From an uncultured Chlorobiota bacterium (lineage in GTDB: Bacteria; Bacteroidota; Ignavibacteria; UBA10030; UBA6906): DNA of 64,000 bases. Numbering within the stretch: position 1 is the first letter of the stretch; every line of letters starts with the position of its first letter. The stretch is taken from assembly GCA_900696645.1 (NCBI GenBank), contig CAADGV010000042.1:62001-126000 (forward strand), written 5' to 3'. Below the pieces are notes generated by a model that saw nothing but the letters and a program-made list of their open reading frames with translations, was not told the DNA's origin and made no database searches. Below, one piece after another: positions 1 to 64,000 of this stretch. The position numbers and the translations under genes are program-made.

Positions 1-1092
1 AGATTTGTTGCCGACTATGAAATGTTGCACGACACGTTCAACGCGCCGCATATCGGCGAGCGCCGCAAGGAGAAAGTGGCAATCGTAGGGTCGGGCCCGG
101 CGGGACTCACATGTGCCGCCGAGCTTGCGAAGCTCGGTTACCATGTAACGATTTTTGAAGCGTTGCATGCCTTGGGCGGCGTGTTGCGATACGGCATTCC
201 GGAATTTCGTCTTCCGAAGGAAATTCTTGATGTTGAGATGGAGCGCATCAAAGCCCTCGGCGTGGAAATCTACACCAACTTCCTCGTGGGCAGAACGGCA
301 ACGATCGATGAATTGTTCGATGAATGGGGCTTCAGCGCGATATTTCTTGGTACCGGCGCAGGCACGCCGACGTTTATGGGAATTCCGGGCGAAAACTTCA
401 GCGGAGTCTATTCGGCAAATGAATTTCTCACACGTGTCAACTTGATGGGAGCGTTCAAGTTTCCGGAGAACGATACGCCCGTGAAGATCGGCAAACAGGT
501 TGCGGTGATCGGCGGCGGCAACACGGCAATGGATGCCGTGCGTACGGCAAAACGTCTCGGCGCGGAGAAGGCGTATCTTGTCTACCGCCGCTCTCGCAAT
601 GAAATGCCTGCCCGGGAAGAAGAGATTCATCATGCGGAACAAGAGGGGATTGAGTTTCTCCTTCTCACTAATCCGACAAGAATACTCGGCACGGAGACGA
701 ATTGGGTATGCGGACTCGAATGCCAGCGAATGGAGTTGGGCGAGCCGGACGAATCGGGCAGACGCAAACCCGTTGCCGTGAAAGGATCGGAGTTTGTGCT
801 TGATGTGCAGACCGTGATCGAGGCAATCGGGCAGAAGCCGAACCCGATCATTCAGTCAACAACGCCCGGCTTGAAAACAGGAAAGCGAGGCGTGGTTGAA
901 GTGGACGAGAAGCAAACAACAACACGCCGGGGAATTTTCGCAGGTGGCGATCTGTCACGCGGCGGCGCGACAGTTATTCTTGCAATGAAGGACGGAAAGA
1001 TCGCCGCGATGGAAATTCACAACTACCTGCAATCAAACCATCGTGCGGCGTCCGAAAACATCCCTCTCACTCACTCATCAAGTGTAGCGTGA
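1..1092 (+). CDS. gltA: Glutamate synthase small subunit-type NADPH oxidoreductase (5' truncated by window)
   Basis: FAD/NAD(P)H-binding subunit of the GltA/GltD type, which passes electrons from NADPH in glutamate synthesis or feeds related ferredoxin enzymes. Two Rossmann dinucleotide motifs are visible: VGSGPAGL near the start (FAD) and VIGGGNTAMDA in the middle (NADPH). The C terminus has the family GIFAGGDLSRGGATVILAM signature. The frame is open to base 1 and reads RFVADYE before the first ATG at base 22. That is the usual linker after the N-terminal Fe-S domain, so the gene begins outside the window. It ends 1 bp before the PAS gene, suggesting an operon. Whether it works as glutamate synthase or as an NfnB/SudA-like transhydrogenase subunit cannot be told without the missing N terminus. 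Confidence 0.9.
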   Translation, partial: RFVADYEMLHDTFNAPHIGERRKEKVAIVGSGPAGLTCAAELAKLGYHVTIFEALHALGGVLRYGIPEFRLPKEILDVEMERIKALGVEIYTNFLVGRTATIDELFDEWGFSAIFLGTGAGTPTFMGIPGENFSGVYSANEFLTRVNLMGAFKFPENDTPVKIGKQVAVIGGGNTAMDAVRTAKRLGAEKAYLVYRRSRNEMPAREEEIHHAEQEGIEFLLLTNPTRILGTETNWVCGLECQRMELGEPDESGRRKPVAVKGSEFVLDVQTVIEAIGQKPNPIIQSTTPGLKTGKRGVVEVDEKQTTTRRGIFAGGDLSRGGATVILAMKDGKIAAMEIHNYLQSNHRAASENIPLTHSSSVA

Positions 1093-1093
1093 T

Positions 1094-1720
1094 ATGGTAG
1101 ATAACGAGACCCTTTACAGAACAATTCTCGACGCGATTCCACAGCCCGTTTTGCTCGTGGATGACGATGTGAATGTTATTGATCTGAACAGGGCGGCGTT
1201 GGAGTTGGTCAACAAATCCCGGCTCGAGGTGTTGTACATTCGCGGCGGAGAGATGCTCAACTGCATTCACACCAACGACTCGCCCGGCGGATGCGGCCGG
1301 GGCCCGCATTGCGGCGATTGCATCATCCGCAATTCGGTGACGGCATCACTGTCCGGCAAACCGGTGCACCGCCAGCGGACTAAAGCGGAGCTTGTTCAGG
1401 GGGATGAGGTGAAGGAGATCGAACTGATGGTAACCGCATCACCGGTTTGGATTGGCAATCGAAAACTCGCGCTGTTGATTCTGGAGGATATCACGGAAAT
1501 CGTGCGGTTGCGTACCCTTGTGCCGATGTGTTCAAAATGCCGCCGGGTAAGGAATGACGAGCAGTTTTGGCAATCCGTCGAAGCATATATCAAGGCCGAA
1601 TTCAATGCCGAGGTAACTCACAGCCTTTGCCAGGAATGCGTAACAGAACTCTATCCCGAACACAGTGAAGCGATTCTTCGCAACGTATCAAACCGCGCAA
1701 ACGGAAAGAACCATTCATGA
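1094..1720 (+). CDS. PAS-domain sensor protein with two cysteine clusters
   Basis: Single PAS sensory domain (about residues 5-135, from LYRTILDAIPQPVLLVDDD to the LILEDITE strand). It carries four cysteines inside the PAS fold (C57, C67, C73, C76), which could hold a metal or a redox switch. A C-terminal module has C146/C149 and C179/C182. This module resembles the CxxCKKIRDDxGYWxxVExY tail seen at the end of many PAS histidine kinases and cyclases, but no kinase or DNA-binding domain follows. The start is 1 bp after gltA and the stop overlaps buk by ATGA, so it is translated with the butyrate genes. A redox- or ligand-responsive adaptor for this operon is inference. Confidence 0.75.
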   Translation: MVDNETLYRTILDAIPQPVLLVDDDVNVIDLNRAALELVNKSRLEVLYIRGGEMLNCIHTNDSPGGCGRGPHCGDCIIRNSVTASLSGKPVHRQRTKAELVQGDEVKEIELMVTASPVWIGNRKLALLILEDITEIVRLRTLVPMCSKCRRVRNDEQFWQSVEAYIKAEFNAEVTHSLCQECVTELYPEHSEAILRNVSNRANGKNHS

Positions 1721-2784
1721 GCGATTCCCGACACTTCACCGTTCTCGTCATCAATCCGGGTTCCACGTCAACCAAAATTGCGATCTCGGAGGATGAGAAG
1801 ATCGTTGCGTCAGAAACGCTGCGCCATGAAAGCGGAGAACTTGCCCAATACGGAACAATCTGGGATCAATTCAACTATCGCCTCATGCTCTGCCGTCATT
1901 GGTCGGCATCAAGGCTCAGAGCGTGCTCGGCTGTTGTTGCGCGCGGCGGATTGTTGCGGCCCGTTCCCGGCGGAACTTATCGCGTGACTGTGGATATGCT
2001 CGATGATGCACGAAGAAACCTGCAGGGTGAACACGCCTCCAATCTCGGCAGTGCCCTTGCCCATGAGCTTGCGTCGGAGTATAACTGTCCCGCTTTCGTT
2101 GTCGATCCGGTTTCGGTGAACGAATTCGAGCCGCTGGCGAAATATTCGGGACTTCCGTTCATTGAACGCAAGAGTCTGTCACACGCCCTGAATATTCACG
2201 CGGCAGCGCGCCGCGCCGCTCAAGAATTCCGCTTGAGATTTGAGGAATCGAGTCTGGTTGTTGCGCATCTTGGAAGTGGCATCTCCGTTGCGCCGCTGCG
2301 GGGTGGGAAGATCATTGATGTGAACGACGCGTCGAGTGATGGGCCATTCTCCTCCGAACGATCGGGAGGGCTTCCGCTTCAACAATTCATAACCCTCTGC
2401 TTCTCCGGAACTTACAGCGAGATGGAAATCCGTAATTTCGTTCGCCGTCATGGCGGGTTGGCAGCCTACATTGGCACCAACGACTTGACAGAAGTTGAAC
2501 GTCGCATCGCAGGCGGAGACACCGAGGCCGGGCAAGTGTATGAAGCAATGGCGTACCAGATTGCCAAGGAAATCGGCGCGATGGCAACTGTGTTGAAAGG
2601 GAAGGTCGATGCCATTGTTTTGACGGGAGGAGCGGCAAATTCCACGATGCTGACATCATGGATTGAGGATCGCGTACGCTTCATCGCCCCCGTAAAGGTC
2701 TATGCAGGTGAAGATGAAATGGCGGCGCTTGCACAAGGGGCGCTACGCGTACTCCGGGGAGAGGAAGAAGCGAAAAGATATTGA
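1717..2784 (+). CDS. buk: Butyrate kinase
   Basis: ASKHA-fold acyl kinase that converts butyryl-phosphate plus ADP to butyrate plus ATP in the cytoplasm; the reverse reaction allows acyl activation. The N-terminal phosphate-binding motif VINPGSTSTKIAI is diagnostic for the acetate/butyrate kinase family. HLGSGISVAP and DGPFSSERSGG in the middle and VLTGGAANS near the end match butyrate rather than acetate kinases, as does the 355-residue length. It overlaps the PAS gene by 4 bp. Phosphate butyryltransferase follows after an 85-bp gap, giving a complete acyl-CoA to acid pathway. A branched-chain substrate (isobutyrate, 2-methylbutyrate) is equally possible. Confidence 0.93.
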   Translation: MSDSRHFTVLVINPGSTSTKIAISEDEKIVASETLRHESGELAQYGTIWDQFNYRLMLCRHWSASRLRACSAVVARGGLLRPVPGGTYRVTVDMLDDARRNLQGEHASNLGSALAHELASEYNCPAFVVDPVSVNEFEPLAKYSGLPFIERKSLSHALNIHAAARRAAQEFRLRFEESSLVVAHLGSGISVAPLRGGKIIDVNDASSDGPFSSERSGGLPLQQFITLCFSGTYSEMEIRNFVRRHGGLAAYIGTNDLTEVERRIAGGDTEAGQVYEAMAYQIAKEIGAMATVLKGKVDAIVLTGGAANSTMLTSWIEDRVRFIAPVKVYAGEDEMAALAQGALRVLRGEEEAKRY

Positions 2785-2790
2785 GGAATG

Positions 2791-2837
2791 AAATCACAAA
2801 TCTCAAATTCCAAATACCAATAGCCAAGTTCCAACGG
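2791..2837. repeat. AT-rich iterated intergenic motif (CAAATTCCAAATACCAA type)
   Basis: The gap between buk and ptb is made of drifting copies of a CAAATTCC/CAAATACC unit. A related tract lies at 63012-63046. The reverse strand reads as a WNLxIGIWNL-like pseudo-peptide, so it can create false N-terminal extensions. Confidence 0.5.
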
Positions 2838-2869
2838 AGATGATGTTTGGAATCTACTCGGAAGGATGA

Positions 2870-3802
2870 ATGATGATCAACAACTTTGACCAACTGCTCA
2901 GCGAGGCGCTGAAGTACAAAGGCAAGCGCGTTGTTGTTGTGTATCCGAATAATACGGAAACGCTGCAGGCTGTGTACGATGCATGCGAACGGACTCTTGC
3001 CCGCTTCATTCTAATCGGGGATCAGGAGGTTATCGAACGCAAAATTGCGGAGATGGGCGAGACCCGAAAGCCGTTTGAGATTGTGCATCGTGCCACTATG
3101 CACGAGGCGCTCAATACAGCAATCTACTATGTGCGTGACGGCAAATGCGATGTGTTGATGAAAGGCGGCGTTGATACCTCGACGATGATGAAGGCTGTTC
3201 TGCACGAGGATTCCGGCATCCGGACCGGACGGTTGCTGAGTGATATTTTCATTCTCGAGTTTCCTCAACGAGTCGACAACAAGTTCGTGATGATCACCGA
3301 CGGCGGAATGACGCTCGCCCCCGATCTCAAAAACAAAGTCGAGCTCATCAACAACGCCGTTGAAGTTGCACACGCCCTCGGCAATCTCAACCCGAAAGTC
3401 GCTGTTCTTTCTGCAACGGAATTTGTGGTTCCTACTCTTCAATCAACACTCGATGCGGCCGCGCTTTCCAAAATGAACGAGCGGGGACAAATCAAAGGCT
3501 GTATTGTTGACGGCCCGTTCGCCCTTGATAATGCTATCTCCGCGGAAGCCGCAGCCGAAAAAGCAATCGGCTCGCCGGTTGCCGGACACGCCGAAATCCT
3601 GATTGCGGCAAACATCGAATCGGCCAACAGTCTTGCCAAAAGCACAACGTACTTTGCCGGACTCCGGCTTGCACACGTGATTGTGGGAGGCAAAGTGCCG
3701 GTTCTGATACCTTCACGAGCAGACAAGAGCGAGGCCAAAATGCTCTCCATCGCCCTCGGCGTGATTATGAGCGCCTATTACGAGGCAAATCCGCCGGGTT
3801 GA
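2870..3802 (+). CDS. ptb: Phosphate butyryltransferase
   Basis: Transfers the acyl group of butyryl-CoA to phosphate, giving butyryl-phosphate for the adjacent kinase. The protein (310 residues) is a PTA_PTB-family enzyme. DVLMKGGVDTSTMMKAVL and DGGMTLAPDL are family motifs, and the C terminus has IVGGKVPVLIPSRAD. Two start codons are adjacent (2870, 2873). GAAGG at 2861-2865 suits the second better (7 nt). It lies 85 bp after buk in the same direction, with a repeat tract in the gap and no terminator. Together with buk it gives substrate-level ATP from fatty or branched-chain acyl-CoA. Confidence 0.93.
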   Translation: MMINNFDQLLSEALKYKGKRVVVVYPNNTETLQAVYDACERTLARFILIGDQEVIERKIAEMGETRKPFEIVHRATMHEALNTAIYYVRDGKCDVLMKGGVDTSTMMKAVLHEDSGIRTGRLLSDIFILEFPQRVDNKFVMITDGGMTLAPDLKNKVELINNAVEVAHALGNLNPKVAVLSATEFVVPTLQSTLDAAALSKMNERGQIKGCIVDGPFALDNAISAEAAAEKAIGSPVAGHAEILIAANIESANSLAKSTTYFAGLRLAHVIVGGKVPVLIPSRADKSEAKMLSIALGVIMSAYYEANPPG

Positions 3803-3859
3803 GGCTTCCCGAAACAAGCCGAACTCACTGTCGTATTACTCACAGTCAGGAGGCCTGCC

Positions 3860-4885
3860 ATGGATACCGGAACATATCAGCGTTTTCGCCAAAACCTTGA
3901 ACGCCAGCGGCAAAATCTGCTCGATTGGCTGAAAGGCACACCCGCCGAACAAAAGCACATTCACCTCGGCCCCGTTTCTGAACAGGAAATTGAAACACGA
4001 CTGGAGAAGCTGGATGAAGCCATTTCGCAAACTGAACAACAGACGTTCGGTCTGTGTACAGTCTGCCACGAAGATGTGAATGCCGAACTGTTGGAGATGG
4101 ATTTCACGTCGTGCGTCTGCCTCGATCATTTCTCGGACGACCAGCGGCGGCGTCTCGAACAGGATCTCGAACTCTCACACAAAGTGCAGAAGGCGTTGCT
4201 GCCGAAAGAAGCGCCTGCAATTCCGGGTCTGCGCGTTGCCGCGTTCATTCAACCGGCTGAGATTGTGGGGGGAGATTATTTTGATTTCTTCAGATTCAAG
4301 GATGGCTCGCACGGTTTTGCCATTGCTGATGTGATGGGAAAAGGATTGCCTGCAAGTATGCTCGTCGCCAGCATGCAGGCGTCGTTGCGCATTCTTGTCC
4401 CCGACAACGACTCGCCCGCCGATGTGATGAAGCGGCTGAATCATCTCTTTTGCCACAACATTCATCTCATCAAGTTCATCACGATTTTTCTCGGACGTTA
4501 CAATCCCGAGACGCATGTGCTGGAGTACTGCAACGCAGGACACAATCCGCCGGTTCATGTGCACACATCCAACGGACTCGCGGCAAGCAAGCTGATGCCG
4601 ACAGGCGCTGCAATTGGATTGACGGAAGCGATGGTGTATGAAAATGCAAAAGTAGAATTAAAGAAGGGGGATTCACTGCTGCTGTACACTGACGGCCTGA
4701 CCGAAGCACGCAACGCGAAGTCGGAAGAGTTTGGCGAGCAACGGCTCACCTCATGGCTGATTTCCAACTCTCATCTGGATGCAAAGCCACTCGTTGACGG
4801 TTTGCGGACTTCTCTCCGCGACTTCACCGGCTCCGGCAAATACGCCGATGACTTGACGCTGGTGGCGGGGAAGGTTGTGGGGTGA
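3860..4885 (+). CDS. SpoIIE/PP2C-type serine phosphatase with DksA-like zinc-finger N terminus
   Basis: Residues about 110-341 form a SpoIIE/RsbU PP2C phosphatase: EIVGGDYFDFF and FAIADVMGKGLPAS carry metal-binding aspartates, and YTDGLTEA and KYADDLTLVAG follow. Such enzymes dephosphorylate anti-anti-sigma factors in partner switching. The first 90 residues resemble a DksA/TraR module: a helical hairpin then C66, C69, C85, C87 and H90, a likely zinc site. AGGAGG at 3848-3853 lies 6 nt before the ATG. It ends at a bidirectional terminator. No anti-sigma or STAS partner is in this window. The N-terminal module may bind RNA polymerase or sense metal/redox state; this is inference. Confidence 0.85.
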   Translation: MDTGTYQRFRQNLERQRQNLLDWLKGTPAEQKHIHLGPVSEQEIETRLEKLDEAISQTEQQTFGLCTVCHEDVNAELLEMDFTSCVCLDHFSDDQRRRLEQDLELSHKVQKALLPKEAPAIPGLRVAAFIQPAEIVGGDYFDFFRFKDGSHGFAIADVMGKGLPASMLVASMQASLRILVPDNDSPADVMKRLNHLFCHNIHLIKFITIFLGRYNPETHVLEYCNAGHNPPVHVHTSNGLAASKLMPTGAAIGLTEAMVYENAKVELKKGDSLLLYTDGLTEARNAKSEEFGEQRLTSWLISNSHLDAKPLVDGLRTSLRDFTGSGKYADDLTLVAGKVVG

Positions 4886-4892
4886 CAACAAA

Positions 4893-4919
4893 AAAGGGCA
4901 GAACAGCGTTCTGCCCTTT
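4893..4919. terminator. Bidirectional intrinsic terminator between convergent genes
   Basis: Perfect 11-bp stem AAAGGGCAGAA/TTCTGCCCTTT with a 5-nt loop. It is placed between the phosphatase (+) and the M16 peptidase (-), with A/T runs on its flanks. Confidence 0.85.
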
Positions 4920-4949
4920 GCCTTTCGGAAACAGCGGCCTGCAACAAGA

Positions 4950-6416
4950 TTACATCTTCCCCAACACCGGCTTGCTTCCCAACACTTCTTCAATCGTTAG
5001 CTTCTCAATCGGGCCCAAGTTCAGTGCCCTGATACCTGACTCGACTTTCGACATATCTCCCACAACCACAATTGCAATCTTCTCGGGATCGACGTACTTC
5101 TTTGCAACTCGAACAACATCATCTTTTGTCACGGCGAGGATATTGTTCGTGTAGTTGTTGAAGTACGTGTCGGGAAGATTGTAGATGACGAGATCGCCCA
5201 ACCGTCCGGCAATCTCACCAACGGATTGGAAGTCGCTGGGATAGCTGAGGGCAACATAGTTCTTCGCCCGCGTCAACTCATCATCGGAGATGTTCGAAAT
5301 GTTCGTCAGTTCCTTCATGAACTCCGTCAGCGCCTTGTCCGTTACATCCGTTTGTACATCCGATGATGCAAGGAATGACCCCGGCAGCGGCAGGAAGTTG
5401 AACCGGGAGCCTGCCCCGTATGCGTAGCCGTGTTCCTCGCGCAAGTTGTTGTTCAGGCGTGACGTGAACGAGCCGCCGAGGATTGTATTCATTACGACTA
5501 TCGGATAGTAATCCTCCGTTGTTCGCGCAACACCGATGCGTCCGATACGAATCACGGATTGCGCGGCTCCCGGCTTGTCAACGAGATACAGCTTTCTCGC
5601 TTCGACTTGCTTGGCCGTCGGCCAGGTTTTGCTTTCGACTTTGCCGGCTTTCCATTTCCCGAACAACGCATTCAGTTTCGGCAGAATAGTCTTTGCCGTC
5701 ACATCTCCCACCACAATGAGCGTGGCATTGTTGGGATGAAAATAGGTGGAATGGAACTTCTTCAAATCCGCAATGCTGAATGCACGGATCGCCGTTTCAT
5801 TGCCCATCGTCGGCGGGCCGTAGGGATGATCCTTCCCGAACAGAACGTTGTTGAACAACGTCGAGCCGACGACACGCGGCTCATCGTGCCATTGAAGGAG
5901 TGTAGTCAGCCGCTCAATCCGATTTCGCTCAAGCTCTTCGGCGGGAAATTTGGGGCGCAATGCGGCATCTGCAAACAATGCCAACGCCGAATCGAGCTTG
6001 CTGAGCGGGGTGAACAGCGAGACGGTTGTTGTGTGCATTCCGGCATTCACTGAAATGTTTGCTCCGAGAAAATCCACGGCATCAGCAAACGCGAGTGCAT
6101 CGCGGTTGCCTGCACCTTCCTGCATCATTGCGGCCGTCATGCTCGCGAGTCCCCGCTGCCCAGCGGGATCCATAGCTGTTCCTGCGTTCACCAGCAAATT
6201 CACCTGCACAAGCGGAACCTGATGCTTCTCCATCAACACAACCTTCAAACCGTTCGAAAGCTTTAGGTGCTGGATTGCGGGAAGCGTCAGTGACGGCGGC
6301 GGACCGAGTTCCGGCGGCTTGCTGCGATCAGGCTGCTGCGCAACCCCCAATGACCAATGACTACTGACTAAATAGACTAAACAGATTAAAACGACTGTAC
6401 TTTGAAATCTCTTCAT
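4950..6416 (-). CDS. M16-family peptidase-like subunit lacking the zinc motif
   Basis: Exported protein of 488 residues with an N-terminal hydrophobic segment, two M16 (insulinase/pitrilysin-like) halves, and the conserved R/Y motif region LREEHGYAYGAGS. Where active subunits have HxxEH, this one reads GLASMTAAMMQEGAG, so it cannot bind zinc there. It is the likely non-catalytic half of a heterodimer, as known for mitochondrial processing peptidase alpha and bacterial M16B pairs. It overlaps the active subunit gene by ATGA. The signal peptide region is partly encoded by a repeat-like tract (6346-6398). Confidence 0.9.
   Translation of the reverse strand: MKRFQSTVVLICLVYLVSSHWSLGVAQQPDRSKPPELGPPPSLTLPAIQHLKLSNGLKVVLMEKHQVPLVQVNLLVNAGTAMDPAGQRGLASMTAAMMQEGAGNRDALAFADAVDFLGANISVNAGMHTTTVSLFTPLSKLDSALALFADAALRPKFPAEELERNRIERLTTLLQWHDEPRVVGSTLFNNVLFGKDHPYGPPTMGNETAIRAFSIADLKKFHSTYFHPNNATLIVVGDVTAKTILPKLNALFGKWKAGKVESKTWPTAKQVEARKLYLVDKPGAAQSVIRIGRIGVARTTEDYYPIVVMNTILGGSFTSRLNNNLREEHGYAYGAGSRFNFLPLPGSFLASSDVQTDVTDKALTEFMKELTNISNISDDELTRAKNYVALSYPSDFQSVGEIAGRLGDLVIYNLPDTYFNNYTNNILAVTKDDVVRVAKKYVDPEKIAIVVVGDMSKVESGIRALNLGPIEKLTIEEVLGSKPVLGKM
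6346..6398. repeat. Iterated CAATGACC / GACTAAATA motif inside a signal-peptide coding region
   Basis: CAATGACCAATGACTACTGA is followed by GACTAAATAGACTAAACAGA. The short units drift in the same way as the tracts at 62222-62270 and 2791-2837. Here they stay in frame and encode residues of the M16 leader. Confidence 0.4.
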
Positions 6417-7783
6417 TGCTTTATCACCTCCTGCGTGTATGTCGCCGCAAGGTCTTTCTTTCCTTTCGGAACGATGCTGAGCACGACACGCTTGTCGTTA
6501 TGCAAGAATGTTTTTGCGGCTGCGGTGATGTCATCCGCGTCGACGGCTTTGTAGCGGTACAAATCCTCGTTGAAGAAATCCGGATTGCCGGTAAACTGGA
6601 AATAATTGTTGAACTGATCGGCCTTGTTCTCCACCGATTCGAGTCGCGCAAGGAAGCTTGCCTCGTACTGGTTCACCGCCCTTTGCACTTCGCGTTCCGC
6701 CGGGTTCTCGCGTTTGATGCGGTCAATTTCCTCCTGCACAAGCTTCTCAATTTCCTGCAGCGTATGTCCGCTGCGTGCAGTGACTTCAATAATAAAGATG
6801 GAGCCCAATCTCATCGAATAGTTGTACGCCGAAACATCCTGAGCAACCTGCAGATCATACACAAGACGTTTGTAAAGCCGGGAGTTTTTTCCTCCCGCAA
6901 GAACGCTTGCCATGATGTCGTTCGTTGCATCCATTCCGGTAAAAACGCCCGGCGCATGCCACGTCATGTACAAACGCGGAAGCTGGACGTTATCTTCCAT
7001 CACAAGCCGCTTCTCGCTTTCGAGATATGCCGCAACAGGATCGATTGGGGGGATGTTTCTTCCGCGGGGAATTCCGGCGAACCATTTCTCCACTGACTTC
7101 TTCGTCTGTTCGATATCGATGTCGCCCGCAATGGCAAGCACGGCATTGTTCGGCACGTACCAATCCTTGAAGAAGTTCACCACATCCTCATAACTCGCTG
7201 CCGTCAAATCCGCCATCGAGCCGATAGTCGGCCACGAGTAGGGATGGGCTTTCGGGTAGAGTTGCTCGAAGAGTGTGAGATATGCCATGCCGTAAGGCCT
7301 GTTCTCGTACGACTGGCGACGTTCGTTCTTCACGACGTCACGCTGCCCGTCCACTTTCGCGGGGGACATTGCATCCAGCAAAAATCCCATCCGGTCGGAT
7401 TCGAGAAAGAGGGCGAGTTCAAGGGCGTTGCTTGGGACTGTTTCGTAGTAGTTCGTCCGGTCGGTGTTGGTGGAGCCGTTGTTGTTGCCCCCCGCCGCTT
7501 CCAGCCAGCGGTCGAACATTCCTTCCGGCACATTCTTCGAGCCTTCGAACATGATATGCTCGAACAAATGTGCGAAGCCCGTGCGTCCGGGTTTCTCCCG
7601 CCCCGAACCGACGAGATAGTAGATGTTCACGGCCACCGTCGGCGTCGAGCGATCCTGATGCAGAATCACGTTCAACCCGTTGGGCAGCACGAAGCGCGTG
7701 TACGGCACGCGAATCCGCACATCCTGCGCGGCGGCGGAGAGAAATGCCGAGCAGATAAGTGCGGCAAGAAGAAGACGTTTCAT
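6413..7783 (-). CDS. M16-family zinc peptidase, catalytic subunit
   Basis: Exported zinc metallopeptidase of 456 residues. The inverted zinc motif HLFEH is at 72-76 and the third ligand lies in the NERR segment near 154, as in M16 enzymes. The start is at 7783 because MKRLLLAALICSAFLSAAAQ is a clean signal peptide and AGGAG sits 7 nt upstream. The open frame extends 68 codons further but that part is not protein-like. Stop overlaps the inactive partner by 4 bp, implying coupled translation and a 1:1 complex. Role: degradation of short peptides in the periplasm, inferred from family. Confidence 0.92.
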   Translation of the reverse strand: MKRLLLAALICSAFLSAAAQDVRIRVPYTRFVLPNGLNVILHQDRSTPTVAVNIYYLVGSGREKPGRTGFAHLFEHIMFEGSKNVPEGMFDRWLEAAGGNNNGSTNTDRTNYYETVPSNALELALFLESDRMGFLLDAMSPAKVDGQRDVVKNERRQSYENRPYGMAYLTLFEQLYPKAHPYSWPTIGSMADLTAASYEDVVNFFKDWYVPNNAVLAIAGDIDIEQTKKSVEKWFAGIPRGRNIPPIDPVAAYLESEKRLVMEDNVQLPRLYMTWHAPGVFTGMDATNDIMASVLAGGKNSRLYKRLVYDLQVAQDVSAYNYSMRLGSIFIIEVTARSGHTLQEIEKLVQEEIDRIKRENPAEREVQRAVNQYEASFLARLESVENKADQFNNYFQFTGNPDFFNEDLYRYKAVDADDITAAAKTFLHNDKRVVLSIVPKGKKDLAATYTQEVIKQ

Positions 7784-8222
7784 GAGTACTCCTGAGTGTG
7801 AGAATGTGTGACAAGTGTTTCGTGGTACGAAAAGTACGTGTGAAAGATTACCCAAACATGGCCGGAAAAGCAAGGTTGGGGCGGGTTTCCGGCTTGACAA
7901 TGGAAGTGGGGATTTGGTAAGACGTGGCAGACGAAGATCCGAACATTCCGGCAGATGGCATGGACCCCAGTCTTCTGTTTCTTTCATGAGTACTTTGACT
8001 GCCTGCTTCAGACCCCCAAGAACAAATTCAGCAAGCTCATCCAGTTCGGCTTATTGAAGCTTCTTATCAAGTTTGTCTGCAAAAAAACAGCTCTACACTC
8101 TCGCTTTGAATCACATCGGAATACCTGGTGGTTTTTTTGCCCATGCGAAGACCCGGAGATTATGAGAATAATGATTTTTCAACACTTCTCAATTCGAATG
8201 TTCTAGTCGTCACTAAACAAAA
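7784..8222. other. Intergenic region without recognised gene
   Basis: About 440 bp upstream of the M16 operon and downstream of the next minus-strand gene. It should contain the M16 promoter, but I see no clear -35/-10 pair. Short frames here are low-complexity (Ser/Arg/Pro-rich) and have no ribosome site. Confidence 0.5.
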
Positions 8223-8243
8223 GGCCCCGCATTGGACGGGGCT
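8223..8243 (-). terminator. Intrinsic terminator of the T9SS gene at 8264-9202
   Basis: Minus-strand hairpin AGCCCCG/CGGGGCC with a 7-nt loop followed by TTTTGTTT, 20 nt after the stop codon. Confidence 0.8.
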
Positions 8244-8263
8244 ATGTTGTTGTCCTGTGAAAA

Positions 8264-9202
8264 TTACCTCAGTAGCGTCAGCTTCTTCGTTCCGGTGTAT
8301 GAACCGACCTGCCCCGATGGGGTCCGTACGGACAAACGGTAGAAGTAGACTCCACCCGAAACCGGAGAACCTTCGTCGTTCTGACCGTTCCAGACAACAG
8401 AATGCGTTCCCGCAGTCTGTTCGCCGCTCAGAAGTTCGGCGACGTGTTGGCCGAGAACATCATAAATATGCAGCTCGACCTTTCCCGCTTTCGGAATCTC
8501 ATAGTCAATCGTGGTCGAGGGATTGAACGGGTTCGGGTGGTTTTGAAACAGTGCGAAGGAAGCGGGGACGGACCCTTCTCCGGGGACGCTTGCGGAACCG
8601 AACCCGAAGGCGAACGCATCAACGATCAACTCTGTCCCCACCTGTCCAAACCCAAGACCCGACGCCACGATGATGATCAGCGAATCCGGCACAAGGTTGG
8701 CCGATATGACGAGCGGGAAGGTCCGATTGATAAATTGGCTGGTTGTTGAATCTATTTTGAATGTACAACTGTCCTGCAACGCAACGACACTGTCGCCGCG
8801 CATCAATCCCACGATAATATACGCCCGGTCGCCGGGCATGACGGTAGACCTGTAACAGACCGAGATGCTTGTCGGCAACTGCGTGAAGGTATATCCGGTC
8901 TCAAGAAGGGCTACACCCGGGACAGGGAATCCGAAATTCACCGTCTTCACTTTCATGGCAAAACTCCCCTGGCAACCCGGCGAATACGGCTCGACATTCA
9001 CAAGAGGATAGCTGTTCGTTGTCTGCCATCCCACAGGATTGTAGTTGCTGTCGAGATCCATCTCCCAGAGTTCAAACCCCGCGTTCGGGATTTGACTGAA
9101 TGACACGGAAGAAACAAGGCCCCCCGCAAGAAGAAAGCACATGAAGCGCTTCATACGAAGCAAAACCGGCTGCCGAAGAACACAAGAGGCTGGAGAACAC
9201 AT
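8264..9202 (-). CDS. Exported protein with T9SS C-terminal sorting domain
   Basis: A 312-residue exported protein. The central part is a beta-rich domain (PNAGFELWEMD ... VGWQTTNSYP) resembling carbohydrate-binding or choice-of-anchor domains; I do not recognise a catalytic motif. The last 85 or so residues are a T9SS type A sorting domain with FQNHPNPFNPSTTIDYEI and a FlgD-like VYFYRLSV strand. The start at 9202 is chosen because AAAGGAG lies 8 nt upstream; the signal peptide core is MKRFMCFLLAGGLVSS, 16 residues later. The open frame runs 84 codons further upstream through a repeat-like tract and is not credible. Delivered through the type IX system to the surface or medium. Confidence 0.85.
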   Translation of the reverse strand: MCSPASCVLRQPVLLRMKRFMCFLLAGGLVSSVSFSQIPNAGFELWEMDLDSNYNPVGWQTTNSYPLVNVEPYSPGCQGSFAMKVKTVNFGFPVPGVALLETGYTFTQLPTSISVCYRSTVMPGDRAYIIVGLMRGDSVVALQDSCTFKIDSTTSQFINRTFPLVISANLVPDSLIIIVASGLGFGQVGTELIVDAFAFGFGSASVPGEGSVPASFALFQNHPNPFNPSTTIDYEIPKAGKVELHIYDVLGQHVAELLSGEQTAGTHSVVWNGQNDEGSPVSGGVYFYRLSVRTPSGQVGSYTGTKKLTLLR

Positions 9203-9403
9203 GGCGTAACTCCTTTCATTATAGTATTGTAGCGGACAATTGCGGCTGACTGCCGCAACCATAGCATTCGTCTTTCCACCAAGAATCGGTGTGAAAACAA
9301 GGTTCATCTTCGATGCTAACAAATCGGCCAGTGTGTTCAACATATCTCCGTACAAAAGCGGTGGGGCAAGGTATACCAAAACGTTGGAAAAGTCAAATGG
9401 AGT

Positions 9404-9436
9404 TTGCTGTCGGTAATCAGCAGTCGGCAAGTGGGG
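9404..9436. repeat. Iterated GCTGTCGGTAATCAGCAGTCGGC tract
   Basis: Short drifting copies of a (C)AGTCGGCAA/GTCGGTAATCAGC unit sit immediately upstream of the next terminator. The type matches the other iterated intergenic tracts in the window. Confidence 0.35.
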
Positions 9437-9440
9437 AAAC

Positions 9441-9469
9441 ACAAAGCCCCGCACGGGGCGGGGCTTTGT
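9441..9469 (-). terminator. Intrinsic terminator of the BNR-repeat T9SS gene
   Basis: Perfect 11-bp stem ACAAAGCCCCG/CGGGGCTTTGT with a 7-nt loop, 16 nt beyond the stop codon at 9486. Confidence 0.8.
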
Positions 9470-9485
9470 TGTTGTCCTGCGAAAA

Positions 9486-12392
9486 TTATTTCGTCAGTAT
9501 CATCTTCTTCGTGTCGATGAACTTTCCGGCAGTGAGGCGGTAGAAGTAAATGCCGCTGGAGAGTCCGTGCGTTTCAAACTGCACGCTATAGGTGCCGGGC
9601 GAGAGTTTCTCGTTCACCAGCGTCGCCACTTCGCGTCCCACCACATCAAACACCGTCAGCATTGGCGGCTCGGCTCCCGAAAGTCCTGCCGGAATACCGA
9701 ACCGGATGGTGGTCGAGGGATTGAAGGGGTTCGGGTAGTTCTGCTCGAGCAGGAACTTCTCCGGCACAAGATCGTGCGAGGTGATGCGCACGGAGGTTGT
9801 GCTTGTGCCCTTGCCCCGCAACACCACAAACACCGTATCGCGTGACGGGTCGGGATCGTTGCTGATCACGCGAAGCGTTGCCTGATAGTTGGTTGTCGAA
9901 TCGAGCGGAATGAAGATGACGCGGATCAGCGTCGAGTCGTTCGGCGCGACTTTGTAGCTCGGCGTAATGGAGGCAAACCGCCCTATCGGGATGACGTTGG
10001 ATGTTCCGCGCAACGTGTCGGTGCCGACGTTGCGAACACGGACACTCATCGTGTCGGTTCTGCCGATCAACACACTGCCGAAGTTCAACGTATCGCTCGG
10101 CGTCACGGAAATCTGCGCCGTCCCGACAACAGTGAGCCGCACAGGTACTTGAACCGACGGATTGAACGGATCGTTGCTGGACACCGTGAGGTTGCCCCAA
10201 TACGTTCCGCCTAACAATCCTGCGGCGCTGAAGCGTACCGGAGCGGCGTTCGTTGCGCCAGCGGGAACAGAGCCGCTGGCGGGGAATCCGTTCACCCAGC
10301 TTGTTCCGGTTGTTGTCCAGTTGAGAGCCAATGTTCCCTGATTACTGATGCGCAGCGTGTCAAATCCGAAGTTGTTGCCTCCCTGCACAACTGCCCGCAA
10401 CGATTCTGGGGCGGTTGAAATCAAGGCCGCCGGCGCCGAAATGGTGAACGTGGCATTGCTTTGATCAAAGACGGTCGTTGTACTGTCGACCCATGCAACT
10501 CGCACAAGCGACTGGGTTGACGGCGTTGCGGGAACAGCCCAATCCAATAACGTACCGGGGGCATTGGCATTGATCAGCATCCATGAAGAGCCGGTATTCG
10601 TCGAATACTCAACACGCACGTTGGAGACTTCGCCTGCCTTTGTCCACCGGATTTGTTTTGTCTGTCCCTGAATCCAGATTTCGCCGCCGTTCGGTTGCAC
10701 AACGGCTACCGTGTTCGGAATGAACTGAACTCGAATAGGTATCGTGCGCCGATGCGCCGGAGTCCCGTTCGGCCCGCGGCCGGTCACGGTAATAGTGTAG
10801 TTGCCGGTGGTGACGTTATTGGCTTTAATTTTGAGAATGAGAGAATCGGGCACGCTGGCAAGCGAATCGCCGTTCGGGAAGGTGAGCTCAAACGGCGCCG
10901 CTGGAGAAACAGTTGCCGTGAACTTGACGCCATACGTGTACAACTTAACGGCAGGCACCTTCAGCACAGCGGTTGTGCTATCCACAAACTTCAGTGTATC
11001 ACGGTTAGCTCTAACGAGCATTGCGAAATCAGGGAAGTAGGCTGTCATGCCGGTGTAGTTCGGGCTTGGGGCATTGCGAAAATCCGTCCACACTGCCATT
11101 GACGCATAGCGGTTTGACGTAATAGCATCGTAGTCGCCGCGGTATGTCGGTCCGGTTGCGCCGGAGATATTTATTCTAAAAGAGCGTGTCGTCAGTCGCT
11201 GGTTCGGTGCAAAAGTCTCGCCGCCGTCGTCAGTATACGTTGCATACACGTCCATACTGTCGCTTGTAGGAATGAGGCGGGTATCGTAGAACTTGATGTA
11301 GAGGCGGCCAGTTTCCTTATCGCACCAGATAGCCGGGTGGAACTGGAAGTTGTTTTGCGAATTGGGGTCATCGTTCGCGATGCGCGGCGTCGACCACGTG
11401 CCTCCTTGGTCAGTAGAGTAGCGAAGGAATATATCAGATTTGTTGCCGTTGCCGGCGGGATTGTTCGACGCGTACACGAGATACAACCGTCCGCGATAAG
11501 GGCCAAAGCTATTATCTGCTGCAATCATCGGATAGGGGCGACAGCGCATACCCTGCACAGTTGAGCGGCCGCTGAGTTCCGTGCCGATCAGGTTTGAGAA
11601 TTGATGCTGGGATTTCTGGACAAAATTCGCTCCGCCATCTCGCGAAACAAAAAACGTATATACTCCTGCGGCGTTGGTTCCCGAGTGTGTCACAACATAC
11701 ACGCATCCGCCTGATGTATCAATCGGGCTCAACACGTTCGGCCCCACGGCCACCATCATTCCCGGCAACGCGTGCGGGCTGAACGCCCGCTGGGCACCCC
11801 ATGTAGCGCCCAGATCTGTCGAGCGCATGAAATTGCCCGTTCCGCTGTTGGTCATTGTGGTGTATACGTAGTTGGCGAACGGCCCCATTGTCTGGTCGGC
11901 GGCAATCCAATTCTTGTCGTTGCCCGCAATAGCTGTAACCGGCGTACCCCACGTCTGGCCGTTGTTGGTTGATCTGGAAACCCAACAGCCGGTGATCGGG
12001 CTCTTCATCACCTCATAGTAGAGGTTTCCAAGACTGTCATACGCCGCAACGGGGTCGCCTGCGTTGTTTGGCCAGGGCGGATTGTTGATTGCCCAATTGA
12101 TGCCGTCTTCCGTGTGCCATGATTGGAAGCTTCCGGTCGGATTGAACGCGGTAAAAAACCAAAGAGGGTTGACAGGGTTGGTTACCGCGTGTGGTTCGGC
12201 GTTCGTTGTCCCGAGATCGAAATTGTCAAACCCCTCCGGGGAGGTGATGACATTGATGCTTGTGGTCCCCACCGATGGTCCCATCTGGCCGGAGAGGGGC
12301 ACCGGTGTATCCAGCATGGGGTTGTCTTGTGCCAGTACGGTGTGTGACACCAATACCAATCCGCACAATAAGAAAAGGTAGTGCATACGCAT
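9486..12392 (-). CDS. Exported BNR/Asp-box beta-propeller protein with T9SS sorting domain
   Basis: A 968-residue surface or secreted protein. After a signal peptide ending near VLAQ, residues about 60-440 form a sialidase-like beta-propeller with several Asp boxes (STNNGQTWG, STDLGATWG, SRDGGANF, STDQGGTWS, TDDGGETF). Two or more Ig-like/ASH-type modules follow, including RISNQGTLALNW and the SDTLNFGSVLIGRT type. The end is a T9SS domain: EQNYPNPFNPSTTI and GIYFYRLTAGKF. GGAGG lies 7 nt before the chosen ATG. The catalytic residues of true sialidases are not evident, so binding or scaffolding is as likely as hydrolysis. Confidence 0.85.
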   Translation of the reverse strand: MRMHYLFLLCGLVLVSHTVLAQDNPMLDTPVPLSGQMGPSVGTTSINVITSPEGFDNFDLGTTNAEPHAVTNPVNPLWFFTAFNPTGSFQSWHTEDGINWAINNPPWPNNAGDPVAAYDSLGNLYYEVMKSPITGCWVSRSTNNGQTWGTPVTAIAGNDKNWIAADQTMGPFANYVYTTMTNSGTGNFMRSTDLGATWGAQRAFSPHALPGMMVAVGPNVLSPIDTSGGCVYVVTHSGTNAAGVYTFFVSRDGGANFVQKSQHQFSNLIGTELSGRSTVQGMRCRPYPMIAADNSFGPYRGRLYLVYASNNPAGNGNKSDIFLRYSTDQGGTWSTPRIANDDPNSQNNFQFHPAIWCDKETGRLYIKFYDTRLIPTSDSMDVYATYTDDGGETFAPNQRLTTRSFRINISGATGPTYRGDYDAITSNRYASMAVWTDFRNAPSPNYTGMTAYFPDFAMLVRANRDTLKFVDSTTAVLKVPAVKLYTYGVKFTATVSPAAPFELTFPNGDSLASVPDSLILKIKANNVTTGNYTITVTGRGPNGTPAHRRTIPIRVQFIPNTVAVVQPNGGEIWIQGQTKQIRWTKAGEVSNVRVEYSTNTGSSWMLINANAPGTLLDWAVPATPSTQSLVRVAWVDSTTTVFDQSNATFTISAPAALISTAPESLRAVVQGGNNFGFDTLRISNQGTLALNWTTTGTSWVNGFPASGSVPAGATNAAPVRFSAAGLLGGTYWGNLTVSSNDPFNPSVQVPVRLTVVGTAQISVTPSDTLNFGSVLIGRTDTMSVRVRNVGTDTLRGTSNVIPIGRFASITPSYKVAPNDSTLIRVIFIPLDSTTNYQATLRVISNDPDPSRDTVFVVLRGKGTSTTSVRITSHDLVPEKFLLEQNYPNPFNPSTTIRFGIPAGLSGAEPPMLTVFDVVGREVATLVNEKLSPGTYSVQFETHGLSSGIYFYRLTAGKFIDTKKMILTK

Positions 12393-12530
12393 GGAGTATC
12401 CTCCGTTTTGTTGATTGATGTAGCTCCCGAGGGGAATGTGATCCTGAGATAATCGGTGAGAAAAACTACGCGAGACTCCGAGATTCTCTTCCTTTTATAA
12501 GAATAAATACGCGCAGAAGCAAGGAAAAAC

Positions 12531-12566
12531 ACACGCAAGCCCCCGTTGCTGCCGGGGCTTGCGTGT
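12531..12566 (-). terminator. Intrinsic terminator of the subtilase gene
   Basis: A 13-bp stem ACACGCAAGCCCC/GGGGCTTGCGTGT. On the minus strand it is followed by GTGTTTTTCC. It lies 16 nt past the stop. Confidence 0.85.
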
Positions 12567-12581
12567 TATAGCGTATGTTGT

Positions 12582-15488
12582 TTATTGCAACAGCATCATC
12601 TTGCGCGTCTCGACGAACCTTCCTGATTGGAGCCGGTAGAAATAGATACCGCTGGAGAGGCCTGCTGTCTCAAATCGGGTTTTGTATGTTCCCGGCGGGA
12701 GTTTCTCGCTCACAAGGGTGTTGACCTCCCGGCCGAGAAGATCAAAAATCTTGAGAGAAGTAATTTCAGCATCCAACCCTGATGGCAAATCGAACTCAAT
12801 CGTCGTCGTCGGATTGAACGGGTTGGGATAATTCTGTGCCAGCCGGAACTCGCCCGGCACTCCGGAGTTGGTAATCGGTTGCACGCCGGAAACAAGCTGG
12901 TTGAAGTATCGCATACTTCTTAACAGGAACGTATCCTGCCGCGCTTCGGGAAACCCTTCTATGCCAATGGCAAAGTAGGCAACCGCCCAACTGTTGCCCG
13001 GCCCGGCAACACGAACACCCGCATAGTTGGAACTGTCGGTTCCGACAGCGTAGTACAGTGTTGGGGTCGGCGTTCCGATGCTTCCCGGCACGAGGCTGAT
13101 GATATCTTTTGAGGTTTGCGGGCCGGGTCCGCCGGTAATCAGATAGTTCACGCCGTTGCCGATTATGTCACCCGCAAATCCGCGCAACGAAATGGCGGTG
13201 GAGTTGCCGTTAAACCGGATGCCGAGATATTTCTCAAGCAGCGTATCGTCAGTTGCAGAAAACTGTGCGATGTTCTGCCCTGTTACAACCGCCTGTCCCC
13301 CGCCATTCAGATGATTGAGAATGACAAGTTTTTCGGGATGGGTTAGAGCGTTTGCGGAGTCGGCACCGGTGAACCACACGAGAACGGGACGTTGCGTAAA
13401 CGAGGCAAGCACGCCGCCCAACGCCCCGCCGCTATCGGCCAAACCGAAAGTTCTGTAGCGTTTGCCGAGTCGTCCGAGCGACGATTGATATGCAGTCTCA
13501 AATGTTGCCGAACCGTCGTCGTCCACGAGAAGTACTTCAGCCGGAAGCAGCCGGTAGTTAACGGTCGCCCCGCCGGCATTAAGCACAACACCCTGCGTCG
13601 TGACGTTGTCAACGTAAGGCGCTGCGGGCAACACCTCAACCCTGTATGTACCGATCGGGCCGTTCATTGTATATGATCCGTTTGACTGGCTCGTGGTGCT
13701 TGAAGTCGGATTTGCTGATGGATCGCCCTGTGCGTAGGCGTTGACGCGAGCAATAATTCCTGCCGCCGAAGTTGAGTCAGTAACGGTGCCGGAAATTGAT
13801 GCGACCGGAAGCGGAGTCAGGCTGACGTTCAGGACTTCAGGAGTATTGGCAATCAGAATACGTTGCAGTGTCGTGTCGTAATGCGCGAAAGCGGAAAACC
13901 GGATCTGCACCGTGTCCTTCAACACACCGAAGTTGTACGAACCCGAAGCGTCCGTTTGCCTGTTCTGAAATGTCTGGATGATCTCGACGCTTGCGTATTC
14001 AATCGGTTGATTCGTTCCCGCGCTGCGAACAATGCCGGAAATCCTGTACGGCGATATTGCTTCGGCGGCGGCAAGGGCGTTGATGATTCCATTTCCATAG
14101 GTGTTGTCTTCGCCGGGCGTACCGAGATCGCGGGCGTTGTTCATGATCGCGTACTTGATCTGGTCGGCGTCGGCGTTAGGATTCACTTGCCTGAGCAATG
14201 CAACCGTTCCCGACACATGCGGTGCCGCCATTGACGTGCCGCTGGAATTCCCGTAGCCGCCGTTTGCAATTGTCGAGCGGACGCTGACTCCGGGCGCAAC
14301 AACTTCGGGCTTGATTTGCGTTGTGTCGCACGCCGAGGGCCCGCGGCTGCTCGAACCTGCAATTGTAAGCTGGGCACTGTTCCCATCCACCGAACCGACT
14401 GCGAACGCGTTGACAGGGGTCGTCACGCGATTTTTCGGCGGGGTGATCGTCATGTACGGTCCGGGCAATGCGCCGCCTGTGCAATTTCCGGCAGATCCGC
14501 TCGGGCCGCAATTTCCTGCCGACCAAATCACAACGGCGCCTGCAGCCTCGACGTTATCCATCAAACTCCAGTAATTTTGTCCGCCCGTGCACAAATCGGT
14601 TGCGTTCGTATACCACGAGCAATTGATAACATCCGGAACATCTTCAACTGTATTCGGATTGCCGTCAGGATTCACCGCCCATTGAAACGCCCCTGTGTAC
14701 GAACTCGACCCCGCAATCCAATATGCGCCCGGCGCAACGCCAACAGTGTCGGCGGTCGCGGGATTGTAGCCCGTCATGATACCCATTGTATGTGTGCCGT
14801 GTCCCGGACTGTCGGAATCGGTCGGAAATGATCCACTGCCGTACCACGCGTGCTGCGGTTGAACACCGGGCAGTGTTCCGCGCCAGCGTGTTGAAAGCGC
14901 CACGTGATTGCCATTCACGCCGGTATCAATGTTCATCACTAATCGCCCTTTTCCGGTGATACCTGCCCGCCAAAGCGCCGGCGCATTCACAACACGCAGT
15001 CCCGGTTCGGTTGAAGCAACGCGATTGCCTGTTTCCCTGAACTCCATCAATCCGTCGAACATCACTTCCGGTTCCAGAAATACTATCTCTACATCAGGCC
15101 GGCCGGCAATGGCTTCGATGGCAGGCCGCAATGCTGTGACGTGAATGAGATTGTCGATCCAGAAACCCTCGTAGAATGCAACACGCCGGCTCGCTACTTC
15201 TTCTGAGAGGAATGCAAGTAGGGGCCCCTGGGTTTCAGACGCCTTCTGTTGCAAGGCGGTAGTCACTTCAAAATTGCGCTGTTGACGTGTTGCGTTTCGC
15301 TGTTTGAGAGATGCGTCCAGCGCTTGAATATCGACACGGTCACGAAGGCGAACAACAACAGAAACAAGCTCGTTATCCGATATGCTTGCAAGCTTTGCCT
15401 GCAAGGGCGGTTCTATTTCGCCTCCCCATCCGGAAACGGGAAAGCAAAGAACGAAGGCCGCGATGAAAACGATTCGTGCTGCTGACAT
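12582..15488 (-). CDS. Secreted subtilisin-like serine protease with T9SS sorting domain
   Basis: S8 family protease of 968 residues. It has a signal peptide, an inhibitor-like propeptide (about 25-145), and a catalytic domain with D188 (NIDTG), H230 (GHGTHTMG), oxyanion N326 (SAGNCG) and S419 (GTSMAAPHVSG). Two carboxypeptidase-regulatory-like beta domains follow (ISGIVRS..., ISGTVTDS...), then a VLLVDDDGS module. The T9SS tail is QNYPNPFNPTTTIEF plus GIYFYRLQSGRF. Start moved to 15488: GGAG 7 nt upstream and MSAARIVFIAAFVLC as signal core. Resembles bacillopeptidase F-type extracellular proteases. Expected to supply peptides from extracellular protein. Confidence 0.93.
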   Translation of the reverse strand: MSAARIVFIAAFVLCFPVSGWGGEIEPPLQAKLASISDNELVSVVVRLRDRVDIQALDASLKQRNATRQQRNFEVTTALQQKASETQGPLLAFLSEEVASRRVAFYEGFWIDNLIHVTALRPAIEAIAGRPDVEIVFLEPEVMFDGLMEFRETGNRVASTEPGLRVVNAPALWRAGITGKGRLVMNIDTGVNGNHVALSTRWRGTLPGVQPQHAWYGSGSFPTDSDSPGHGTHTMGIMTGYNPATADTVGVAPGAYWIAGSSSYTGAFQWAVNPDGNPNTVEDVPDVINCSWYTNATDLCTGGQNYWSLMDNVEAAGAVVIWSAGNCGPSGSAGNCTGGALPGPYMTITPPKNRVTTPVNAFAVGSVDGNSAQLTIAGSSSRGPSACDTTQIKPEVVAPGVSVRSTIANGGYGNSSGTSMAAPHVSGTVALLRQVNPNADADQIKYAIMNNARDLGTPGEDNTYGNGIINALAAAEAISPYRISGIVRSAGTNQPIEYASVEIIQTFQNRQTDASGSYNFGVLKDTVQIRFSAFAHYDTTLQRILIANTPEVLNVSLTPLPVASISGTVTDSTSAAGIIARVNAYAQGDPSANPTSSTTSQSNGSYTMNGPIGTYRVEVLPAAPYVDNVTTQGVVLNAGGATVNYRLLPAEVLLVDDDGSATFETAYQSSLGRLGKRYRTFGLADSGGALGGVLASFTQRPVLVWFTGADSANALTHPEKLVILNHLNGGGQAVVTGQNIAQFSATDDTLLEKYLGIRFNGNSTAISLRGFAGDIIGNGVNYLITGGPGPQTSKDIISLVPGSIGTPTPTLYYAVGTDSSNYAGVRVAGPGNSWAVAYFAIGIEGFPEARQDTFLLRSMRYFNQLVSGVQPITNSGVPGEFRLAQNYPNPFNPTTTIEFDLPSGLDAEITSLKIFDLLGREVNTLVSEKLPPGTYKTRFETAGLSSGIYFYRLQSGRFVETRKMMLLQ

Positions 15489-15535
15489 AGTACACTCCGG
15501 TTTGATGATCGGCTTGTGGTGTAACGGGGATAAAT

Positions 15536-15563
15536 AAGGGAGCAGCAATTACTCTGCTCCCTT
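15536..15563 (-). terminator. Intrinsic terminator after the TonB-dependent receptor gene
   Basis: A 10-bp stem AAGGGAGCAG/CTGCTCCCTT, followed on the minus strand by ATTTATCC. It is 48 nt downstream of the receptor stop and just upstream of the subtilase start. Confidence 0.8.
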
Positions 15564-15610
15564 CATTTGGTAATCAATTTTGCATGAAGATGCAAGAAAT
15601 ATGCGCCGGC

Positions 15611-17791
15611 TTACAACCCGATTTCGATACCCGCAGTAACAAATCTCGGCAAACCGACTTTGATTCCTTCCGGCCTGCGCGAAGCAATGTATCTCTTGTC
15701 GAAGAGATTCTTGATAGAAAGTGAGCATGCCGCATTCAGCGGCTCGATGCCGTAGCGTGCGGAAAGATCGAACACAACATGTGCGGGAATGAGGCCCGTC
15801 AGTCCGTTGGTTGTTGCCTGTACGGTATTGAACTCATCGGAGAACTGTTTGTCGATGTAATTTGCCGTCGCCTGCACGGATCCGCCGAACGGCGCAAGGA
15901 GCGCGACGGACGAGGAGACGAACCATTTTGGTGCGTAGGGTAGTGAATTGCCTTTTACATTAATCCGATTGCCGGATTGTGTGAGAAATCTATCGGCACT
16001 GAATGTCGCACGGACGTACGTTGCGTTAGTATTGAGAATAACAGAATATTCCGACTCGAGCATCTGACCGAGGTCGATTGTAAAGCCTGCTTCGGCTCCG
16101 ATGTGGCGGCTTCTGCCTCCGTTGACCAATCCGGTTCCCGTCCCGCCCGACGATTGCGATACAGGAATAATCTGATTCGAGAAGTCAAGGAAGAATCCCG
16201 TTACTTCAACAGCGATACCATCTACCGGTGAAAGGCGCATGCCGAGCTCGTAATTCCAGCTCAACTCTGCATCAAGATTGAGCGCCTCGCCCGCGCTCGT
16301 GATAGCATCCTTGACACGCGGCGGGGCAAAACCACGATGAACGCCTGCAAACACCGACGAGCCTTCGCTCAACTGGTAGCTGATGCCGAGACCGGGGATC
16401 AACTGCAACAAGTTGCTTCCGGCGACAAGATTCGTATCTCTCACAACTCCGTTAAACTGCCCCCGCATGATATTACGGTTGTATGAGAATGATTCGAGAC
16501 GGATGCCCGGACTGACGACAAGCCTGTCTGTGATGTAGGTTCTGTTTTGAACAAAAGCGCTCCGGGCGTAGCCTGTTCTGATTTCATCATCACGCATATT
16601 TCCCGAGGATGAATTGAAAGTCGTGCCCAAGATGAGTTGCTCAAAAGCTCGTTCATACAAAAATCTGAATCCGAGATCGAGTTCATTCCTGACACCCGCG
16701 AGTTGGTGAGTCATCGAGAAGCGGGGTTCAATGCCGGCCACTTCAAACTGGCGGTTGCGATTCCCCGTCTGATTCCGCATGTAGAGGGCGCCGCCCGGAA
16801 CTGTAGTGTCTCCATGAACAACACCTGTGCGGTTCGTTGTTGTGCTTGCGCGTCCGAATTCCTGCCGGCGCCAGTTGCGTGTTGTGGTGTAGCCGAACAC
16901 TGTTGTGCGGAGACTTACGCCCTGAGCAAACACGTAATCATACGTTGCGTTGGCCGAGTACCGGCGGATGTTCAGTTCGTCGTCCGGGGCAACGTTCGTG
17001 AAGTAATCCCCGTTGTCATACATCGTCTGTGTCAGCCCGACGTAGGTGGAGTTCGAGTTCTCGTCGTACGCGGAGAGTTTGACGCCCAATACCGACTGCT
17101 CGCCGAGAATGAACTTGAGTTTTGTTGAGAGATCGCTGATGCGAAAGCGCGTCGTCACGAGGTTATCCGCCTGACGCCGCAGGAGATTCACTTGTGCTCC
17201 GACGTTTCCGGATGTTGTACCGTACTTCAGAAGAGTAGTAAAAAATCCGTCGTTGCCGATGTGCGCATTCAGGCTGCCGGAAGGTTCAGCAGGCGGGTCG
17301 GCGGTAATGTAGTTGATAACGCCCCCGATTGTCTGGGGGCCGAAGAGTATCGAGCCGCTGCCCTTCAAGACTTCAAGTCGCGCCATCCGGTCGATAGAAG
17401 GGGTGTAGTACATTTCAGGTTCGCCGTACGGAGCGAGCGCGATGGGCACACCATCTTCGAGCATCAACAAGTTGCGGCTGCGGTCGGGGTTCAATCCGCG
17501 CACGCCGAGATTCAGCCGGAGTCCGACACCTTCCTCATCAACGGCATGAAGTCCGGTGATCGTGCGCAGGATTTCGTTTCCGCTAATGGGGGCAAGCCGC
17601 CGCAGATTTGCGGGGGTGATGATGTTGGCAGAGCCCGGAACGCGATCAAGCATGCCCTGTTTTCGTCCAATGACGTCAACTTGAGGTAACTCGTACGACG
17701 TGGTCGCAGTGTCGGAAGCCTCAGTCGTTTGCGCTTGTGTAGAGATTATCAACAGCGCTATGAGAAAGAGAGAGAGAAGAAGACGTTTCAT
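15611..17791 (-). CDS. TonB-dependent outer-membrane receptor (FecA-like)
   Basis: Outer-membrane gated channel of 726 residues for a ferric chelate or similar ligand. Signal peptide MKRLLLSLFLIALLIISTQA; TonB-box-like segment YELPQVDVIGRK; plug domain with GLHAVDEEGVGLRLNLGVRGLNP and EVLKGSGSILFGPQTIGGVIN; then a 22-strand-type barrel ending in an aromatic-poor GIEIGL strand. The plug is closest to ferric dicitrate receptors (FecA). GGAAGGAA lies 6 nt before the ATG. It is next to the feo/fur locus, consistent with iron supply. Substrate cannot be fixed from sequence alone. Confidence 0.9.
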   Translation of the reverse strand: MKRLLLSLFLIALLIISTQAQTTEASDTATTSYELPQVDVIGRKQGMLDRVPGSANIITPANLRRLAPISGNEILRTITGLHAVDEEGVGLRLNLGVRGLNPDRSRNLLMLEDGVPIALAPYGEPEMYYTPSIDRMARLEVLKGSGSILFGPQTIGGVINYITADPPAEPSGSLNAHIGNDGFFTTLLKYGTTSGNVGAQVNLLRRQADNLVTTRFRISDLSTKLKFILGEQSVLGVKLSAYDENSNSTYVGLTQTMYDNGDYFTNVAPDDELNIRRYSANATYDYVFAQGVSLRTTVFGYTTTRNWRRQEFGRASTTTNRTGVVHGDTTVPGGALYMRNQTGNRNRQFEVAGIEPRFSMTHQLAGVRNELDLGFRFLYERAFEQLILGTTFNSSSGNMRDDEIRTGYARSAFVQNRTYITDRLVVSPGIRLESFSYNRNIMRGQFNGVVRDTNLVAGSNLLQLIPGLGISYQLSEGSSVFAGVHRGFAPPRVKDAITSAGEALNLDAELSWNYELGMRLSPVDGIAVEVTGFFLDFSNQIIPVSQSSGGTGTGLVNGGRSRHIGAEAGFTIDLGQMLESEYSVILNTNATYVRATFSADRFLTQSGNRINVKGNSLPYAPKWFVSSSVALLAPFGGSVQATANYIDKQFSDEFNTVQATTNGLTGLIPAHVVFDLSARYGIEPLNAACSLSIKNLFDKRYIASRRPEGIKVGLPRFVTAGIEIGL

Positions 17792-17850
17792 AGATGTTTC
17801 CTTCCAGGGAATATGATGAACTGATACTACGGCTCCTCACATCCGCTTTC

Positions 17851-17879
17851 TTGACATCCCCGAACACCTTCTTTATATT
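17851..17879 (+). promoter_or_regulatory. Sigma70-type promoter for a candidate small RNA
   Basis: TTGACA at 17851-17856, a 17-bp spacer, and TATATT at 17874-17879. Predicted start at about G17886, exactly where the structured RNA begins. No protein-coding gene follows on this strand for 4 kb. Confidence 0.65.
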
Positions 17880-17885
17880 GAAGAC

Positions 17886-17973
17886 GAAAGGGAATGCACA
17901 TCCGCGGATGTGATGACCTTTTCTGTAGAGCGTGCTCATTTCCTCGCCAAAGGTATGATGAGCACGCTTTTTT
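17886..17973 (+). ncRNA. Candidate structured small RNA between the TonB receptor and feo genes
   Basis: About 88 nt. GAAAGGG (17886-17892) pairs with CCTTTTC (17917-17923), enclosing a small internal loop and an inner hairpin made by a perfect 16-bp palindrome (17897-17912). An intrinsic terminator follows. The promoter, transcription start and terminator fit together without gaps. It is transcribed opposite to the neighbouring iron genes and would be antisense to their 3' untranslated region. A 192-codon frame that begins inside it runs through the terminator and looks non-coding. I do not recognise a known RNA family. Confidence 0.6.
17929..17973 (+). terminator. Intrinsic terminator ending the candidate small RNA
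   Basis: Perfect 11-bp stem AGCGTGCTCAT/ATGAGCACGCT followed by TTTTT. The T-run is only on the plus strand, so it does not serve the minus-strand feo operon. Confidence 0.85.
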
Positions 17974-17989
17974 GTTGATGAACAAAACG

Positions 17990-18175
17990 CTAAGAGCCCC
18001 GCTGCTGCGTCGTGGCAATTCCGGTCCTGATTCTTTCGAGAACATCGGACGAACAGGCGCAACTCTGTCCGCACGCTCTCCGTTTCGCACGTTGCCGTTT
18101 CCGTATCTCATGACGGACGAGAAGAAATGCTGTCACAGCCACAATCATCAGCGATGTAATTTGTTGCCAATCCAT
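17990..18175 (-). CDS. FeoB-associated Cys-rich membrane peptide
   Basis: Small protein of 61 residues starting at 18175, one base after the feoB stop. One N-terminal transmembrane helix (ITSLMIVAVTAFLLV), a basic stretch (RHEIRKRQRAKRR), then three cysteines in ACGQSCACSS. This layout matches the short FeoB-associated Cys-rich proteins found at the end of many feo operons. The longer frame starting at 18220 lies inside feoB and is not real. Probably assists Fe(II) handling at the inner face of the membrane; exact role unknown in the family. Confidence 0.75.
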   Translation of the reverse strand: MDWQQITSLMIVAVTAFLLVRHEIRKRQRAKRRACGQSCACSSDVLERIRTGIATTQQRGS

Positions 18176-18176
18176 T

Positions 18177-20297
18177 CTACACTCCAAATCCCCAAAGCAA
18201 ACCGACCCTGTACACCACAAACGTCACCACGTACGCAAGCGCTGTCATATAGCCGAGCTGGAACAAAGGCCATTTCCATGAGTTTGTTTCCCGCTTCAAT
18301 ACGGCGAGCGTCGACATGCACTGCATGGCAAGAACGTAGTACACCATCACGCAAATTGCCGTCAGGGCGGTCCATACGGGAAGCCCCGTTTCGGGATCGA
18401 TGTCGTTCCTCATCTGTTGCTGAAGTGAGAGGGAGCCCGACTCATCGTCAGAGTTCTGGATGTTATAGATAGTTCCCATCGTACTGACGAACACTTCACG
18501 CTGCAACAGCGAGGCGATAATTCCAATTCCAATCTTCCAATCAAATCCCAGCGGCTTGATAACCGGCTCAATCAGTTGTCCCGCCTTGCCCACAAAACTG
18601 TGCTGCAATTGTTCTGCGGGCGTTACTCCTTCAACTCTCGGATATGTCGCGAGGAACCAGAGAATGATTGACACTCCGAGGATGATTGTGCCGGCGTTTT
18701 TCAGAAACAGCTTCGATCTCTCCCACATTTGCAACAGAACGGACTTTAGCGAAGGCAGCTTGTACGGCGGAAGCTCCATTATAAAGAGCGGCGCCGCTCC
18801 GCGAAGCAATGTCTTCTTGAAGAGCCAAGCCATACTGAGCGCCATCACGAGTCCCAGCAAGTACATCGACAGCAACGTCAGAGCCGGGAGCGAGAGAAAA
18901 CCCAGAACGTGATCGTGAGGAATGAATGCGGCAATCAGCAACGCATACACCGGAAGCCGTGCGCTGCAACTGACAAGCGGCGACACAAGCATCGTTACGA
19001 GACGATCTTTCGGGCTTTCAATAGTACGGGTTGCCATGATTCCCGGAATTGCGCAGGCGAATGAACTGAGCATGGGAATGAATGACTTGCCGTGCAGCCC
19101 GACTTTGCTCATGAGCCTGTCCATAATGAACGCTGCACGCGCCATATATCCGGTATCTTCAAGCAGGCCAAGGAAGAGAAAGAGAAACAGGATTTGCGGG
19201 AGAAAGGTAACAACCGCCGCGACTCCGGCAAGGCCGCCATTGATCAGAAGATCGCGCAAATCACCGGCGGGCATTACTTCGTGAATGTGATTGCCAATCG
19301 AGTCAAAACCCTCGCCGATAAGATCCATCGGAACTGTTGCCCAGGTAAAGATCGTCTGGAAAATCAGCGCCATAAGCCCGACAAAAATGACGAAGCCCCA
19401 TATCCTGTGAGTAAACACGCGGTCAAGTTTGTCACTTGTGCTGAGCGCGGAAGTCTGAGCTTGCGTTACTGCTTTCCCGCACACACTCTTTATCCATTCA
19501 TAGCGCGCCTCGACTACAACCGACTGCCGGTCGATTCCCATGAAATCGAGGCGTTCATGATCTTTCTGCACGTGGGCAAGAAGCTCCGGTGCAAACCGGT
19601 CGCGGTGTTCTTCAAGAGCTTCCGGCGATGTAAGAAGCGTCAGAGCTTCGTCAAATGCCGAGTTTTCATTGAGCTTGTGGTACTGTTGCAGCAGACCGAC
19701 CAGTTCCCCGCACTCCTCTTCAACAAGAGCCGGCATACTCCACGGCCGCTTTTGTGCGGTTCGGGATTGTGCATTGGCAATGCTCTCTTTCAGTTCGTTG
19801 ATGCCGATTCCCTTGTTTGCGATTGTAGCAACAACCGGCACGCCGAGTTCACGCTCGAGCATCTTGACATCTACTTCAATACCTGCCTCTTCTGCAACAT
19901 CAATCATATTCAATGCGACAACTACCGGAATTTGCCTGTCGAGAATCTGGCTCACAAGGTACAGGTTTCGTTCGATGTTGCTCGCATCCACAACGCACAC
20001 GACCACATCGGGCCTCTGCGTATGTTCGGCGCGACCGAGAAGGATGTCGGTTGCAATTTTCTCATCGGGGGAAGTGGCATTCAGGCTGTAGGTGCCCGGC
20101 AAATCGAGAAGCGTTGCCTCCGAATTGCCCGCTAATGTGAGACGGCCTTCTTTTTTCTCGACCGTCACGCCGGGATAGTTGCCGACCTTTTGCCGCAAAC
20201 CCGTAAGCGCATTGAAGAGAGTCGTCTTCCCGCAATTCGGATTACCGATGAGGGCAACGTATCGCACACGAACCTGTTTGACTGTTTCAAATGTCAT
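18177..20297 (-). CDS. feoB: Ferrous iron transport protein B
   Basis: Inner-membrane Fe(II) transporter of 706 residues. The N-terminal GTPase domain has G1 GNPNCGKT (18-25), GNYPGVTVE switch region, G3 DLPG (65-68) and G4 NMID (130-133). A helical GDI-like spacer follows, then the membrane part with two inverted Gate repeats containing SFACAIPGIMATR and PLVSCSARLPVYA, whose cysteines line the pore. ATGA overlap with feoA upstream; the Cys-rich peptide follows. Full-length and intact, unlike the second, split FeoB at 34.4-36.7 kb. Expected to be controlled by the Fur protein heading the operon. Confidence 0.97.
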   Translation of the reverse strand: MTFETVKQVRVRYVALIGNPNCGKTTLFNALTGLRQKVGNYPGVTVEKKEGRLTLAGNSEATLLDLPGTYSLNATSPDEKIATDILLGRAEHTQRPDVVVCVVDASNIERNLYLVSQILDRQIPVVVALNMIDVAEEAGIEVDVKMLERELGVPVVATIANKGIGINELKESIANAQSRTAQKRPWSMPALVEEECGELVGLLQQYHKLNENSAFDEALTLLTSPEALEEHRDRFAPELLAHVQKDHERLDFMGIDRQSVVVEARYEWIKSVCGKAVTQAQTSALSTSDKLDRVFTHRIWGFVIFVGLMALIFQTIFTWATVPMDLIGEGFDSIGNHIHEVMPAGDLRDLLINGGLAGVAAVVTFLPQILFLFLFLGLLEDTGYMARAAFIMDRLMSKVGLHGKSFIPMLSSFACAIPGIMATRTIESPKDRLVTMLVSPLVSCSARLPVYALLIAAFIPHDHVLGFLSLPALTLLSMYLLGLVMALSMAWLFKKTLLRGAAPLFIMELPPYKLPSLKSVLLQMWERSKLFLKNAGTIILGVSIILWFLATYPRVEGVTPAEQLQHSFVGKAGQLIEPVIKPLGFDWKIGIGIIASLLQREVFVSTMGTIYNIQNSDDESGSLSLQQQMRNDIDPETGLPVWTALTAICVMVYYVLAMQCMSTLAVLKRETNSWKWPLFQLGYMTALAYVVTFVVYRVGLLWGFGV

Positions 20298-20536
20298 GAC
20301 GGTTCCTTGTGTACGAGTACTGTCTCGGCTTCAAGTTTGCGGAGTGAAAGGCGGTATCCCTTTACCCGAACCTCTATCGGATCGCCCATCGGGGCATAGC
20401 GGATTAACTCGATGGCTGTTCCTTTTGTCAGCCCCATTTCCATGAGTCGCTGGCGAACGCTTGAAGTCTTGGTGGTTATCCGGGCAATCGTGCCGCGTTC
20501 TCCGGGAGTTAACGTGCTAAGCGTTACTTCGTTCAT
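20294..20536 (-). CDS. feoA: Ferrous iron transport protein A (second copy)
   Basis: SH3-like FeoA domain of 80 residues: LTPGERGTIARI, RQRLMEMGLTKGTAIELIR, DPIEVRVKGYRLSLRKLEA. Start chosen at 20536 (MNEVTLSTL), just after the stop of the preceding feoA; the open frame upstream lies inside that gene. Overlaps feoB by ATGA. FeoA proteins stimulate or complex with FeoB. Confidence 0.92.
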   Translation of the reverse strand: MNEVTLSTLTPGERGTIARITTKTSSVRQRLMEMGLTKGTAIELIRYAPMGDPIEVRVKGYRLSLRKLEAETVLVHKEPS

Positions 20537-20537
20537 G

Positions 20538-20777
20538 TTATTCGAATGATGAAACCACAATCGAGCTTGCAACAAGCTGATTGAGGCCGATACGTGTGTT
20601 GCAGACTTCGCATATAATAGTACCGCTGCCTTTGCTGACGCACCGGACGACGGCATTTTCGCAGAAGCCCATCTCGCGAAGCCGCATACAGAAATCCGGT
20701 TGCGAATTCAGTTGACGAATCCGTACTCTCTGTCCCATGGGAACATCTGTCAGTGAAAGATGACTGTTGTGGTGCAT
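20538..20777 (-). CDS. feoA: Ferrous iron transport protein A (first copy)
   Basis: FeoA-type protein of 79 residues (LTDVPMGQRVRIRQL, CMRLREMGFCENAVVRCV, GTIICEVCNTRIGLNQLVA). It carries four to five cysteines that the other copy lacks, so it may bind metal. Start at 20777, 7 nt after the fur stop; the longer frame overlaps fur and is discarded. Two distinct FeoA proteins before one FeoB suggest a FeoA heteromer. Confidence 0.9.
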   Translation of the reverse strand: MHHNSHLSLTDVPMGQRVRIRQLNSQPDFCMRLREMGFCENAVVRCVSKGSGTIICEVCNTRIGLNQLVASSIVVSSFE

Positions 20778-20784
20778 GGTATTC

Positions 20785-21228
20785 TCAAACCTTTTTCCTG
20801 CATTTGGAGCATGTGCCAAAAATCTGAATTGTCGTACTCTGAATTTCAAAGCCCTTGCTGTTTGCCATTTCTTCCTGAATCCGTTCAAGCCGGTCGCTTG
20901 TGAACTCGATGATATCACCGCAATTCAGGCAGATCATGTGGTGATGATGAGGCCGGCCAAACGCCTTTTCGTACCGCGACGTGTTCTCCGCAAATCTGTA
21001 CTTCGATACGAGACCGCACTCCTGTAGTACCTCGAGTGTGTTGTACACAGTCGCCTTCGACACTTTCACGCCGTTTGAAATAAGCCGGTAGTACAACGCT
21101 TCCACATCAAAGTGACCCTGGCTCTGAAGAACAGCATCAAGAATAGCAAACCGCTCCGGCGTAGCTCGTTGCTTTCCGTTCGATTTGAGATGTTTGGTGA
21201 GAATTTCGTGAGCGGCTTGTGTGTCCAT
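20785..21228 (-). CDS. fur: Fur-family metalloregulator
   Basis: Transcription repressor of 147 residues. Winged helix: RATPERFAILDAVLQSQGHFDVEALYYRL and KATVYNTLEVLQECGLV. Metal sites: HHHHMICLNC and the C-terminal CSKC pair form the structural zinc site, with the His-rich stretch at the regulatory site. First gene of the feo operon (fur-feoA-feoA-feoB-Cys peptide). Its promoter is covered by a 9+9 bp inverted repeat, so it probably autoregulates. Fur (iron) is favoured by context, but PerR (peroxide) shares these motifs and cannot be excluded. Confidence 0.93.
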   Translation of the reverse strand: MDTQAAHEILTKHLKSNGKQRATPERFAILDAVLQSQGHFDVEALYYRLISNGVKVSKATVYNTLEVLQECGLVSKYRFAENTSRYEKAFGRPHHHHMICLNCGDIIEFTSDRLERIQEEMANSKGFEIQSTTIQIFGTCSKCRKKV

Positions 21229-21238
21229 TCGTCTCGCC

Positions 21239-21289
21239 TTATTTAGAATTAGTCTAAATAAAAATAAGAACGGATTGGCCTGTTGTCAA
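21239..21289 (-). promoter_or_regulatory. fur-feo operon promoter with overlapping Fur/PerR-like operator
   Basis: On the minus strand: -35 TTGACA (21284-21289), 17-bp spacer, -10 TATTTT (21261-21266). A perfect inverted repeat TTATTTAGA-5 bp-TCTAAATAA (21239-21261) starts at the -10 box and covers the transcription start. Confidence 0.75.
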
Positions 21290-21337
21290 GAGATATTCTG
21301 ACAAATTCTTGATTTTGTTTGAGCGATACCAATTGCT

Positions 21338-21690
21338 ACAAACGACCAATACAAACGACCAAACTAATGAGACGGACTGCCGACCAGCTCCATTGATTTA
21401 CAACAACTTACAGACACGCCAGCAAAAAACGAGTAAAACAAGTACTTGCCATATTTTACAACAACTTACAGCAAAAACGTGCCACGAAGCGTAGACGAGA
21501 CTACCTCAAAAAGCCGATTTGTACCACATGCGTAGACGGGTTTTTGGCGATTGTAGGCGGATTTCAATGGGTGCGTGCGACCCGCTCAAAGGCAGGTCGC
21601 GCGGAAATAGTAGCAGGTCGCGCGTGAAAACGCAATTTTGAGCACGAATCGATATGCAGGTCGCGCGCGGAAATAGTAGCAGGTCGCGCG
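21338..21690. repeat. Array of short direct repeats at the left edge of the prophage remnant
   Basis: Three repeat types lie in about 350 bp. ACAAACGACCAA occurs at 21338 and 21351. TTTACAACAACTTACAG occurs at 21397 and 21455, each followed by a CAGCAAAAA(A)CG element. GCAGGTCGCGCG occurs four times at 21592, 21613, 21656 and 21679, with GGAAATAGTA linking the members of each pair. GCGTAGACG(A/G)G also occurs twice. The position, downstream of a leftward phage repressor gene, matches the transposase-binding end of Mu-like phages. The 21300-21760 stretch holds no credible gene. Confidence 0.65.
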
Positions 21691-21763
21691 CGGCTGGGTG
21701 TCAGTCTTGCAGTCGTGGGTTGTCTAAAGGTTAAAAGCGACACAATGTCACGCAGGTAAGGGC

Positions 21764-22105
21764 TTACTTTTTTCCTCGTTTTGAGCCCCGTTCGGGCTTC
21801 GCCGGCGTGGATTCCAACTTGGATGTTCGGCTCATCATGTAGACCCGCAACGCCATACGGACCTGCTCATCGCTCATGCCGGTGGCTTCTTTGAACTCGC
21901 TCAGTGCCCGGAGGTCATCTATCATGTCCTTCATATCGTCGAGGGTGATCTCCTTACCTATTTCCTTCATATAGAGTTGCAGCTCCGCGAACACCGAGCG
22001 CTGCTCACTGCCTACGTACATTTCCCCCTCACCTGTCAGAAGCCAATTGATGTTGACCCCTGCCGCCCGGGGAACGGCAGAAGTTGGAACGCGCTGTGCG
22101 TGCAA
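21764..22105 (-). pseudogene. Phage CI/C-type repressor fragment, HTH domain missing
   Basis: From about residue 16 the protein reads GVNINWLLTGEGEMYVG, the typical end of a phage repressor helix-turn-helix domain. It continues through an acidic helical region to a basic tail (KPERGSKRGKK). The preceding residues have no HTH similarity and are antisense to the MuF gene; the only start available is TTG. The gene therefore lost its DNA-binding half at about 22060-22075. Transcription toward the repeat array parallels gene c of phage Mu. Probably non-functional as a repressor. Confidence 0.65.
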
Positions 22106-23097
22106 GGATGGAAGAAATTGCCAAAGCCCGTGCGCTCGATCTGCCGGGCGAACACATCGACGCTCTCATTGCCGCCCGCCAAATCAGCATCGGGAATATC
22201 CAGCACCAGATGCAAGCCGACCTCCAGCGCGAGGTTCGCCGTGCGCTTGTTGCAGGCTATGGTCCCGATGTGTTGCGGAAACGGCTGGAGGATCGTGCGT
22301 TCGGTAACGCCAAAACCGAGGCGTACACCGCCGTGAGCAGGTTCAACAATTTGCTTACATTTGAAAACGCCGCCGCCACCGGCACGCAAACATTCAAATA
22401 CTTCGGTCCCGTCTCGGCAATCACCCGTCCCTTTTGCCGGGCGCATGCGGGGCAGGTGTTCACGCTTCAAGAGATCGAGCGGATGGATAACGGACAAGGG
22501 CTGAGTGTGCGGGAAAGTCTCGGAGGTTACAATTGCCGTCACTATTGGATACCGGCGAACGATCAACGATCAACCGTCAACGATCAACGATCAACCGTAC
22601 GGATCGGCAAGCAAACATATCTGATGGACGAGGAGCAGAAGCAAACCCTCTTCACCCGCGAGCGTTCACTCTGGATTCAAACGGCGGAGGCGACGGCAGG
22701 GAAACCGGCGTCGTGGTTTCTCACGGCAAAGCCACTCGCGCGTGCGCACGATGGGTTCAACGAGTACATCACTGGACAACCGAGTGAGGGCGTGTGGGTG
22801 CCGAAGGCCAATAAGGGCTATACAGAACATGCCCGGAAGCATAGCGCTGAATTTGGGACAGAGTATGACTATCGCAACGCGATGGCGAATGCGTTACGCA
22901 ATCGGGACGCGAAAGTGTACGAAGATGCAATATCGTACTTGGTGCACGATGCGGGCAACAACACGCTGCTGATACTCCGCAAAGGCGACGGCTTGTTGGA
23001 ATCGGCATATCGTTGGGATAGAGAGAAATGGCCTGATCAATTCAAGGGCAAACGGTTACTTGGGACACTACGCGAATTCTTGGGAGACTTCCGATGA
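22084..23097 (+). CDS. MuF/SPP1 gp7-like head morphogenesis protein with toxin-like C-terminal domain
   Basis: N-terminal half (to about residue 160) is a phage Mu F/SPP1 gp7-type minor head protein: RFNNLLTFENAAATGTQTFKY, then the Cys/His motif RPFCRAHAGQVF...GGYNCRHYW. The C-terminal half has YTEHARKHSAEFGTEYDY and a YLVHDAGNNTLLILRKGDGLL strand pair, which resembles BECR-fold RNase toxins carried by MuF polymorphic toxins (inference). An in-frame 21-bp tandem duplication sits at the boundary. The frame starts with TTG at 22084 and is open only to 22057, so the gene has lost its beginning. The next gene overlaps by ATGA. Confidence 0.75.
   Translation: MERAVRARMEEIAKARALDLPGEHIDALIAARQISIGNIQHQMQADLQREVRRALVAGYGPDVLRKRLEDRAFGNAKTEAYTAVSRFNNLLTFENAAATGTQTFKYFGPVSAITRPFCRAHAGQVFTLQEIERMDNGQGLSVRESLGGYNCRHYWIPANDQRSTVNDQRSTVRIGKQTYLMDEEQKQTLFTRERSLWIQTAEATAGKPASWFLTAKPLARAHDGFNEYITGQPSEGVWVPKANKGYTEHARKHSAEFGTEYDYRNAMANALRNRDAKVYEDAISYLVHDAGNNTLLILRKGDGLLESAYRWDREKWPDQFKGKRLLGTLREFLGDFR
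22558..22598. repeat. Two-copy 21-bp in-frame tandem repeat in the MuF gene
   Basis: AACGATCAACGATCAACCGT occurs at 22558-22577 and again at 22579-22598 with one base between. The 21-bp period keeps the frame and encodes ND-QRSTV twice. It sits between the MuF part and the toxin-like part. Confidence 0.85.
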
Positions 23098-23393
23098 GAT
23101 ACATGGCTCACTTTACAAACGATGAAGCAGTGCATGAATGGGAAGAGTTTGCCGACGGGTTACGACGCGGCCTGATTGAGCGCGATTACATGACCGATCT
23201 CGATATGCGCGAGTCGTTCGAGACCTCCGAGCGCACTCTAACAGATGCGCAACGTGCAGCGGTCGAACATGTGGATAGGTTTGTGCGTGAGAGGCTTATT
23301 TCCGTATTGCAGACGCATCATCTGATAGAAGAATATCGGAACCTCGGTGCTTCACGTCCCCCGAAATTCTGGTGGTGGCATATGGAGGAGTGA
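23094..23393 (+). CDS. Small acidic protein, candidate immunity factor for the MuF toxin
   Basis: A 99-residue, acidic, probably all-helical protein (DEAVHEWEEFADGL, TLTDAQRAAVEHVDRFVRERL) ending in KFWWWHMEE. It overlaps the upstream gene by ATGA, so the two are translationally coupled. Small acidic proteins directly downstream of polymorphic toxin domains usually are their antidotes; here that is inference from position and composition. I recognise no named family. A phage structural role is the alternative. Confidence 0.6.
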   Translation: MRYMAHFTNDEAVHEWEEFADGLRRGLIERDYMTDLDMRESFETSERTLTDAQRAAVEHVDRFVRERLISVLQTHHLIEEYRNLGASRPPKFWWWHMEE

Positions 23394-23539
23394 GGCAACA
23401 CATTATCGGGCAAGCACGCAGTTTGCACCAACAAATCATAAGCACAAGAAAAGGAGCGAGGAAAATATGAGGCTAACCGGGGAACTGATAATCGACACGG
23501 AACTGATGGGCGACATCGGGCGACAACGGAGCGGCGGCA

Positions 23540-23830
23540 GTGCTTCAGAGTGCTGACAACTACTCGGACGGTACGACAACATTCACGGTTACGTTACCTG
23601 CGGCTCTCAGTAGTTCTGCCAACCTCGTCGTGGCGGCATGTACACACGGCAACAGTGATGAGGCGACAGCCGAGGATGGTTGGACACAACTGTCGCACAT
23701 AACGACGGGAGACTCTTGGGATCGGATAAATGCTACCTTCAATTACAAGAGTGGCACATCTGATAATTCATATTCCGAGGCCTGGGGCTATAATAGCGGT
23801 TCCGGCGTGATTGCAGAGATCGAAATTTGA
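23540..23830 (+). CDS. Phage structural protein fragment, probably frameshifted at its start
   Basis: Beta-rich sequence (TTTFTVTLPAALSSSANLVVAACTHG, DGWTQLSHITTGDSWDRINATFNYKSG) that resembles adhesin-like or decoration domains of phage structural proteins. The only start is GTG at 23540 with no ribosome site. Just upstream, an ATG at 23467 with AAGGAG 10 nt before it opens a 29-codon frame that stops at 23556. A single-base indel near 23510-23540 would join both into one protein of about 120 residues. Either the gene is broken or the sequence has an error. Confidence 0.45.
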   Translation: MLQSADNYSDGTTTFTVTLPAALSSSANLVVAACTHGNSDEATAEDGWTQLSHITTGDSWDRINATFNYKSGTSDNSYSEAWGYNSGSGVIAEIEI

Positions 23831-23869
23831 AACAAACTGAATCCACAAACTAACCTCAAGGAGTGAACC

Positions 23870-24334
23870 ATGGCTGAAGATCTCACCAAAGTATTCCCTT
23901 ACACGTGCGACGTGTGGGTGGCAAAGCGCACAGTGCCGACAACGCCGATCGCGCCGACAACGGCTATGACCGGGTACACACACATCGGCGCGTTCAAAGC
24001 CGGTAGCGCAAAACTCAGTACGGAGAAATTCGGGTACGAATGGCAGGGCGGCGAAATGCAAACCGGCATCAAAGCCAAGCTCGAAATCGAAGGTGTTGAA
24101 ACCGACGATGCAAAACTCGCCGCGATGAAAGCCAACAAGAACGCAGTCTGCGATTTTTGTTTCAAGCCGCGCAATGCAACGCTTGCCACGGTGATCCACC
24201 TGCCCGGCTTCACGCCGAGCGGGCCGCTTCCTGCGGCGCAACCGGACGGCAAAAATCCGATGAGTTGGAAATTGGAAGCGAGCTGCATCGCCGATGACGG
24301 CGCGGACGTTTTTAAGAACGTCACACTCTCGTAA
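23870..24334 (+). CDS. Phage major tail tube-like protein
   Basis: A 154-residue protein with AAGGAG 8 nt before its ATG, the strongest ribosome site in the phage block, as expected for an abundant virion protein. The beta-rich layout (DVWVAKRTVP, YTHIGAFKAGSAKLSTEKFGYEWQGGEMQTGIKAKLEIEGVE) fits tail tube proteins of long-tailed phages. Its position, before the tail chaperone and tape measure genes, is the conserved place for the tail tube. Assignment rests on context more than on motifs. Confidence 0.6.
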   Translation: MAEDLTKVFPYTCDVWVAKRTVPTTPIAPTTAMTGYTHIGAFKAGSAKLSTEKFGYEWQGGEMQTGIKAKLEIEGVETDDAKLAAMKANKNAVCDFCFKPRNATLATVIHLPGFTPSGPLPAAQPDGKNPMSWKLEASCIADDGADVFKNVTLS

Positions 24335-24351
24335 GGTTCACACCTCCGAGA

Positions 24352-24402
24352 CTCGTGCACCCTTCGGCCCGCCGATTGCCCCGGTGGCCGGAGGGACACG
24401 AG
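24352..24402 (+). terminator. Long hairpin between tail tube and tail chaperone genes
   Basis: CTCGTG pairs with CACGAG and CCCTTCGG with CCGGAGGG, separated by a small bulge, giving 14 paired bases around a GC-rich loop. ATTAAATT follows. Likely a partial terminator or mRNA-stabilising stem after the highly expressed tube gene. Confidence 0.5.
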
Positions 24403-24438
24403 ATTAAATTGCACTCATAAGGGCAATATGAGGTACAG

Positions 24439-24906
24439 ATGACTCAATACACAATCGCTGGCAAGGTCTTTGAACTGAGGCCACTCACACTCCGACAACG
24501 ATTCTTGACCAAGGAGTTTTCCCAGAAACTCCGTCAACAAATAATTGAGATGGCCGCTGCTCTTCCGTATGCGGGCGAGCCTTCAAACAATCCCAAATGG
24601 GCGGAATCATTACGTAAGTCCTTCGAGGTAACAATCCAAGTTGAGGAGCTGATTCTCAACGAGCGCGAGCAATTCAATCGCTTCCTTGCAACCATCCTTG
24701 TGCCACCTGATGCGGCGCGCTGGATACCGGAGATGGTGGAACTGCACAAAGAAACCATGTGGGACATTGACGAAGTAACCGAGGGTCAAGTGATAGCGGA
24801 TTTTTTTTCCAGGGCGACGAAATCGCCGGTCGTTTCTCAAGTCTCTATCGAAGCCTCGACGAACGGCAAGAATGTATCCGCAACGTTAGAGCCTCCAAGA
24901 AACTGA
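24439..24906 (+). CDS. Phage tail assembly chaperone, short (gpG-like) product
   Basis: A 155-residue helical protein starting ATG with GAGG upstream (FELRPLTLRQRFLTKEF, ILNEREQFNRFLATILVPPDAARWIPEMVELHKETMWDI). It sits directly between tail tube and tape measure, the fixed position of gpG-type chaperones that coat the tape measure during tail assembly. After codon 123 the frame passes over a run of eight T; a -1 slip there yields the longer gpGT-like protein described separately. The zero-frame tail after the run is short and low in structure. Confidence 0.65.
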   Translation: MTQYTIAGKVFELRPLTLRQRFLTKEFSQKLRQQIIEMAAALPYAGEPSNNPKWAESLRKSFEVTIQVEELILNEREQFNRFLATILVPPDAARWIPEMVELHKETMWDIDEVTEGQVIADFFSRATKSPVVSQVSIEASTNGKNVSATLEPPRN

Positions 24907-25088
24907 CCGGTGACGATGAGATGCTCATTCCAGACTGTGATCCGTACATACTCCTTGTGCACCGGCTGAGTGACGGCGATATGTGCAAACAAGCAGCGAT
25001 CTGGGAAATGCCGGAAGAAGATGTGCAGATGGCGCTGTATCTCAGGCGTGTGGATCGGTTGAATGAGGAGTGGGCGATGGTGACGTAA
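24439..25088 (+). other. Predicted -1 programmed frameshift product (gpGT-like tail chaperone)
   Basis: Slippery heptamer T TTT TTT at 24801-24807 in zero frame (GAT TTT TTT TCC). Slipping back one base continues as TTC CAG GGC and stays open for 93 more codons to TAA at 25086-25088, giving a 216-residue fusion. The extension contains PDCDPYILLVHRLSDGDMCKQAAIWEMPEEDVQMALYLRR (quoted in part here as coding-like, charged and helical). Chaperone frameshifting just before the tape measure gene is conserved in long-tailed phages such as lambda. The site and length here are read from sequence; efficiency is unknown. Confidence 0.65.
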
Positions 25089-25248
25089 TGTTCCATATTT
25101 CGATGAAGCGAACAACCATGCACACAATGCCGAGCACCATAGCGAGAGCGAGGAAGAATGTCGCAACAATGAATGAGAAGGCAGCCGCAGCGGCGCTGCA
25201 CATTGCGAGCACCACAGCCCAAGCAAGAATATAGTTTGAAAGTTTCAT
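25042..25248 (-). CDS. Candidate small two-helix membrane protein on the opposite strand of the phage block
   Basis: A 68-residue frame starting MKLSNYILAWAVVLAM with two hydrophobic segments (about 6-24 and 27-47) and a polar tail (SPSPTPHSTDPHA). Its composition is that of a real membrane protein, and the facing plus-strand frames are short. There is no evident ribosome site, its ATG overlaps the tape measure ATG in the opposite direction, and it ends inside the gpGT extension. Could be a lysogenic-conversion (moron) gene such as a superinfection-exclusion protein, or chance. Confidence 0.35.
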   Translation of the reverse strand: MKLSNYILAWAVVLAMCSAAAAAFSFIVATFFLALAMVLGIVCMVVRFIEIWNITSPSPTPHSTDPHA

Positions 25249-25468
25249 GGCACAGACACTGACATTCACCATCAAATTCAACGTTGACCCGCCCAACGTA
25301 CAGCAGACATTGGATGCCGTCAATACCAGTCTGAAGAATGTCGGCGTTTCTGTTACCAATGTAGCGGAAACCGCCCCGAAAGTCAATGCGCTGGACGACT
25401 CGTTCACGAAGATAGGACTGCGCCTTCAGGGGATGCAGAATGGGTTCTCTTGGCCCCGTCTACGCTAA
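25247..25468 (+). pseudogene. Phage tape measure protein, N-terminal stub
   Basis: Starts MAQTLTFTIKFNVDPPNVQQTLDAVNTSLKNVG (first part quoted only in outline), the usual amphipathic beginning of tail tape measure proteins, and keeps family character to LRLQGMQNGF. It then ends after 73 codons, whereas tape measure proteins run to hundreds or over a thousand residues. The sequence after about 25447 is chromosomal in character, so the rest of the phage has been deleted here. Confidence 0.55.
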
Positions 25469-25657
25469 ATGGCACAAATTTCTGAAGTCTTTTGGTCGGT
25501 TACAATAATTGGAACTATAGGTTTGGAAGCACATATCGGCATTGGTTTTGCGAATGTGAGAATCTTCGAAATTTGCAAAAATTCCTTGCATTCTTTTGCT
25601 GAATTCGTATATTTCTCCCATTGAAAGTTAGGTAGATCATCTAAACATTTTATTTTA
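25469..25657. other. AT-rich junction region between phage remnant and DHS-like gene
   Basis: Visibly AT-richer than both sides. An ATG-started frame of 51 codons (25469-25624) begins right after the tape measure stub stop but has no ribosome site and no recognisable motif. No att-type direct repeat with the left edge was found by eye. Confidence 0.4.
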
Positions 25658-26767
25658 ATGAAATCTGGTAAGAGCAAGTTCCTGAGTGGAAAGAAAATCG
25701 TTCCCGCTCCCATTCCGAAAAACGTTCGGGTGGATGAACTTGTCGATACCTATTTTCAAGCGTACAATGCAGGCAGGCTTCGGGAAGCGTGCAATCTCTT
25801 CACCAAAAAAATGCTCGAACCCGACGTTACAATTGGAATGAGCTTGACCGGCGCGCTGACCCCGGCAGGTTTAGGCGGTTCCTGTATTGTTCCCCTTATC
25901 AGGGCGGGATTTGTTGATTGGATTGTGAGCACTGGGGCAAACCTCTACCATGACACGCATTTTGCAATAGGAAAGAGCCTGCATCGCGGCAATCCGTTCA
26001 TTGATGATAGAATATTGAGAAAAGAAGGCGTTGTCCGGATTTACGATATTCTTTTTGATTATGACGTTTTGCTGAGCACGGATGAGTTCTTCAGGAAAAT
26101 CATCAGGTATCAGGAATTTCAAAAGGAAATGGGCACGGCAGAACTTCACTACAGGCTCGGTCGGTACATTGCAGAACGTGAGAAGATCCTGGGGATCAAG
26201 CACGCGAGCGTATTGGCAACGGCGTATCGGTGCGGAGTTCCGGTGTACACATCATCTCCCGGCGATAGCTCAATCGGGATGAATATTGCCGAAATTGAAT
26301 TGTCCGGCAAAGCAACGCGCATCGATCCTCTTCTTGACGTGAACGAAACAGCAGCCATTGTTCTCGATGCAAAACGAAAGGGTGGCAAAAGCGGCGTACT
26401 GATTTTCGGGGGAGGATCGCCAAAGAATTTCATTCTACAAACCGAGCCACAGATTCAGGAAGTTCTGAAAATCAACGAAAAAGGGCACGATTTCTTCCTG
26501 CAAGTTACCGATGCGCGGCCTGATACCGGCGGCCTTTCGGGGGCAACACCATCGGAAGCCGTAAGCTGGGGAAAAGTCGACCCCGATAGATTGCCTGATA
26601 CTGTTGTTGCATACGTCGATTCCACGATTGCGATGCCAATTATGACATCGTATGCCCTTGCAAAGCGAAAGCCCCGCAAGTTACGACGTCTCTATGAAAG
26701 ACGGACGGAATTGGTGGACAGCTTGCGCAAAGAGTATTTCAAGATGTTGCGAAGAACAAAGAAATAA
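25658..26767 (+). CDS. Deoxyhypusine synthase-like protein
   Basis: A 369-residue homologue of eukaryotic and archaeal deoxyhypusine synthase, which moves an aminobutyl group from spermidine to a lysine of eIF5A. NAD-binding and active-site elements are present: [65 protein letters not shown], with the catalytic lysine at 306. Bacteria lack eIF5A, so the acceptor here must differ; homospermidine synthase-type polyamine chemistry is the known alternative. No clear Shine-Dalgarno. First chromosomal gene after the phage remnant. Confidence 0.9.
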
Positions 26768-26823
26768 ACCAACTGCGAAGCACATAGGCTTCGCGATTCA
26801 TAACCAACAAACAGGAGGCATAG

Positions 26824-27027
26824 ATGAGCAGACTGCAGGAATTGCGGGACCTCGTGGACAGTTTCGAGAAGGACTTTGTCAAGTTCTACGACAAAGGTAA
26901 CAAATCGGCCGGAACGAGGGTCCGGAAGCAAATGAACGAATTGAAGAAAAAGGCGCAGGAAATCCGCAAAGAGGTGCAGGATATCAAGGCGCAGGCTAAG
27001 ACGGAAGAAACAAGCCCCGCATCCTGA
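26824..27027 (+). CDS. Histone H1-like protein (Hc1 family)
   Basis: A 67-residue basic helical protein: LQELRDLVDSFEKDFVKFYDKGNKSAGTRVRKQMNEL (outline), then KKKAQEIRKEVQDIKAQAK. This is the short Hc1-like family common in Bacteroidota and Chlorobiota, thought to bind DNA and compact the nucleoid. AGGAGG lies 5 nt before the ATG. It is followed by a terminator shared with rpsU. Confidence 0.88.
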   Translation: MSRLQELRDLVDSFEKDFVKFYDKGNKSAGTRVRKQMNELKKKAQEIRKEVQDIKAQAKTEETSPAS

Positions 27028-27113
27028 CGCCACTGCGAAAGTACCGGAGAACCGACGCTTTTTAGACCGAGGTGGGATAGTCGAAAAGAGGGGAGTTCTC
27101 TGTTCGTTAACAC

Positions 27114-27137
27114 AAAACCCGCCGATAAGCGGGTTTT
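27114..27137. terminator. Bidirectional intrinsic terminator between Hc1 and rpsU
   Basis: Perfect 9-bp stem AAAACCCGC/GCGGGTTTT with a 6-nt loop. It has T-runs for both directions, between convergent genes. Confidence 0.85.
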
Positions 27138-27142
27138 GTTGT

Positions 27143-27337
27143 TTACACTTGCTCAGCGATCGTACGCTGTGCACGTCGTATGGCTTTTACCTTCTTCATT
27201 CTCTTCTTAACGGAGGGTTTGGTAAAGTAGGCTCTTTTCTTGAACTCCTTGAGCACGCCCGAGCGTTCGTACTTCTTCTTGAAGCGCTTTAATGCGCGGT
27301 CAATCGGTTCATTCTCAGTTACTGCAATGCCGACCAA
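27143..27337 (-). CDS. rpsU: 30S ribosomal protein S21
   Basis: A 64-residue ribosomal protein S21: TENEPIDRALKRFKKKYERSGVLKEFKKRAYFTKPSVKKR (outline). Start is TTG at 27337, because AAGGAGG lies 8 nt upstream and family members begin MVGI. The GTG at 27346 overlaps the ribosome site itself. Preceded on the same strand by a zinc-ribbon protein 39 bp away. Confidence 0.95.
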   Translation of the reverse strand: MVGIAVTENEPIDRALKRFKKKYERSGVLKEFKKRAYFTKPSVKKRMKKVKAIRRAQRTIAEQV

Positions 27338-27376
27338 ATCAATCACCTCCTTCGAAGTTTGTTATGTACTTGTAAC

Positions 27377-27769
27377 TTAATCCTGACTGTCAAATCCATT
27401 TGTGAGGTTTTCGAGTAACCTCCGCTCGCCCAATCGCTGGAACGAGACAACGATAGCCGAACCGCCACCCGATGTTTTTTCCTTGGAAATCACCTTTCCG
27501 AAATCATCCCACTCCGTGTGGAAAATTGCCTGTCCCACGGTATAGGTATTGCTGGGGTTGTAGTCCGAGCAATCAGCCCTTTCCGGCTTCTTTTTAGCGG
27601 CTTCCTCGCCCTTTTTAAGCTCATTCAGATCAACCAGCATGGCGTGCCGGCAACGGACACACCTGTACCACGTTCTGTCGGGTTGATCCTCGACTGCTCC
27701 GACAAGCTCCATTTTTGTGACGCGCTCGCAATGAGCACAGAAATGGGAAATGCTCTTTCCCCGTGCCAT
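27377..27769 (-). CDS. Zinc-ribbon protein with CarD/Tudor-like C-terminal domain
   Basis: A 130-residue protein. The N terminus has CAHC at 11-14 and CVRC near 37-40, a classic zinc ribbon. The C terminus reads YTVGQAIFHTEWDDFGKVISKE...IVVSFQRLGERRLLENL, which matches the small SH3/Tudor fold found at the end of UvrD/PcrA and in CarD, where it contacts RNA polymerase. A role at the transcription machinery is inference. It is the first gene of the transcript that includes rpsU and has a readable sigma70-type promoter. Confidence 0.7.
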   Translation of the reverse strand: MARGKSISHFCAHCERVTKMELVGAVEDQPDRTWYRCVRCRHAMLVDLNELKKGEEAAKKKPERADCSDYNPSNTYTVGQAIFHTEWDDFGKVISKEKTSGGGSAIVVSFQRLGERRLLENLTNGFDSQD

Positions 27770-27865
27770 GGTGCCTCCTCAATCGTACTGAAAACGAAAC
27801 TGAAGTCTCTAGTTTCTGCGCCGGGAAAAACTCGGATAGGCAGGCTTTGCGACGAATTCAAGTAC

Positions 27866-27894
27866 AATTTACCTGATTTCAAGGTTGAAGTCAA
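27866..27894 (-). promoter_or_regulatory. Promoter of the zinc-ribbon/rpsU transcript
   Basis: Minus strand: -35 TTGACT (27889-27894), 17-bp spacer, -10 TAAATT (27866-27871). It leaves a leader of about 90 nt before the ATG at 27769. Confidence 0.65.
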
Positions 27895-27974
27895 GACAAC
27901 CGGAAATTCGTGTTTCAGGGTAGTATAAGACCTTTCTTTTGGCGTTCTCTGCACTTTTTCGTACCTTCTTCCCA

Positions 27975-28400
27975 ATGAAAGAAGTCGCTGTTGGAATTAT
28001 TATGAAGAACGGGTTCGTGCTCGCATGTCAGCGCAAGCAGAATGCGAAGTACGGCCTGAAGTGGGAATTCCCCGGAGGAAAACTCGAGCCCGGCGAGACC
28101 CCTGAACATGCCCTCAAACGGGAACTGCTTGAGGAGCTTGCTATTGATGTTTCAATTGATGCGGAATTTCACAGACAGGAATGGATCTACACCGAAGGCA
28201 CAGACAACCCGCAGCGCGACGGATCCTTTCGGGTGTTCTATTTTTTGATTCGAACATTTTCCGGCGAGCCTGAGAACAAAGCCTTTGAACAAATTGCCTG
28301 GAAACATCCGCACGAATTGCTGACAATGGACATTCTGGAGGGAAACCGCGAGGCCGTCGAACGTCTTGTGAAGTATGCGGAAGAACAACAAACAGCGTAG
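27975..28400 (+). CDS. mutT: MutT-type NUDIX hydrolase
   Basis: A 141-residue NUDIX protein with the box GGKLEPGETPEHALKRELLEEL (read in parts GGKLEPGE and RELLEEL). MutT removes 8-oxo-dGTP from the nucleotide pool. Start at 27975 (MKEVAVGIIM), the standard beginning; the 12 codons before it are not conserved in type. Overlaps mutY by 26 bp. The QEWIY and FYFLIRTF strands and the length fit MutT/CTP pyrophosphohydrolase members. Its association with two 8-oxoguanine glycosylases makes MutT the likely function. Confidence 0.88.
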   Translation: MKEVAVGIIMKNGFVLACQRKQNAKYGLKWEFPGGKLEPGETPEHALKRELLEELAIDVSIDAEFHRQEWIYTEGTDNPQRDGSFRVFYFLIRTFSGEPENKAFEQIAWKHPHELLTMDILEGNREAVERLVKYAEEQQTA

Positions 28401-29295
28401 CATTGTCAAATCCCTTCTCGCGTGGTACAAACGTCACGGCAGAACCTTCCCTTGGCGCGGCATCTCCAACCCGTACCGCATTCTCGTCTCTGAAATCATG
28501 CTGCAACAAACTCAGGCAAGCCGTGTTCTGGATAAGTACCCGGTATTCCTCAAACGTTTTCCCTCGCTCCGTTCGCTTGCAACTGCCACACAGCGTGATG
28601 TCGTCATCGCATGGAAAGGCATGGGATATAACAACCGCGCTGTGCGGCTGCACCGACTTGCCCGGATAGTCTTGAGCAAGTACGGGGGAAGGATTCCGGC
28701 AGACTACGATTCGCTGATTGCCTTGCCCGGTATCGGACGGTACACCGCAAATGCAATCCTCTCTTCTGCTTTCGGTCAACGTTGCGCAATTGTTGACGTG
28801 AATGTGCAACGGGTTCTTTCGAGAATGTTTTGGAAATTGGACTCACCGCGTGAGATGCGGGCCGCCAAAGAAATCTGGCAGCTCGCCGAAAGACTTCTCC
28901 CTCGCAACAATGTCTATGATTGGAATCAAGCGTTGATGGATTTTGGCGCAACTGTGTGTACGTCGCGAAAGCCGGACTGTAACAAGTGTCCTGTCGCGCA
29001 AGCATGTACGTCAAAGAAGTTCATGAGCAGAACAATTGTCCTCAAACGCAAATCCGAGAAGAAGATTGACGGAATACCGAACCGCCTGCATCGGGGCAAC
29101 GTTGTCCGGCATTTGCGAAACCTGAAAAGCAGTCGAACCATCCGCGCCGATATTCTCGGAAAGAGAATCCTCCGCAATTTCTCACAACGAAACGAGAAGA
29201 GGTTTGCCGCCCTTCTGCTCGGGTTGGAGAAAGATGGCTTGATTCAATTGAGAGGAAACGGCACTCTCACTTCACGTAGAGTTTCTCTTGCATAG
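28375..29295 (+). CDS. mutY: A/G-specific adenine DNA glycosylase
   Basis: Removes adenine mispaired with 8-oxoguanine. The 306-residue protein has E40 (SEIMLQQTQ), HhH motif LPGIGRYTA (118-126), catalytic D141 (VDVNVQRVLSR) and the four [4Fe-4S] cysteines C195, C202, C205, C211 in the canonical 6-2-5 spacing. Usual MutY proteins carry a C-terminal NUDIX-like 8-oxoG reader (to about 350 residues). Here the tail is shorter and helical (NVVRHLRNLKSS...AALLLGLEKDGLIQL), more like a winged helix. It overlaps mutT by 26 bp and the next glycosylase by 8 bp. Confidence 0.93.
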   Translation: MRKNNKQRSIVKSLLAWYKRHGRTFPWRGISNPYRILVSEIMLQQTQASRVLDKYPVFLKRFPSLRSLATATQRDVVIAWKGMGYNNRAVRLHRLARIVLSKYGGRIPADYDSLIALPGIGRYTANAILSSAFGQRCAIVDVNVQRVLSRMFWKLDSPREMRAAKEIWQLAERLLPRNNVYDWNQALMDFGATVCTSRKPDCNKCPVAQACTSKKFMSRTIVLKRKSEKKIDGIPNRLHRGNVVRHLRNLKSSRTIRADILGKRILRNFSQRNEKRFAALLLGLEKDGLIQLRGNGTLTSRRVSLA

Positions 29296-29929
29296 AAAAC
29301 CGAAATCGTACACCGGCATTCACAATCTCAGAATGCAGTACGCGCAACACAGAGAGGCAATCCGTCAACGGCTGAATGACTTTGCATCCGTCAAGCCCAA
29401 CGAGTATTTCTATGAACTGGTGTACTGTCTGCTCACGCCGCAATCGAGCGCAGTAAATGCCGGAAAGGCTGTCGAAGCTTTGAGAGCAGGTGGCTTTCCG
29501 GAAAAGGACATCGATGTTGCTGCAATTCTGTTTCGCAAGCAACATTACATCCGCTTTCATAACACGAAAGCGAGGCGCTTGAAGGAACTGCACTCAATGC
29601 GGGAGGAAGTTCTCGTAACTCTCTCGAACGGCATGCCCGCCGTCGAACTTCGGAAATGGTTGACAAAAAAGGTCAAGGGACTCGGCTGGAAGGAGGCTTC
29701 CCACTTTTTGCGCAACATCGGTCACCGCAATCTGGCAATTCTCGACAGGCATATTCTGAAGAACCTTACGAAACACCATGTCATCCGTTCGGTGCCCGCA
29801 ACTCTCACCGCAAAACGTTATCTTGATATAGAAAGAAAGTTCAAGGCATTCGCCGATACTATAAACATATCGATGGATGAGTTGGACTTGTTGTTTTGGA
29901 GCAATGAAACGGGACAAATGTTGAAGTAA
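29288..29929 (+). CDS. ogg: 8-oxoguanine DNA glycosylase/lyase, Ogg2 family
   Basis: A 213-residue bifunctional glycosylase of the Ogg2 type, best known from archaea. GLGWKEASHFLRNIG carries the lyase lysine K135 and ILDRHILKNL carries D153; the early LLTPQSSAVNA helix is also typical. It excises 8-oxoguanine opposite C and nicks the strand. Starts with TTG overlapping the mutY stop. With mutT and mutY it completes a three-step guanine-oxidation defence in one transcript. ATG at 29333 is the alternative start. Confidence 0.88.
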   Translation: MHRKPKSYTGIHNLRMQYAQHREAIRQRLNDFASVKPNEYFYELVYCLLTPQSSAVNAGKAVEALRAGGFPEKDIDVAAILFRKQHYIRFHNTKARRLKELHSMREEVLVTLSNGMPAVELRKWLTKKVKGLGWKEASHFLRNIGHRNLAILDRHILKNLTKHHVIRSVPATLTAKRYLDIERKFKAFADTINISMDELDLLFWSNETGQMLK

Positions 29930-29966
29930 CGAGTTTCTGTTTCGTGGCACAACTTGAGGAATGTTC

Positions 29967-31121
29967 ATGAAATACACCGTAATCGGCGCCGGCATGATGG
30001 GAAGCGCCGCAGCATACGATCTTGCAAAAAGAAATCCCGGCGATGAAATCGTTCTGGCCGATATCAACATCCAACAGACGCGCTCGGCCGCAACGGCAAT
30101 CGGCGGCAATGTAACCCCTGTTCGGATTGACGTGAACAACACACGCGAGGTCATTAAACTAATTGAGGGAAGCGGAGCCGTTATCAGCGCCGTTACCTAC
30201 TCCGTCAACTACCAGATGACAAAGGCCGCAATCGAGGCGGGGGTTCCGATGTGTGACCTCGGAGGCAACAACGACGTTGTCGAGCGGCAACTGAGTCTTG
30301 ATGAGGCGGCAAAAGAGAAGGGCATTACCATTGTCCCCAACTGCGGGCTCGCGCCCGGGCTGATCAACATTCTTGCAATGGAAGGGACGAAGGAATTTGA
30401 ACAACTCGATTCCATTCACCTCCGTGTAGGCGGGCTCCCGCAACATCCCCGCCCCCCCCTTTATTACCAAATCGTCTTTTCGGTCGAGGGTCTCATCAAC
30501 GAATATGCTGAAAAAGCGACTGTCATCAGGGATGGAAAAACAGAACTCATCGATCCGATGTCCGGCTTGGAAGATATTGAGTTCCCCGAACCGTTCGGCA
30601 CGCTGGAAGCCTTCAACACCTCCGGCGGACTTTCGACGCTGACGCAACTGCTTGACGGAAAAGTCAACAATCTCGACTATAAGACAATCCGATACAAAGG
30701 GCATTGCGAGAAATTCAAGACGTTGCTCGACCTCGGCTTTGCAACGTCGGAGCCGATGATGGTGGGCGGAAGCGTCAAAACAAACAGGGAGTTCTTCGCC
30801 GATCTCTTGCGCAAGAAACTTGACTACGGCGACAAGGACGTCGTGCTGGCCCGTGCAACGATCTCAGGCCGGACGGCCACGGCGGCGAAAACGCTTGTGT
30901 ATGAGTTCGTGGATTATTATGATGATGCAGGAAAGATGACCGCGATGATGCGGACGACGGCGTTCCCGACATCCATCGTCGCGCAAATGCTTGCGCACGG
31001 AATCATCACCGAGCGCGGTGTACGCGTGCCGGAAGTATGCGTGCCGGGCAAAATCATGATCGATGAGCTTGGCAAACGGAACATCAAAATCACAAAGAAG
31101 GTCACGGAGGTGTGGAACTGA
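29967..31121 (+). CDS. Saccharopine dehydrogenase-family oxidoreductase (lysine 6-dehydrogenase-like)
   Basis: A 384-residue NAD(P)-dependent enzyme. N-terminal Rossmann fold MKYTVIGAGMMGSAAAYDLA; middle NCGLAPGLINILA and LRVGGLPQHP typical of lysine 6-dehydrogenase/saccharopine reductase relatives; the C terminus closes the NAD domain. The likely reaction is oxidative deamination of lysine or a related amino acid. GAGGA sits 6 nt before the second ATG (29967), so the first ATG at 29961 is less likely. The stop overlaps a 49-codon frame by TGATG. Confidence 0.85.
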   Translation: MKYTVIGAGMMGSAAAYDLAKRNPGDEIVLADINIQQTRSAATAIGGNVTPVRIDVNNTREVIKLIEGSGAVISAVTYSVNYQMTKAAIEAGVPMCDLGGNNDVVERQLSLDEAAKEKGITIVPNCGLAPGLINILAMEGTKEFEQLDSIHLRVGGLPQHPRPPLYYQIVFSVEGLINEYAEKATVIRDGKTELIDPMSGLEDIEFPEPFGTLEAFNTSGGLSTLTQLLDGKVNNLDYKTIRYKGHCEKFKTLLDLGFATSEPMMVGGSVKTNREFFADLLRKKLDYGDKDVVLARATISGRTATAAKTLVYEFVDYYDDAGKMTAMMRTTAFPTSIVAQMLAHGIITERGVRVPEVCVPGKIMIDELGKRNIKITKKVTEVWN

Positions 31122-31270
31122 TGATGTACCCTCTCTCGGTTCAGATAACTACGCGCGACTCGGTTGCGCAGCGTGAGGTACAACAGAGCTATGTGCTTCA
31201 AACAAACAGGCCGCGCTGGGAATTGTTCAAGATATTTGTCCGGGCACTGTTCAGTCTGAAGTTCCGATAA
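31121..31270 (+). CDS. Small hypothetical protein, translationally coupled
   Basis: A 49-residue basic frame (MMYPLSVQITTRDSVAQ ... RWELFKIFVRALFSLKFR) whose ATG shares a base with the preceding stop. GGAGG lies 10-13 nt upstream. It fills most of the gap before yajQ. The C-terminal half is an amphipathic helix rich in Arg/Lys and Phe. No family recognised; it could be chance, but coupling and composition favour a real gene. Confidence 0.45.
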   Translation: MMYPLSVQITTRDSVAQREVQQSYVLQTNRPRWELFKIFVRALFSLKFR

Positions 31271-31297
31271 ACCATTTCGACAACCGGGAATCATTGT

Positions 31298-31795
31298 ATG
31301 GCAGACACGTTTTCATTCGACATCGTTTCAGAAGTGAACATGCAGGAAGTGGACAACGCCCTGAATCAGGCGCGCAAGGAGATCATTCAACGGTACGACT
31401 TCAAAGATTCAAAAAGCTCCATCGAGTTGAATCAAAAGGACAAGTATCTCACGGTTATCTCTGACGACGATTTCAAGCTGAAAAGCGTTATCGACATTCT
31501 TCAGAACAAACTCATCAAACGCAGCGTGCCGGTGAAAGCGCTCGACTATGGAACTGTTGAGCCGGCGGCAGGCAGCACGGTCCGGCAGATTATCAAACTC
31601 CGCGTCGGGATCAACAAGGAAGATGCAAAGTTGATCGTCAAGATGATCAAGGATACCAAGCTCAAAGTCCAGGCGCAGATCATGGATGACCAGGTACGTG
31701 TAAGCGGCAAGAACAAGGATGACTTGCAGGCCGTGATGAAGATGATCCGGGAGGCCGAACTGAAGTTCGCCACGCAATTTACCAACTATCGATAG
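31298..31795 (+). CDS. yajQ: YajQ family nucleotide-binding protein
   Basis: A 165-residue UPF0234 protein: [62 protein letters not shown] (read in parts), ending FATQFTNYR. Family members have two ferredoxin-like folds; some bind cyclic di-GMP, others RNA or tRNA. Cytoplasmic. In line with the small protein and the amidase on the same strand. Confidence 0.95.
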
Positions 31796-31800
31796 GGCGG

Positions 31801-33435
31801 ATGAAGGAGCCGATGAGTTCGGGGGATCGCGCAACGTATCGACTTGCTGTATCGAGAAACATACTGCTTTGCATTCTTGTCCTGTCAGTGGTCGTTTCCT
31901 CCACCGTATCCGCCCAGGATCATAGCCTTTCGCTTGTTCATGAAAGCAACCCCTCGCGTAAATTGCGGATAACCGGTTTAGTCCACAACGGGCTTACGTA
32001 CGCATCAGTGAACGACATTGCCCAGGCGCTTTCCATCCGTTCTGTCGTCAATCGGGAGGAGCAGTCGCTTTCTGTTGCAACAACACCGCCGGTAGTATTC
32101 TTCGACGACAACCCGTTTGTGGCCACGATGAATCAAGCGGGGCGAAAAACGGCAATCCAACTTGCGGCAGGCGTTCGGGTTGTACAAAACGAATTCTTCA
32201 TTCCGATTGCCTCGAGCGCCCCCTTCTTTGCGCAACTATTCGGAACGCCCGCACGGTTTGATGTCTCGTCCGGTTCGATCCGTCTCGAAAAGCCGCTTCG
32301 CCCGCCGTCACCGTTCGATATCGCATCACTCGCAATTGATGTCAAAGCGAACGGGATAATTATTCGCGTTTCCTCGACAAAACCTCTTCCCGTATTTGAA
32401 GGCCTTCTCAACAAAGAAGGCTGGTATTACCTGACCGTCCCCAATGCACGGGCTGATGTCGCCGCATTAAACAGAACAAAACCGGCCGGGGCAATCAAGA
32501 AAATTGTCGCACAGCAATTTCAAACATCCGCCCAGATTGCATTCCAACTGGAGGGGGAGTTCTCGTCCTCGAAAGTTGAAAAGGACGGATTGTCGAACGA
32601 CTTGTTGATTACTCTGCGATCACTCTCCGAAGAGACACTTACGGCACTTGAAGAGAGGAAGAGACAGTCGGCGAACAATGAGCTTGAACGTTTTCGCAAA
32701 AAGTACGAATTGGATGTGATTGTACTCGATGCCGGGCACGGCGGACGAGACCCGGGGGCAATCGGTGTGACGGGAACGAAAGAGAAGGATGTTACGCTCG
32801 GCATCGTCCTGAAGTTGGAGAAACTCATCAAGCGTAACTTGAAGGGTGTCAGAGTCGAGTTGACGAGGGACGACGACACGTTTGTCGAACTTGATAAACG
32901 CGGACGCATCGCTAACGAGCGGGGCGGAAAGTTGTTCATCAGCGTACACGCCAACTCAATGCCGCGCAAGCCGCATGCGAACCGCGGATTTGAAGTCTAT
33001 CTCTTGCGGCCGGGCAGAACAGATGAGGCAATCGCCATTGCCGAGCGTGAGAACTCCGTTATCAAGTTGGAAGAGGGTTACGAAGAACGGTACAAGCATC
33101 TGACAGACGACAACTTTATCCTTGTCACGATGGCGCAATCTGCACACATGCGCGCAAGCGAAAGGTTTGCCGAGCTTGCAACGCAGGAGATGAACAAGCA
33201 TCTCGACATACCGAACCATGGCGTAAAGCAGGCGGGGTTTCTGGTGCTCGTCGGCTCCGCAATGCCGAACGTCCTCGTCGAGACGGCATATCTTTCGAAT
33301 AGAGAAGACGAAAAACTCCTTCGCAGCGAATCGGGCCAGGAAAAAATCGCCAACGCGCTATTCAACGCGATCAAGCGATACAAAGTAGAGTACGAAAAGC
33401 TGTTGATGGAAGGGAAAGAGTTGGGAGTGAAGTAA
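31801..33435 (+). CDS. N-acetylmuramoyl-L-alanine amidase (AmiA/B/C type)
   Basis: Periplasmic zinc amidase of 544 residues that cleaves the stem peptide from MurNAc in peptidoglycan, for cell separation. Signal segment about 18-38; a stalk-like domain (LVHNGLTYASVNDIAQAL) resembling copper-amine-oxidase-like N modules; an AMIN-like beta domain; a coiled linker; Amidase_3 with VLDAGHGGRDPGAIG, the downstream FISVHAN, and VETAYLSNREDEKLL with the catalytic glutamate. Starts 6 bp after yajQ. A second ATG 12 nt later is possible. Confidence 0.93.
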   Translation: MKEPMSSGDRATYRLAVSRNILLCILVLSVVVSSTVSAQDHSLSLVHESNPSRKLRITGLVHNGLTYASVNDIAQALSIRSVVNREEQSLSVATTPPVVFFDDNPFVATMNQAGRKTAIQLAAGVRVVQNEFFIPIASSAPFFAQLFGTPARFDVSSGSIRLEKPLRPPSPFDIASLAIDVKANGIIIRVSSTKPLPVFEGLLNKEGWYYLTVPNARADVAALNRTKPAGAIKKIVAQQFQTSAQIAFQLEGEFSSSKVEKDGLSNDLLITLRSLSEETLTALEERKRQSANNELERFRKKYELDVIVLDAGHGGRDPGAIGVTGTKEKDVTLGIVLKLEKLIKRNLKGVRVELTRDDDTFVELDKRGRIANERGGKLFISVHANSMPRKPHANRGFEVYLLRPGRTDEAIAIAERENSVIKLEEGYEERYKHLTDDNFILVTMAQSAHMRASERFAELATQEMNKHLDIPNHGVKQAGFLVLVGSAMPNVLVETAYLSNREDEKLLRSESGQEKIANALFNAIKRYKVEYEKLLMEGKELGVK

Positions 33436-33457
33436 TCTTCCTCCTTCTATGATTCGT

Positions 33458-34312
33458 TCAGAACGGATGTTCAAACGATAAATAGAAGAACACCCCCGTA
33501 GTCGTCTCCCCATTCCTGAAACTTACCGGGACGGCAAATCCGGGAACAATCTGCAATTCTCCGATATCAATTGCGGCACGGATACCCGGACTGAAAATTG
33601 TCTCCGTGTCTCGAACAACACTCCCATTCATATCAAAATCACTGAAGAAGGTTGTACTCGCTTCAAAGACCAGATTCAGTTTCGGCGTGACAAGCGCAAT
33701 AATACTACCCCCCAAGTTGTAGTCTGTGAGTGTCTCTTTCGTTTCGCCACCTGAAACTGAAGGTGTTGCCACATTGGGAAGAATAGTGGCTCCGGCATTT
33801 GCGTGAACAACAAACGAATTGCTCAAGCGCTTGCTTACAGGAAGATTCGCCTGTACCCCGAACACCCCTGCACCGAGCCCCTTGTGTTTGTTGCCTGCAG
33901 GAATCACCAACGAAATGCGCGGTGAAACTGCCGCCCAATCATCTCCATCAAACATCTGGTAGCGGTAGTTCAGCAACACATCTCCCACGCCAACTATCGA
34001 GCTTCCATCAATCCACGAATACGAAATCGTGAAACCAAGTTGGTGGGTCTGTCCGCCAACCGGCCATTCCTGGGAAAGACTGTAGCTTGCATTACGCACA
34101 GGTTTTCTGAAAAGCGACAAGGTCGAAATATGCTGAACGACGCCCTGTTCCTGGTTGTATGCTTCTTCAATGAAGAACGAGTTATCTTCAATCGCCGGAT
34201 CAAATCTGCTTGCACTGTTCAGGTATATATTCCCGTTTTCCTGGGCGAAGAGACACAGCCGAAGAGTTACAAACAATGCAATGTACAATCCGGTGCAGAA
34301 TGCAATCCGCAT
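33458..34312 (-). CDS. Outer-membrane beta-barrel protein, phenol MetA/transporter-like
   Basis: A 284-residue exported protein with a signal peptide (MRIAFCTGLYIALFVTLRLCLF) and alternating beta strands ending in the aromatic VFFYLSFEHPF, typical of small outer-membrane barrels. The LGFTISYSW, VGVGDVLLNYRYQ and SPRISLVIPAG motifs fit the MetA/SphA transporter-like family. Start at 34312 because AAAGG is 8 nt upstream; the ATG at 34321 is too close. It lies about 100 bp after the split feoB permease in the same direction and may be its outer-membrane companion. Confidence 0.7.
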   Translation of the reverse strand: MRIAFCTGLYIALFVTLRLCLFAQENGNIYLNSASRFDPAIEDNSFFIEEAYNQEQGVVQHISTLSLFRKPVRNASYSLSQEWPVGGQTHQLGFTISYSWIDGSSIVGVGDVLLNYRYQMFDGDDWAAVSPRISLVIPAGNKHKGLGAGVFGVQANLPVSKRLSNSFVVHANAGATILPNVATPSVSGGETKETLTDYNLGGSIIALVTPKLNLVFEASTTFFSDFDMNGSVVRDTETIFSPGIRAAIDIGELQIVPGFAVPVSFRNGETTTGVFFYLSFEHPF

Positions 34313-34415
34313 GGCATCCACCTTTCACAATGTATGACAATGAACAGATTCTACTTGGTATCAGGGGCGTGAACTTTCCCTCATTGGCCGGTTACTCGCA
34401 CCATTAAAAACCGCG

Positions 34416-35846
34416 TCAACCGCCCGCCGTCGCCAATCTCCATACTTGAGCAACGAGAAAGCAGAGGCTCAGGCCCATAGCAATTGGCATCAGCGACGAG
34501 ACCAGTGTCCACTTCACGCTTCCTGTTTCTTTGTAGATGGTGTAGATAGTTGTTGAACAGGGATTGTGGATCAGACTGAACAGCATCAGGTTTACGGCAG
34601 TGAGAAGCGTCCATCCCCCCGCCTGAAATACTGACAGATATTGAAGATTATCTTCAAGCTCAAACAACACACCGGCACCCTCGCCGTAGCCCGAAACGCC
34701 CGTGCTTGCAACGGTGAGCATCAGTATTGTCGGGATGACGATTTCATTTGCGGGAATTGCAATAATGTACGCAAGAAGAATGACGCCGTTCAATCCAATC
34801 AGTAGCCCGAACGGATTCAGCCAGTTGATTGCGTACTCTGCAATGCTCAATTCTCCGACATGAATGTTTGAGATAAGCCAGATAACGGCGCCCGCAGGAA
34901 CGGCAAACATTACAGCGCGCCACAATACAAGAATCGTCCTGTCAATCAGCGACGTATAAAGCGTCTTGAGGACCTGCGGCGGCCGGTACGGCGGGAGTTC
35001 AAGACTGAACGTTGATGCCTCGCCTTTCAGCACTGTTCGCGAAAGGAACCACGACGTCAGAAATGTCAAGGCAATGCCGAAGAGCGCAACCGCCACTACA
35101 GCCGAGGCGGAAAGAAATCCGCTGAGAGCCGGAGGCGCAAGGGCGCCGATGAACAACGTTGCAACCAGTATTTGCGTCGGCCAGCGTCCGTTACACAACG
35201 AGAAATTATTGGTGATGATGGCAATGAGCCGTTCGCGTGGACTGTCAATAATGCGCGTTGAAATGATGCCGGCCGCGTTGCATCCGTAGCCCATGCTCAT
35301 GGAAAGCGCCTGCTTGCCGTGTGCCCCGGCCTTTCGGAACAAATGGTCAAGATTGAACGCAACACGCGGCAAGTATCCGAAATCCTCAAGTAAGGTAAAC
35401 AGCGGAAAGAAAATCGCCATCGGCGGCAGCATGACACTCACGACCCACGCCGTTGCAAGATACACACCATCGAACAAGAAGCCGGATAGCCACCACGGCA
35501 TGCTCAGACTTTCGCCGAGGGAACGCAAGACGGGATGGACCGTGTCAAGCAGCAACGAGGCGAGCAACGACGAGGGAACATTCGAACCTGCGATCGTCAG
35601 CCAGAACACAACCATCAACAAAAGTATCATGATAGGAAAACCCGTCCAGCGGCCCGTAAGCAGCTTGTCGAGTGCTCTGTCCCAGTTGAATCTCCCGGGC
35701 GCGCCAGATCGTGTCACCACACGATCGGCTATCCGCGAAGCTTCCGTGTACAAGGACTCCATGAGGGAATCATGTAAATTTTCACCCACTTCCCAACGAA
35801 GGTTTCCCGCCTTCAGCAGGATATCATCATTCGAAATTGCATTCAT
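34416..35846 (-). CDS. feoB: FeoB-like permease, split from its GTPase domain
   Basis: A 476-residue membrane protein containing only the transport half of FeoB: two Gate repeats with [17 protein letters not shown] and [14 protein letters not shown] in place of the FACAIPGI and SCSARLP motifs of the full-length FeoB. One pore cysteine per gate is kept. It overlaps the GTPase gene by ATGA. Split, diverged FeoB proteins occur in several anaerobes and FCB bacteria, and one group carries manganese. The linked DtxR/MntR-type regulators make Mn(II) or Fe(II) both possible. Confidence 0.85.
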
Positions 35847-36667
35847 TCCAATACTCCTTCCCCGACAGTCTCCCGTGGAAGTTCTGTTAAGCTGAGAATG
35901 CTTGTGATCTCACCTGTTCTCACGGCACTAATTATGCGATCATCTCCCTCGAGCAACCGGAGCGCGACCCAGCGGGCATTGGTCAGGCCGGGAAATTTTG
36001 ACTGTAAAGATTCTGCCAGACTGCCAATTGCCTTTTCAAGTTGAGGGGCGTGTTTGACGATGCGCTTGGGTTTGGGAATCACAGCGCCCGTCGCAACATC
36101 ATGAATAGTATGCAGAAGATCTTGAATGCCGATTCCGCGTCGTGCAGCCGTGGGAACAACAGGAACCCCGAGATCCTTTGCAAGAGTCCGTTCCGCAACC
36201 GCAATACCGAGCCGTTGCGCTTCATCAATCAGATTAAGGCAAACAATTGCCCGGTCGGTAATTTCGAGAACTTGCAAAGCCAGATTGAGATTCCGCTCAA
36301 GCCGCGTGGCGTCAACAACAATAACTGTAACATCGGGCTGCCCGAAGAGAATGAAATTCCGGGCCACTTCTTCATCTGTGCTTGTAGAGAGAAGCGAGTA
36401 AGTTCCCGGAAGATCGACAAGTTTGTATCTCTTATCGGAATACGAGAATGCTCCCTCGGCCCTCGTAACCGTTTTACCGGGCCAATTGCCGGTGTGTTGC
36501 CTGAGGCCCGTAAGCGCGTTGAAGACGGTACTCTTGCCGGTATTCGGATTTCCTGCAAGTGCGACAACATAATCTGTCCCTTCAAGATTGATTCCGAGCT
36601 TCACAAGGTTGGCCACATTGTGCGCCGGACAGGTTTCGCAAGCACGTGTTGTTTGGGCTGTGTTCAT
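35843..36667 (-). CDS. FeoB-type small GTPase, stand-alone
   Basis: A 274-residue FeoB G domain without the permease. N-terminal CETC motif (C10, C13), G1 GNPNTGKST, switch [14 protein letters not shown]3 DLPGTYSL, G4 region NLIDE (in place of NMxD) and the GDI-like helical tail. The first residues (ACETCPAHN) may bind metal or form a redox pair. Overlaps both the fused regulator upstream and the permease downstream by 4 bp. Forms the regulatory half of a split FeoB. Confidence 0.88.
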
Positions 36668-37710
36668 ACTCCGTTCGCTCCGTTTCGTTCGATGTGTATC
36701 ATGCGTGCCTGATTCTTACGCAGGGCGATCAACGCGCCGCGCACGCTGTATGCCGTCGGATCGCCGGCGGCATTGCGCATTTCGGCTGTAACCAATGTGC
36801 CGGGAAGAATCCCGAGATCCATCAACCGTCGTCGTTGCGGCCCGCGGCATGCTCGGGAAATACCCGCAACCCGTGCACTCTCTCCCACTGCGAGGTCGGC
36901 GAGTGTTGCCCCGGCTTTCTCGGTTCTCGTCACTCGCCCGACAGGAACCACGGCAACGTTTGCCGCGACAATTGGGGCGAGGATATTCTCAACCCCTTCG
37001 ACCTCAACTTCGATCTTGTTCTTGTCGCTGCTGATCATGCGAACGTGAGCCCCTGGGTGAATACCCTGGGCCACAAGCTGGGCATAGACAGCAGTCGGTT
37101 CATCCTCTATGTGTACAACCTCCGCATACTGATGGGGCCGCAACTGTGTCAAGGCAATACCGCGTCGCTCGGGCAGTTCACCCGCAGCCGTTGGAATCGG
37201 GTCACCATGCGGATCAAATGAGGGATTTCCCATGTGCACCGCAAGTGCATCGGCTTGTTCAATTGTAAGAAGATGTTCCTTCGCCTCCGCCTGATAATGC
37301 CATTCCGTTTCGCTGACTCCTGTTTCATCGGCGAGATATCGTTCCCATAGCCGGTGCATGCGTATGACACGCAACGCATACGCCCTTCCGTCTTCCGTGA
37401 GAGTCAACATTTCTCCCTCCGAGCGAAGCAAGTTGAGGCCCTCGAGCCGCTCCAAAAGGCGTGCGACTTCATCACCGGAGATCGAAAGCGCCCCCGCAAT
37501 GCTTTTGTGTGTTGCTGTGAGCTGTTTGTACTCGCAATCATAGACATGCTTGAGGGCGTCCTCTATGCGGACACGCCGCGTATTCTGCAGCGTGCGCCGC
37601 CAACGCGCCCACAGACCCCGGTTGGGCCAAAATACAACGGCAAGTATTGAAATCGCTATGCCCGCCCACAGCAGGGCAATTTCAGGATTGATCAATGCGT
37701 GTGATTCCAT
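36664..37710 (-). CDS. Membrane-anchored DtxR-like protein fused to two FeoA domains
   Basis: A 348-residue fusion. Residues about 9-28 form one transmembrane helix, followed by a basic linker, a DtxR/MntR winged helix and dimer domain ([31 protein letters not shown]) and two C-terminal FeoA/SH3 domains ([12 protein letters not shown]..., [27 protein letters not shown]). The start at 37710 is 1 nt after the regulator stop. The recognition helix is reduced, so DNA binding while membrane-bound is uncertain. A metal-sensing FeoA partner for the split FeoB is the better guess. Confidence 0.82.
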
Positions 37711-37711
37711 T

Positions 37712-38365
37712 TTACACCCGCTCCACAAATATCGAATCAGCAACCTGCCTGCTGACGAAATGTTCCTTCTTCCCTATCTTGATCGTCAGCGAACCATCAA
37801 ACGGCATTTTCTGTTTGACGGTGATTCTACTGTTGAGTGCAACGCCAAGTGACGCAGCGTGTTGCAGAATGGCAGAATCCTCGTCGCTTACACGCAGTAC
37901 ACGCACCACATCGCCCGCCTCATGTGCCGCAAGCGCTGTACAGGATCTGTTCGGCAGTTTTCCGTCAACAGTCGGTATCTCATCGCCGTGTGGATCGCCG
38001 GTGGGATGGCCAAGTGCAGTATCAATGGCATGCTCGAGTTCGGCCGACGTTACGTGTTCAAGCCGTTCCGCTTCGTCATGCACTTTGTCCCACGAGTAGG
38101 CGAGAAACTCGACGAGGAACATCTCCCACAATCGATGGCGACGCAAAATGCCCAGCGCCATCTTCACCCCCTGTTGCGTCAACTCAACTCCCTGATAGCG
38201 TTCGTAGTGCAGCAATCCTTTGTCCGACAACTTCTTGATCATGTCGGTGATCGAGGCATCGGCGACACCCAGTTGGCTGGCAAGCGCGGACGTGGTTGCT
38301 TTCTCGCCCCGCACCTCAAGCTTGTAGATCGCCTTAATGTAGTCTTCAGTACTTATCGTAGACAT
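37712..38365 (-). CDS. DtxR/MntR-family metal-dependent repressor
   Basis: A 217-residue cytoplasmic regulator. N-terminal winged helix TEDYIKAIYKLEVRG...TSALASQLGVADASITDMIKKLSDKGLL (parts), dimer/metal domain HRLWEMFLVEFLAYSWDKVHDEAERLEH with E and H ligands, PTGDPHGDEIPT, and a C-terminal SH3/FeoA-like domain. Heads the metal operon. A TTTAGGTT-type operator covers its own transcription start. Manganese or iron corepressor; the aspartate/glutamate set cannot be told apart by eye. Confidence 0.92.
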   Translation of the reverse strand: MSTISTEDYIKAIYKLEVRGEKATTSALASQLGVADASITDMIKKLSDKGLLHYERYQGVELTQQGVKMALGILRRHRLWEMFLVEFLAYSWDKVHDEAERLEHVTSAELEHAIDTALGHPTGDPHGDEIPTVDGKLPNRSCTALAAHEAGDVVRVLRVSDEDSAILQHAASLGVALNSRITVKQKMPFDGSLTIKIGKKEHFVSRQVADSIFVERV

Positions 38366-38378
38366 ATCTCAAAATGAT

Positions 38379-38426
38379 TTTAGGTTCAACTAAATATCAA
38401 TTTACATATATCTAACCGAATGTCAA
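38379..38426 (-). promoter_or_regulatory. Promoter and DtxR-type operator of the second metal operon
   Basis: Minus strand: -35 TTGACA (38421-38426), 16-bp spacer, -10 TAAATT (38399-38404). The imperfect palindrome TTTAGGTTCAACTAAA (38379-38394) lies just downstream of the -10 and should block initiation. It resembles DtxR/MntR boxes. Confidence 0.7.
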
Positions 38427-38431
38427 GTAAA

Positions 38432-38452
38432 ATTTTCCCAAGGCGGGAAAAT
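38432..38452 (-). terminator. Terminator of the LolA-like/POT transcript
   Basis: 8-bp stem ATTTTCCC/GGGAAAAT with a 5-nt loop, followed on the minus strand by TTTAC. It separates that transcript from the metal operon promoter 6 bp away. Confidence 0.65.
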
Positions 38453-38498
38453 GCGCCCGAAACAGTTCTTTTTGGGGGGATTCCGGAGAGATGGAGTG

Positions 38499-39179
38499 TT
38501 ACTTGGCTTGCTTTTTCTGCTCAAACAACTCGTCGGGCAAACCACTGTTGATGCGGTAGTCTGAGTAGCGGATTTGGATCGTTCCTTGCCGGGGAACGAG
38601 GGATGGTCGACGCTGCTGAACATTGTCGGACACTGATGCTTCAGAGGTATCGACGGCGAGGGTTGCAGTCAGCCGGACGGGCAGCCAGTACCCCTCCAGC
38701 TTTTCGTACTCGAAGTCTGTTTGAATGTTTCTTCCGCCCGGTTGCAAAGAAGCAATTCGCAACACCGTCCAGTTCGCCGGATTTACAGTAACGAGGGGCC
38801 GGGCGTTCGTCTTACGCGCTTTGGGTTTGAGGGTAAGAACATACAACGCATTCTCTTCTTTCACCTCTTCGACGTCATAGCGCGAGGTCAAACTGCCGGG
38901 GGCAAAACTCAATCCTTCTTTCGGCAGCAATGCAAATCCTTCCGAATCGAAATGGAATTTGTCCGGCTGCTTGAAGTACATCGTTGCTTTCATCTGCGGG
39001 ACTTTGAGGCGTTCGAGATCGACCTTGGCTTCAAGGGAAACAGTGTAGTCTTGAATACCGGCAAAGTTCGCTTCAACGTACTTCAGTATTGCTTCGCCGG
39101 AAAGTTGCGGGCGAGTCTTCCCCTGCACGAAACTCGCGGCAAGCAGAACAAGAAAAGTAATTGCAGTACACCGCATCAT
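38499..39179 (-). CDS. LolA-like periplasmic lipoprotein-carrier-type protein
   Basis: A 226-residue exported protein with a signal peptide (ITFLVLLAASFVQG) and an LolA/RseB-like half-barrel: YVEANFAGIQDYTVSLEAKVDL, TMYFKQPDKFHFDSEGFALLP (parts), YDVEEVKEENALYVLTL. It may carry lipoproteins or sense lipids in the periplasm; the C terminus lacks the features of classical LolA. The start shares one base with the stop of the transporter gene (TAATG), so they are coupled. Confidence 0.65.
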   Translation of the reverse strand: MMRCTAITFLVLLAASFVQGKTRPQLSGEAILKYVEANFAGIQDYTVSLEAKVDLERLKVPQMKATMYFKQPDKFHFDSEGFALLPKEGLSFAPGSLTSRYDVEEVKEENALYVLTLKPKARKTNARPLVTVNPANWTVLRIASLQPGGRNIQTDFEYEKLEGYWLPVRLTATLAVDTSEASVSDNVQQRRPSLVPRQGTIQIRYSDYRINSGLPDELFEQKKQAK

Positions 39180-40438
39180 TACGAAGCGGCCTTCTCCGAA
39201 CGTTCAACAAAGAAGTTGTAAATCCACATCAATACTGCACCGGCTACTCCGACACCGATCATTACAAACCACATAAGCTCGGGTGTTCCCGCAGCTTTGG
39301 AAGTCTCATACAACCATCCGCCGAACGGATCGCCGACAAATCTCGCAATCGCAATCGGCAAGAATGCGTATCCCTGATACAAACCCTGCTGGCCGGGCGG
39401 CGCGATCTCGGAAATGTACTCATAGTAGCGTGGCGCTTGAATCATCTCACCGATAGCAAAGGCCACGATTCCTGCGGCAATGGTCGGGATGCTCGGATAA
39501 ATTCCGATGATAACCCAGATGAGGCTTGAAATGGCAAATCCCAGTACAATTGCTGTACGTGTCGGGACATTCTTTGTGAGTCTGTTGATAGGAATTTGAA
39601 AAAGAATGATGGCTCCGGCTCCGGCCCACGATTGTACAATCTCATACGGAGCATCTTTGTCAATGTAGTCGGTGATGTAGTACGGAACGATGATGAATTC
39701 CTGCCAGAAAATTATCCAGTACAACGAATAAATGAGCAGGAAAATCATGAACTTGAAATTCCCCAACACTACAAACAGGTTGGAGATTTTCTTACCCAAC
39801 GATTCGTGGACGATTTCACCCTTTCCTGCAACCTCTTTATAGAGAAAGATGTTCACAACAAGCATCGCAAAACAACTCAACGCAGAGACAAGGTAGACAA
39901 ACTCATTGCCGAAACTGTCGCGCACGAGGTACGCAATCGTTGGTCCGAGCATTGCACCGATATTTACAAGCCAATAGTAGATGGCAAAGCCGAGCGACTT
40001 CGTCTCTTCGTTGGAGGTGACCGCAACGGTGCCCAACACTGCCGGCTTGATGAAAGAGCCGCCGAAGGCAGTCAGGAGGAGAAACGAAAGCAACAACCAG
40101 TACGTCGGTAGCCCGTCGTACACTCCCGCAAAGGCATCCATGCCGAGCGACCCGATCAGGAAATAACCGAGTCCAAGAATGGTGAACGCGACATTGAACG
40201 CCCGCCGGAATCCCCACTTGTCCGCAAGCGTGCCGGCAAGGATCGGCAGAAGGTAGATCAGTCCGCCGAAAATGCCTGAAAGTGTCCCTGCTTCCGATTC
40301 ACTGAAGCCGAGCTTGTTGCGGACATACACCATGAAGACAATCTGCTGGCCGTAGTACGCAAGCCGCTCGAACAACTCCATCCCGTTTGCAACCCAGAAT
40401 GTGGGATGGAATTTTCTGTACCAGTCTGAAATTCCCAA
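39179..40438 (-). CDS. MFS transporter, POT/PTR-like
   Basis: A 419-residue, 12-helix inner-membrane carrier. ELFERLAYYG in helix 1 resembles the ExxERFxYY proton-coupling motif of POT peptide transporters, and FGGSFIKPAVLGTVA resembles the second POT signature. Proton-driven di- or tripeptide uptake is likely and would suit the secreted proteases in this window. Start is TTG at 40438 with AAAGGAG 5 nt upstream; the 37 codons above it are not protein-like. Confidence 0.8.
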   Translation of the reverse strand: MGISDWYRKFHPTFWVANGMELFERLAYYGQQIVFMVYVRNKLGFSESEAGTLSGIFGGLIYLLPILAGTLADKWGFRRAFNVAFTILGLGYFLIGSLGMDAFAGVYDGLPTYWLLLSFLLLTAFGGSFIKPAVLGTVAVTSNEETKSLGFAIYYWLVNIGAMLGPTIAYLVRDSFGNEFVYLVSALSCFAMLVVNIFLYKEVAGKGEIVHESLGKKISNLFVVLGNFKFMIFLLIYSLYWIIFWQEFIIVPYYITDYIDKDAPYEIVQSWAGAGAIILFQIPINRLTKNVPTRTAIVLGFAISSLIWVIIGIYPSIPTIAAGIVAFAIGEMIQAPRYYEYISEIAPPGQQGLYQGYAFLPIAIARFVGDPFGGWLYETSKAAGTPELMWFVMIGVGVAGAVLMWIYNFFVERSEKAAS

Positions 40439-40571
40439 GGAAACTCCTTTGTTATTGCTTTGCCTGTTCCGTGAAGTGGCGAGGAACTGAAATGGCTCCA
40501 CACAAGTTAGCAAAAAGCGCCTGAATATCAATTGGTTCGCCGTTAGCAAATGAACCGTCGCCTCATTTCTA

Positions 40572-40603
40572 TTGGAATGTACGCTACGGTTTCATTATCT
40601 TTG
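40572..40603 (+). promoter_or_regulatory. Possible Bacteroidota-type promoter of the restriction-modification operon
   Basis: TTG at 40572-40574 and TATCTTTG at 40596-40603 (TAnnTTTG form) with 21 bp between. It lies 32 bp before the methyltransferase ATG. Confidence 0.4.
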
Positions 40604-40635
40604 AACGGAACCATATCAAATTAAACCCCGCCAAC

Positions 40636-41574
40636 ATGAAGAGAATCAACTTAGCAGGAAAGAAATACAACTTTGTCAGGTCCAAGGTACGGGAGCAAGA
40701 GGGCCTTTATGTTGTTAATGTATCATCCACATACACGCAGATCCCTCTTGATTCGATAATCTGCGGAGACGCGCTTCAAGTTCTACGTAGTTTTCCAGAC
40801 GAATTTGTTGACCTCATCGTTACATCGCCTCCTTATGCTGACAAGCGGAGGAACTCATACGGCGGTATCCATCCTGATCGATATGTTCATTGGTTTATGC
40901 CCATTGCGCATGAACTCAAAAGAGTTTTGAAACAGACAGGTACCTTTGTACTGAACATCAAAGAGGGCGTGTCGGATGGAGAGCGCGAGACATATGTGAT
41001 AGAGCTGATTCTTGAGATGAGAAAGCAGGGGTGGCTTTGGACGGAGGAGTATATTTGGCACAAGAGAAATAGCTATCCCGGCAAATGGCCTAACCGTTTC
41101 AGAGATGGTTGGGAGCATTGTCTCCAGTTCAACAAGCAGCGAAAGTTCTCCATGTATCAGGAGAGTGTGATGGTGCCCATGGGTGATTGGGCAAAGACTC
41201 GTCTAAGAAACCTTAGTGAGACAGATAAGCGTAGAGACGAGTCAAAAGTCGGTAGTGGATTCGGCAAAAACATTTCGAATTGGGTAGGTAGGAAGATGGC
41301 GTTCCCAAACAATGTTCTTCATATGGCCACCGAATCTGGAAACAAGAACCACAGTGCTGCATTCCCGTTGTCTCTTCCGAAGTGGTTCATAAAACTATTC
41401 ACAAAACCAGGTGATGTAGTGCTTGATCCGTTCTTGGGATCAGGTACTGCTGCAGTAGCAGCAAGACAATTGGGACGCAAATACATCGGGATTGAGATTC
41501 TGAAGGAGTTCTGTACCGAAGCTGAACGGCGCCTTAAGTATGAACATCCGCAGAATGGGGACCTATTCGAGTGA
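40636..41574 (+). CDS. Type II DNA methyltransferase (N4-cytosine/N6-adenine, beta class)
   Basis: A 312-residue amino-methyltransferase. Catalytic motif TSPPY at 63-67 (S-P-P-Y favours N4-cytosine), then target region, and AdoMet-binding DPFLGSGTAAVAA at the C terminus; this order marks the beta class. It overlaps the restriction gene by ATGA. Codon use and the gap on either side suggest acquisition as a unit. Recognition sequence unknown. Confidence 0.92.
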   Translation: MKRINLAGKKYNFVRSKVREQEGLYVVNVSSTYTQIPLDSIICGDALQVLRSFPDEFVDLIVTSPPYADKRRNSYGGIHPDRYVHWFMPIAHELKRVLKQTGTFVLNIKEGVSDGERETYVIELILEMRKQGWLWTEEYIWHKRNSYPGKWPNRFRDGWEHCLQFNKQRKFSMYQESVMVPMGDWAKTRLRNLSETDKRRDESKVGSGFGKNISNWVGRKMAFPNNVLHMATESGNKNHSAAFPLSLPKWFIKLFTKPGDVVLDPFLGSGTAAVAARQLGRKYIGIEILKEFCTEAERRLKYEHPQNGDLFE

Positions 41575-42311
41575 AGAGCATATCATTAGACGAAGTTACT
41601 GGATTCGTAAATCAACACATTGGCGCGTTTCACGAAAGTCGCATCAACCGGGTCAAGAAAATACGGCTACGAGAGATCCTTCAAAAGAAGAATCCCTATC
41701 TCTTCAAAGCGAAGAACATCCTAACAGCACAAAGGTTGATTGAATCGCTGCTTCAAGCGTACCTCTCCTCGTCAGAAGAGGAACTCTTTGGTGACTTCCT
41801 CGAAGAGCTTGCCAGCTTCATTGCGGGCAGGACAGTTGGCGGAAAAAAGTCGCCGGGTTCAGGAATCGACCTTGAATTCACAAAGGACGGTGTTGTGTAT
41901 CTTGTTTCTATTAAATCTGGTGTGAACTGGGGTAATAGTTCGCAATATGCGGCGCTTCGAGATCGGTTCAAAAAAGCAGTCCAGATTCTGAAGCAGTCGA
42001 AATCCGTAAAGGAAGTACAGCCTGTATTAGCTTCTTGTTACGGCAAGAGAAAGACGGTCAACAACGGACAATACCTTCGCATTTGCGGTCAGGAATTCTG
42101 GCACTTCATCAGCGGCAATCAGGATCTCTACACCGACATCATTGAGCCCTTAGGTCACAACGCCAAACAACGCAATCAACGCTACGAAGAAGAACTTGCT
42201 GCCGTCATCAACAAATTCACAGCAGAGTTCTCGAGTGATTTTTGCAGTGATGGACGCATTGACTGGGAAAGATTGGTTCGGTTCAATAGCGGGAATATGA
42301 AATCAAGCTAA
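41571..42311 (+). CDS. Type II restriction endonuclease, PmeII-like
   Basis: A 246-residue protein following the methyltransferase. GSGIDLEF (D100) and VYLVSIKSG (K115) form a PD-(D/E)xK nuclease core. KKNPYLFKAKN, NWGNSSQ, CGQEFWHFISGN, DIIEPLGHNAKQRN are stretches I associate with the PmeII family. The pair is a complete type II restriction-modification system. Target site cannot be read from sequence. Confidence 0.85.
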   Translation: MKSISLDEVTGFVNQHIGAFHESRINRVKKIRLREILQKKNPYLFKAKNILTAQRLIESLLQAYLSSSEEELFGDFLEELASFIAGRTVGGKKSPGSGIDLEFTKDGVVYLVSIKSGVNWGNSSQYAALRDRFKKAVQILKQSKSVKEVQPVLASCYGKRKTVNNGQYLRICGQEFWHFISGNQDLYTDIIEPLGHNAKQRNQRYEEELAAVINKFTAEFSSDFCSDGRIDWERLVRFNSGNMKSS

Positions 42312-42408
42312 ACACCCCCTGTCCTCATTTTAACCTTGGGATATCAAAGCAACGCCCCCTACGATTTGCTGATCATCACACGTTTCTTTCTCTCATCCCC
42401 TTTGACAT

Positions 42409-44256
42409 ATGAAAAAACTGCTGTCCCTTTTGTTCTTTTCGACCTTCCACTTCTGCTTTGCCCAGCCTCCCGCCATCACAAAGATCGAACCACCGAATTG
42501 GTGGGCCGGCATGAAGACAAATGTTCTCCAACTCATGGTTTATGGCGAGAATTTGAAAGAGCTCAAGGTTGCAAGCTCATCGTCCGATATCAGAGTTCTC
42601 AAGATTCATGAATCAACCAATCCCTCGTATTCTTTTGTCGATGTTGAAGTTCGTCGGGCAGCGGCCCCGGGCGATTACGTACTGACGTTCAGTTCGGAGC
42701 ACGGTCAAGCTTCGGTTCCCTTTCCGCTTCTGCAGCGGCGCAAGTCGAGTGACGAACAGAAAGGCTTTGATCAATCCGATGTCATCTATCTTATCGTCCC
42801 TGATCGCTTCGCAAACGGCGATGCAACGAACGACGCTGTAGCCGGAATGTCCGACACACTCAACAGAAACGAACCGTACGGCAGACACGGCGGCGATCTG
42901 CAGGGCATCATCAACAAACTCGATTACCTGCAGGACCTCGGCGTCACGGCCCTGTGGCTGACGCCTGTTGTGGAGAACAACGTGCGCGCATCAAGCTATC
43001 ACGGTTATGCTGCAACGGATTTGTATAGAGTAGATCCGCGCTTCGGCAGTAACGATCTTTACAGAACATTCGTCAAGGAGGCGCACAAGCGCAAGCTCAA
43101 AGTGATCATGGATCACGTGAACAACCACATCAGCATCAGTCACCCGTGGCTTCAAAATCTGCCAATGCCGGATTGGCTGAACGGCTCGCCCGGCAATCAT
43201 CTCAAATCCTATCACTCGAAAGTCGAGCTTACCGACTTGTACAGCGACTCACTCACAAAACAAAAGGCAACTCACGGCTGGTTTACGGAATACATGCCCG
43301 ATCTCAACCAGGCAAACTCGTTCGTGTCGCGGTATCTTATCCAAAGCACAATCTGGTGGATTGAGTACAGCGGTATTGACGGCATTCGTGAAGATACATA
43401 TCCGTATATCGATCCCGAATTCCGAGCGAGATGGTGCAGAACGATTCTCGATGAGTACCCGCGGTTCAACATTGTTGGAGAAGTCTGGATTCAGGACGCG
43501 GTGTATCTTGCCCCGTATCAACGCAAGTCGTTTTTCACCAAGGAATTCGATCCGCAGCTTCCTGCAATAACCGACTTCGGATTGTTTGATGCGTTAATGA
43601 AGACATTTGCTGATTCCGCGGGGAAGATCGAACACGTCTTCAATTGTCTGACGAAAGATTTTCTCTTCCCCGATCCTGCCAATCTTGTAACGTTTCTCGA
43701 CAACCACGATATCCGTCGCATCATGTTCAACGTGAATGGTGATGTGAAGAAAGTCAAACTCGCCCTGACGCTTCTCTTGACGACGCGAGGCATTCCGCAA
43801 CTTCTCTACGGAACGGAACTCGGCATGAAAGGCGGCCCCGATCACGGAAGACTCCGTGCGGATTTTCCGGGCGGATTTCCGGGAGATACGCTGAATGCAT
43901 TTTCAGGGGAGGGAAGAAGTGGACAGGCAGGTGACATCTTCAATTTCACGAAAAGTCTGCTGCACATCCGCAAAGCAAGTCCCGTACTGCAAACCGGAAA
44001 GCTGATACATTTCAAGCCTGCGCACGAAGTGTATGTGTTTTTCAGAATTCTGAACGACGAACGCCTGATGATCGTCATCAATCACAATCGTGACAGACAG
44101 AACTTCGATCTTACTCCGTTCGAACATCAACTTCCCGACGTCGTCCGGTTGCGGGATATTATTTCGGGAAATGAGTTCGACCTGAGTGCCGTCAAATCAG
44201 TCACTCTCGACGGAATGACAGCAGGAATCTTCGAGATTGTGAAAGAATTGCAGTAA
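42409..44256 (+). CDS. Exported GH13 alpha-amylase/cyclomaltodextrinase (neopullulanase-like)
   Basis: A 615-residue alpha-glucan hydrolase with signal peptide (LLSLLFFSTFHFCFAQ), an N-terminal cyclomaltodextrinase-type beta domain (ITKIEPPNWWAGM...), and a TIM barrel. YLIVPDRFANGD and RHGGDLQGI open it; the nucleophile D is in DGIREDTYPY, the acid E in IVGEVWIQD, the third D in FLDNHDIRR. SusA-like enzymes of this form act in the periplasm on maltodextrins. Monocistronic; no clear Shine-Dalgarno. Confidence 0.93.
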   Translation: MKKLLSLLFFSTFHFCFAQPPAITKIEPPNWWAGMKTNVLQLMVYGENLKELKVASSSSDIRVLKIHESTNPSYSFVDVEVRRAAAPGDYVLTFSSEHGQASVPFPLLQRRKSSDEQKGFDQSDVIYLIVPDRFANGDATNDAVAGMSDTLNRNEPYGRHGGDLQGIINKLDYLQDLGVTALWLTPVVENNVRASSYHGYAATDLYRVDPRFGSNDLYRTFVKEAHKRKLKVIMDHVNNHISISHPWLQNLPMPDWLNGSPGNHLKSYHSKVELTDLYSDSLTKQKATHGWFTEYMPDLNQANSFVSRYLIQSTIWWIEYSGIDGIREDTYPYIDPEFRARWCRTILDEYPRFNIVGEVWIQDAVYLAPYQRKSFFTKEFDPQLPAITDFGLFDALMKTFADSAGKIEHVFNCLTKDFLFPDPANLVTFLDNHDIRRIMFNVNGDVKKVKLALTLLLTTRGIPQLLYGTELGMKGGPDHGRLRADFPGGFPGDTLNAFSGEGRSGQAGDIFNFTKSLLHIRKASPVLQTGKLIHFKPAHEVYVFFRILNDERLMIVINHNRDRQNFDLTPFEHQLPDVVRLRDIISGNEFDLSAVKSVTLDGMTAGIFEIVKELQ

Positions 44257-44315
44257 CTCTCTCCTGCGGCAGACAGGCCGGAAAATTCATATCTTTACAT
44301 ATAGAGGATATGAAC

Positions 44316-45137
44316 ATGCCGAACATCAGCCAACTTTCATCTCTTATTCGTCTGCTCGAAGACGTGTCCATTCGCGACACCGTCATGAACGAACTTGCGT
44401 CGTTCGGCCCTTCGCTTGAGAAGGAAATCGAGCGGCAGGGAATTCCGTTGAGTGCGGTGAACGCGTTGTTGCTTCGGCCGCTGTTTGCGCATTATCCTTC
44501 CTGGCTGAAAGACAATTGGACAAGTTGGCTGCTGAAGAAATCCGACAACGAGCAACTCGAAACGGCATTGGATTTGCTCGCACGTTTTCAATACGGGAGG
44601 CTGTATCCCGTCTCGCTCCGAACCCTTCTCGACAATCTCGCCGATGAGTACGATTCCCGCTACGCGCGTCGCGATGCACTCGACCTTTCTGAATTTCTCT
44701 TTCAGGGGTATGCCCTGCGCGGCGTTGACGAAGACGACTTCTACAATCCGCTGAACAGCAATCTCGTGTACGTGATCGAGCAGAAGCGCGGAATTCCCAT
44801 CAGTCTTGCGTGCGTCTATATTCTCGTTGGCGACAGGCTGGAGCTCAAAATCGAAGGCTGCAACTTTCCGGGACATTTTCTGGCAGTCGCTTCGACGCGT
44901 CAGGACAAGGTACTTGTTGATTGCTACAATGGCGGAAGAGCGATCAGCAAGGAAACTCTCGCCAACGCGAAAGCGAAATTGTCCGGCTTCGACATTCTCC
45001 GATTGAAGTGCACAGCCGGCATGATTGTCGCCCGAGTGCTGCATAACCTTGTTGCAGAATACGAATCAACCGGTGATGTCGAATCCGCCAGTATCATGAA
45101 TGAATTGTTGCGCACACTCAAAGGTGTTCGTGCATGA
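44316..45137 (+). CDS. SirB1-family transglutaminase-like/TPR protein
   Basis: A 273-residue protein. The middle has the SirB1/Transglut_core2 signature (NPLNSNLVYVIEQKRGIPISLACVYILVGDRL, in parts) and GCNFPGHFLAV with the conserved His. Catalytic Cys of true transglutaminases appears replaced or shifted, as usual in this family. Function unproven. AGAGG sits 8 nt before the second ATG at 44316; the first at 44310 is too close. Confidence 0.82.
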   Translation: MPNISQLSSLIRLLEDVSIRDTVMNELASFGPSLEKEIERQGIPLSAVNALLLRPLFAHYPSWLKDNWTSWLLKKSDNEQLETALDLLARFQYGRLYPVSLRTLLDNLADEYDSRYARRDALDLSEFLFQGYALRGVDEDDFYNPLNSNLVYVIEQKRGIPISLACVYILVGDRLELKIEGCNFPGHFLAVASTRQDKVLVDCYNGGRAISKETLANAKAKLSGFDILRLKCTAGMIVARVLHNLVAEYESTGDVESASIMNELLRTLKGVRA

Positions 45138-45215
45138 CACTTCCTGCGGAACCGGCTTCCCCTCCTCTTCTGTTGTAATCTCGAAACCTCTCCCTCTCAC
45201 AATGCAGGATACTGT

Positions 45216-46229
45216 GTGACACTTTTTCCGATTGAAGAGTATTGGTGGTTCTATGCCGCCTTCACCGGTTTTGTTCTTTTGCTGCTCGCGATTGACCTCG
45301 GCGTTTTTCATCGCAAGGCGCATGCCGTTTCGTTCAAGGAGGCCGTGACATGGAGTGTCGTGTGGGTTGTGTTGTCGCTGGCGTTCAACTATGCATTGTA
45401 CGTGTATGCAGGCTGGAAATTCGAGACCGACGAACGTCTTCTCGCTATTCCCGGCTTCCATCCTCAACGAGCGGCGGAGCAAGTCGGACTTGAATTTCTA
45501 ACAGGATACATCATAGAGAAGTCCCTTTCGGTAGACAATATTTTCGTGTTCGTTGTTGTCTTCACGTACTTTTCCATTCCGGCGATGTACCAGCACCGGA
45601 TTTTGTTCTACGGCATCATCGGTGCGCTGATTTTCCGTGCTATCTTCATTGCGATGGGTTCCGTTCTGATTGAGTACGAATGGGTGGTGATTCTGTTCGG
45701 CGTGTTTCTCATCGGAACCGGAATCAAGATGATGTTTGCGCCGGAGAAGAACATCGAACCGAACAAGAATCCGTTGATCCGTCTCTTCAAGAAGTTCGTT
45801 CCCGTGACGCAGGAACTGCACGGACAGAAATTCTTTCTCCGCGTCAACGGTGTTGCTCACGCGACGCCGCTGTTCGTCACGCTCTTGTTTGTCGAGCTGA
45901 CCGACATTATTTTTGCGGTAGATTCGGTTCCGGCAATCTTTGCAATCACCAAAGAGCCGATGATCGTCTTCACATCCAACGTCTTTGCCATACTCGGTTT
46001 GCGCGCAATGTACTTCATGCTCGCAGGGGCGGTGGAGAAGTTCCATCTGCTTAAATACGGACTGGCCATCGTTTTGATTTTTGTGGGATTGAAGATGGTG
46101 TGGCTTAACGAGATGTACGGCGGCAAATTCCCGATTGAAATTTCGTTGGGATTCATCGCCGGTGTTATAGCGCTGTCGATCATTCTCTCGCTTCTTTTTC
46201 CGAAGAAAGAAAAGGATACTAAAGAGTGA
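45216..46229 (+). CDS. TerC family membrane protein (Alx-like)
   Basis: A 337-residue inner-membrane protein with about nine helices. SVDNIFVFVVVF and FVELTDIIFAVDSVPAIFAIT carry the paired acidic residues of TerC/Alx, a family linked to metal (Mn) export and to tellurite or pH response. Starts GTG at 45216. No manganese riboswitch is visible upstream, in contrast to many alx genes. Confidence 0.93.
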   Translation: MTLFPIEEYWWFYAAFTGFVLLLLAIDLGVFHRKAHAVSFKEAVTWSVVWVVLSLAFNYALYVYAGWKFETDERLLAIPGFHPQRAAEQVGLEFLTGYIIEKSLSVDNIFVFVVVFTYFSIPAMYQHRILFYGIIGALIFRAIFIAMGSVLIEYEWVVILFGVFLIGTGIKMMFAPEKNIEPNKNPLIRLFKKFVPVTQELHGQKFFLRVNGVAHATPLFVTLLFVELTDIIFAVDSVPAIFAITKEPMIVFTSNVFAILGLRAMYFMLAGAVEKFHLLKYGLAIVLIFVGLKMVWLNEMYGGKFPIEISLGFIAGVIALSIILSLLFPKKEKDTKE

Positions 46230-46343
46230 CCAATCATCGGTTAACGGCAGATTCCTGACGGGAACAAATTCCCTGTTAAACGCTGTTTGTAGGTGTAGAT
46301 TTCAACCGATTTATCGAATAACTATGCAATCCACGGAGAAAGA

Positions 46344-47198
46344 ATGAACAATCTGAAAACACTGCTGCTGATGACGGTTATGACCGTCCTGCTGATTTTC
46401 ATTGGAAACGCGTTAGGCGGGCAGGGCGGCATGATCATCGCATTTATCATTGCGGCGGCAATGAACTTCGGCTCGTACTGGTTCAGCGACAAGATTGTGC
46501 TGAAGATGTACAAAGCGCAGGAACTCACACGTGAACAAGCCCCCGATTTGTTTTATATGACGGAGGAGATGACACGCCGAGCCGGCTTGCCGATGCCAAA
46601 GCTGTACCTCATTCCCGGCGAGCAGCCGAATGCATTTGCGACGGGACGCGACCCCGAACACGCGGCTGTTGCCGTTACCGAAGGCATTATGCGATTGCTG
46701 CCGCGCGACGAGTTGAAAGGCGTGATCGGGCACGAGCTTGCGCATGTGAAGAACCGCGACATTCTCATTGGCTCGATTGCGGCGACGATGGCGGGCGCGA
46801 TCAGCATGATTGCGAACATGGCACAGTGGGCGATGATTTTCGGCGGCGGGCGGCATTCCGACGACAGGGATGGGAGCCCGATTGCAGGAATTGTAATGAT
46901 GATTGTTGCGCCGATTGCCGCAATGCTGATTCAAATGGCGATCTCGCGATCACGCGAGTTTCTGGCGGATAAAGGCGGAGCCGAGATGGCGGGCAACCCC
47001 CGCTCGCTCGCCAACGCGCTGCGCAGACTCCATGCAGGCGCGAAGCAGATACCGATGGAAGCCACGCCTGCAACGGCACACATGTTCATTGTCAACCCGC
47101 TGACGGGTGGCGGACTCGCGAATCTCTTCAGCACCCACCCGCCGATGGAGGAACGGGTGAAACGCCTTGAGGCGATGGCAAGTGGGAGAGTGATTTAA
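46344..47198 (+). CDS. htpX: Membrane zinc metalloprotease HtpX
   Basis: A 284-residue M48B protease of inner-membrane quality control. Two N-terminal helices, zinc motif [11 protein letters not shown], two more helices, and the third ligand in [12 protein letters not shown]. The C terminus has [19 protein letters not shown] lies 8 nt before the ATG. Ends in a strong terminator. Confidence 0.97.
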
Positions 47199-47219
47199 CT
47201 TTTGACTTTCTTAATATGC

Positions 47220-47247
47220 AACAGGGCGACCGGATGGTCGCCCTGTT
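47220..47247 (+). terminator. Intrinsic terminator of htpX
   Basis: 12-bp stem AACAGGGCGACC/GGTCGCCCTGTT with a GGAT loop, then TTCG; 21 nt past the stop. Confidence 0.8.
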
Positions 47248-47320
47248 TTCGTTGAGTTCTGTGTCGATGAGCCGGACGGGAACACGCTGAGGTTCACCGT
47301 CCCCGTCCAGTAAACGTAAT

Positions 47321-47641
47321 CTACTCCAACACCACGGCAGTCCCGCTGGCGCTCACCATCAGCATGCTGCCGTTTGCGCCGATCGTCTCGTAGTCGAGAT
47401 CGACACCGATCACGGCATTTCCTCCCATCATTTGCGCTTGCTGGCTCATCTCCGCAATGGCAATGTCTTTTGCCTTGCGCAGTTCTTCTTCGTACGCCGC
47501 CGAGCGCCCGCCGACAATATCGCGGATTCCGGCAAACAAATCCTTGAACAGGTTTGCGCCCATGATCGCCTCGCCGCTCACAATGCCGATGTAGCGGGTG
47601 ACTTTCCTTCCTTCAAGCACGTTGGTTGTTACGACTAACAT
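47321..47641 (-). CDS. YbjQ/UPF0145 family heavy-metal-binding-like protein
   Basis: A 106-residue protein: [31 protein letters not shown] (parts), [25 protein letters not shown]. The family forms pentameric rings; role unknown. GAAAGG 6 nt upstream. Follows the small membrane protein gene by 12 bp. Confidence 0.93.
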
Positions 47642-47653
47642 AATTGCCTTTCG

Positions 47654-47905
47654 CTATGATGATTTCTTCTTGAACATGCGGTACACCAACAGCAGCAGCA
47701 TCGCGCCCACTACCGACATGATGAAGCCCGCCGCCTGGCCCTCGGCGTAGAGGTTCAGGAACTGGCCGAGGTACGTGGCAACAAGCGAGCCGCCGATGCC
47801 GAGCAGAATGGTGATAATCCAGCCGCCGGGATCTTTGCCGGGCATGAGAAGTTTTGCAACCGCCCCGACAATCAACCCGATGAGAATCGTCCAGAGAATA
47901 CCCAT
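47654..47905 (-). CDS. GlsB/YeaQ/YmgE-family stress response membrane protein
   Basis: An 83-residue protein with three hydrophobic helices; GLIVGAVAKLLMPGKDPGGWIITILLGIGGSLVATYLG (parts) is the transglycosylase-associated signature. AAGGAG 7 nt before the ATG. Commonly induced by envelope stress. Confidence 0.92.
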   Translation of the reverse strand: MGILWTILIGLIVGAVAKLLMPGKDPGGWIITILLGIGGSLVATYLGQFLNLYAEGQAAGFIMSVVGAMLLLLVYRMFKKKSS

Positions 47906-47960
47906 GATGTACTCCTTTTTTTATATGTGGTGAAAAATGGATGAACGCGGTACCCGGATG

Positions 47961-48527
47961 CTATGGCGTTCGAATCAGCTTCTTGTACAAAATCCGGATG
48001 CTGACAACCAGAACAACAGCAACGAGAGCGGCAGCAACAAACGGCACCAGAATAGCGAGCACGGAAAGCGTTACCGCCCCGCCCGCCTCCGCCGTCGAGA
48101 CAACCGGGTTTCCCGATCCGCCGGTTGAAACCGACGAAGTGATGCGCGTAACACCGGTGAATGCCTGCACCAATCCGGCGATGCCGCCCCCTGCAATAAT
48201 CGCCAACGTCCACTGCAAGAACGGACTCATCCCGACAACGGACGATGCCATTGCAATGGAGCCCGCAACAACCGCGGCGGGTGTCGCAATGACATCAAGC
48301 ATGTGATCAACCCAGGGAATGTAGTAGCCTGCAATTTCCACAACTGTTGCAACGCCGAATGCGACGAGGGCGGGAAGAGTTCCCATCCATTCAAATCCGG
48401 AGCCGAGAGAAAGGTGTCCGGCATACGATGCGATACTCATGACAAGCAGCGGAACAAACACCCGAAAACCGCAGGCCGCTGCAAGCGCAACGCCCACGAG
48501 AATGCTGACGATGGTTTCCGATTCCAT
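47961..48527 (-). CDS. DUF4126 family membrane protein
   Basis: A 188-residue protein with four to five helices: AAACGFRVFVPLLVMSIA, GYYIPWVDHMLDVIATPAAVVAGS, GIAGLVQAFTGVTRITSS. Function unknown. Follows the rhomboid gene by 13 bp. Confidence 0.85.
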   Translation of the reverse strand: MESETIVSILVGVALAAACGFRVFVPLLVMSIASYAGHLSLGSGFEWMGTLPALVAFGVATVVEIAGYYIPWVDHMLDVIATPAAVVAGSIAMASSVVGMSPFLQWTLAIIAGGGIAGLVQAFTGVTRITSSVSTGGSGNPVVSTAEAGGAVTLSVLAILVPFVAAALVAVVLVVSIRILYKKLIRTP

Positions 48528-48540
48528 GGCGTATCCGTTG

Positions 48541-49299
48541 CTAAACGCTGCTGAAGCGGTTGAGAAATCCTTTTTCCACTTCGGTCAGACTTGTCACGCC
48601 TTTTGCGTCGAGCTTTGCCATGATGCGATCGTATTCCTCCCGGTTTATCTCATGCAGACGATCGCGCTGGATTGCCTTCCAGCGTTGGACATCGCCTATC
48701 GAAGCGATCGGCTCGACAATCTGCCGCTGTATATGTTTGAGTTGCTCGGTGTGCCGCAGAATTTTGATGTAGGCGAATCCGCCGACAAATCCGCCGAGAT
48801 GGGCAAAATGAGCAATGCCGTCGCTCACGGCTCCAAACCCTCCGAACAACGCGAGCAGCGTCATGATTGCAACCATTATGCGGACTTCAACCGGAAGAAT
48901 CCCCCAAATAAACACTTTATCCCGCGGCCAAAACATTGCGTACGCGATCAGCACGCCGAACAATGCCCCGGACGCCCCGATGATGGGCGAGAAGGGATTG
49001 AACACGAGCGAGAGTACCGCCCCCATCAATCCGCTTACGAAATAAAGGCCGAGAAAATGCTTGCTGCCCAGTTCGGCTTCAAGCCGCGGGCCGAAGAAGA
49101 ACAACCCCAGCATGTTGAACGCGATATGCCAGAACCCGCTGATGTCGTGCAGGAACATGTACGTGAAGATCGTCCACGGCCGGTTGAAAAAATCAAACGG
49201 CACGAATGCGAAGTACTGCAAAATCTGCGGACGAAACACCGTCAACACATACACAACAACATTCGCAATAATAAGTCTCAGAACCCAGGGTGTGAGCAT
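48541..49299 (-). CDS. Rhomboid-family intramembrane serine protease
   Basis: A 252-residue membrane protein. WTIFTYMFLHDISGFWHIAFNMLGLFFFG (parts) with the HxxxN segment, the nucleophile in GASGALFG, and the catalytic His in FAHLGGFVGG. A C-terminal cytosolic helix-rich tail of about 60 residues ends EVEKGFLNRF, a motif often seen at rhomboid ends in this phylum. Starts 28 bp after the metallopeptidase gene. Confidence 0.93.
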   Translation of the reverse strand: MLTPWVLRLIIANVVVYVLTVFRPQILQYFAFVPFDFFNRPWTIFTYMFLHDISGFWHIAFNMLGLFFFGPRLEAELGSKHFLGLYFVSGLMGAVLSLVFNPFSPIIGASGALFGVLIAYAMFWPRDKVFIWGILPVEVRIMVAIMTLLALFGGFGAVSDGIAHFAHLGGFVGGFAYIKILRHTEQLKHIQRQIVEPIASIGDVQRWKAIQRDRLHEINREEYDRIMAKLDAKGVTSLTEVEKGFLNRFSSV

Positions 49300-49326
49300 C
49301 TCAGAAAAGGAAAATGAAAGTTCAGA

Positions 49327-51381
49327 TTATTTGGCGATGTCAATCGCCTTTCGCGTTGCGAGGATCATTGCCTCGGCCCCGACGGGCAAGCCCGTTGCGT
49401 GCTTCATCCACAAATCGGGAGCGAACGCTCCGAAGCGCGCCATTCGCTCGAACTCCGCGCCGAGATTTCCCTTCTCCTGTATCTTCTCATCAATCTGATG
49501 GGCAATCAAATGTCCCAGCGGGTAGTCGGGCAGGTACAGGAATGAGTGAATCATGTGTGAATAAATGCCGAGCAACACAACATCCTTCTTGTTGAACACC
49601 GGCTCGTAGTACGAATTCCAGACATCCTGTGCAATGCTGAGAGTTGCCTCCTTCAATTGCGCCGGCGTTGCATTCGGGTTTTCGTACATCCAATGCCAGA
49701 CTTCCATATCCACCAGCGCGACGCCTGCAATTTCGTACGTTGCCCAGAAATCGTTGATCGTCTTGAGCGCCCTGCTTTTTGCGTCCGGCTTGGCAAGGCC
49801 GAGCAATTCCATATCCTTTGCCTGAAAGACGAATGCGAGCGCTTCGGTGAATGCCGTGTTCGGCACGCCGTTCAGCAGCCAATGGTCGATCAGGTTGAGG
49901 GAGAACGTCTGTTCGACGTTGTGCCCGAGCTCATGAATGGCGATGTTGAATCCTTTGTAATTCATTCCCCCTTTCTCAACCCGCGTTCGTAACGCAGCCG
50001 GTGCGGAACGCAGCTGCGCCCCCCACGCGTGGCCGGAGCCGCGGGCAGGCTCGACGACAATGTTGTCAGCCAGCATCTTTGCGCGAGCGGCTCTGAATCC
50101 GAGCTTCTGGAGGATGTTCGGCATGTCACGTTTGAATGCCTGTGCAGTCGGGTACCTTCGTGAGACGATCTTATCCAGTTCTGCTTCGCTGTATGTGCCG
50201 CGAGGACGAAAACCCTTGTACCAGATATCGAACGGCTCAAGCGGACGCCGCAGCCGCTTTTCGATAAGCGTGGCGATTTCGCGCACGAGAGGAGATGACA
50301 CAACATCCAGCAGCATCTTCCTTACTCTCTCTTCGGGGATCTCCCGCTCCTCGTCGAACTTGCGAGCGATATGTGTCGGAGTCGTCGGTGAGAAGGGATC
50401 GGCTCTGCGGACCGCATGATATGTTTTCAGCAGAACCTCGTAGCGCCGGTCGGGTTCCGGCGCATTGTCCACTCGCACAACCGGAGGAGGTGTTCCATCG
50501 GACTCCGGTGCGGCGGCGCCCGTCACTTCGTTTGTGAATGGATTCCAGACAACAGCGGGATTATTTACCGCCACGGCGGGGATGGTTTGCGTAACGATCC
50601 GCTCCATTACTTTCTGAATAATCCTCTGCTTCTCAAGCCCCTTGCCGCCTTCAGCATAATTTGCTTTGATTTCATCGCGGAGATTCCAATGGGAGAGCAG
50701 ACGCAGGCCCTCAGGGAAGAGTCGTTCCCCCTTCTCACTCAACACATTGTGCATGTAGATGTTATATTCCGCGATGTACCTATCGGCTTCACCCGCAGCT
50801 TCGGCAATCGACTGATTCACATCGGGCGGGATGCGTTTGGAGAATTTCTGCGCGAGACGCGCTTCGGCCCATTGCCTCCGGCTCCAGTTCATCCCCTCGT
50901 TGAGCCGCTGTTCAAGAGTTGTGAGCGGAAAGTTCAGCAGGACAACAAAGGCAAGTTTGTTCGCGAAGAAATCCTCGGCAACATGAGCTCTCGGATCGTA
51001 CCCTGCAAACACCTGGTCGTACGGTTGTATCGGCCCGTAATCCAAATCCGACTGCCTGCGGAAGGCACGCGTAATCTCCAGCATGTGTCCGTCCAATTGT
51101 TCCATCAAAAACTGGTAGCGGGCGAACATCGTGTCGAGTTCAGCTTGTGTGCCGGCAAAATTTGCTTTCACAAACGCCTCAAACGCCGCGTTATCGCCGT
51201 CTTCTTTGCGCCAGAGACTCGAAACCTGTCTCATCCCGCGCAACAGGCGAACCCGTTCGGACTCTGCATATTTTTGACCGAGTTCAGCTTCAAGTTTTGC
51301 AAACGTTTCCGCGTCCTGTGCAAACATCATCTGCGTACTTACAACAAGAGAAAAGCACAAAATCCATAATCGGCAAAGCAT
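49327..51381 (-). CDS. Exported HELGH zinc metallopeptidase
   Basis: A 684-residue gluzincin. Signal peptide (LWILCFSLVVSTQMMFAQ); zinc motif IAIHELGHNVEQTF; a downstream helix with FTEALAFVFQAKD carries the third ligand (E). The all-helical body resembles M3/M2-type peptidases. AAGGAGG lies 6 nt before the ATG. Could process peptides released by the T9SS proteases. The precise MEROPS family is uncertain. Confidence 0.8.
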   Translation of the reverse strand: MLCRLWILCFSLVVSTQMMFAQDAETFAKLEAELGQKYAESERVRLLRGMRQVSSLWRKEDGDNAAFEAFVKANFAGTQAELDTMFARYQFLMEQLDGHMLEITRAFRRQSDLDYGPIQPYDQVFAGYDPRAHVAEDFFANKLAFVVLLNFPLTTLEQRLNEGMNWSRRQWAEARLAQKFSKRIPPDVNQSIAEAAGEADRYIAEYNIYMHNVLSEKGERLFPEGLRLLSHWNLRDEIKANYAEGGKGLEKQRIIQKVMERIVTQTIPAVAVNNPAVVWNPFTNEVTGAAAPESDGTPPPVVRVDNAPEPDRRYEVLLKTYHAVRRADPFSPTTPTHIARKFDEEREIPEERVRKMLLDVVSSPLVREIATLIEKRLRRPLEPFDIWYKGFRPRGTYSEAELDKIVSRRYPTAQAFKRDMPNILQKLGFRAARAKMLADNIVVEPARGSGHAWGAQLRSAPAALRTRVEKGGMNYKGFNIAIHELGHNVEQTFSLNLIDHWLLNGVPNTAFTEALAFVFQAKDMELLGLAKPDAKSRALKTINDFWATYEIAGVALVDMEVWHWMYENPNATPAQLKEATLSIAQDVWNSYYEPVFNKKDVVLLGIYSHMIHSFLYLPDYPLGHLIAHQIDEKIQEKGNLGAEFERMARFGAFAPDLWMKHATGLPVGAEAMILATRKAIDIAK

Positions 51382-51484
51382 ATTCCCTCCTTGATCAGCA
51401 TGAGAACATGATCGGTTTTTCGAACAATACCGCCGCGAACAAATTCAACATAGGTTTTTTGGCTGAGAGTTTCAATTCGTTGAA

Positions 51485-54400
51485 CTATCGCGGTTTCCAA
51501 TCGGGAACGCGTCCGGGAGTCCACGGGGCTCCGGAAGTTTCCATCGCTGCCTCGAGATTCTTGACATCCACCTCTACTAATGTTTTCAGCTTGGCGAGAA
51601 CGGGCGCAAATTCCCCGGCAGCAATGTCGTACCCGCGGATGTGTGTTGCCGTTGGGGCGGAAGTTGACAGCCATTGGTCGTAGATAATTCCCATCACTCT
51701 GTCGCGGATAGCGGGAGGCACATCAACACTGCGGGACTTCTTTGTATTGTCGCCTGTCAGCGCCAGCAGGATTTCCCTGCTCGTCGCGTCGATAGCCATC
51801 ACGTCGTCGCGCAGTTTCGGCGATGCGCCCGGTGTATCGTGCAGCGCTTTCTTCCAGAAGGGGAGTTTGTTTCTGATTTCTCCGGCAACGCGTATTGCGC
51901 CCGTGAACGCTCGCTCAAGTTCTCCGACCTTTGCTTGAAATGCAAGAAGTGCCGCCCGATCTGCAGCAGGCAGCGACGGAGTGCCGAGGACAATGCAGGT
52001 AAACTGCTGCGGACCGGCAAGCGGTGTCGTTACACCATTCACCCTCTTTCCAATGCTTACATTGTATGTGCCGGGAAGAGCAAGGACCCCCTGCTCACCT
52101 TCATCAAACGGATTGTCGCTCGGGCCGGAAATTTCCGTTGGTGATGTGGCCGCATAGCGAAGATCCCACGATATTCTGTTGAATCCTTTCGAGTTCTTGC
52201 CGTTGAGCCGCCGTACAACGTTTCCTGCTTGATCAGTGATGGTGACGATGATGGCAGGCTCTTCTTCTGTATCTTCTGCACGCAACTCTTCCCACGAAGG
52301 TATTCGCGGAGTTCCGCCTTTCTTGATGATCTCCTTCTCTTCGTCCTGGCGCGCCTTCTTTTTTGTTTTGTAAGCATCCTTCAAATAGTAGGTGAACGTC
52401 GCGCCGAATGGCGGATTGTCGGCAGAATAATACGAGTCACCCTGAAATGCCTTGCCCTTCATACCGAGCGGGCGTGATTCGATGTACATCAGTGCCTCTT
52501 TAGGGGAGAAGAGGAGTGCTTCCTTTTCCAGGTCTTGAGTTGTCAAAGAACGCAAAGGAGAGTAATCGTCGAGAATGTAGAAGCCTCGTCCGAATGTTCC
52601 CAGCACCAAGTCATTCTCGCGCCGCTGGATGGCGATATCTCTAACGGCAATTGTCGGCACGCCGCCCTTCAACTGGGTCCATCTCACTCCACCGTCAATC
52701 GTAACATAGACGCCGAATTCCGTTCCGGCAAACAGAACCTTCGGATTCACATGATCTTCAACAACGGCATACACCGTCCCGTTTGCCGGAAGGGTGCTGC
52801 TGATGGATGCCCACGTCCGGCCTGCATCGACGCTTTTCAGAATGTACGGTTTGAAGTCGGCGTTCTTGTGATTGTCGAATGCCGCATAAACGGTATTAGC
52901 GTCATGCAGCGATGCCTCGATGCGGCTCACGTATGCCATCTCCGCAACGCCGGGGAATTTCTCGATCTTCCTCCACGTTGTGCCGCCGTTTTCCGTCACT
53001 TGAATCAGGCCGTCATCTGTACCGGCATAGATCAACCCTTCTCTTTTCGGAGATTCAGAAAGAGAAACGATATTGCCGAATTGTGATGTGGAAGAATTTT
53101 TCGCAACAGCGTCAATACTCCAGATTCTATCCATCACAGGAAGCGAGTTGCGGTCAAGCTGCCGCGTCAGGTCGCCGCTGACGGGAGTCCACGAATCCCC
53201 CCGATCATCGCTCCGAAACACCCGCTGAGCGGCAAAGTAGAGCCGCGTGTGTTTGTGCGGACTGATGATAAGCGGAGAGTCCCAGTTCCAGCGCAACGCC
53301 GGATCGCCTTTTTCCTCTTTGGGTTGAATGCCGACCTGCTCGCCCGTTCTTCTGTCGAAACGTACCAGCACGCCGTATTGAGATTCAGAATACACGATGT
53401 TCGGATCTTCGGGATCGATGCGTGTGAAGAACCCGTCGCCGCTTGTTGTCACAAACCAATCCGAGTTGACGAGGCCGGAGGAACTGATCGTGCGCGACGG
53501 CCCTCCGAGCGTGAAGTTGTCCTGCGTTCCGCCGTACACAAAATAAAACGGCTTGGAATTGTCAACCTCAACGCGATAAAACTGTGTGACAGGTAGATTG
53601 GGTTTGAAGTTCCAAGTCGCTGCACGATCGAAGCTTTCATATATGCCGCCGTCGCCGCCGACAATGTAGTGGTTTGTGTTGATAGGGTTGATCCAGAATG
53701 CGTGATCGTCAACGTGCCTGTTGCTGCCGCCGAGGTTGCTGAATGTTTTGCCGCCATCGTTGGTCACTTTCAGAAATACATCCATTGAATAGACGCGGTC
53801 AACATCCTTCGGGTCGCAGAACAATTCGTTATAGTATTGCGGACTTCCGCTGATGTAGTCGCTTCGTTTTTCCCACGAAGCTCCGCGGTTTGTTGAGCGA
53901 TAGAAGCCTCCTTTGCGGTTCGGCAATTCAATGATGGCATACAAGACATCGGGATTCACGGCAGAAATCGCAAGGCCGATCCGCCCGACGTCACCCGTTG
54001 GCAAACCGCCGGCTAATTTTCTCCAGCTCTTTCCGGCATCTTCCGATTTATAGATGGCGGATTCGGGGCCGCCGTTGATGAGTGTGAAGACGTGGCGTCT
54101 TCGTTGGTATGCCGCCGCGTAGAGAACGTCGGGATTGCGCGGATCCATCACAATATCGCTTACTCCTGTGTGTTTGCTGACATAGAGGATGGAATCCCAC
54201 GTCGTGCCGCCATTTGTCGTTTTGAACAATCCGCGATCGCCGCCGGGTCCCCACAGCGGCCCTTGTGCCGCGACATACACAATGTTGGAGCTACGCGGAT
54301 CGACTATGATCTTGCCGATGTGTTCGGATTTCTTCAACCCCATGTTCTTCCAACTCTTGCCGCCGTCATCGGAACGATACACGCCATCGCCGTACGACAC

Positions 54401-54757
54401 GCTGCGTTGGCTGTTGTTTTCGCCAGTTCCGACCCAAATAACGAAGGGGTTGTTCGGATCAATCGTGACGCATCCGATCGAATACGATCCCTCACCGTCA
54501 AAAATCGGCTCGAACGTGGTTCCGGCATTGATAGTTTTCCAGACTCCGCCCGATGCAACGGCAATATACCACTCGCTTGTATTGTTGGAATTGACCGCAA
54601 TGTCGCCAATGCGCCCTGACGTAAGTGCAGGGCCGATGGATCGGAATTTCAATCCTTCAAAAGTTGATGAACTCAGCTTGCTGTCGTCTTGCTTGCCCTG
54701 AGAGAATGCAAGTGTTGATAGTAGAAGAAGTGAAACAGTATGGCAGATGCGTTTCAT
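51485..54757 (-). CDS. Exported BNR/sortilin-like beta-propeller protein
   Basis: A 1090-residue secreted protein. Signal peptide VSLLLLSTLAFSQG. Residues about 30-740 form two stacked propellers with many Asp boxes (SDDGGKSWKN, TTNGGTTWDS, SEDAGKSWRK, TENGGTTWRK, SVDAGRTWAS), as in the WD40/YVTN/BNR-like (VPS10-like) family often labelled glycosyl hydrolase. A Lys-rich segment and an Ig-like domain (IIVTITDQAGNVVRRLNGKNSKGFNRISWDL, parts) follow, then a helical C terminus. No T9SS signature at the end. AGGAG 9 nt upstream. Confidence 0.85.
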   Translation of the reverse strand: MKRICHTVSLLLLSTLAFSQGKQDDSKLSSSTFEGLKFRSIGPALTSGRIGDIAVNSNNTSEWYIAVASGGVWKTINAGTTFEPIFDGEGSYSIGCVTIDPNNPFVIWVGTGENNSQRSVSYGDGVYRSDDGGKSWKNMGLKKSEHIGKIIVDPRSSNIVYVAAQGPLWGPGGDRGLFKTTNGGTTWDSILYVSKHTGVSDIVMDPRNPDVLYAAAYQRRRHVFTLINGGPESAIYKSEDAGKSWRKLAGGLPTGDVGRIGLAISAVNPDVLYAIIELPNRKGGFYRSTNRGASWEKRSDYISGSPQYYNELFCDPKDVDRVYSMDVFLKVTNDGGKTFSNLGGSNRHVDDHAFWINPINTNHYIVGGDGGIYESFDRAATWNFKPNLPVTQFYRVEVDNSKPFYFVYGGTQDNFTLGGPSRTISSSGLVNSDWFVTTSGDGFFTRIDPEDPNIVYSESQYGVLVRFDRRTGEQVGIQPKEEKGDPALRWNWDSPLIISPHKHTRLYFAAQRVFRSDDRGDSWTPVSGDLTRQLDRNSLPVMDRIWSIDAVAKNSSTSQFGNIVSLSESPKREGLIYAGTDDGLIQVTENGGTTWRKIEKFPGVAEMAYVSRIEASLHDANTVYAAFDNHKNADFKPYILKSVDAGRTWASISSTLPANGTVYAVVEDHVNPKVLFAGTEFGVYVTIDGGVRWTQLKGGVPTIAVRDIAIQRRENDLVLGTFGRGFYILDDYSPLRSLTTQDLEKEALLFSPKEALMYIESRPLGMKGKAFQGDSYYSADNPPFGATFTYYLKDAYKTKKKARQDEEKEIIKKGGTPRIPSWEELRAEDTEEEPAIIVTITDQAGNVVRRLNGKNSKGFNRISWDLRYAATSPTEISGPSDNPFDEGEQGVLALPGTYNVSIGKRVNGVTTPLAGPQQFTCIVLGTPSLPAADRAALLAFQAKVGELERAFTGAIRVAGEIRNKLPFWKKALHDTPGASPKLRDDVMAIDATSREILLALTGDNTKKSRSVDVPPAIRDRVMGIIYDQWLSTSAPTATHIRGYDIAAGEFAPVLAKLKTLVEVDVKNLEAAMETSGAPWTPGRVPDWKPR

Positions 54758-54834
54758 GGTGAGATGCTCCTTTGTTGTCTGTTATTGCGGCCAACCCAAC
54801 GTGTTAAGAGTTAGTGAAGATTCGTGGGCAAGAA

Positions 54835-55374
54835 CTACCGGCTCTTTGCCTCCCACTCCTCCCTCAACATCACATACATCAACTGGTCAATATGTTTGCC
54901 GTCTTTTGTGACGGACTTTCTCATACGGGATTCGTAGATGAATCCGGCCTTCTCGAGGACGCGGCTTGATGCCGGGTTCCACTCGAATACACCGGCAAAG
55001 AGCCGGATAATATCGAAATTCCTGAACGCATAATCTACGACGGCCTTAACTGCCGCAGTTGCAATTCCTTTTTTCCATAAGGGCTCCCCGATCCAGTAGC
55101 CGAGTTCCGCCGAGTGGCGGTACACATCGGGCTGTATGTGAATGCCGATTCCACCGATTACTTCCCGGGACGATGCAATAGCCCAACCCGTTTCGGGCTG
55201 ATGTTTCTTCACGGCGCGCAACCAACGCCTTGCATCCTGCACTGTGTAGGGATATGGAAACGAATCGCGGAGGTTGATGGAGACATGCCTGTTGTTGGCG
55301 TACTTTGCTATTGCTTCCGCATCCGTAACGGCAAAACTCCGCACGCACCAATCGTCGAAGAGCGGAAGAATCAC
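54835..55374 (-). CDS. GNAT-family N-acetyltransferase (RimJ/RimL-like)
   Basis: A 179-residue acetyltransferase: GYWIGEPLWKKGIATAAVKAVVDYAF holds the acetyl-CoA loop and NPASSRVLEKAGF the RimJ signature. Starts GTG overlapping the helicase stop (GTGA). Substrate may be a ribosomal protein N terminus or a small amine. Confidence 0.92.
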   Translation of the reverse strand: MILPLFDDWCVRSFAVTDAEAIAKYANNRHVSINLRDSFPYPYTVQDARRWLRAVKKHQPETGWAIASSREVIGGIGIHIQPDVYRHSAELGYWIGEPLWKKGIATAAVKAVVDYAFRNFDIIRLFAGVFEWNPASSRVLEKAGFIYESRMRKSVTKDGKHIDQLMYVMLREEWEAKSR

Positions 55375-57008
55375 CTTTTCTCTCCGCCTCCGTGGCCGGG
55401 ACGGCGAGGGCCGCCTCGGCGGGGGCGATCGAATCGCCGGGGGCGGTCGTATTTTTTCTTCGCCTCAATCTGGATTTTCGGAGAGCCGGCAATAGGAGGA
55501 GGAAGTTCCTTCAGCCATTCATCGGGAGGATAGACCGATTCGAGCCTTCTGCCGATGAACTGTTCAATGAGAGGAATCTGCATTCCGTCTTCTTCACACG
55601 CAAAGCTGACGGCAATTCCGCTTGCGCCCGCCCTGCCCGTTCTGCCGATACGATGAACGTAGTCTTCTGCGTCAAGCGGCAGATTGTAGTTCACAACATG
55701 GCTGACTCCTTCGATGTGCAGGCCCCGTGCAGCGACGTCGGTTGCGACAAGAATCCTGAATTTCCCTTCCCGGAATCCTTCCAGCGTTTTCACGCGCTCA
55801 TGCTGTGACACATCTCCCGAAAGCAACCCGCATGAAACTCCCCGCGACATAAGTTGTTCGGCAAGGCGGTGCGTACTGTCTTTTCTGTTTCCGAAAACAA
55901 TCACCCGCTCCAGGTTTTCCTGAACGATCATGTTGTACAACAGCTTCAGCTTGTCTTCCGTGGTTACGATATAGACGCGCTGATCAATCGCCTTCACGCT
56001 TACTTGTTCCGGTTCGATATCAACGTGATGCGGTTCCTTTGTCCAGCTTCCCGCGAGCCGCCGCACATCATCCGTCAGCGTTGCAGTGAAGAACATCGTC
56101 TGTCGCTTGTCCTTGTGCGGCGTGCTCATCACGATCTTGCGGATATCGGGTATGAAACCCATATCCAGCATCCTGTCCGCTTCATCGATGACCAAAATCT
56201 CAACGTGAGAAAGATGAATATGATGTTGCTTTTGGAAATCAATCAACCTTCCCGGTGTTGCAACAACAATATCCACCTGCCCGTCGAGCCATCGTTTTTG
56301 CCGTTCATAGTTCATGCCGCCGAACACGGCAACAATCTTGCATCGCATGTATTTCGAAAGCGCCTTTGCATCTTTCTCTATTTGAAGAACCAGCTCACGC
56401 GTCGGAGCAAGAATCAATGACCGCGGGCTTGCCTTCCGTCTTTCGGCAACAGGCTTCCGATGGAGGTGGGCAAGAATTGTAATGAGGAACGCCGCGCTTT
56501 TCCCCGTTCCTGTTTGTGCGCGGCCTGTGCAGTCAACTCCTTCCAACGACTTCGGTAAAATTTCCGCCTGTACCGGCGTGCAGTACTGAAACTTCAGGTC
56601 GGCGATTGCGTGCATGATCGGGTTCGGAAGGTTGAAATCATGAAAGCGGGTCTTTCCTTCGATCGGCGGGACGTCAAACTGTGAAATCTGCCAATTGTCA
56701 ATAAGCGGCGCTTCAGGTTCACCTTGGGTTCGAGATTGCGATTGTTGTCGAGGCGGTCGTGTTGGGGGGCGTTGTGGCCGGATACGATTGTCAGTTCTCT
56801 GCGGCCTTTCACTTCGCTGTTGTCGTGGTCGCTCACCCCGCTGACTCTGCGGACGAGGGTTCTTCCCTTGATACCCGCGTCGGCTGCTCTCACGTTTTGC
56901 CGGCGCCTGCTGCCGCTGCTTGGGCGGTTCAGCGGTGGCCGGGGTCTTTTTCTTCCCCCGAATCTTGCCGCTTAACCATGAAGCAACTTTCTTGATGACT
57001 TTTTTCAT
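55371..57008 (-). CDS. DEAD-box RNA helicase with Arg-rich N-terminal extension
   Basis: A 545-residue helicase. The first 105 residues are a Gly/Arg/Pro/Gln-rich basic tract (RNA-binding tail). Core motifs: Q motif, AQTGTGKS (I), PTRELVLQI (Ia), DEADRMLDMG (II), FTATLTD (III), DVAARGLHIEGV (V), HRIGRTGRAG (VI). Closest in type to RhlE/RhlB, acting in ribosome assembly or RNA decay. Short basic R/G-rich end as well. Confidence 0.95.
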   Translation of the reverse strand: MKKVIKKVASWLSGKIRGKKKTPATAEPPKQRQQAPAKRESSRRGYQGKNPRPQSQRGERPRQQRSERPQRTDNRIRPQRPPTRPPRQQSQSRTQGEPEAPLIDNWQISQFDVPPIEGKTRFHDFNLPNPIMHAIADLKFQYCTPVQAEILPKSLEGVDCTGRAQTGTGKSAAFLITILAHLHRKPVAERRKASPRSLILAPTRELVLQIEKDAKALSKYMRCKIVAVFGGMNYERQKRWLDGQVDIVVATPGRLIDFQKQHHIHLSHVEILVIDEADRMLDMGFIPDIRKIVMSTPHKDKRQTMFFTATLTDDVRRLAGSWTKEPHHVDIEPEQVSVKAIDQRVYIVTTEDKLKLLYNMIVQENLERVIVFGNRKDSTHRLAEQLMSRGVSCGLLSGDVSQHERVKTLEGFREGKFRILVATDVAARGLHIEGVSHVVNYNLPLDAEDYVHRIGRTGRAGASGIAVSFACEEDGMQIPLIEQFIGRRLESVYPPDEWLKELPPPIAGSPKIQIEAKKKYDRPRRFDRPRRGGPRRPGHGGGEKR

Positions 57009-57152
57009 TCAGATTGGATTTGAGGAACGGATGCCTCTGTTATGAAGAGAAGATGAGGGTTCGATGTATCAGTCTTTGAGCGTATGAGTGTTGAAAGGAG
57101 GCCATTCTTCGGCAGTTCAAGATACGAAGTATGGCGGTGAGATGAAAGAAGC

Positions 57153-57175
57153 GGAGGCCCGCGTTCCGGGCCTCC
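57153..57175 (-). terminator. Terminator after tonB
   Basis: 9-bp stem GGAGGCCCG/CGGGCCTCC with a 5-nt loop, followed on the minus strand by GCTTCTTTC; 19 nt past the tonB stop. Confidence 0.7.
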
Positions 57176-57194
57176 TGTAAGGTTTTTTTGACGC

Positions 57195-57965
57195 TTAGCG
57201 CTTCAATTTAAATGTGAAGGGAACGCTCACCCACACATCCACGGGGCCGCTGCTCATGTAGCCGGGCGTGAAGACGAACTGCTTTGCCGCCGCAATTGCC
57301 GCGTCGTTGAACAGCTCATTGTCGCTTGCGAATATCCGGGCTTCACGCACTTTCCCCTCCTTCGTCACCAAAATCCTGACGGTTACTTTTCCTTCGATAC
57401 CAGCCCGCTGCGCGAGATCGGGATACTGCGGGGTTACGCGCTTGACCACTTCCGGAAAGTGTTCAACAATTTCAAACGGCAGAGGTTCAGCGGCTACATC
57501 CGGAATATCGCCGGTTCCCGGGCCGACGCCATCGCCCGCACTTTCGCCGGTTCCTTCCTGCCCGCCAATGCTTACACCTTCGGAGATTTCCTTCTGCGTC
57601 GCAAGAGTTTTCGTTTTGTCGGCAACGGCATCCGGCACAACAACAATCCTGCCTGCCGCAATATCCGGCACGTTCGGTGAAGCGCCGCCTCGCGGTGAGG
57701 GAAGTGTGTAATCTTCCAAGTTGATCGGACGTTCTACAGGGATGCCGCGGGGTTTCTTCCACTCCACTTTCGTCATGTCGATCGGCGATTGCATGGACGG
57801 GAGGATATAGTAGGCTCCAATCACCATCGCGTGAATCACAACGGAAACAACAAGCGCGAGAAGAATATTGCGTTGCTGGATGCGTTCCACCTCCATTGCA
57901 CGATAGACCAACGAAACAGAATAGGCGGGCCGTCTGTGTACTGCGGCAAATGCTGGTGACGTCAT
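57195..57965 (-). CDS. tonB: Energy transducer TonB
   Basis: A 256-residue inner-membrane protein with an N-terminal anchor (ILLALVVSVVIHAMVIGAYYI), a periplasmic linker rich in Pro and Gly, and the TonB C-terminal domain: VKRVTPQYPDLAQRAGIEGKVTVRILV (parts), FVFTPGYMSSGPVDVWVSVPFTFKL. Start at 57965 since GGAGG lies 6 nt upstream. Powers outer-membrane receptors such as the FecA-like one at 15.6 kb. exbB/exbD are not in the window. Confidence 0.93.
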   Translation of the reverse strand: MTSPAFAAVHRRPAYSVSLVYRAMEVERIQQRNILLALVVSVVIHAMVIGAYYILPSMQSPIDMTKVEWKKPRGIPVERPINLEDYTLPSPRGGASPNVPDIAAGRIVVVPDAVADKTKTLATQKEISEGVSIGGQEGTGESAGDGVGPGTGDIPDVAAEPLPFEIVEHFPEVVKRVTPQYPDLAQRAGIEGKVTVRILVTKEGKVREARIFASDNELFNDAAIAAAKQFVFTPGYMSSGPVDVWVSVPFTFKLKR

Positions 57966-58313
57966 GGCTACCTCCATTGTGTGTTGATGGAAGAACAGTT
58001 TGTAACGCCAACAACTCAGCATTCAAAGAAGGTGCCATGAAGAGATTAGCGAATTCATGTCGAATCCAGCCAATGAGAGAAGATGATTATTGCATTTTGC
58101 AGGACGGGTTGTACCCAAAACAGTACAATGCTTGAAAGGGATTGGGAAATGAATCGAACGGACGGATTGCAGTCTGCAATGTGAAGCTGCAAAAAATTAG
58201 TGATGAGAGTTCAGAGGTTTGGCTGTTTCTAAAACTGCAGTAGCCAAGATACCATATGATAGTTTCGAGTTCGGCGACACGTTGCAACAGCCGTCCTGGA
58301 ATTCTTATGGTGA
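57966..58313. other. Intergenic region, nothing recognised
   Basis: About 350 bp between the methyltransferase stop and tonB. It has no coding-like frame and no clear terminator. The tonB promoter must be here, but no convincing -35/-10 pair is visible. Confidence 0.5.
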
Positions 58314-59351
58314 TCACTTATAACAGATTACAAGGCCGAATCCCGGAGCATTCAGTTGTTTCAACTCTGTTTTTTTGAAGCCCGCCTTGCTCACAAAGTC
58401 ATCTATCTCATTTTTAGTATAGGTTTTCGCGCTTGCCTGATGCAAGAGGTTCAAAGCCATGTAAGCCGTGGTGGCTCTTGACATTTGCGAACTGCCCCCT
58501 ATGCCTTTTATCTGTTCGAGAATTACACACATTCCGCCGTTGTTGAGACAGTTGTATATCTTCTTCGCCAGTGTTTCATTTTCGGACATATTGTGGCCGT
58601 GTATGATATTAAATGCTAGAATGATGTCCACATTCTTGGGGAGTTCATCTTTCATGAAATCAGCTGGCATGAACGAAACCTTTTGCGACATCTTTTGCTG
58701 TGCAATGCATTCCTCGGCATATTTCTTCACCGGAGGGAGATCATTGATCGTTGCTGTTAAGTGAGGATGACGCTTACAGAGTTCTATGCTGTACAATCCA
58801 TGAGAGCCGCCAAGGTCGAGGAGCTTGGTGTGGTTCTTGGAAACAGGAATTTTCCCGCCCACTTCTCTCACATTCGTTTTGGAAATGTCAATCATCGCCC
58901 GCGAAAACAACTCCCATTCATATTCACTCATGTCTTCCAGCATATTGGACTCGGGTCTTTTTCCCAAACGGATGGTTTCATCCAGGTGGATGTATCCCTT
59001 ATACAAGTAATCACAGAACAAAATAAAATACCTGAAATTGTCAGGCGATTGGGGTGACAAATTCTTGAATCCTCTTTTGGTAAACGCGTATTGCGTCCCT
59101 TTCTTCCGAACATAGCCCAGCGCATCCAAGCAGTCAAGGGTCAACTCTGCGCCTATTTCACTCACATTGGCGCCGCTGGCTATTTGCTTTACTTCCTTTA
59201 CATCCATCGTGAGCTGGTCAACAATTTTCAACTTAACGGCACTCCCCAATGCAAAGCCCAGACCCACTGACGAAGCAGCATCGGCAAACGGATGCGGAAT
59301 GATGTCATTTGACAACAGGATTTTTTCGATCAAAGAAAACTTGTGAATCAT
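58314..59351 (-). CDS. O-methyltransferase family protein (AdoMet-dependent)
   Basis: A 345-residue small-molecule methyltransferase. N-terminal winged-helix dimer domain (SSVGLGFALGSAVKLKIVDQL), AdoMet motif LLDLGGSHGLYSIELCKRHP, and VDIILAFNIIHGHN followed by GGMCVILEQI, as in plant and bacterial type O-methyltransferases. It is AT-richer than its surroundings, as are the next two genes. Substrate unknown; a secondary metabolite or pigment is likely. Confidence 0.88.
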   Translation of the reverse strand: MIHKFSLIEKILLSNDIIPHPFADAASSVGLGFALGSAVKLKIVDQLTMDVKEVKQIASGANVSEIGAELTLDCLDALGYVRKKGTQYAFTKRGFKNLSPQSPDNFRYFILFCDYLYKGYIHLDETIRLGKRPESNMLEDMSEYEWELFSRAMIDISKTNVREVGGKIPVSKNHTKLLDLGGSHGLYSIELCKRHPHLTATINDLPPVKKYAEECIAQQKMSQKVSFMPADFMKDELPKNVDIILAFNIIHGHNMSENETLAKKIYNCLNNGGMCVILEQIKGIGGSSQMSRATTAYMALNLLHQASAKTYTKNEIDDFVSKAGFKKTELKQLNAPGFGLVICYK

Positions 59352-59370
59352 ATTGGGGCAGATTTGTAAA

Positions 59371-60078
59371 TTACTGACTGCGAGGGTGATCGAAATGTTG
59401 AAGAACGTTGTTCCGCTTCAGTGCCAGTCCGAAACCAATAGCCCAGACGGGTGCAAATATCAAGTACAAGTTAAGCGCAGTATCTGCCAGCACTTTGCTA
59501 CCGAGTGCGTTGCCTGTAAAATCAAGAGCAGATAACAATCCTACTGTGATGGTAAACCAACCCCACATGGCATTATCTCTTCTGATGAACATGCCTATGG
59601 CAATGAACCATACACCGAACATCAACGCATCGAACAGATTCCAGATGCCGTTTCCAACGATCAATGCAAGATTGCCGAAAGTTGCTCTGATGGTCTCCTG
59701 TTGCTCCGAAGTGGCAGAGGCGAATTCATCCAATAAGACAGGCCATGACGCTCCAAGGATGGCTGCACCTAAAGCCCCGGCAAATATGTAGGCGGCGCCG
59801 CACGAGGTAACAACATGCCTCCAGTCCGTTTTGCCTTTGAGCCATTCATGTATGAAAAACAAAATAGGAAGCAAGAGCAGATAGTAGCCGAACATATCGG
59901 TGATCATGCTCCATTTCAGCATGGCGCTGCTCGCGCCTTCCAACGAAAATATCAACACTGGATTTGAGAAGAACTCAAAGTTGAAGTGTACCGCCCCGGC
60001 TACCAGAAAATAACTTACGAGCCCGATCACTCCGGATAGAAGTGTAATCAGCGCAACAGCATTTCTGTGTTTTGACAT
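59371..60078 (-). CDS. Hypothetical multi-pass membrane protein (DUF4386-like)
   Basis: A 235-residue protein with six to seven hydrophobic helices and short loops (ITLLSGVIGLVSYFLVAGA, FGYYLLLLPILFFIHEWL, SCGAAYIFAGALGAAILGA). I do not recognise a catalytic motif; general layout is like DUF4386 proteins. GGAGG 9 nt upstream. It lies between the methyltransferase and the AraC regulator. Confidence 0.65.
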   Translation of the reverse strand: MSKHRNAVALITLLSGVIGLVSYFLVAGAVHFNFEFFSNPVLIFSLEGASSAMLKWSMITDMFGYYLLLLPILFFIHEWLKGKTDWRHVVTSCGAAYIFAGALGAAILGASWPVLLDEFASATSEQQETIRATFGNLALIVGNGIWNLFDALMFGVWFIAIGMFIRRDNAMWGWFTITVGLLSALDFTGNALGSKVLADTALNLYLIFAPVWAIGFGLALKRNNVLQHFDHPRSQ

Positions 60079-60153
60079 GACTGCATCCCTCCAGAATAGT
60101 TTGCAGCCAAATTTATTATTGAGACAATAATAGAATTGTATAAATCGGACATT

Positions 60154-60966
60154 TTAGGGGAAAATATGCCCGAGGAACTCCGCATTAGCTTTCCTATACT
60201 GCTTGGGAGTGAGGTCGGCGTAGGACTTAAATTCACGAAGGAAATGAGACTGGTCGTAATAGCCTGCTTCCAAGCCTGCTTCAGTTAGTGATCGCTTTGT
60301 ATTGTGAAGGATGTGCAAAGCCCTGAGATACTTGTTGTAGAGGATGAATTCCTCTGTCGTCATACCTAACCAGTCTTGAGAGAATCTTCTGAGTTGGCGG
60401 TCGGACAAGCAAACCTCTTCACTGAGTTTTCTCACAGTTAGACCAATACCTTGAGATAACTGGATCAGTCTACATGCCCTGTTGAACGAAAATCGGTCAC
60501 TGATTTGTGAAATTTTCTTGCCAATCCACTTCAGGATAATTTCAACCTGGCGGTTGAAGGAACACGCGCTATGAAGTTCATCTGCTAAAAAGTCGAGATC
60601 GGAGCACACATTGTTTCCCTCGTAAACACCATCGTTAAACTCCTTTGCAGGGGTATTGAAAAGCAGTCTAAGCCCGACGCTTTTCATCTGTATTCCTAAA
60701 AACTCCTGTCGGCCTTCTTTGACAAGCGAAAACGGTTTGAAATTTAGTCCGTTTACAAAAACTGCAGGAAGAATTGTCCGGACTTGCAGTGAAGGATTCA
60801 AGTAAGCTACATTACCGGAAAAGTTGAATATGATTTCTGCCGTTCCCTTGGGGAGTATTATTTCTTTCCTTCTATGCAGATCAAACTCAGATAGTCGCCA
60901 AATATAATTTATGAAAGCCTTTTCCAATTCGCCGGTCGGGTAGTGTATGTCAGTTGTCTTTTTCAT
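60154..60966 (-). CDS. AraC-family transcriptional regulator
   Basis: A 270-residue regulator with an N-terminal sensor domain and a C-terminal double HTH: LTVRKLSEEVCLSDRQLRRFSQDWLGMTTEEFI (parts) and SLTEAGLEAGYYDQSHFLREFKSYADLTPKQYR (parts). First gene of the AT-richer trio, so it probably controls the membrane protein and methyltransferase downstream. Ligand unknown. Confidence 0.9.
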   Translation of the reverse strand: MKKTTDIHYPTGELEKAFINYIWRLSEFDLHRRKEIILPKGTAEIIFNFSGNVAYLNPSLQVRTILPAVFVNGLNFKPFSLVKEGRQEFLGIQMKSVGLRLLFNTPAKEFNDGVYEGNNVCSDLDFLADELHSACSFNRQVEIILKWIGKKISQISDRFSFNRACRLIQLSQGIGLTVRKLSEEVCLSDRQLRRFSQDWLGMTTEEFILYNKYLRALHILHNTKRSLTEAGLEAGYYDQSHFLREFKSYADLTPKQYRKANAEFLGHIFP

Positions 60967-61081
60967 TCTTGCTTGGGTAATCGGCAGGATATCATTTGAC
61001 AGTCATAAATTGAGCAACACCCGCTGCGGTAGCAGCCGTGTCAGATCCACTAAATGTATTGAACCAATGTTGTTCGTCGTA

Positions 61082-61216
61082 TTATAGCAATTTGTTCTTG
61101 GCCGAATCAAGTGAATCGAGAAATGCCCGTTTGTTCTTGATGACTTTTTGATCTTGCAGCGGCATCTCACATCGTTTCTTCTGTTGGATCAGCGCATACA
61201 GACATTCTGTCGGTCG
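61082..61216 (-). pseudogene. Possible gene remnant (45-codon C-terminal fragment)
   Basis: An open stretch reading ECLYALIQQKKRCEMPL and VIKNKRAFLDSLDSAKNKLL looks like the end of a helical protein but has a stop directly before it and no ribosome site. ATG at 61165 would give 27 residues. The rest of 60967-61261 has no recognisable feature. Confidence 0.3.
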
Positions 61217-61261
61217 TCATCTTGGTAACTGGATCACACTCTCAACATTGATGACTCGTCT

Positions 61262-62218
61262 CTAGAAGACACTCACCCTTACGTATCGCCCCGGATTCTG
61301 CTTGAAATCCATCAGCAGGGAATCGAGCGAAAGAATACTACGATCAATATGCCGGTACAAATCGTCATCGTTCGTCAGCTTGCCGAGACTGTTCGACGTG
61401 TCGTTGAGGCGTGAGAAGAGGGAATCGGAGCGGCGAATGACCGAGCTGAGATTGTTGTAGAACGACTCATCAACGATGAGTTTGCCGAGAGTTCCTTTTC
61501 CTTCTTTGAGAGAAGACGTGACATCAGAGAGGTTTGTGATAAGCGAAGAGACATGTCCCGCCATTTGTTTGTCGTTGATGAGCCGGGCGGCGAGGCCGTC
61601 GCCGCTTGTTAGTTGTTTCGTCATCGCCTCCACGTTGGCGGCGGTTTTGAGAAGCTTGTCATTCAGTTCGGTGGAAGTAATCAGCCTGCCGATGGTTCCT
61701 TCCCCTTTGCTGATTTTTTGTGAGATCACTTGAATCGTATCCATCGTCTGAATCGCCGAAGCGATCAAGTCTTCCAGTCCCGGCTCGGCAACTACGTCGA
61801 GGAACCCGCCTTCCGGCAGCATTTCTTTCGATTGGCCGAGCGTGATATCGACAAACTTGTCACCCAAAACCCCGAGCGCTTTGATCGTCGCTTTTGAATC
61901 ACTCGTAATCAACCGGAAATAGTCCCGCGTAATGTCGAGCGTGACAAGAACGCCGGTTGTATCATTGCGTGTGGAGAAATCCATGCTTTTTACAACGCCG
62001 ATCTTCTTTCCGGAAACGGCAACCATGTTGCCTTCCGACAATCCCTTGATGCTGGAGATGAAGAGATGCGCCGTATCGTGGCGCGTGAGGATGTTTGTGT
62101 TTTTGCCAATGATGAGGCCGAGGATTCCCGCGAGAATCAATCCAGCAACGAAAAGAAGTCCCGTGCGCAAATTCCGCCAGCCGATACCGCCAGTGGGTGA
62201 TGTGTTGATTTTAGCCAT
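61262..62218 (-). CDS. mlaD: MlaD/MCE-domain lipid transport protein
   Basis: A 318-residue protein anchored by one N-terminal helix (GLLFVAGLILAGILGLIIG) with an MCE domain: ISSIKGLSEGNMVAVSGKKIGVVKSMDF, then ALGVLGDKFVDITLG. A long helical C-terminal part with LTSTELNDKL-type repeats follows. Binds phospholipid in the periplasm for the ATP-driven complex encoded next to it. Last gene of the mlaE-mlaF-mlaD operon. Confidence 0.92.
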   Translation of the reverse strand: MAKINTSPTGGIGWRNLRTGLLFVAGLILAGILGLIIGKNTNILTRHDTAHLFISSIKGLSEGNMVAVSGKKIGVVKSMDFSTRNDTTGVLVTLDITRDYFRLITSDSKATIKALGVLGDKFVDITLGQSKEMLPEGGFLDVVAEPGLEDLIASAIQTMDTIQVISQKISKGEGTIGRLITSTELNDKLLKTAANVEAMTKQLTSGDGLAARLINDKQMAGHVSSLITNLSDVTSSLKEGKGTLGKLIVDESFYNNLSSVIRRSDSLFSRLNDTSNSLGKLTNDDDLYRHIDRSILSLDSLLMDFKQNPGRYVRVSVF

Positions 62219-62273
62219 TGAATCAGTCTATGAAGTTGAAAGTCTGTTTAGTCTCGAGTCTGTTAGCATTGTG

Positions 62274-63005
62274 CTATAACTCCTCTGGATCGAGCAAGAA
62301 GGACTGAACAAACGGGTGATCGCATTCCTGCATCTTGTTCGGCTCATCGTGAAAAATGATTTCTCCGTGATAAAGAATTAGCACATCGTCGGCAATGCTG
62401 AACACATCGTTAATGATGTGCGTTACCATGACGGCACCGAGGCCTTTTTCTTTCTTGAGCTGTCCGATGAACGCGAGAATCTTGTTTGAACTGACCGGAT
62501 CGAGTCCTGCAGTCGGCTCATCGAACAATATCATCTCCGGTTCAAATATCAGCGCCCGCCCGATGGCAACACGCTTGCGCATGCCGCCCGAAAGACTGTC
62601 CGGCAACTGATGCGCGTGAGTTTCGAGTCCGGCAAATTTCAGTTGCTCATCCACGCGGCGGGCGATTTCGTGTTCGGGCAGATTGAGATTCTCACGAAGA
62701 AAGAATCCCATGTTCTCGCTGACCGTCATCGAATCGAACAAGGCGTTCCCCTGAAAGACGATTCCCATCTTCTTCCGAATCGGGAACAGTTCTTCTTCGC
62801 TGAACTTGCTGATTTCAATCCCGTCAACAAAAATTTCCCCGTACGTCGGTTGAATCAGTCCGAGCATCAATCTGATAATCGTGCTTTTCCCCGAGCCGGA
62901 GGGTCCGAGAATTGCCGTGATCTTTCCGTCAGGAATATGCATCGAGATTTCCTTGAGGACTTCACGGCCCGAGTAGTAGAGATGTACGTCTTTGAATTCA
63001 ATCAT
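62274..63005 (-). CDS. mlaF: ABC transporter ATPase, MlaF-like
   Basis: A 243-residue ATPase: Walker A GPSGSGKST, Q loop, signature LSGGMRKRVAIGRAL, Walker B ILFDEPTAGLDP, and switch His in VMVTHIIND. Start placed at 63005 (MIEFKDVHLYY); ten codons upstream are encoded by the CAAATTCC-type repeat and give an artificial MEFGNWNF extension. The LSGGM(R/K)KRV variant is typical of MCE-associated ATPases. Confidence 0.95.
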   Translation of the reverse strand: MIEFKDVHLYYSGREVLKEISMHIPDGKITAILGPSGSGKSTIIRLMLGLIQPTYGEIFVDGIEISKFSEEELFPIRKKMGIVFQGNALFDSMTVSENMGFFLRENLNLPEHEIARRVDEQLKFAGLETHAHQLPDSLSGGMRKRVAIGRALIFEPEMILFDEPTAGLDPVSSNKILAFIGQLKKEKGLGAVMVTHIINDVFSIADDVLILYHGEIIFHDEPNKMQECDHPFVQSFLLDPEEL

Positions 63006-63011
63006 GTGCAG

Positions 63012-63046
63012 GAAATTCCAATTGCCAAATTCCAAATCCCAAAACT
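63012..63046. repeat. Iterated CAAATTCCAAATCCCAA motif between mlaE and mlaF
   Basis: Same unit type as 2791-2837, lying in the gap between two operon genes. It inflates the mlaF open frame. Confidence 0.5.
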
Positions 63047-63061
63047 ACACACAGGGGTTCA

Positions 63062-63847
63062 TCAGAAGTTCATATTCTCCAATACCAACTTGGAGATGTA
63101 GAAGTTTGCTACCAGCACCAAACCGGATGAAACGACAATGCCTTTGATGGTAGAACGTCCGACGCCCGCTGTTCCGCCCTGCGCCGAAAACCCGTTGAAG
63201 CAACTTACCAGCGTGATAATCACCGCAAACACAAACGGTTTCACCGCCCCGACCACAAAGTCCTTCACGATGAGTTGGTTCAATGCTGAATTCCAATAGA
63301 AGCCCGGATCGATGTGGTGATAGATTTGCGCGACGATGCCCCCACCGACCAATCCGACAAAATCACTCAACGCCGTTAAGGGAAAAAACATCACAAGCGC
63401 TGCAAACAAGCGGGGCATCACAAGTCGTGCAATCGGGTCGGTGCCGAATGCCCGCAGCGCATCGATTTGCTCGGAGATTTGCATCGCGCCAAGTTCGGCG
63501 CCGTTGCGTGCGCCCACACGCGCCGAAAGCATCAGGCCGGTCACAATCGGGCCCATTTCACGAATCACTGAAAGCGCCGTTGTGCGTCCGGTGAGCAGCT
63601 TTGCGCCGAAGCCTTCAAGCTGGTTTCCGACCTCGACCGTCAGCAAACATCCGATGGCAAGTGAACTGACAAAGATGATGGGAATCGACTCCGTGCCGCA
63701 GATGGACATCTGATTGAGAATCTCATTCCAATATCGTCGCGTTGCTTTGAAACTCTTGAATGTGCGTGTGGAAAAGTAGTAGAACTCCTGCATCGTGTGA
63801 ACGAAGTTCTTAAGACGCTCGTTGAGGAACTCGGCATAGTCTCCCAC
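63062..63847 (-). CDS. mlaE: ABC transporter permease, MlaE-like
   Basis: A 261-residue permease with five helices: ESIPIIFVSSLAIGCLLTVEVGNQL (parts), TALSVIREMGPIVTGLMLSARVGARNGAELGAM (parts), and PFVFAVIITLVSCFNGFSAQGGTAGVG. Forms the membrane core of the lipid transporter. GTG at 63847 is the only standard start, without a good ribosome site. AAGGAG at 63880-63885 is 8 nt from an in-frame AUC at 63871, which would add eight residues. First gene of the operon. Confidence 0.93.
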   Translation of the reverse strand: MGDYAEFLNERLKNFVHTMQEFYYFSTRTFKSFKATRRYWNEILNQMSICGTESIPIIFVSSLAIGCLLTVEVGNQLEGFGAKLLTGRTTALSVIREMGPIVTGLMLSARVGARNGAELGAMQISEQIDALRAFGTDPIARLVMPRLFAALVMFFPLTALSDFVGLVGGGIVAQIYHHIDPGFYWNSALNQLIVKDFVVGAVKPFVFAVIITLVSCFNGFSAQGGTAGVGRSTIKGIVVSSGLVLVANFYISKLVLENMNF

Positions 63848-63910
63848 CCAATTCCAAATCTTCAGTACGATGAGAATATCTCCTTGTGGCTTTTCCGGAA
63901 ATCGTGGCCT

Positions 63911-64000
63911 TTAAGATATGGAAAATTGGGATGAGGGAGAAGGGATTTTAACGGTGAAGTGCACGGGCACGTCAGGCTTTATCTCTCCCTCTGCTTCCCT
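63911..64000 (-). CDS. 3' end of an unknown gene entering from the right edge
   Basis: The minus-strand frame is open from the edge to TAA at 63911 and ends EIKPDVPVHFTVKIPSPSS. The VPVHFTVKI strand resembles the last strand of TonB-type C-terminal domains, but 29 residues are too few to identify it. It lies 25 bp before the mlaE ribosome site. Confidence 0.4.
   Translation of the reverse strand, partial: REAEGEIKPDVPVHFTVKIPSPSSQFSIS

Follow-up and report, generated by a model that had tools for sequence, protein, structure and literature searches.

A predicted small RNA encoded antisense between iron permease and outer-membrane protein genes in Ignavibacteria-type bacteria

The window, i.e. 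the whole stretch of 64,000 nucleotides analysed here, comes from a genome of 4.2 Mb and carries an iron-uptake cluster on its minus strand. Read along that strand, the cluster comprises a fur-family regulator gene, which is the first gene of the operon (20785–21228; PF01475, E 1e-33); two feoA genes (20538–20783, PF04023, E 1e-13; and 20294–20536, PF04023, E 5e-25); feoB (18177–20297; PF02421, E 3e-63); an ORF for a FeoB-associated cysteine-rich small membrane protein (17990–18172; PF12669, E 8e-4, which is under the curated cut-off); and a gene for a TonB-dependent receptor (15611–17791; PF00593, E 8e-37, and PF07715) that is codirectional with feo. Between the last two, on the plus strand at 17851–17973, the letters read as a promoter followed by an interrupted hairpin from G17886 and then by a long terminator hairpin with a U-tract. 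This predicted small RNA converges with the FeoB-associated ORF and the feo genes and diverges from the receptor gene. An earlier examination of the letters alone (the sequence-only reading) had described a small RNA that opposes the feo genes and has no coding gene downstream, and both points were borne out; all flanking genes are on the minus strand and the plus strand has no gene 3' of the RNA, for which reason a riboswitch or leader was rejected. A plus-strand ORF at 17894–18472 was also rejected as coding, as it matches no Pfam family, is antisense to feoB and is not conserved. At the far end of the cluster, just upstream of the fur promoter, an ORF at approximately 22084–23097 (plus strand) resembles, by eye, a phage Mu F-like head protein, and prophage-like genes may start there.

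The promoter is composed of a -35 box TTGACA (17851–17856) and a -10 box TATATT (17874–17879) with a 17-nt spacer; G17886, the first base of the outer stem, is at +7 relative to the -10 box. Direct reading thus confirmed the proposal of a TTGACA-17-TATATT promoter pointing to G17886. It is the sole promoter-like site across 17000–19000 (11/12 against the consensus with TATAAT), and since approximately one such site is expected by chance per 2 kb, the promoter by itself proves little. At the corresponding position in the homologs described below, TTGA is present in 19 of 20 genomes and TTGACA in 13, the -10 box is TATATT, TATCTT or TACATT, and the promoter scores 10–12/12 in most members. The antisense strand of the gap has a promoter of 9–12/12 in all 10 loci tested, and its coding strand has none of at least 9/12 in 10 loci when scored by the sigma70 consensus only.

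The predicted RNA is approximately 88 nt in length (17886–17973, plus strand). The segment 17886–17976 folds at -39.9 kcal/mol compared with -21.9 ± 3.3 for shuffled sequences (z -5.4; 0/200 shuffles as good); folded separately, hairpin 1 has a z of -3.4 and the terminator a z of -5.3. Hairpin 1 (17886–17923) has a 7-bp outer stem, GAAAGGG/CCUUUUC (17886–17892/17917–17923), around an inner hairpin (17897–17902/17907–17912) formed by the palindrome CACATCCGCGGATGTG (17897–17912). The sequence-only reading had counted this as a perfect 16-bp palindrome; the palindrome is there, but it is 16 nt long and equals a 6-bp hairpin with the loop CGCG. It is identical in one genome of the same genus (G001) and altered yet still pairing in G002 and G011. 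Because its sequence is not conserved beyond the closest species while the pairing is kept, it is better understood as an RNA stem than as a DNA operator, and the latter reading was rejected. The separate terminator (17927–17970) also stood, although its stem is 14 bp with the flanking A-U pairs (17927–17940/17957–17970) rather than the 11 bp first given, with a mini-stem of 3 bp in the loop. The U-tract TTTTTT (17968–17973) is strand-specific. In 16/16 units tested the tail is T-rich on the sRNA strand, with 6–9 T of 10 after the stem versus 0–5 on the other strand; a terminator serving feo was rejected, as the U-tract is absent from the minus strand.

Units with this promoter, two hairpins and a U-tract were found in 20 genomes, apparently mostly MAGs, from five families of one order of Ignavibacteria-type bacteria, by means of covariance models, searching for the loop motif, and scanning feo loci. 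The covariance model R1 comprised the promoter and hairpin 1, with R2 and R3 being wider, and with these models whole genomes from the family, the order and the class were searched; membership required the second hairpin and the U-tract. The genomes counted were G000, G001, G002, G006, G011 and G012; G029, G034, G054, G089, G090 and G097; G027; G023; and G046, G055, G070, G071, G079 and G086. G097 was obtained by its loop motif, G012 and G027 came from feo loci, and G023 came from a promoter/terminator scan of feo loci without a covariance model; G014 (L138) was excluded as doubtful, its fold being no better than shuffles. A DNA search found the locus in two same-genus genomes (96% and 74% identity) and matched part of it in a different genus of the family. 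In families f3–f6 the sequences are far diverged, with only the promoter, the architecture and (partly) the loop in common. Across 16 units with the full architecture the fold z ranges from -3.2 to -7.2. The covariance-model search proposed in the sequence-only reading recovered the unit, the total of 20 being reached with the other routes.

Covariance E-values are rough. As the models contain promoter columns, weak matches were checked singly and approximately 10 rejected; many of them had matched on nothing more than a promoter or leader. Not counted on this basis were a proS-like leader (L119, L112, L113, L118 and L121), a leader resembling a cobalamin riboswitch (L236, L237 and L239) and a lon-like promoter (L251 and L252). 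In G002, L119 has at approximately 1501–1600 a promoter, short hairpin and U-tract just upstream of a prolyl-tRNA synthetase-like gene, a possible attenuator leader. No paralog was found elsewhere in the genome of the window (next match E 1.4). G034 carries a second two-hairpin sRNA-like unit (L162, approximately 5400–5540, minus strand) with the loop CCTCGCCAAAGG and a weaker promoter; this follows the cytochrome gene of the same cluster, after the distal genes and not between permease and outer-membrane protein (OMP) genes. Most feo loci examined in the order are without the RNA, which is therefore not required for the operon. Rfam 15 gave no match at the gathering threshold in the whole window or in 14 homolog loci, as anticipated by the sequence-only reading, and with a relaxed E-value only sub-threshold matches (E 1.2 or more); literature searches found no paper dealing with small RNAs in these bacteria, nor one describing a feo antisense RNA built like this one.

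In a 13-sequence alignment, which was fitted to the model and hence leans towards it, 90.7% of hairpin 1 cells are paired, compared with 67% when shuffled, and 11 of 13 pairs have both-sided changes. The covariation score of hairpin 1 is 0.587 versus 0.221 ± 0.033 for shuffled alignments, and falls to 0.06–0.19 when partners are slid by 1–3 columns. Compensatory outer stems include GAAAGGG/CCUUUUC, GCAAUGG/CCAUUGC and GCAACGG/CUGUUGC; terminator stems are unlike each other yet pair, as in GAGCGUGC/GCACGCUU, AGUGCAU/AUGCACU and GAGUACUUCAC/GUGAAGUACUC. Compensatory change has thus kept both stems, a check that had been proposed beforehand. Homologs have indels in stems and loops and share no reading frame. 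With its own promoter, a conserved structure, its own intrinsic terminator and no conserved frame, the unit has the features of a stand-alone sRNA gene, and conservation of promoter, fold and terminator supports the original description of a self-contained small RNA gene. It could be argued that there is no RNA gene here, and that a DNA operator palindrome and a terminator of the neighbouring genes mimic an sRNA by chance; a region of this size should contain about one promoter-like match by chance, and the 16-nt palindrome has the look of an operator. However, the pairing of the palindrome is conserved and its letters are not, the terminator faces one way, that of the sRNA strand, and serves no other gene, and the unit recurs in 20 genomes. 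We consider such mimicry extremely improbable, and the covariation appears to have largely refuted it already. Taken together, the promoter, the compensatory changes and the one-sided U-tract leave a plus-strand RNA gene as the only good reading of the sequences.

An iron permease adjoins the RNA in every genome in which the RNA was found, even where the permease is FTR1. Of the loci, 18 have two readable flanks, and in all 18 the permease gene and a codirectional gene for an outer-membrane beta-barrel enclose the RNA, which is antisense to them; the contig of G002 stops before the next gene and the barrel gene of G012 is unclear. The permeases are FeoB with a FeoB-associated protein, a divergent FeoB (G055, G070, G079 and G086) or FTR1/FtrD (G046 and G071), and the barrel families vary (TonB receptor, Porin_O_P, DUF6662 and IAT_beta-like), some being assigned by similarity by eye and not by a profile match. 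The conservation of position thus goes further than common inheritance of a single pair of genes would explain. In most loci the gap between the codirectional permease and OMP genes is approximately 150–300 nt. Whole-genome searches that were blind to location matched beside an iron permease in G006, G054, G034, G070, G071, G029, G079, G086, G046 and G055. Comparison of these loci establishes the unit, its predicted structure, its conservation and its location, and what had been taken for a free-standing regulator between two units is better viewed as an antisense element inside a putative feo–OMP operon. In some loci the OMP gene 3' of the sRNA is followed by a gene for an FMN_bind-domain protein (L248, 2893–6359; L163, 6718–8877; L249, 5189–8983); L248 also has an ApbE-family gene and L249 has look-alike ORFs, and these FMN_bind/ApbE genes are possibly a flavin-based ferric reductase module in the feo operon.

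The same arrangement would arise if promoter and terminator served only to block or space convergent transcription, by interference or insulation, with the RNA as a by-product. The strength of the convergent promoter in most members and a terminator signal confined to the sRNA strand are consistent with this, but mere transcription has no need of compensatory changes in hairpin 1 or of a conserved loop motif, and we regard interference or insulation alone as quite unlikely.

The fur-feo promoter (TTGACA 21289–21284, 17-nt spacer, TATTTT 21266–21261) has, just downstream of its -10 box, a Fur-type palindrome, ATTTAGACTAATTCTAAAT (21241–21259, minus strand), which is upstream of fur in the 8 genomes compared. 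The form ATTTAGANTAANTCTAAA is at the same place in these 8 genomes, with one mismatch in G014, and this palindrome beside the fur-feo -10 box is likely to be the Fur box of the lineage. With up to 3 mismatches allowed, the window has no other site of this kind; neither the RNA promoter nor the region upstream of the receptor gene has one. Direct Fur control of the RNA is not supported by these sequences, and because neither of the two regions has a box, any Fur control is likely to be indirect, through the sense transcript. The sequence-only reading had proposed an iron-responsive regulator from the Fur-linked setting; the link to iron proves far stronger than the letters alone could show, there being a permease beside the RNA throughout, but direct control by Fur does not, as its promoter lacks a Fur box. 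Hfq (PF17209) was found in 0/16 genomes of the order, with positive controls, which disfavours an Hfq-type trans regulator.

Because the same arrangement recurs in approximately 20 related bacteria, the RNA is, on comparative grounds, very probably a real and undescribed regulator of iron uptake. For its mode of action we favour, in a judgement that is evenly poised, a Fur-independent intercistronic antisense RNA that limits the message reaching the distal OMP gene of a Fur-controlled fur-feoAAB-OMP operon. The cis-encoded antisense gene would occupy the gap of approximately 200 nt between the permease genes (fur-feoA-feoA-feoB-feoB_associated) and the OMP gene, and its own sigma70-type promoter, without a Fur box, would yield a short two-hairpin RNA ending at its own terminator. 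Transcription of the operon would start at the Fur-repressed promoter at 21.28 kb, cross the gap and continue into the OMP gene; the RNA would pair with the gap portion of this transcript, first by hairpin and loop contacts and then as a duplex open to cleavage by RNase III, with interference added by convergent transcription. Through this pairing and interference, little message would reach the OMP gene when iron is plentiful and feo transcription is low; when iron is scarce, Fur would release the promoter and the RNA would be overrun. The outcome would be a set ratio of permease to OMP. We infer that the RNA is transcribed, that the feo and OMP genes share a transcript and that OMP expression is lowered.

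Some findings go against this explanation. Many feo loci of the order are without the RNA, the second copy of G034 is not placed between permease and OMP genes, and a 12-nt loop motif is kept across families, although an antisense RNA acting purely in cis would have no need of a conserved primary sequence. CCTTTsGCGAGG tops the terminator hairpin in G011, G012, G029, G079, G086, G089 and G097, with near forms in G054 and G090. In the genus of the window (G000, G001 and G002) and in the second copy of G034, the same loop has its exact reverse complement, CCTCGCCAAAGG (17942–17953 in the window, plus strand); the motif is lost in G034, G027 and G046. The inversion, which appears long-lived, can be seen by comparing 17942–17953 of the window with 7391–7403 of L104 (minus strand) and 7770–7782 of L207 (plus strand). 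Its origin is easily accounted for, because template switching from one hairpin arm to the other is a documented source of loop inversions (PMC8794818).

The loop motif, conserved as the stems drift, could instead indicate an iron-related sRNA acting in trans, in a role like that of RyhB or FsrA, with the loop or the single-stranded linker pairing with the ribosome-binding regions of unlinked mRNAs and residence in feo loci being due to descent. In keeping with this, the RNA has its own promoter and terminator, CCUUU or CCUCC stretches of the loop could match purine-rich ribosome-binding sites, and G034 has its second copy. A fixed trans seed, however, would not tolerate reverse complementation of the loop (CCTCGCCAAAGG versus CCTTTGGCGAGG), exact 13-mer copies of the motif elsewhere are few, scattered and mutually unrelated, no Hfq was found in the 16 genomes searched, and the sRNA promoter is without a Fur box. 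Action in trans would also leave unexplained the strict permease/antisense/OMP position, even with FTR1, and we consider it a possibility of minor weight. The apical mini-hairpin CCUU-UsGC-GAGG could otherwise bind a regulator or ribonuclease, making the RNA a protein-binding or sponge RNA; such a compact hairpin is conserved in many members, but its inversion in the genus of the window and its loss in G034, G027 and G046 make this very unlikely.

For a kissing loop formed with the complementary sense transcript, the flip would make no difference. We put forward, more tentatively than the general antisense explanation and as an unlikely extension of it, an order-wide antisense RNA family in which the loop CCUUUsGCGAGG is kept in both orientations because it forms a kissing loop with the matching complement within the feo–OMP mRNA, the inversion swapping the partners without loss of pairing. 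If so, the RNA would be the founding member, the family a natural test of loop–loop antisense control of an iron operon, and its loop inversion a rare instance of one persisting for long in a bacterial sRNA.

Were the intercistronic antisense explanation correct, these little-studied bacteria without detectable Hfq would own a structured antisense RNA family at the junction of inner-membrane import and outer-membrane uptake, and its covariance models are ready for use in annotation. The proposed early termination of a sense mRNA by an antisense RNA resembles attenuation of the RnaG/icsA type, where duplex formation favours an intrinsic terminator in the sense transcript (PMC8383071); the sense strand here differs in having no U-tract after the hairpins. 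Like RyhB, PrrF, NrrF, FsrA and IsrR, the RNA is small, intergenic and iron-linked, with its own promoter and terminator. Unlike these Fur-controlled trans sRNAs, it has no Fur box at its promoter, no Hfq found alongside it and no Rfam match, and is antisense in a feo operon.

The closest parallel is with RNA-beta of Vibrio anguillarum, a single plasmid-borne case and a much longer RNA. RNA-beta is an antisense RNA that causes termination within fatDCBA-angRT, the proximal genes being approximately 17-fold more expressed (PMC8383071, citing Stork et al. 2007). Like the present RNA, RNA-beta is encoded in antisense within a set of iron-uptake genes, with transport genes on the proximal side and further genes on the distal side, and the distal part is proposed to be less expressed; in 18 loci the RNA is antisense between the proximal and distal genes of one iron-uptake cluster. 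It differs from RNA-beta in being short, with its own conserved two-hairpin fold and terminator, in being found order-wide and in having an OMP gene as the distal gene. The antisense termination effect is proposed here by analogy, for an RNA known from sequence alone. If the analogy is correct, RNA-beta would turn from the single classical example into one case of a repeatedly used way to adjust gene ratios inside an iron operon.
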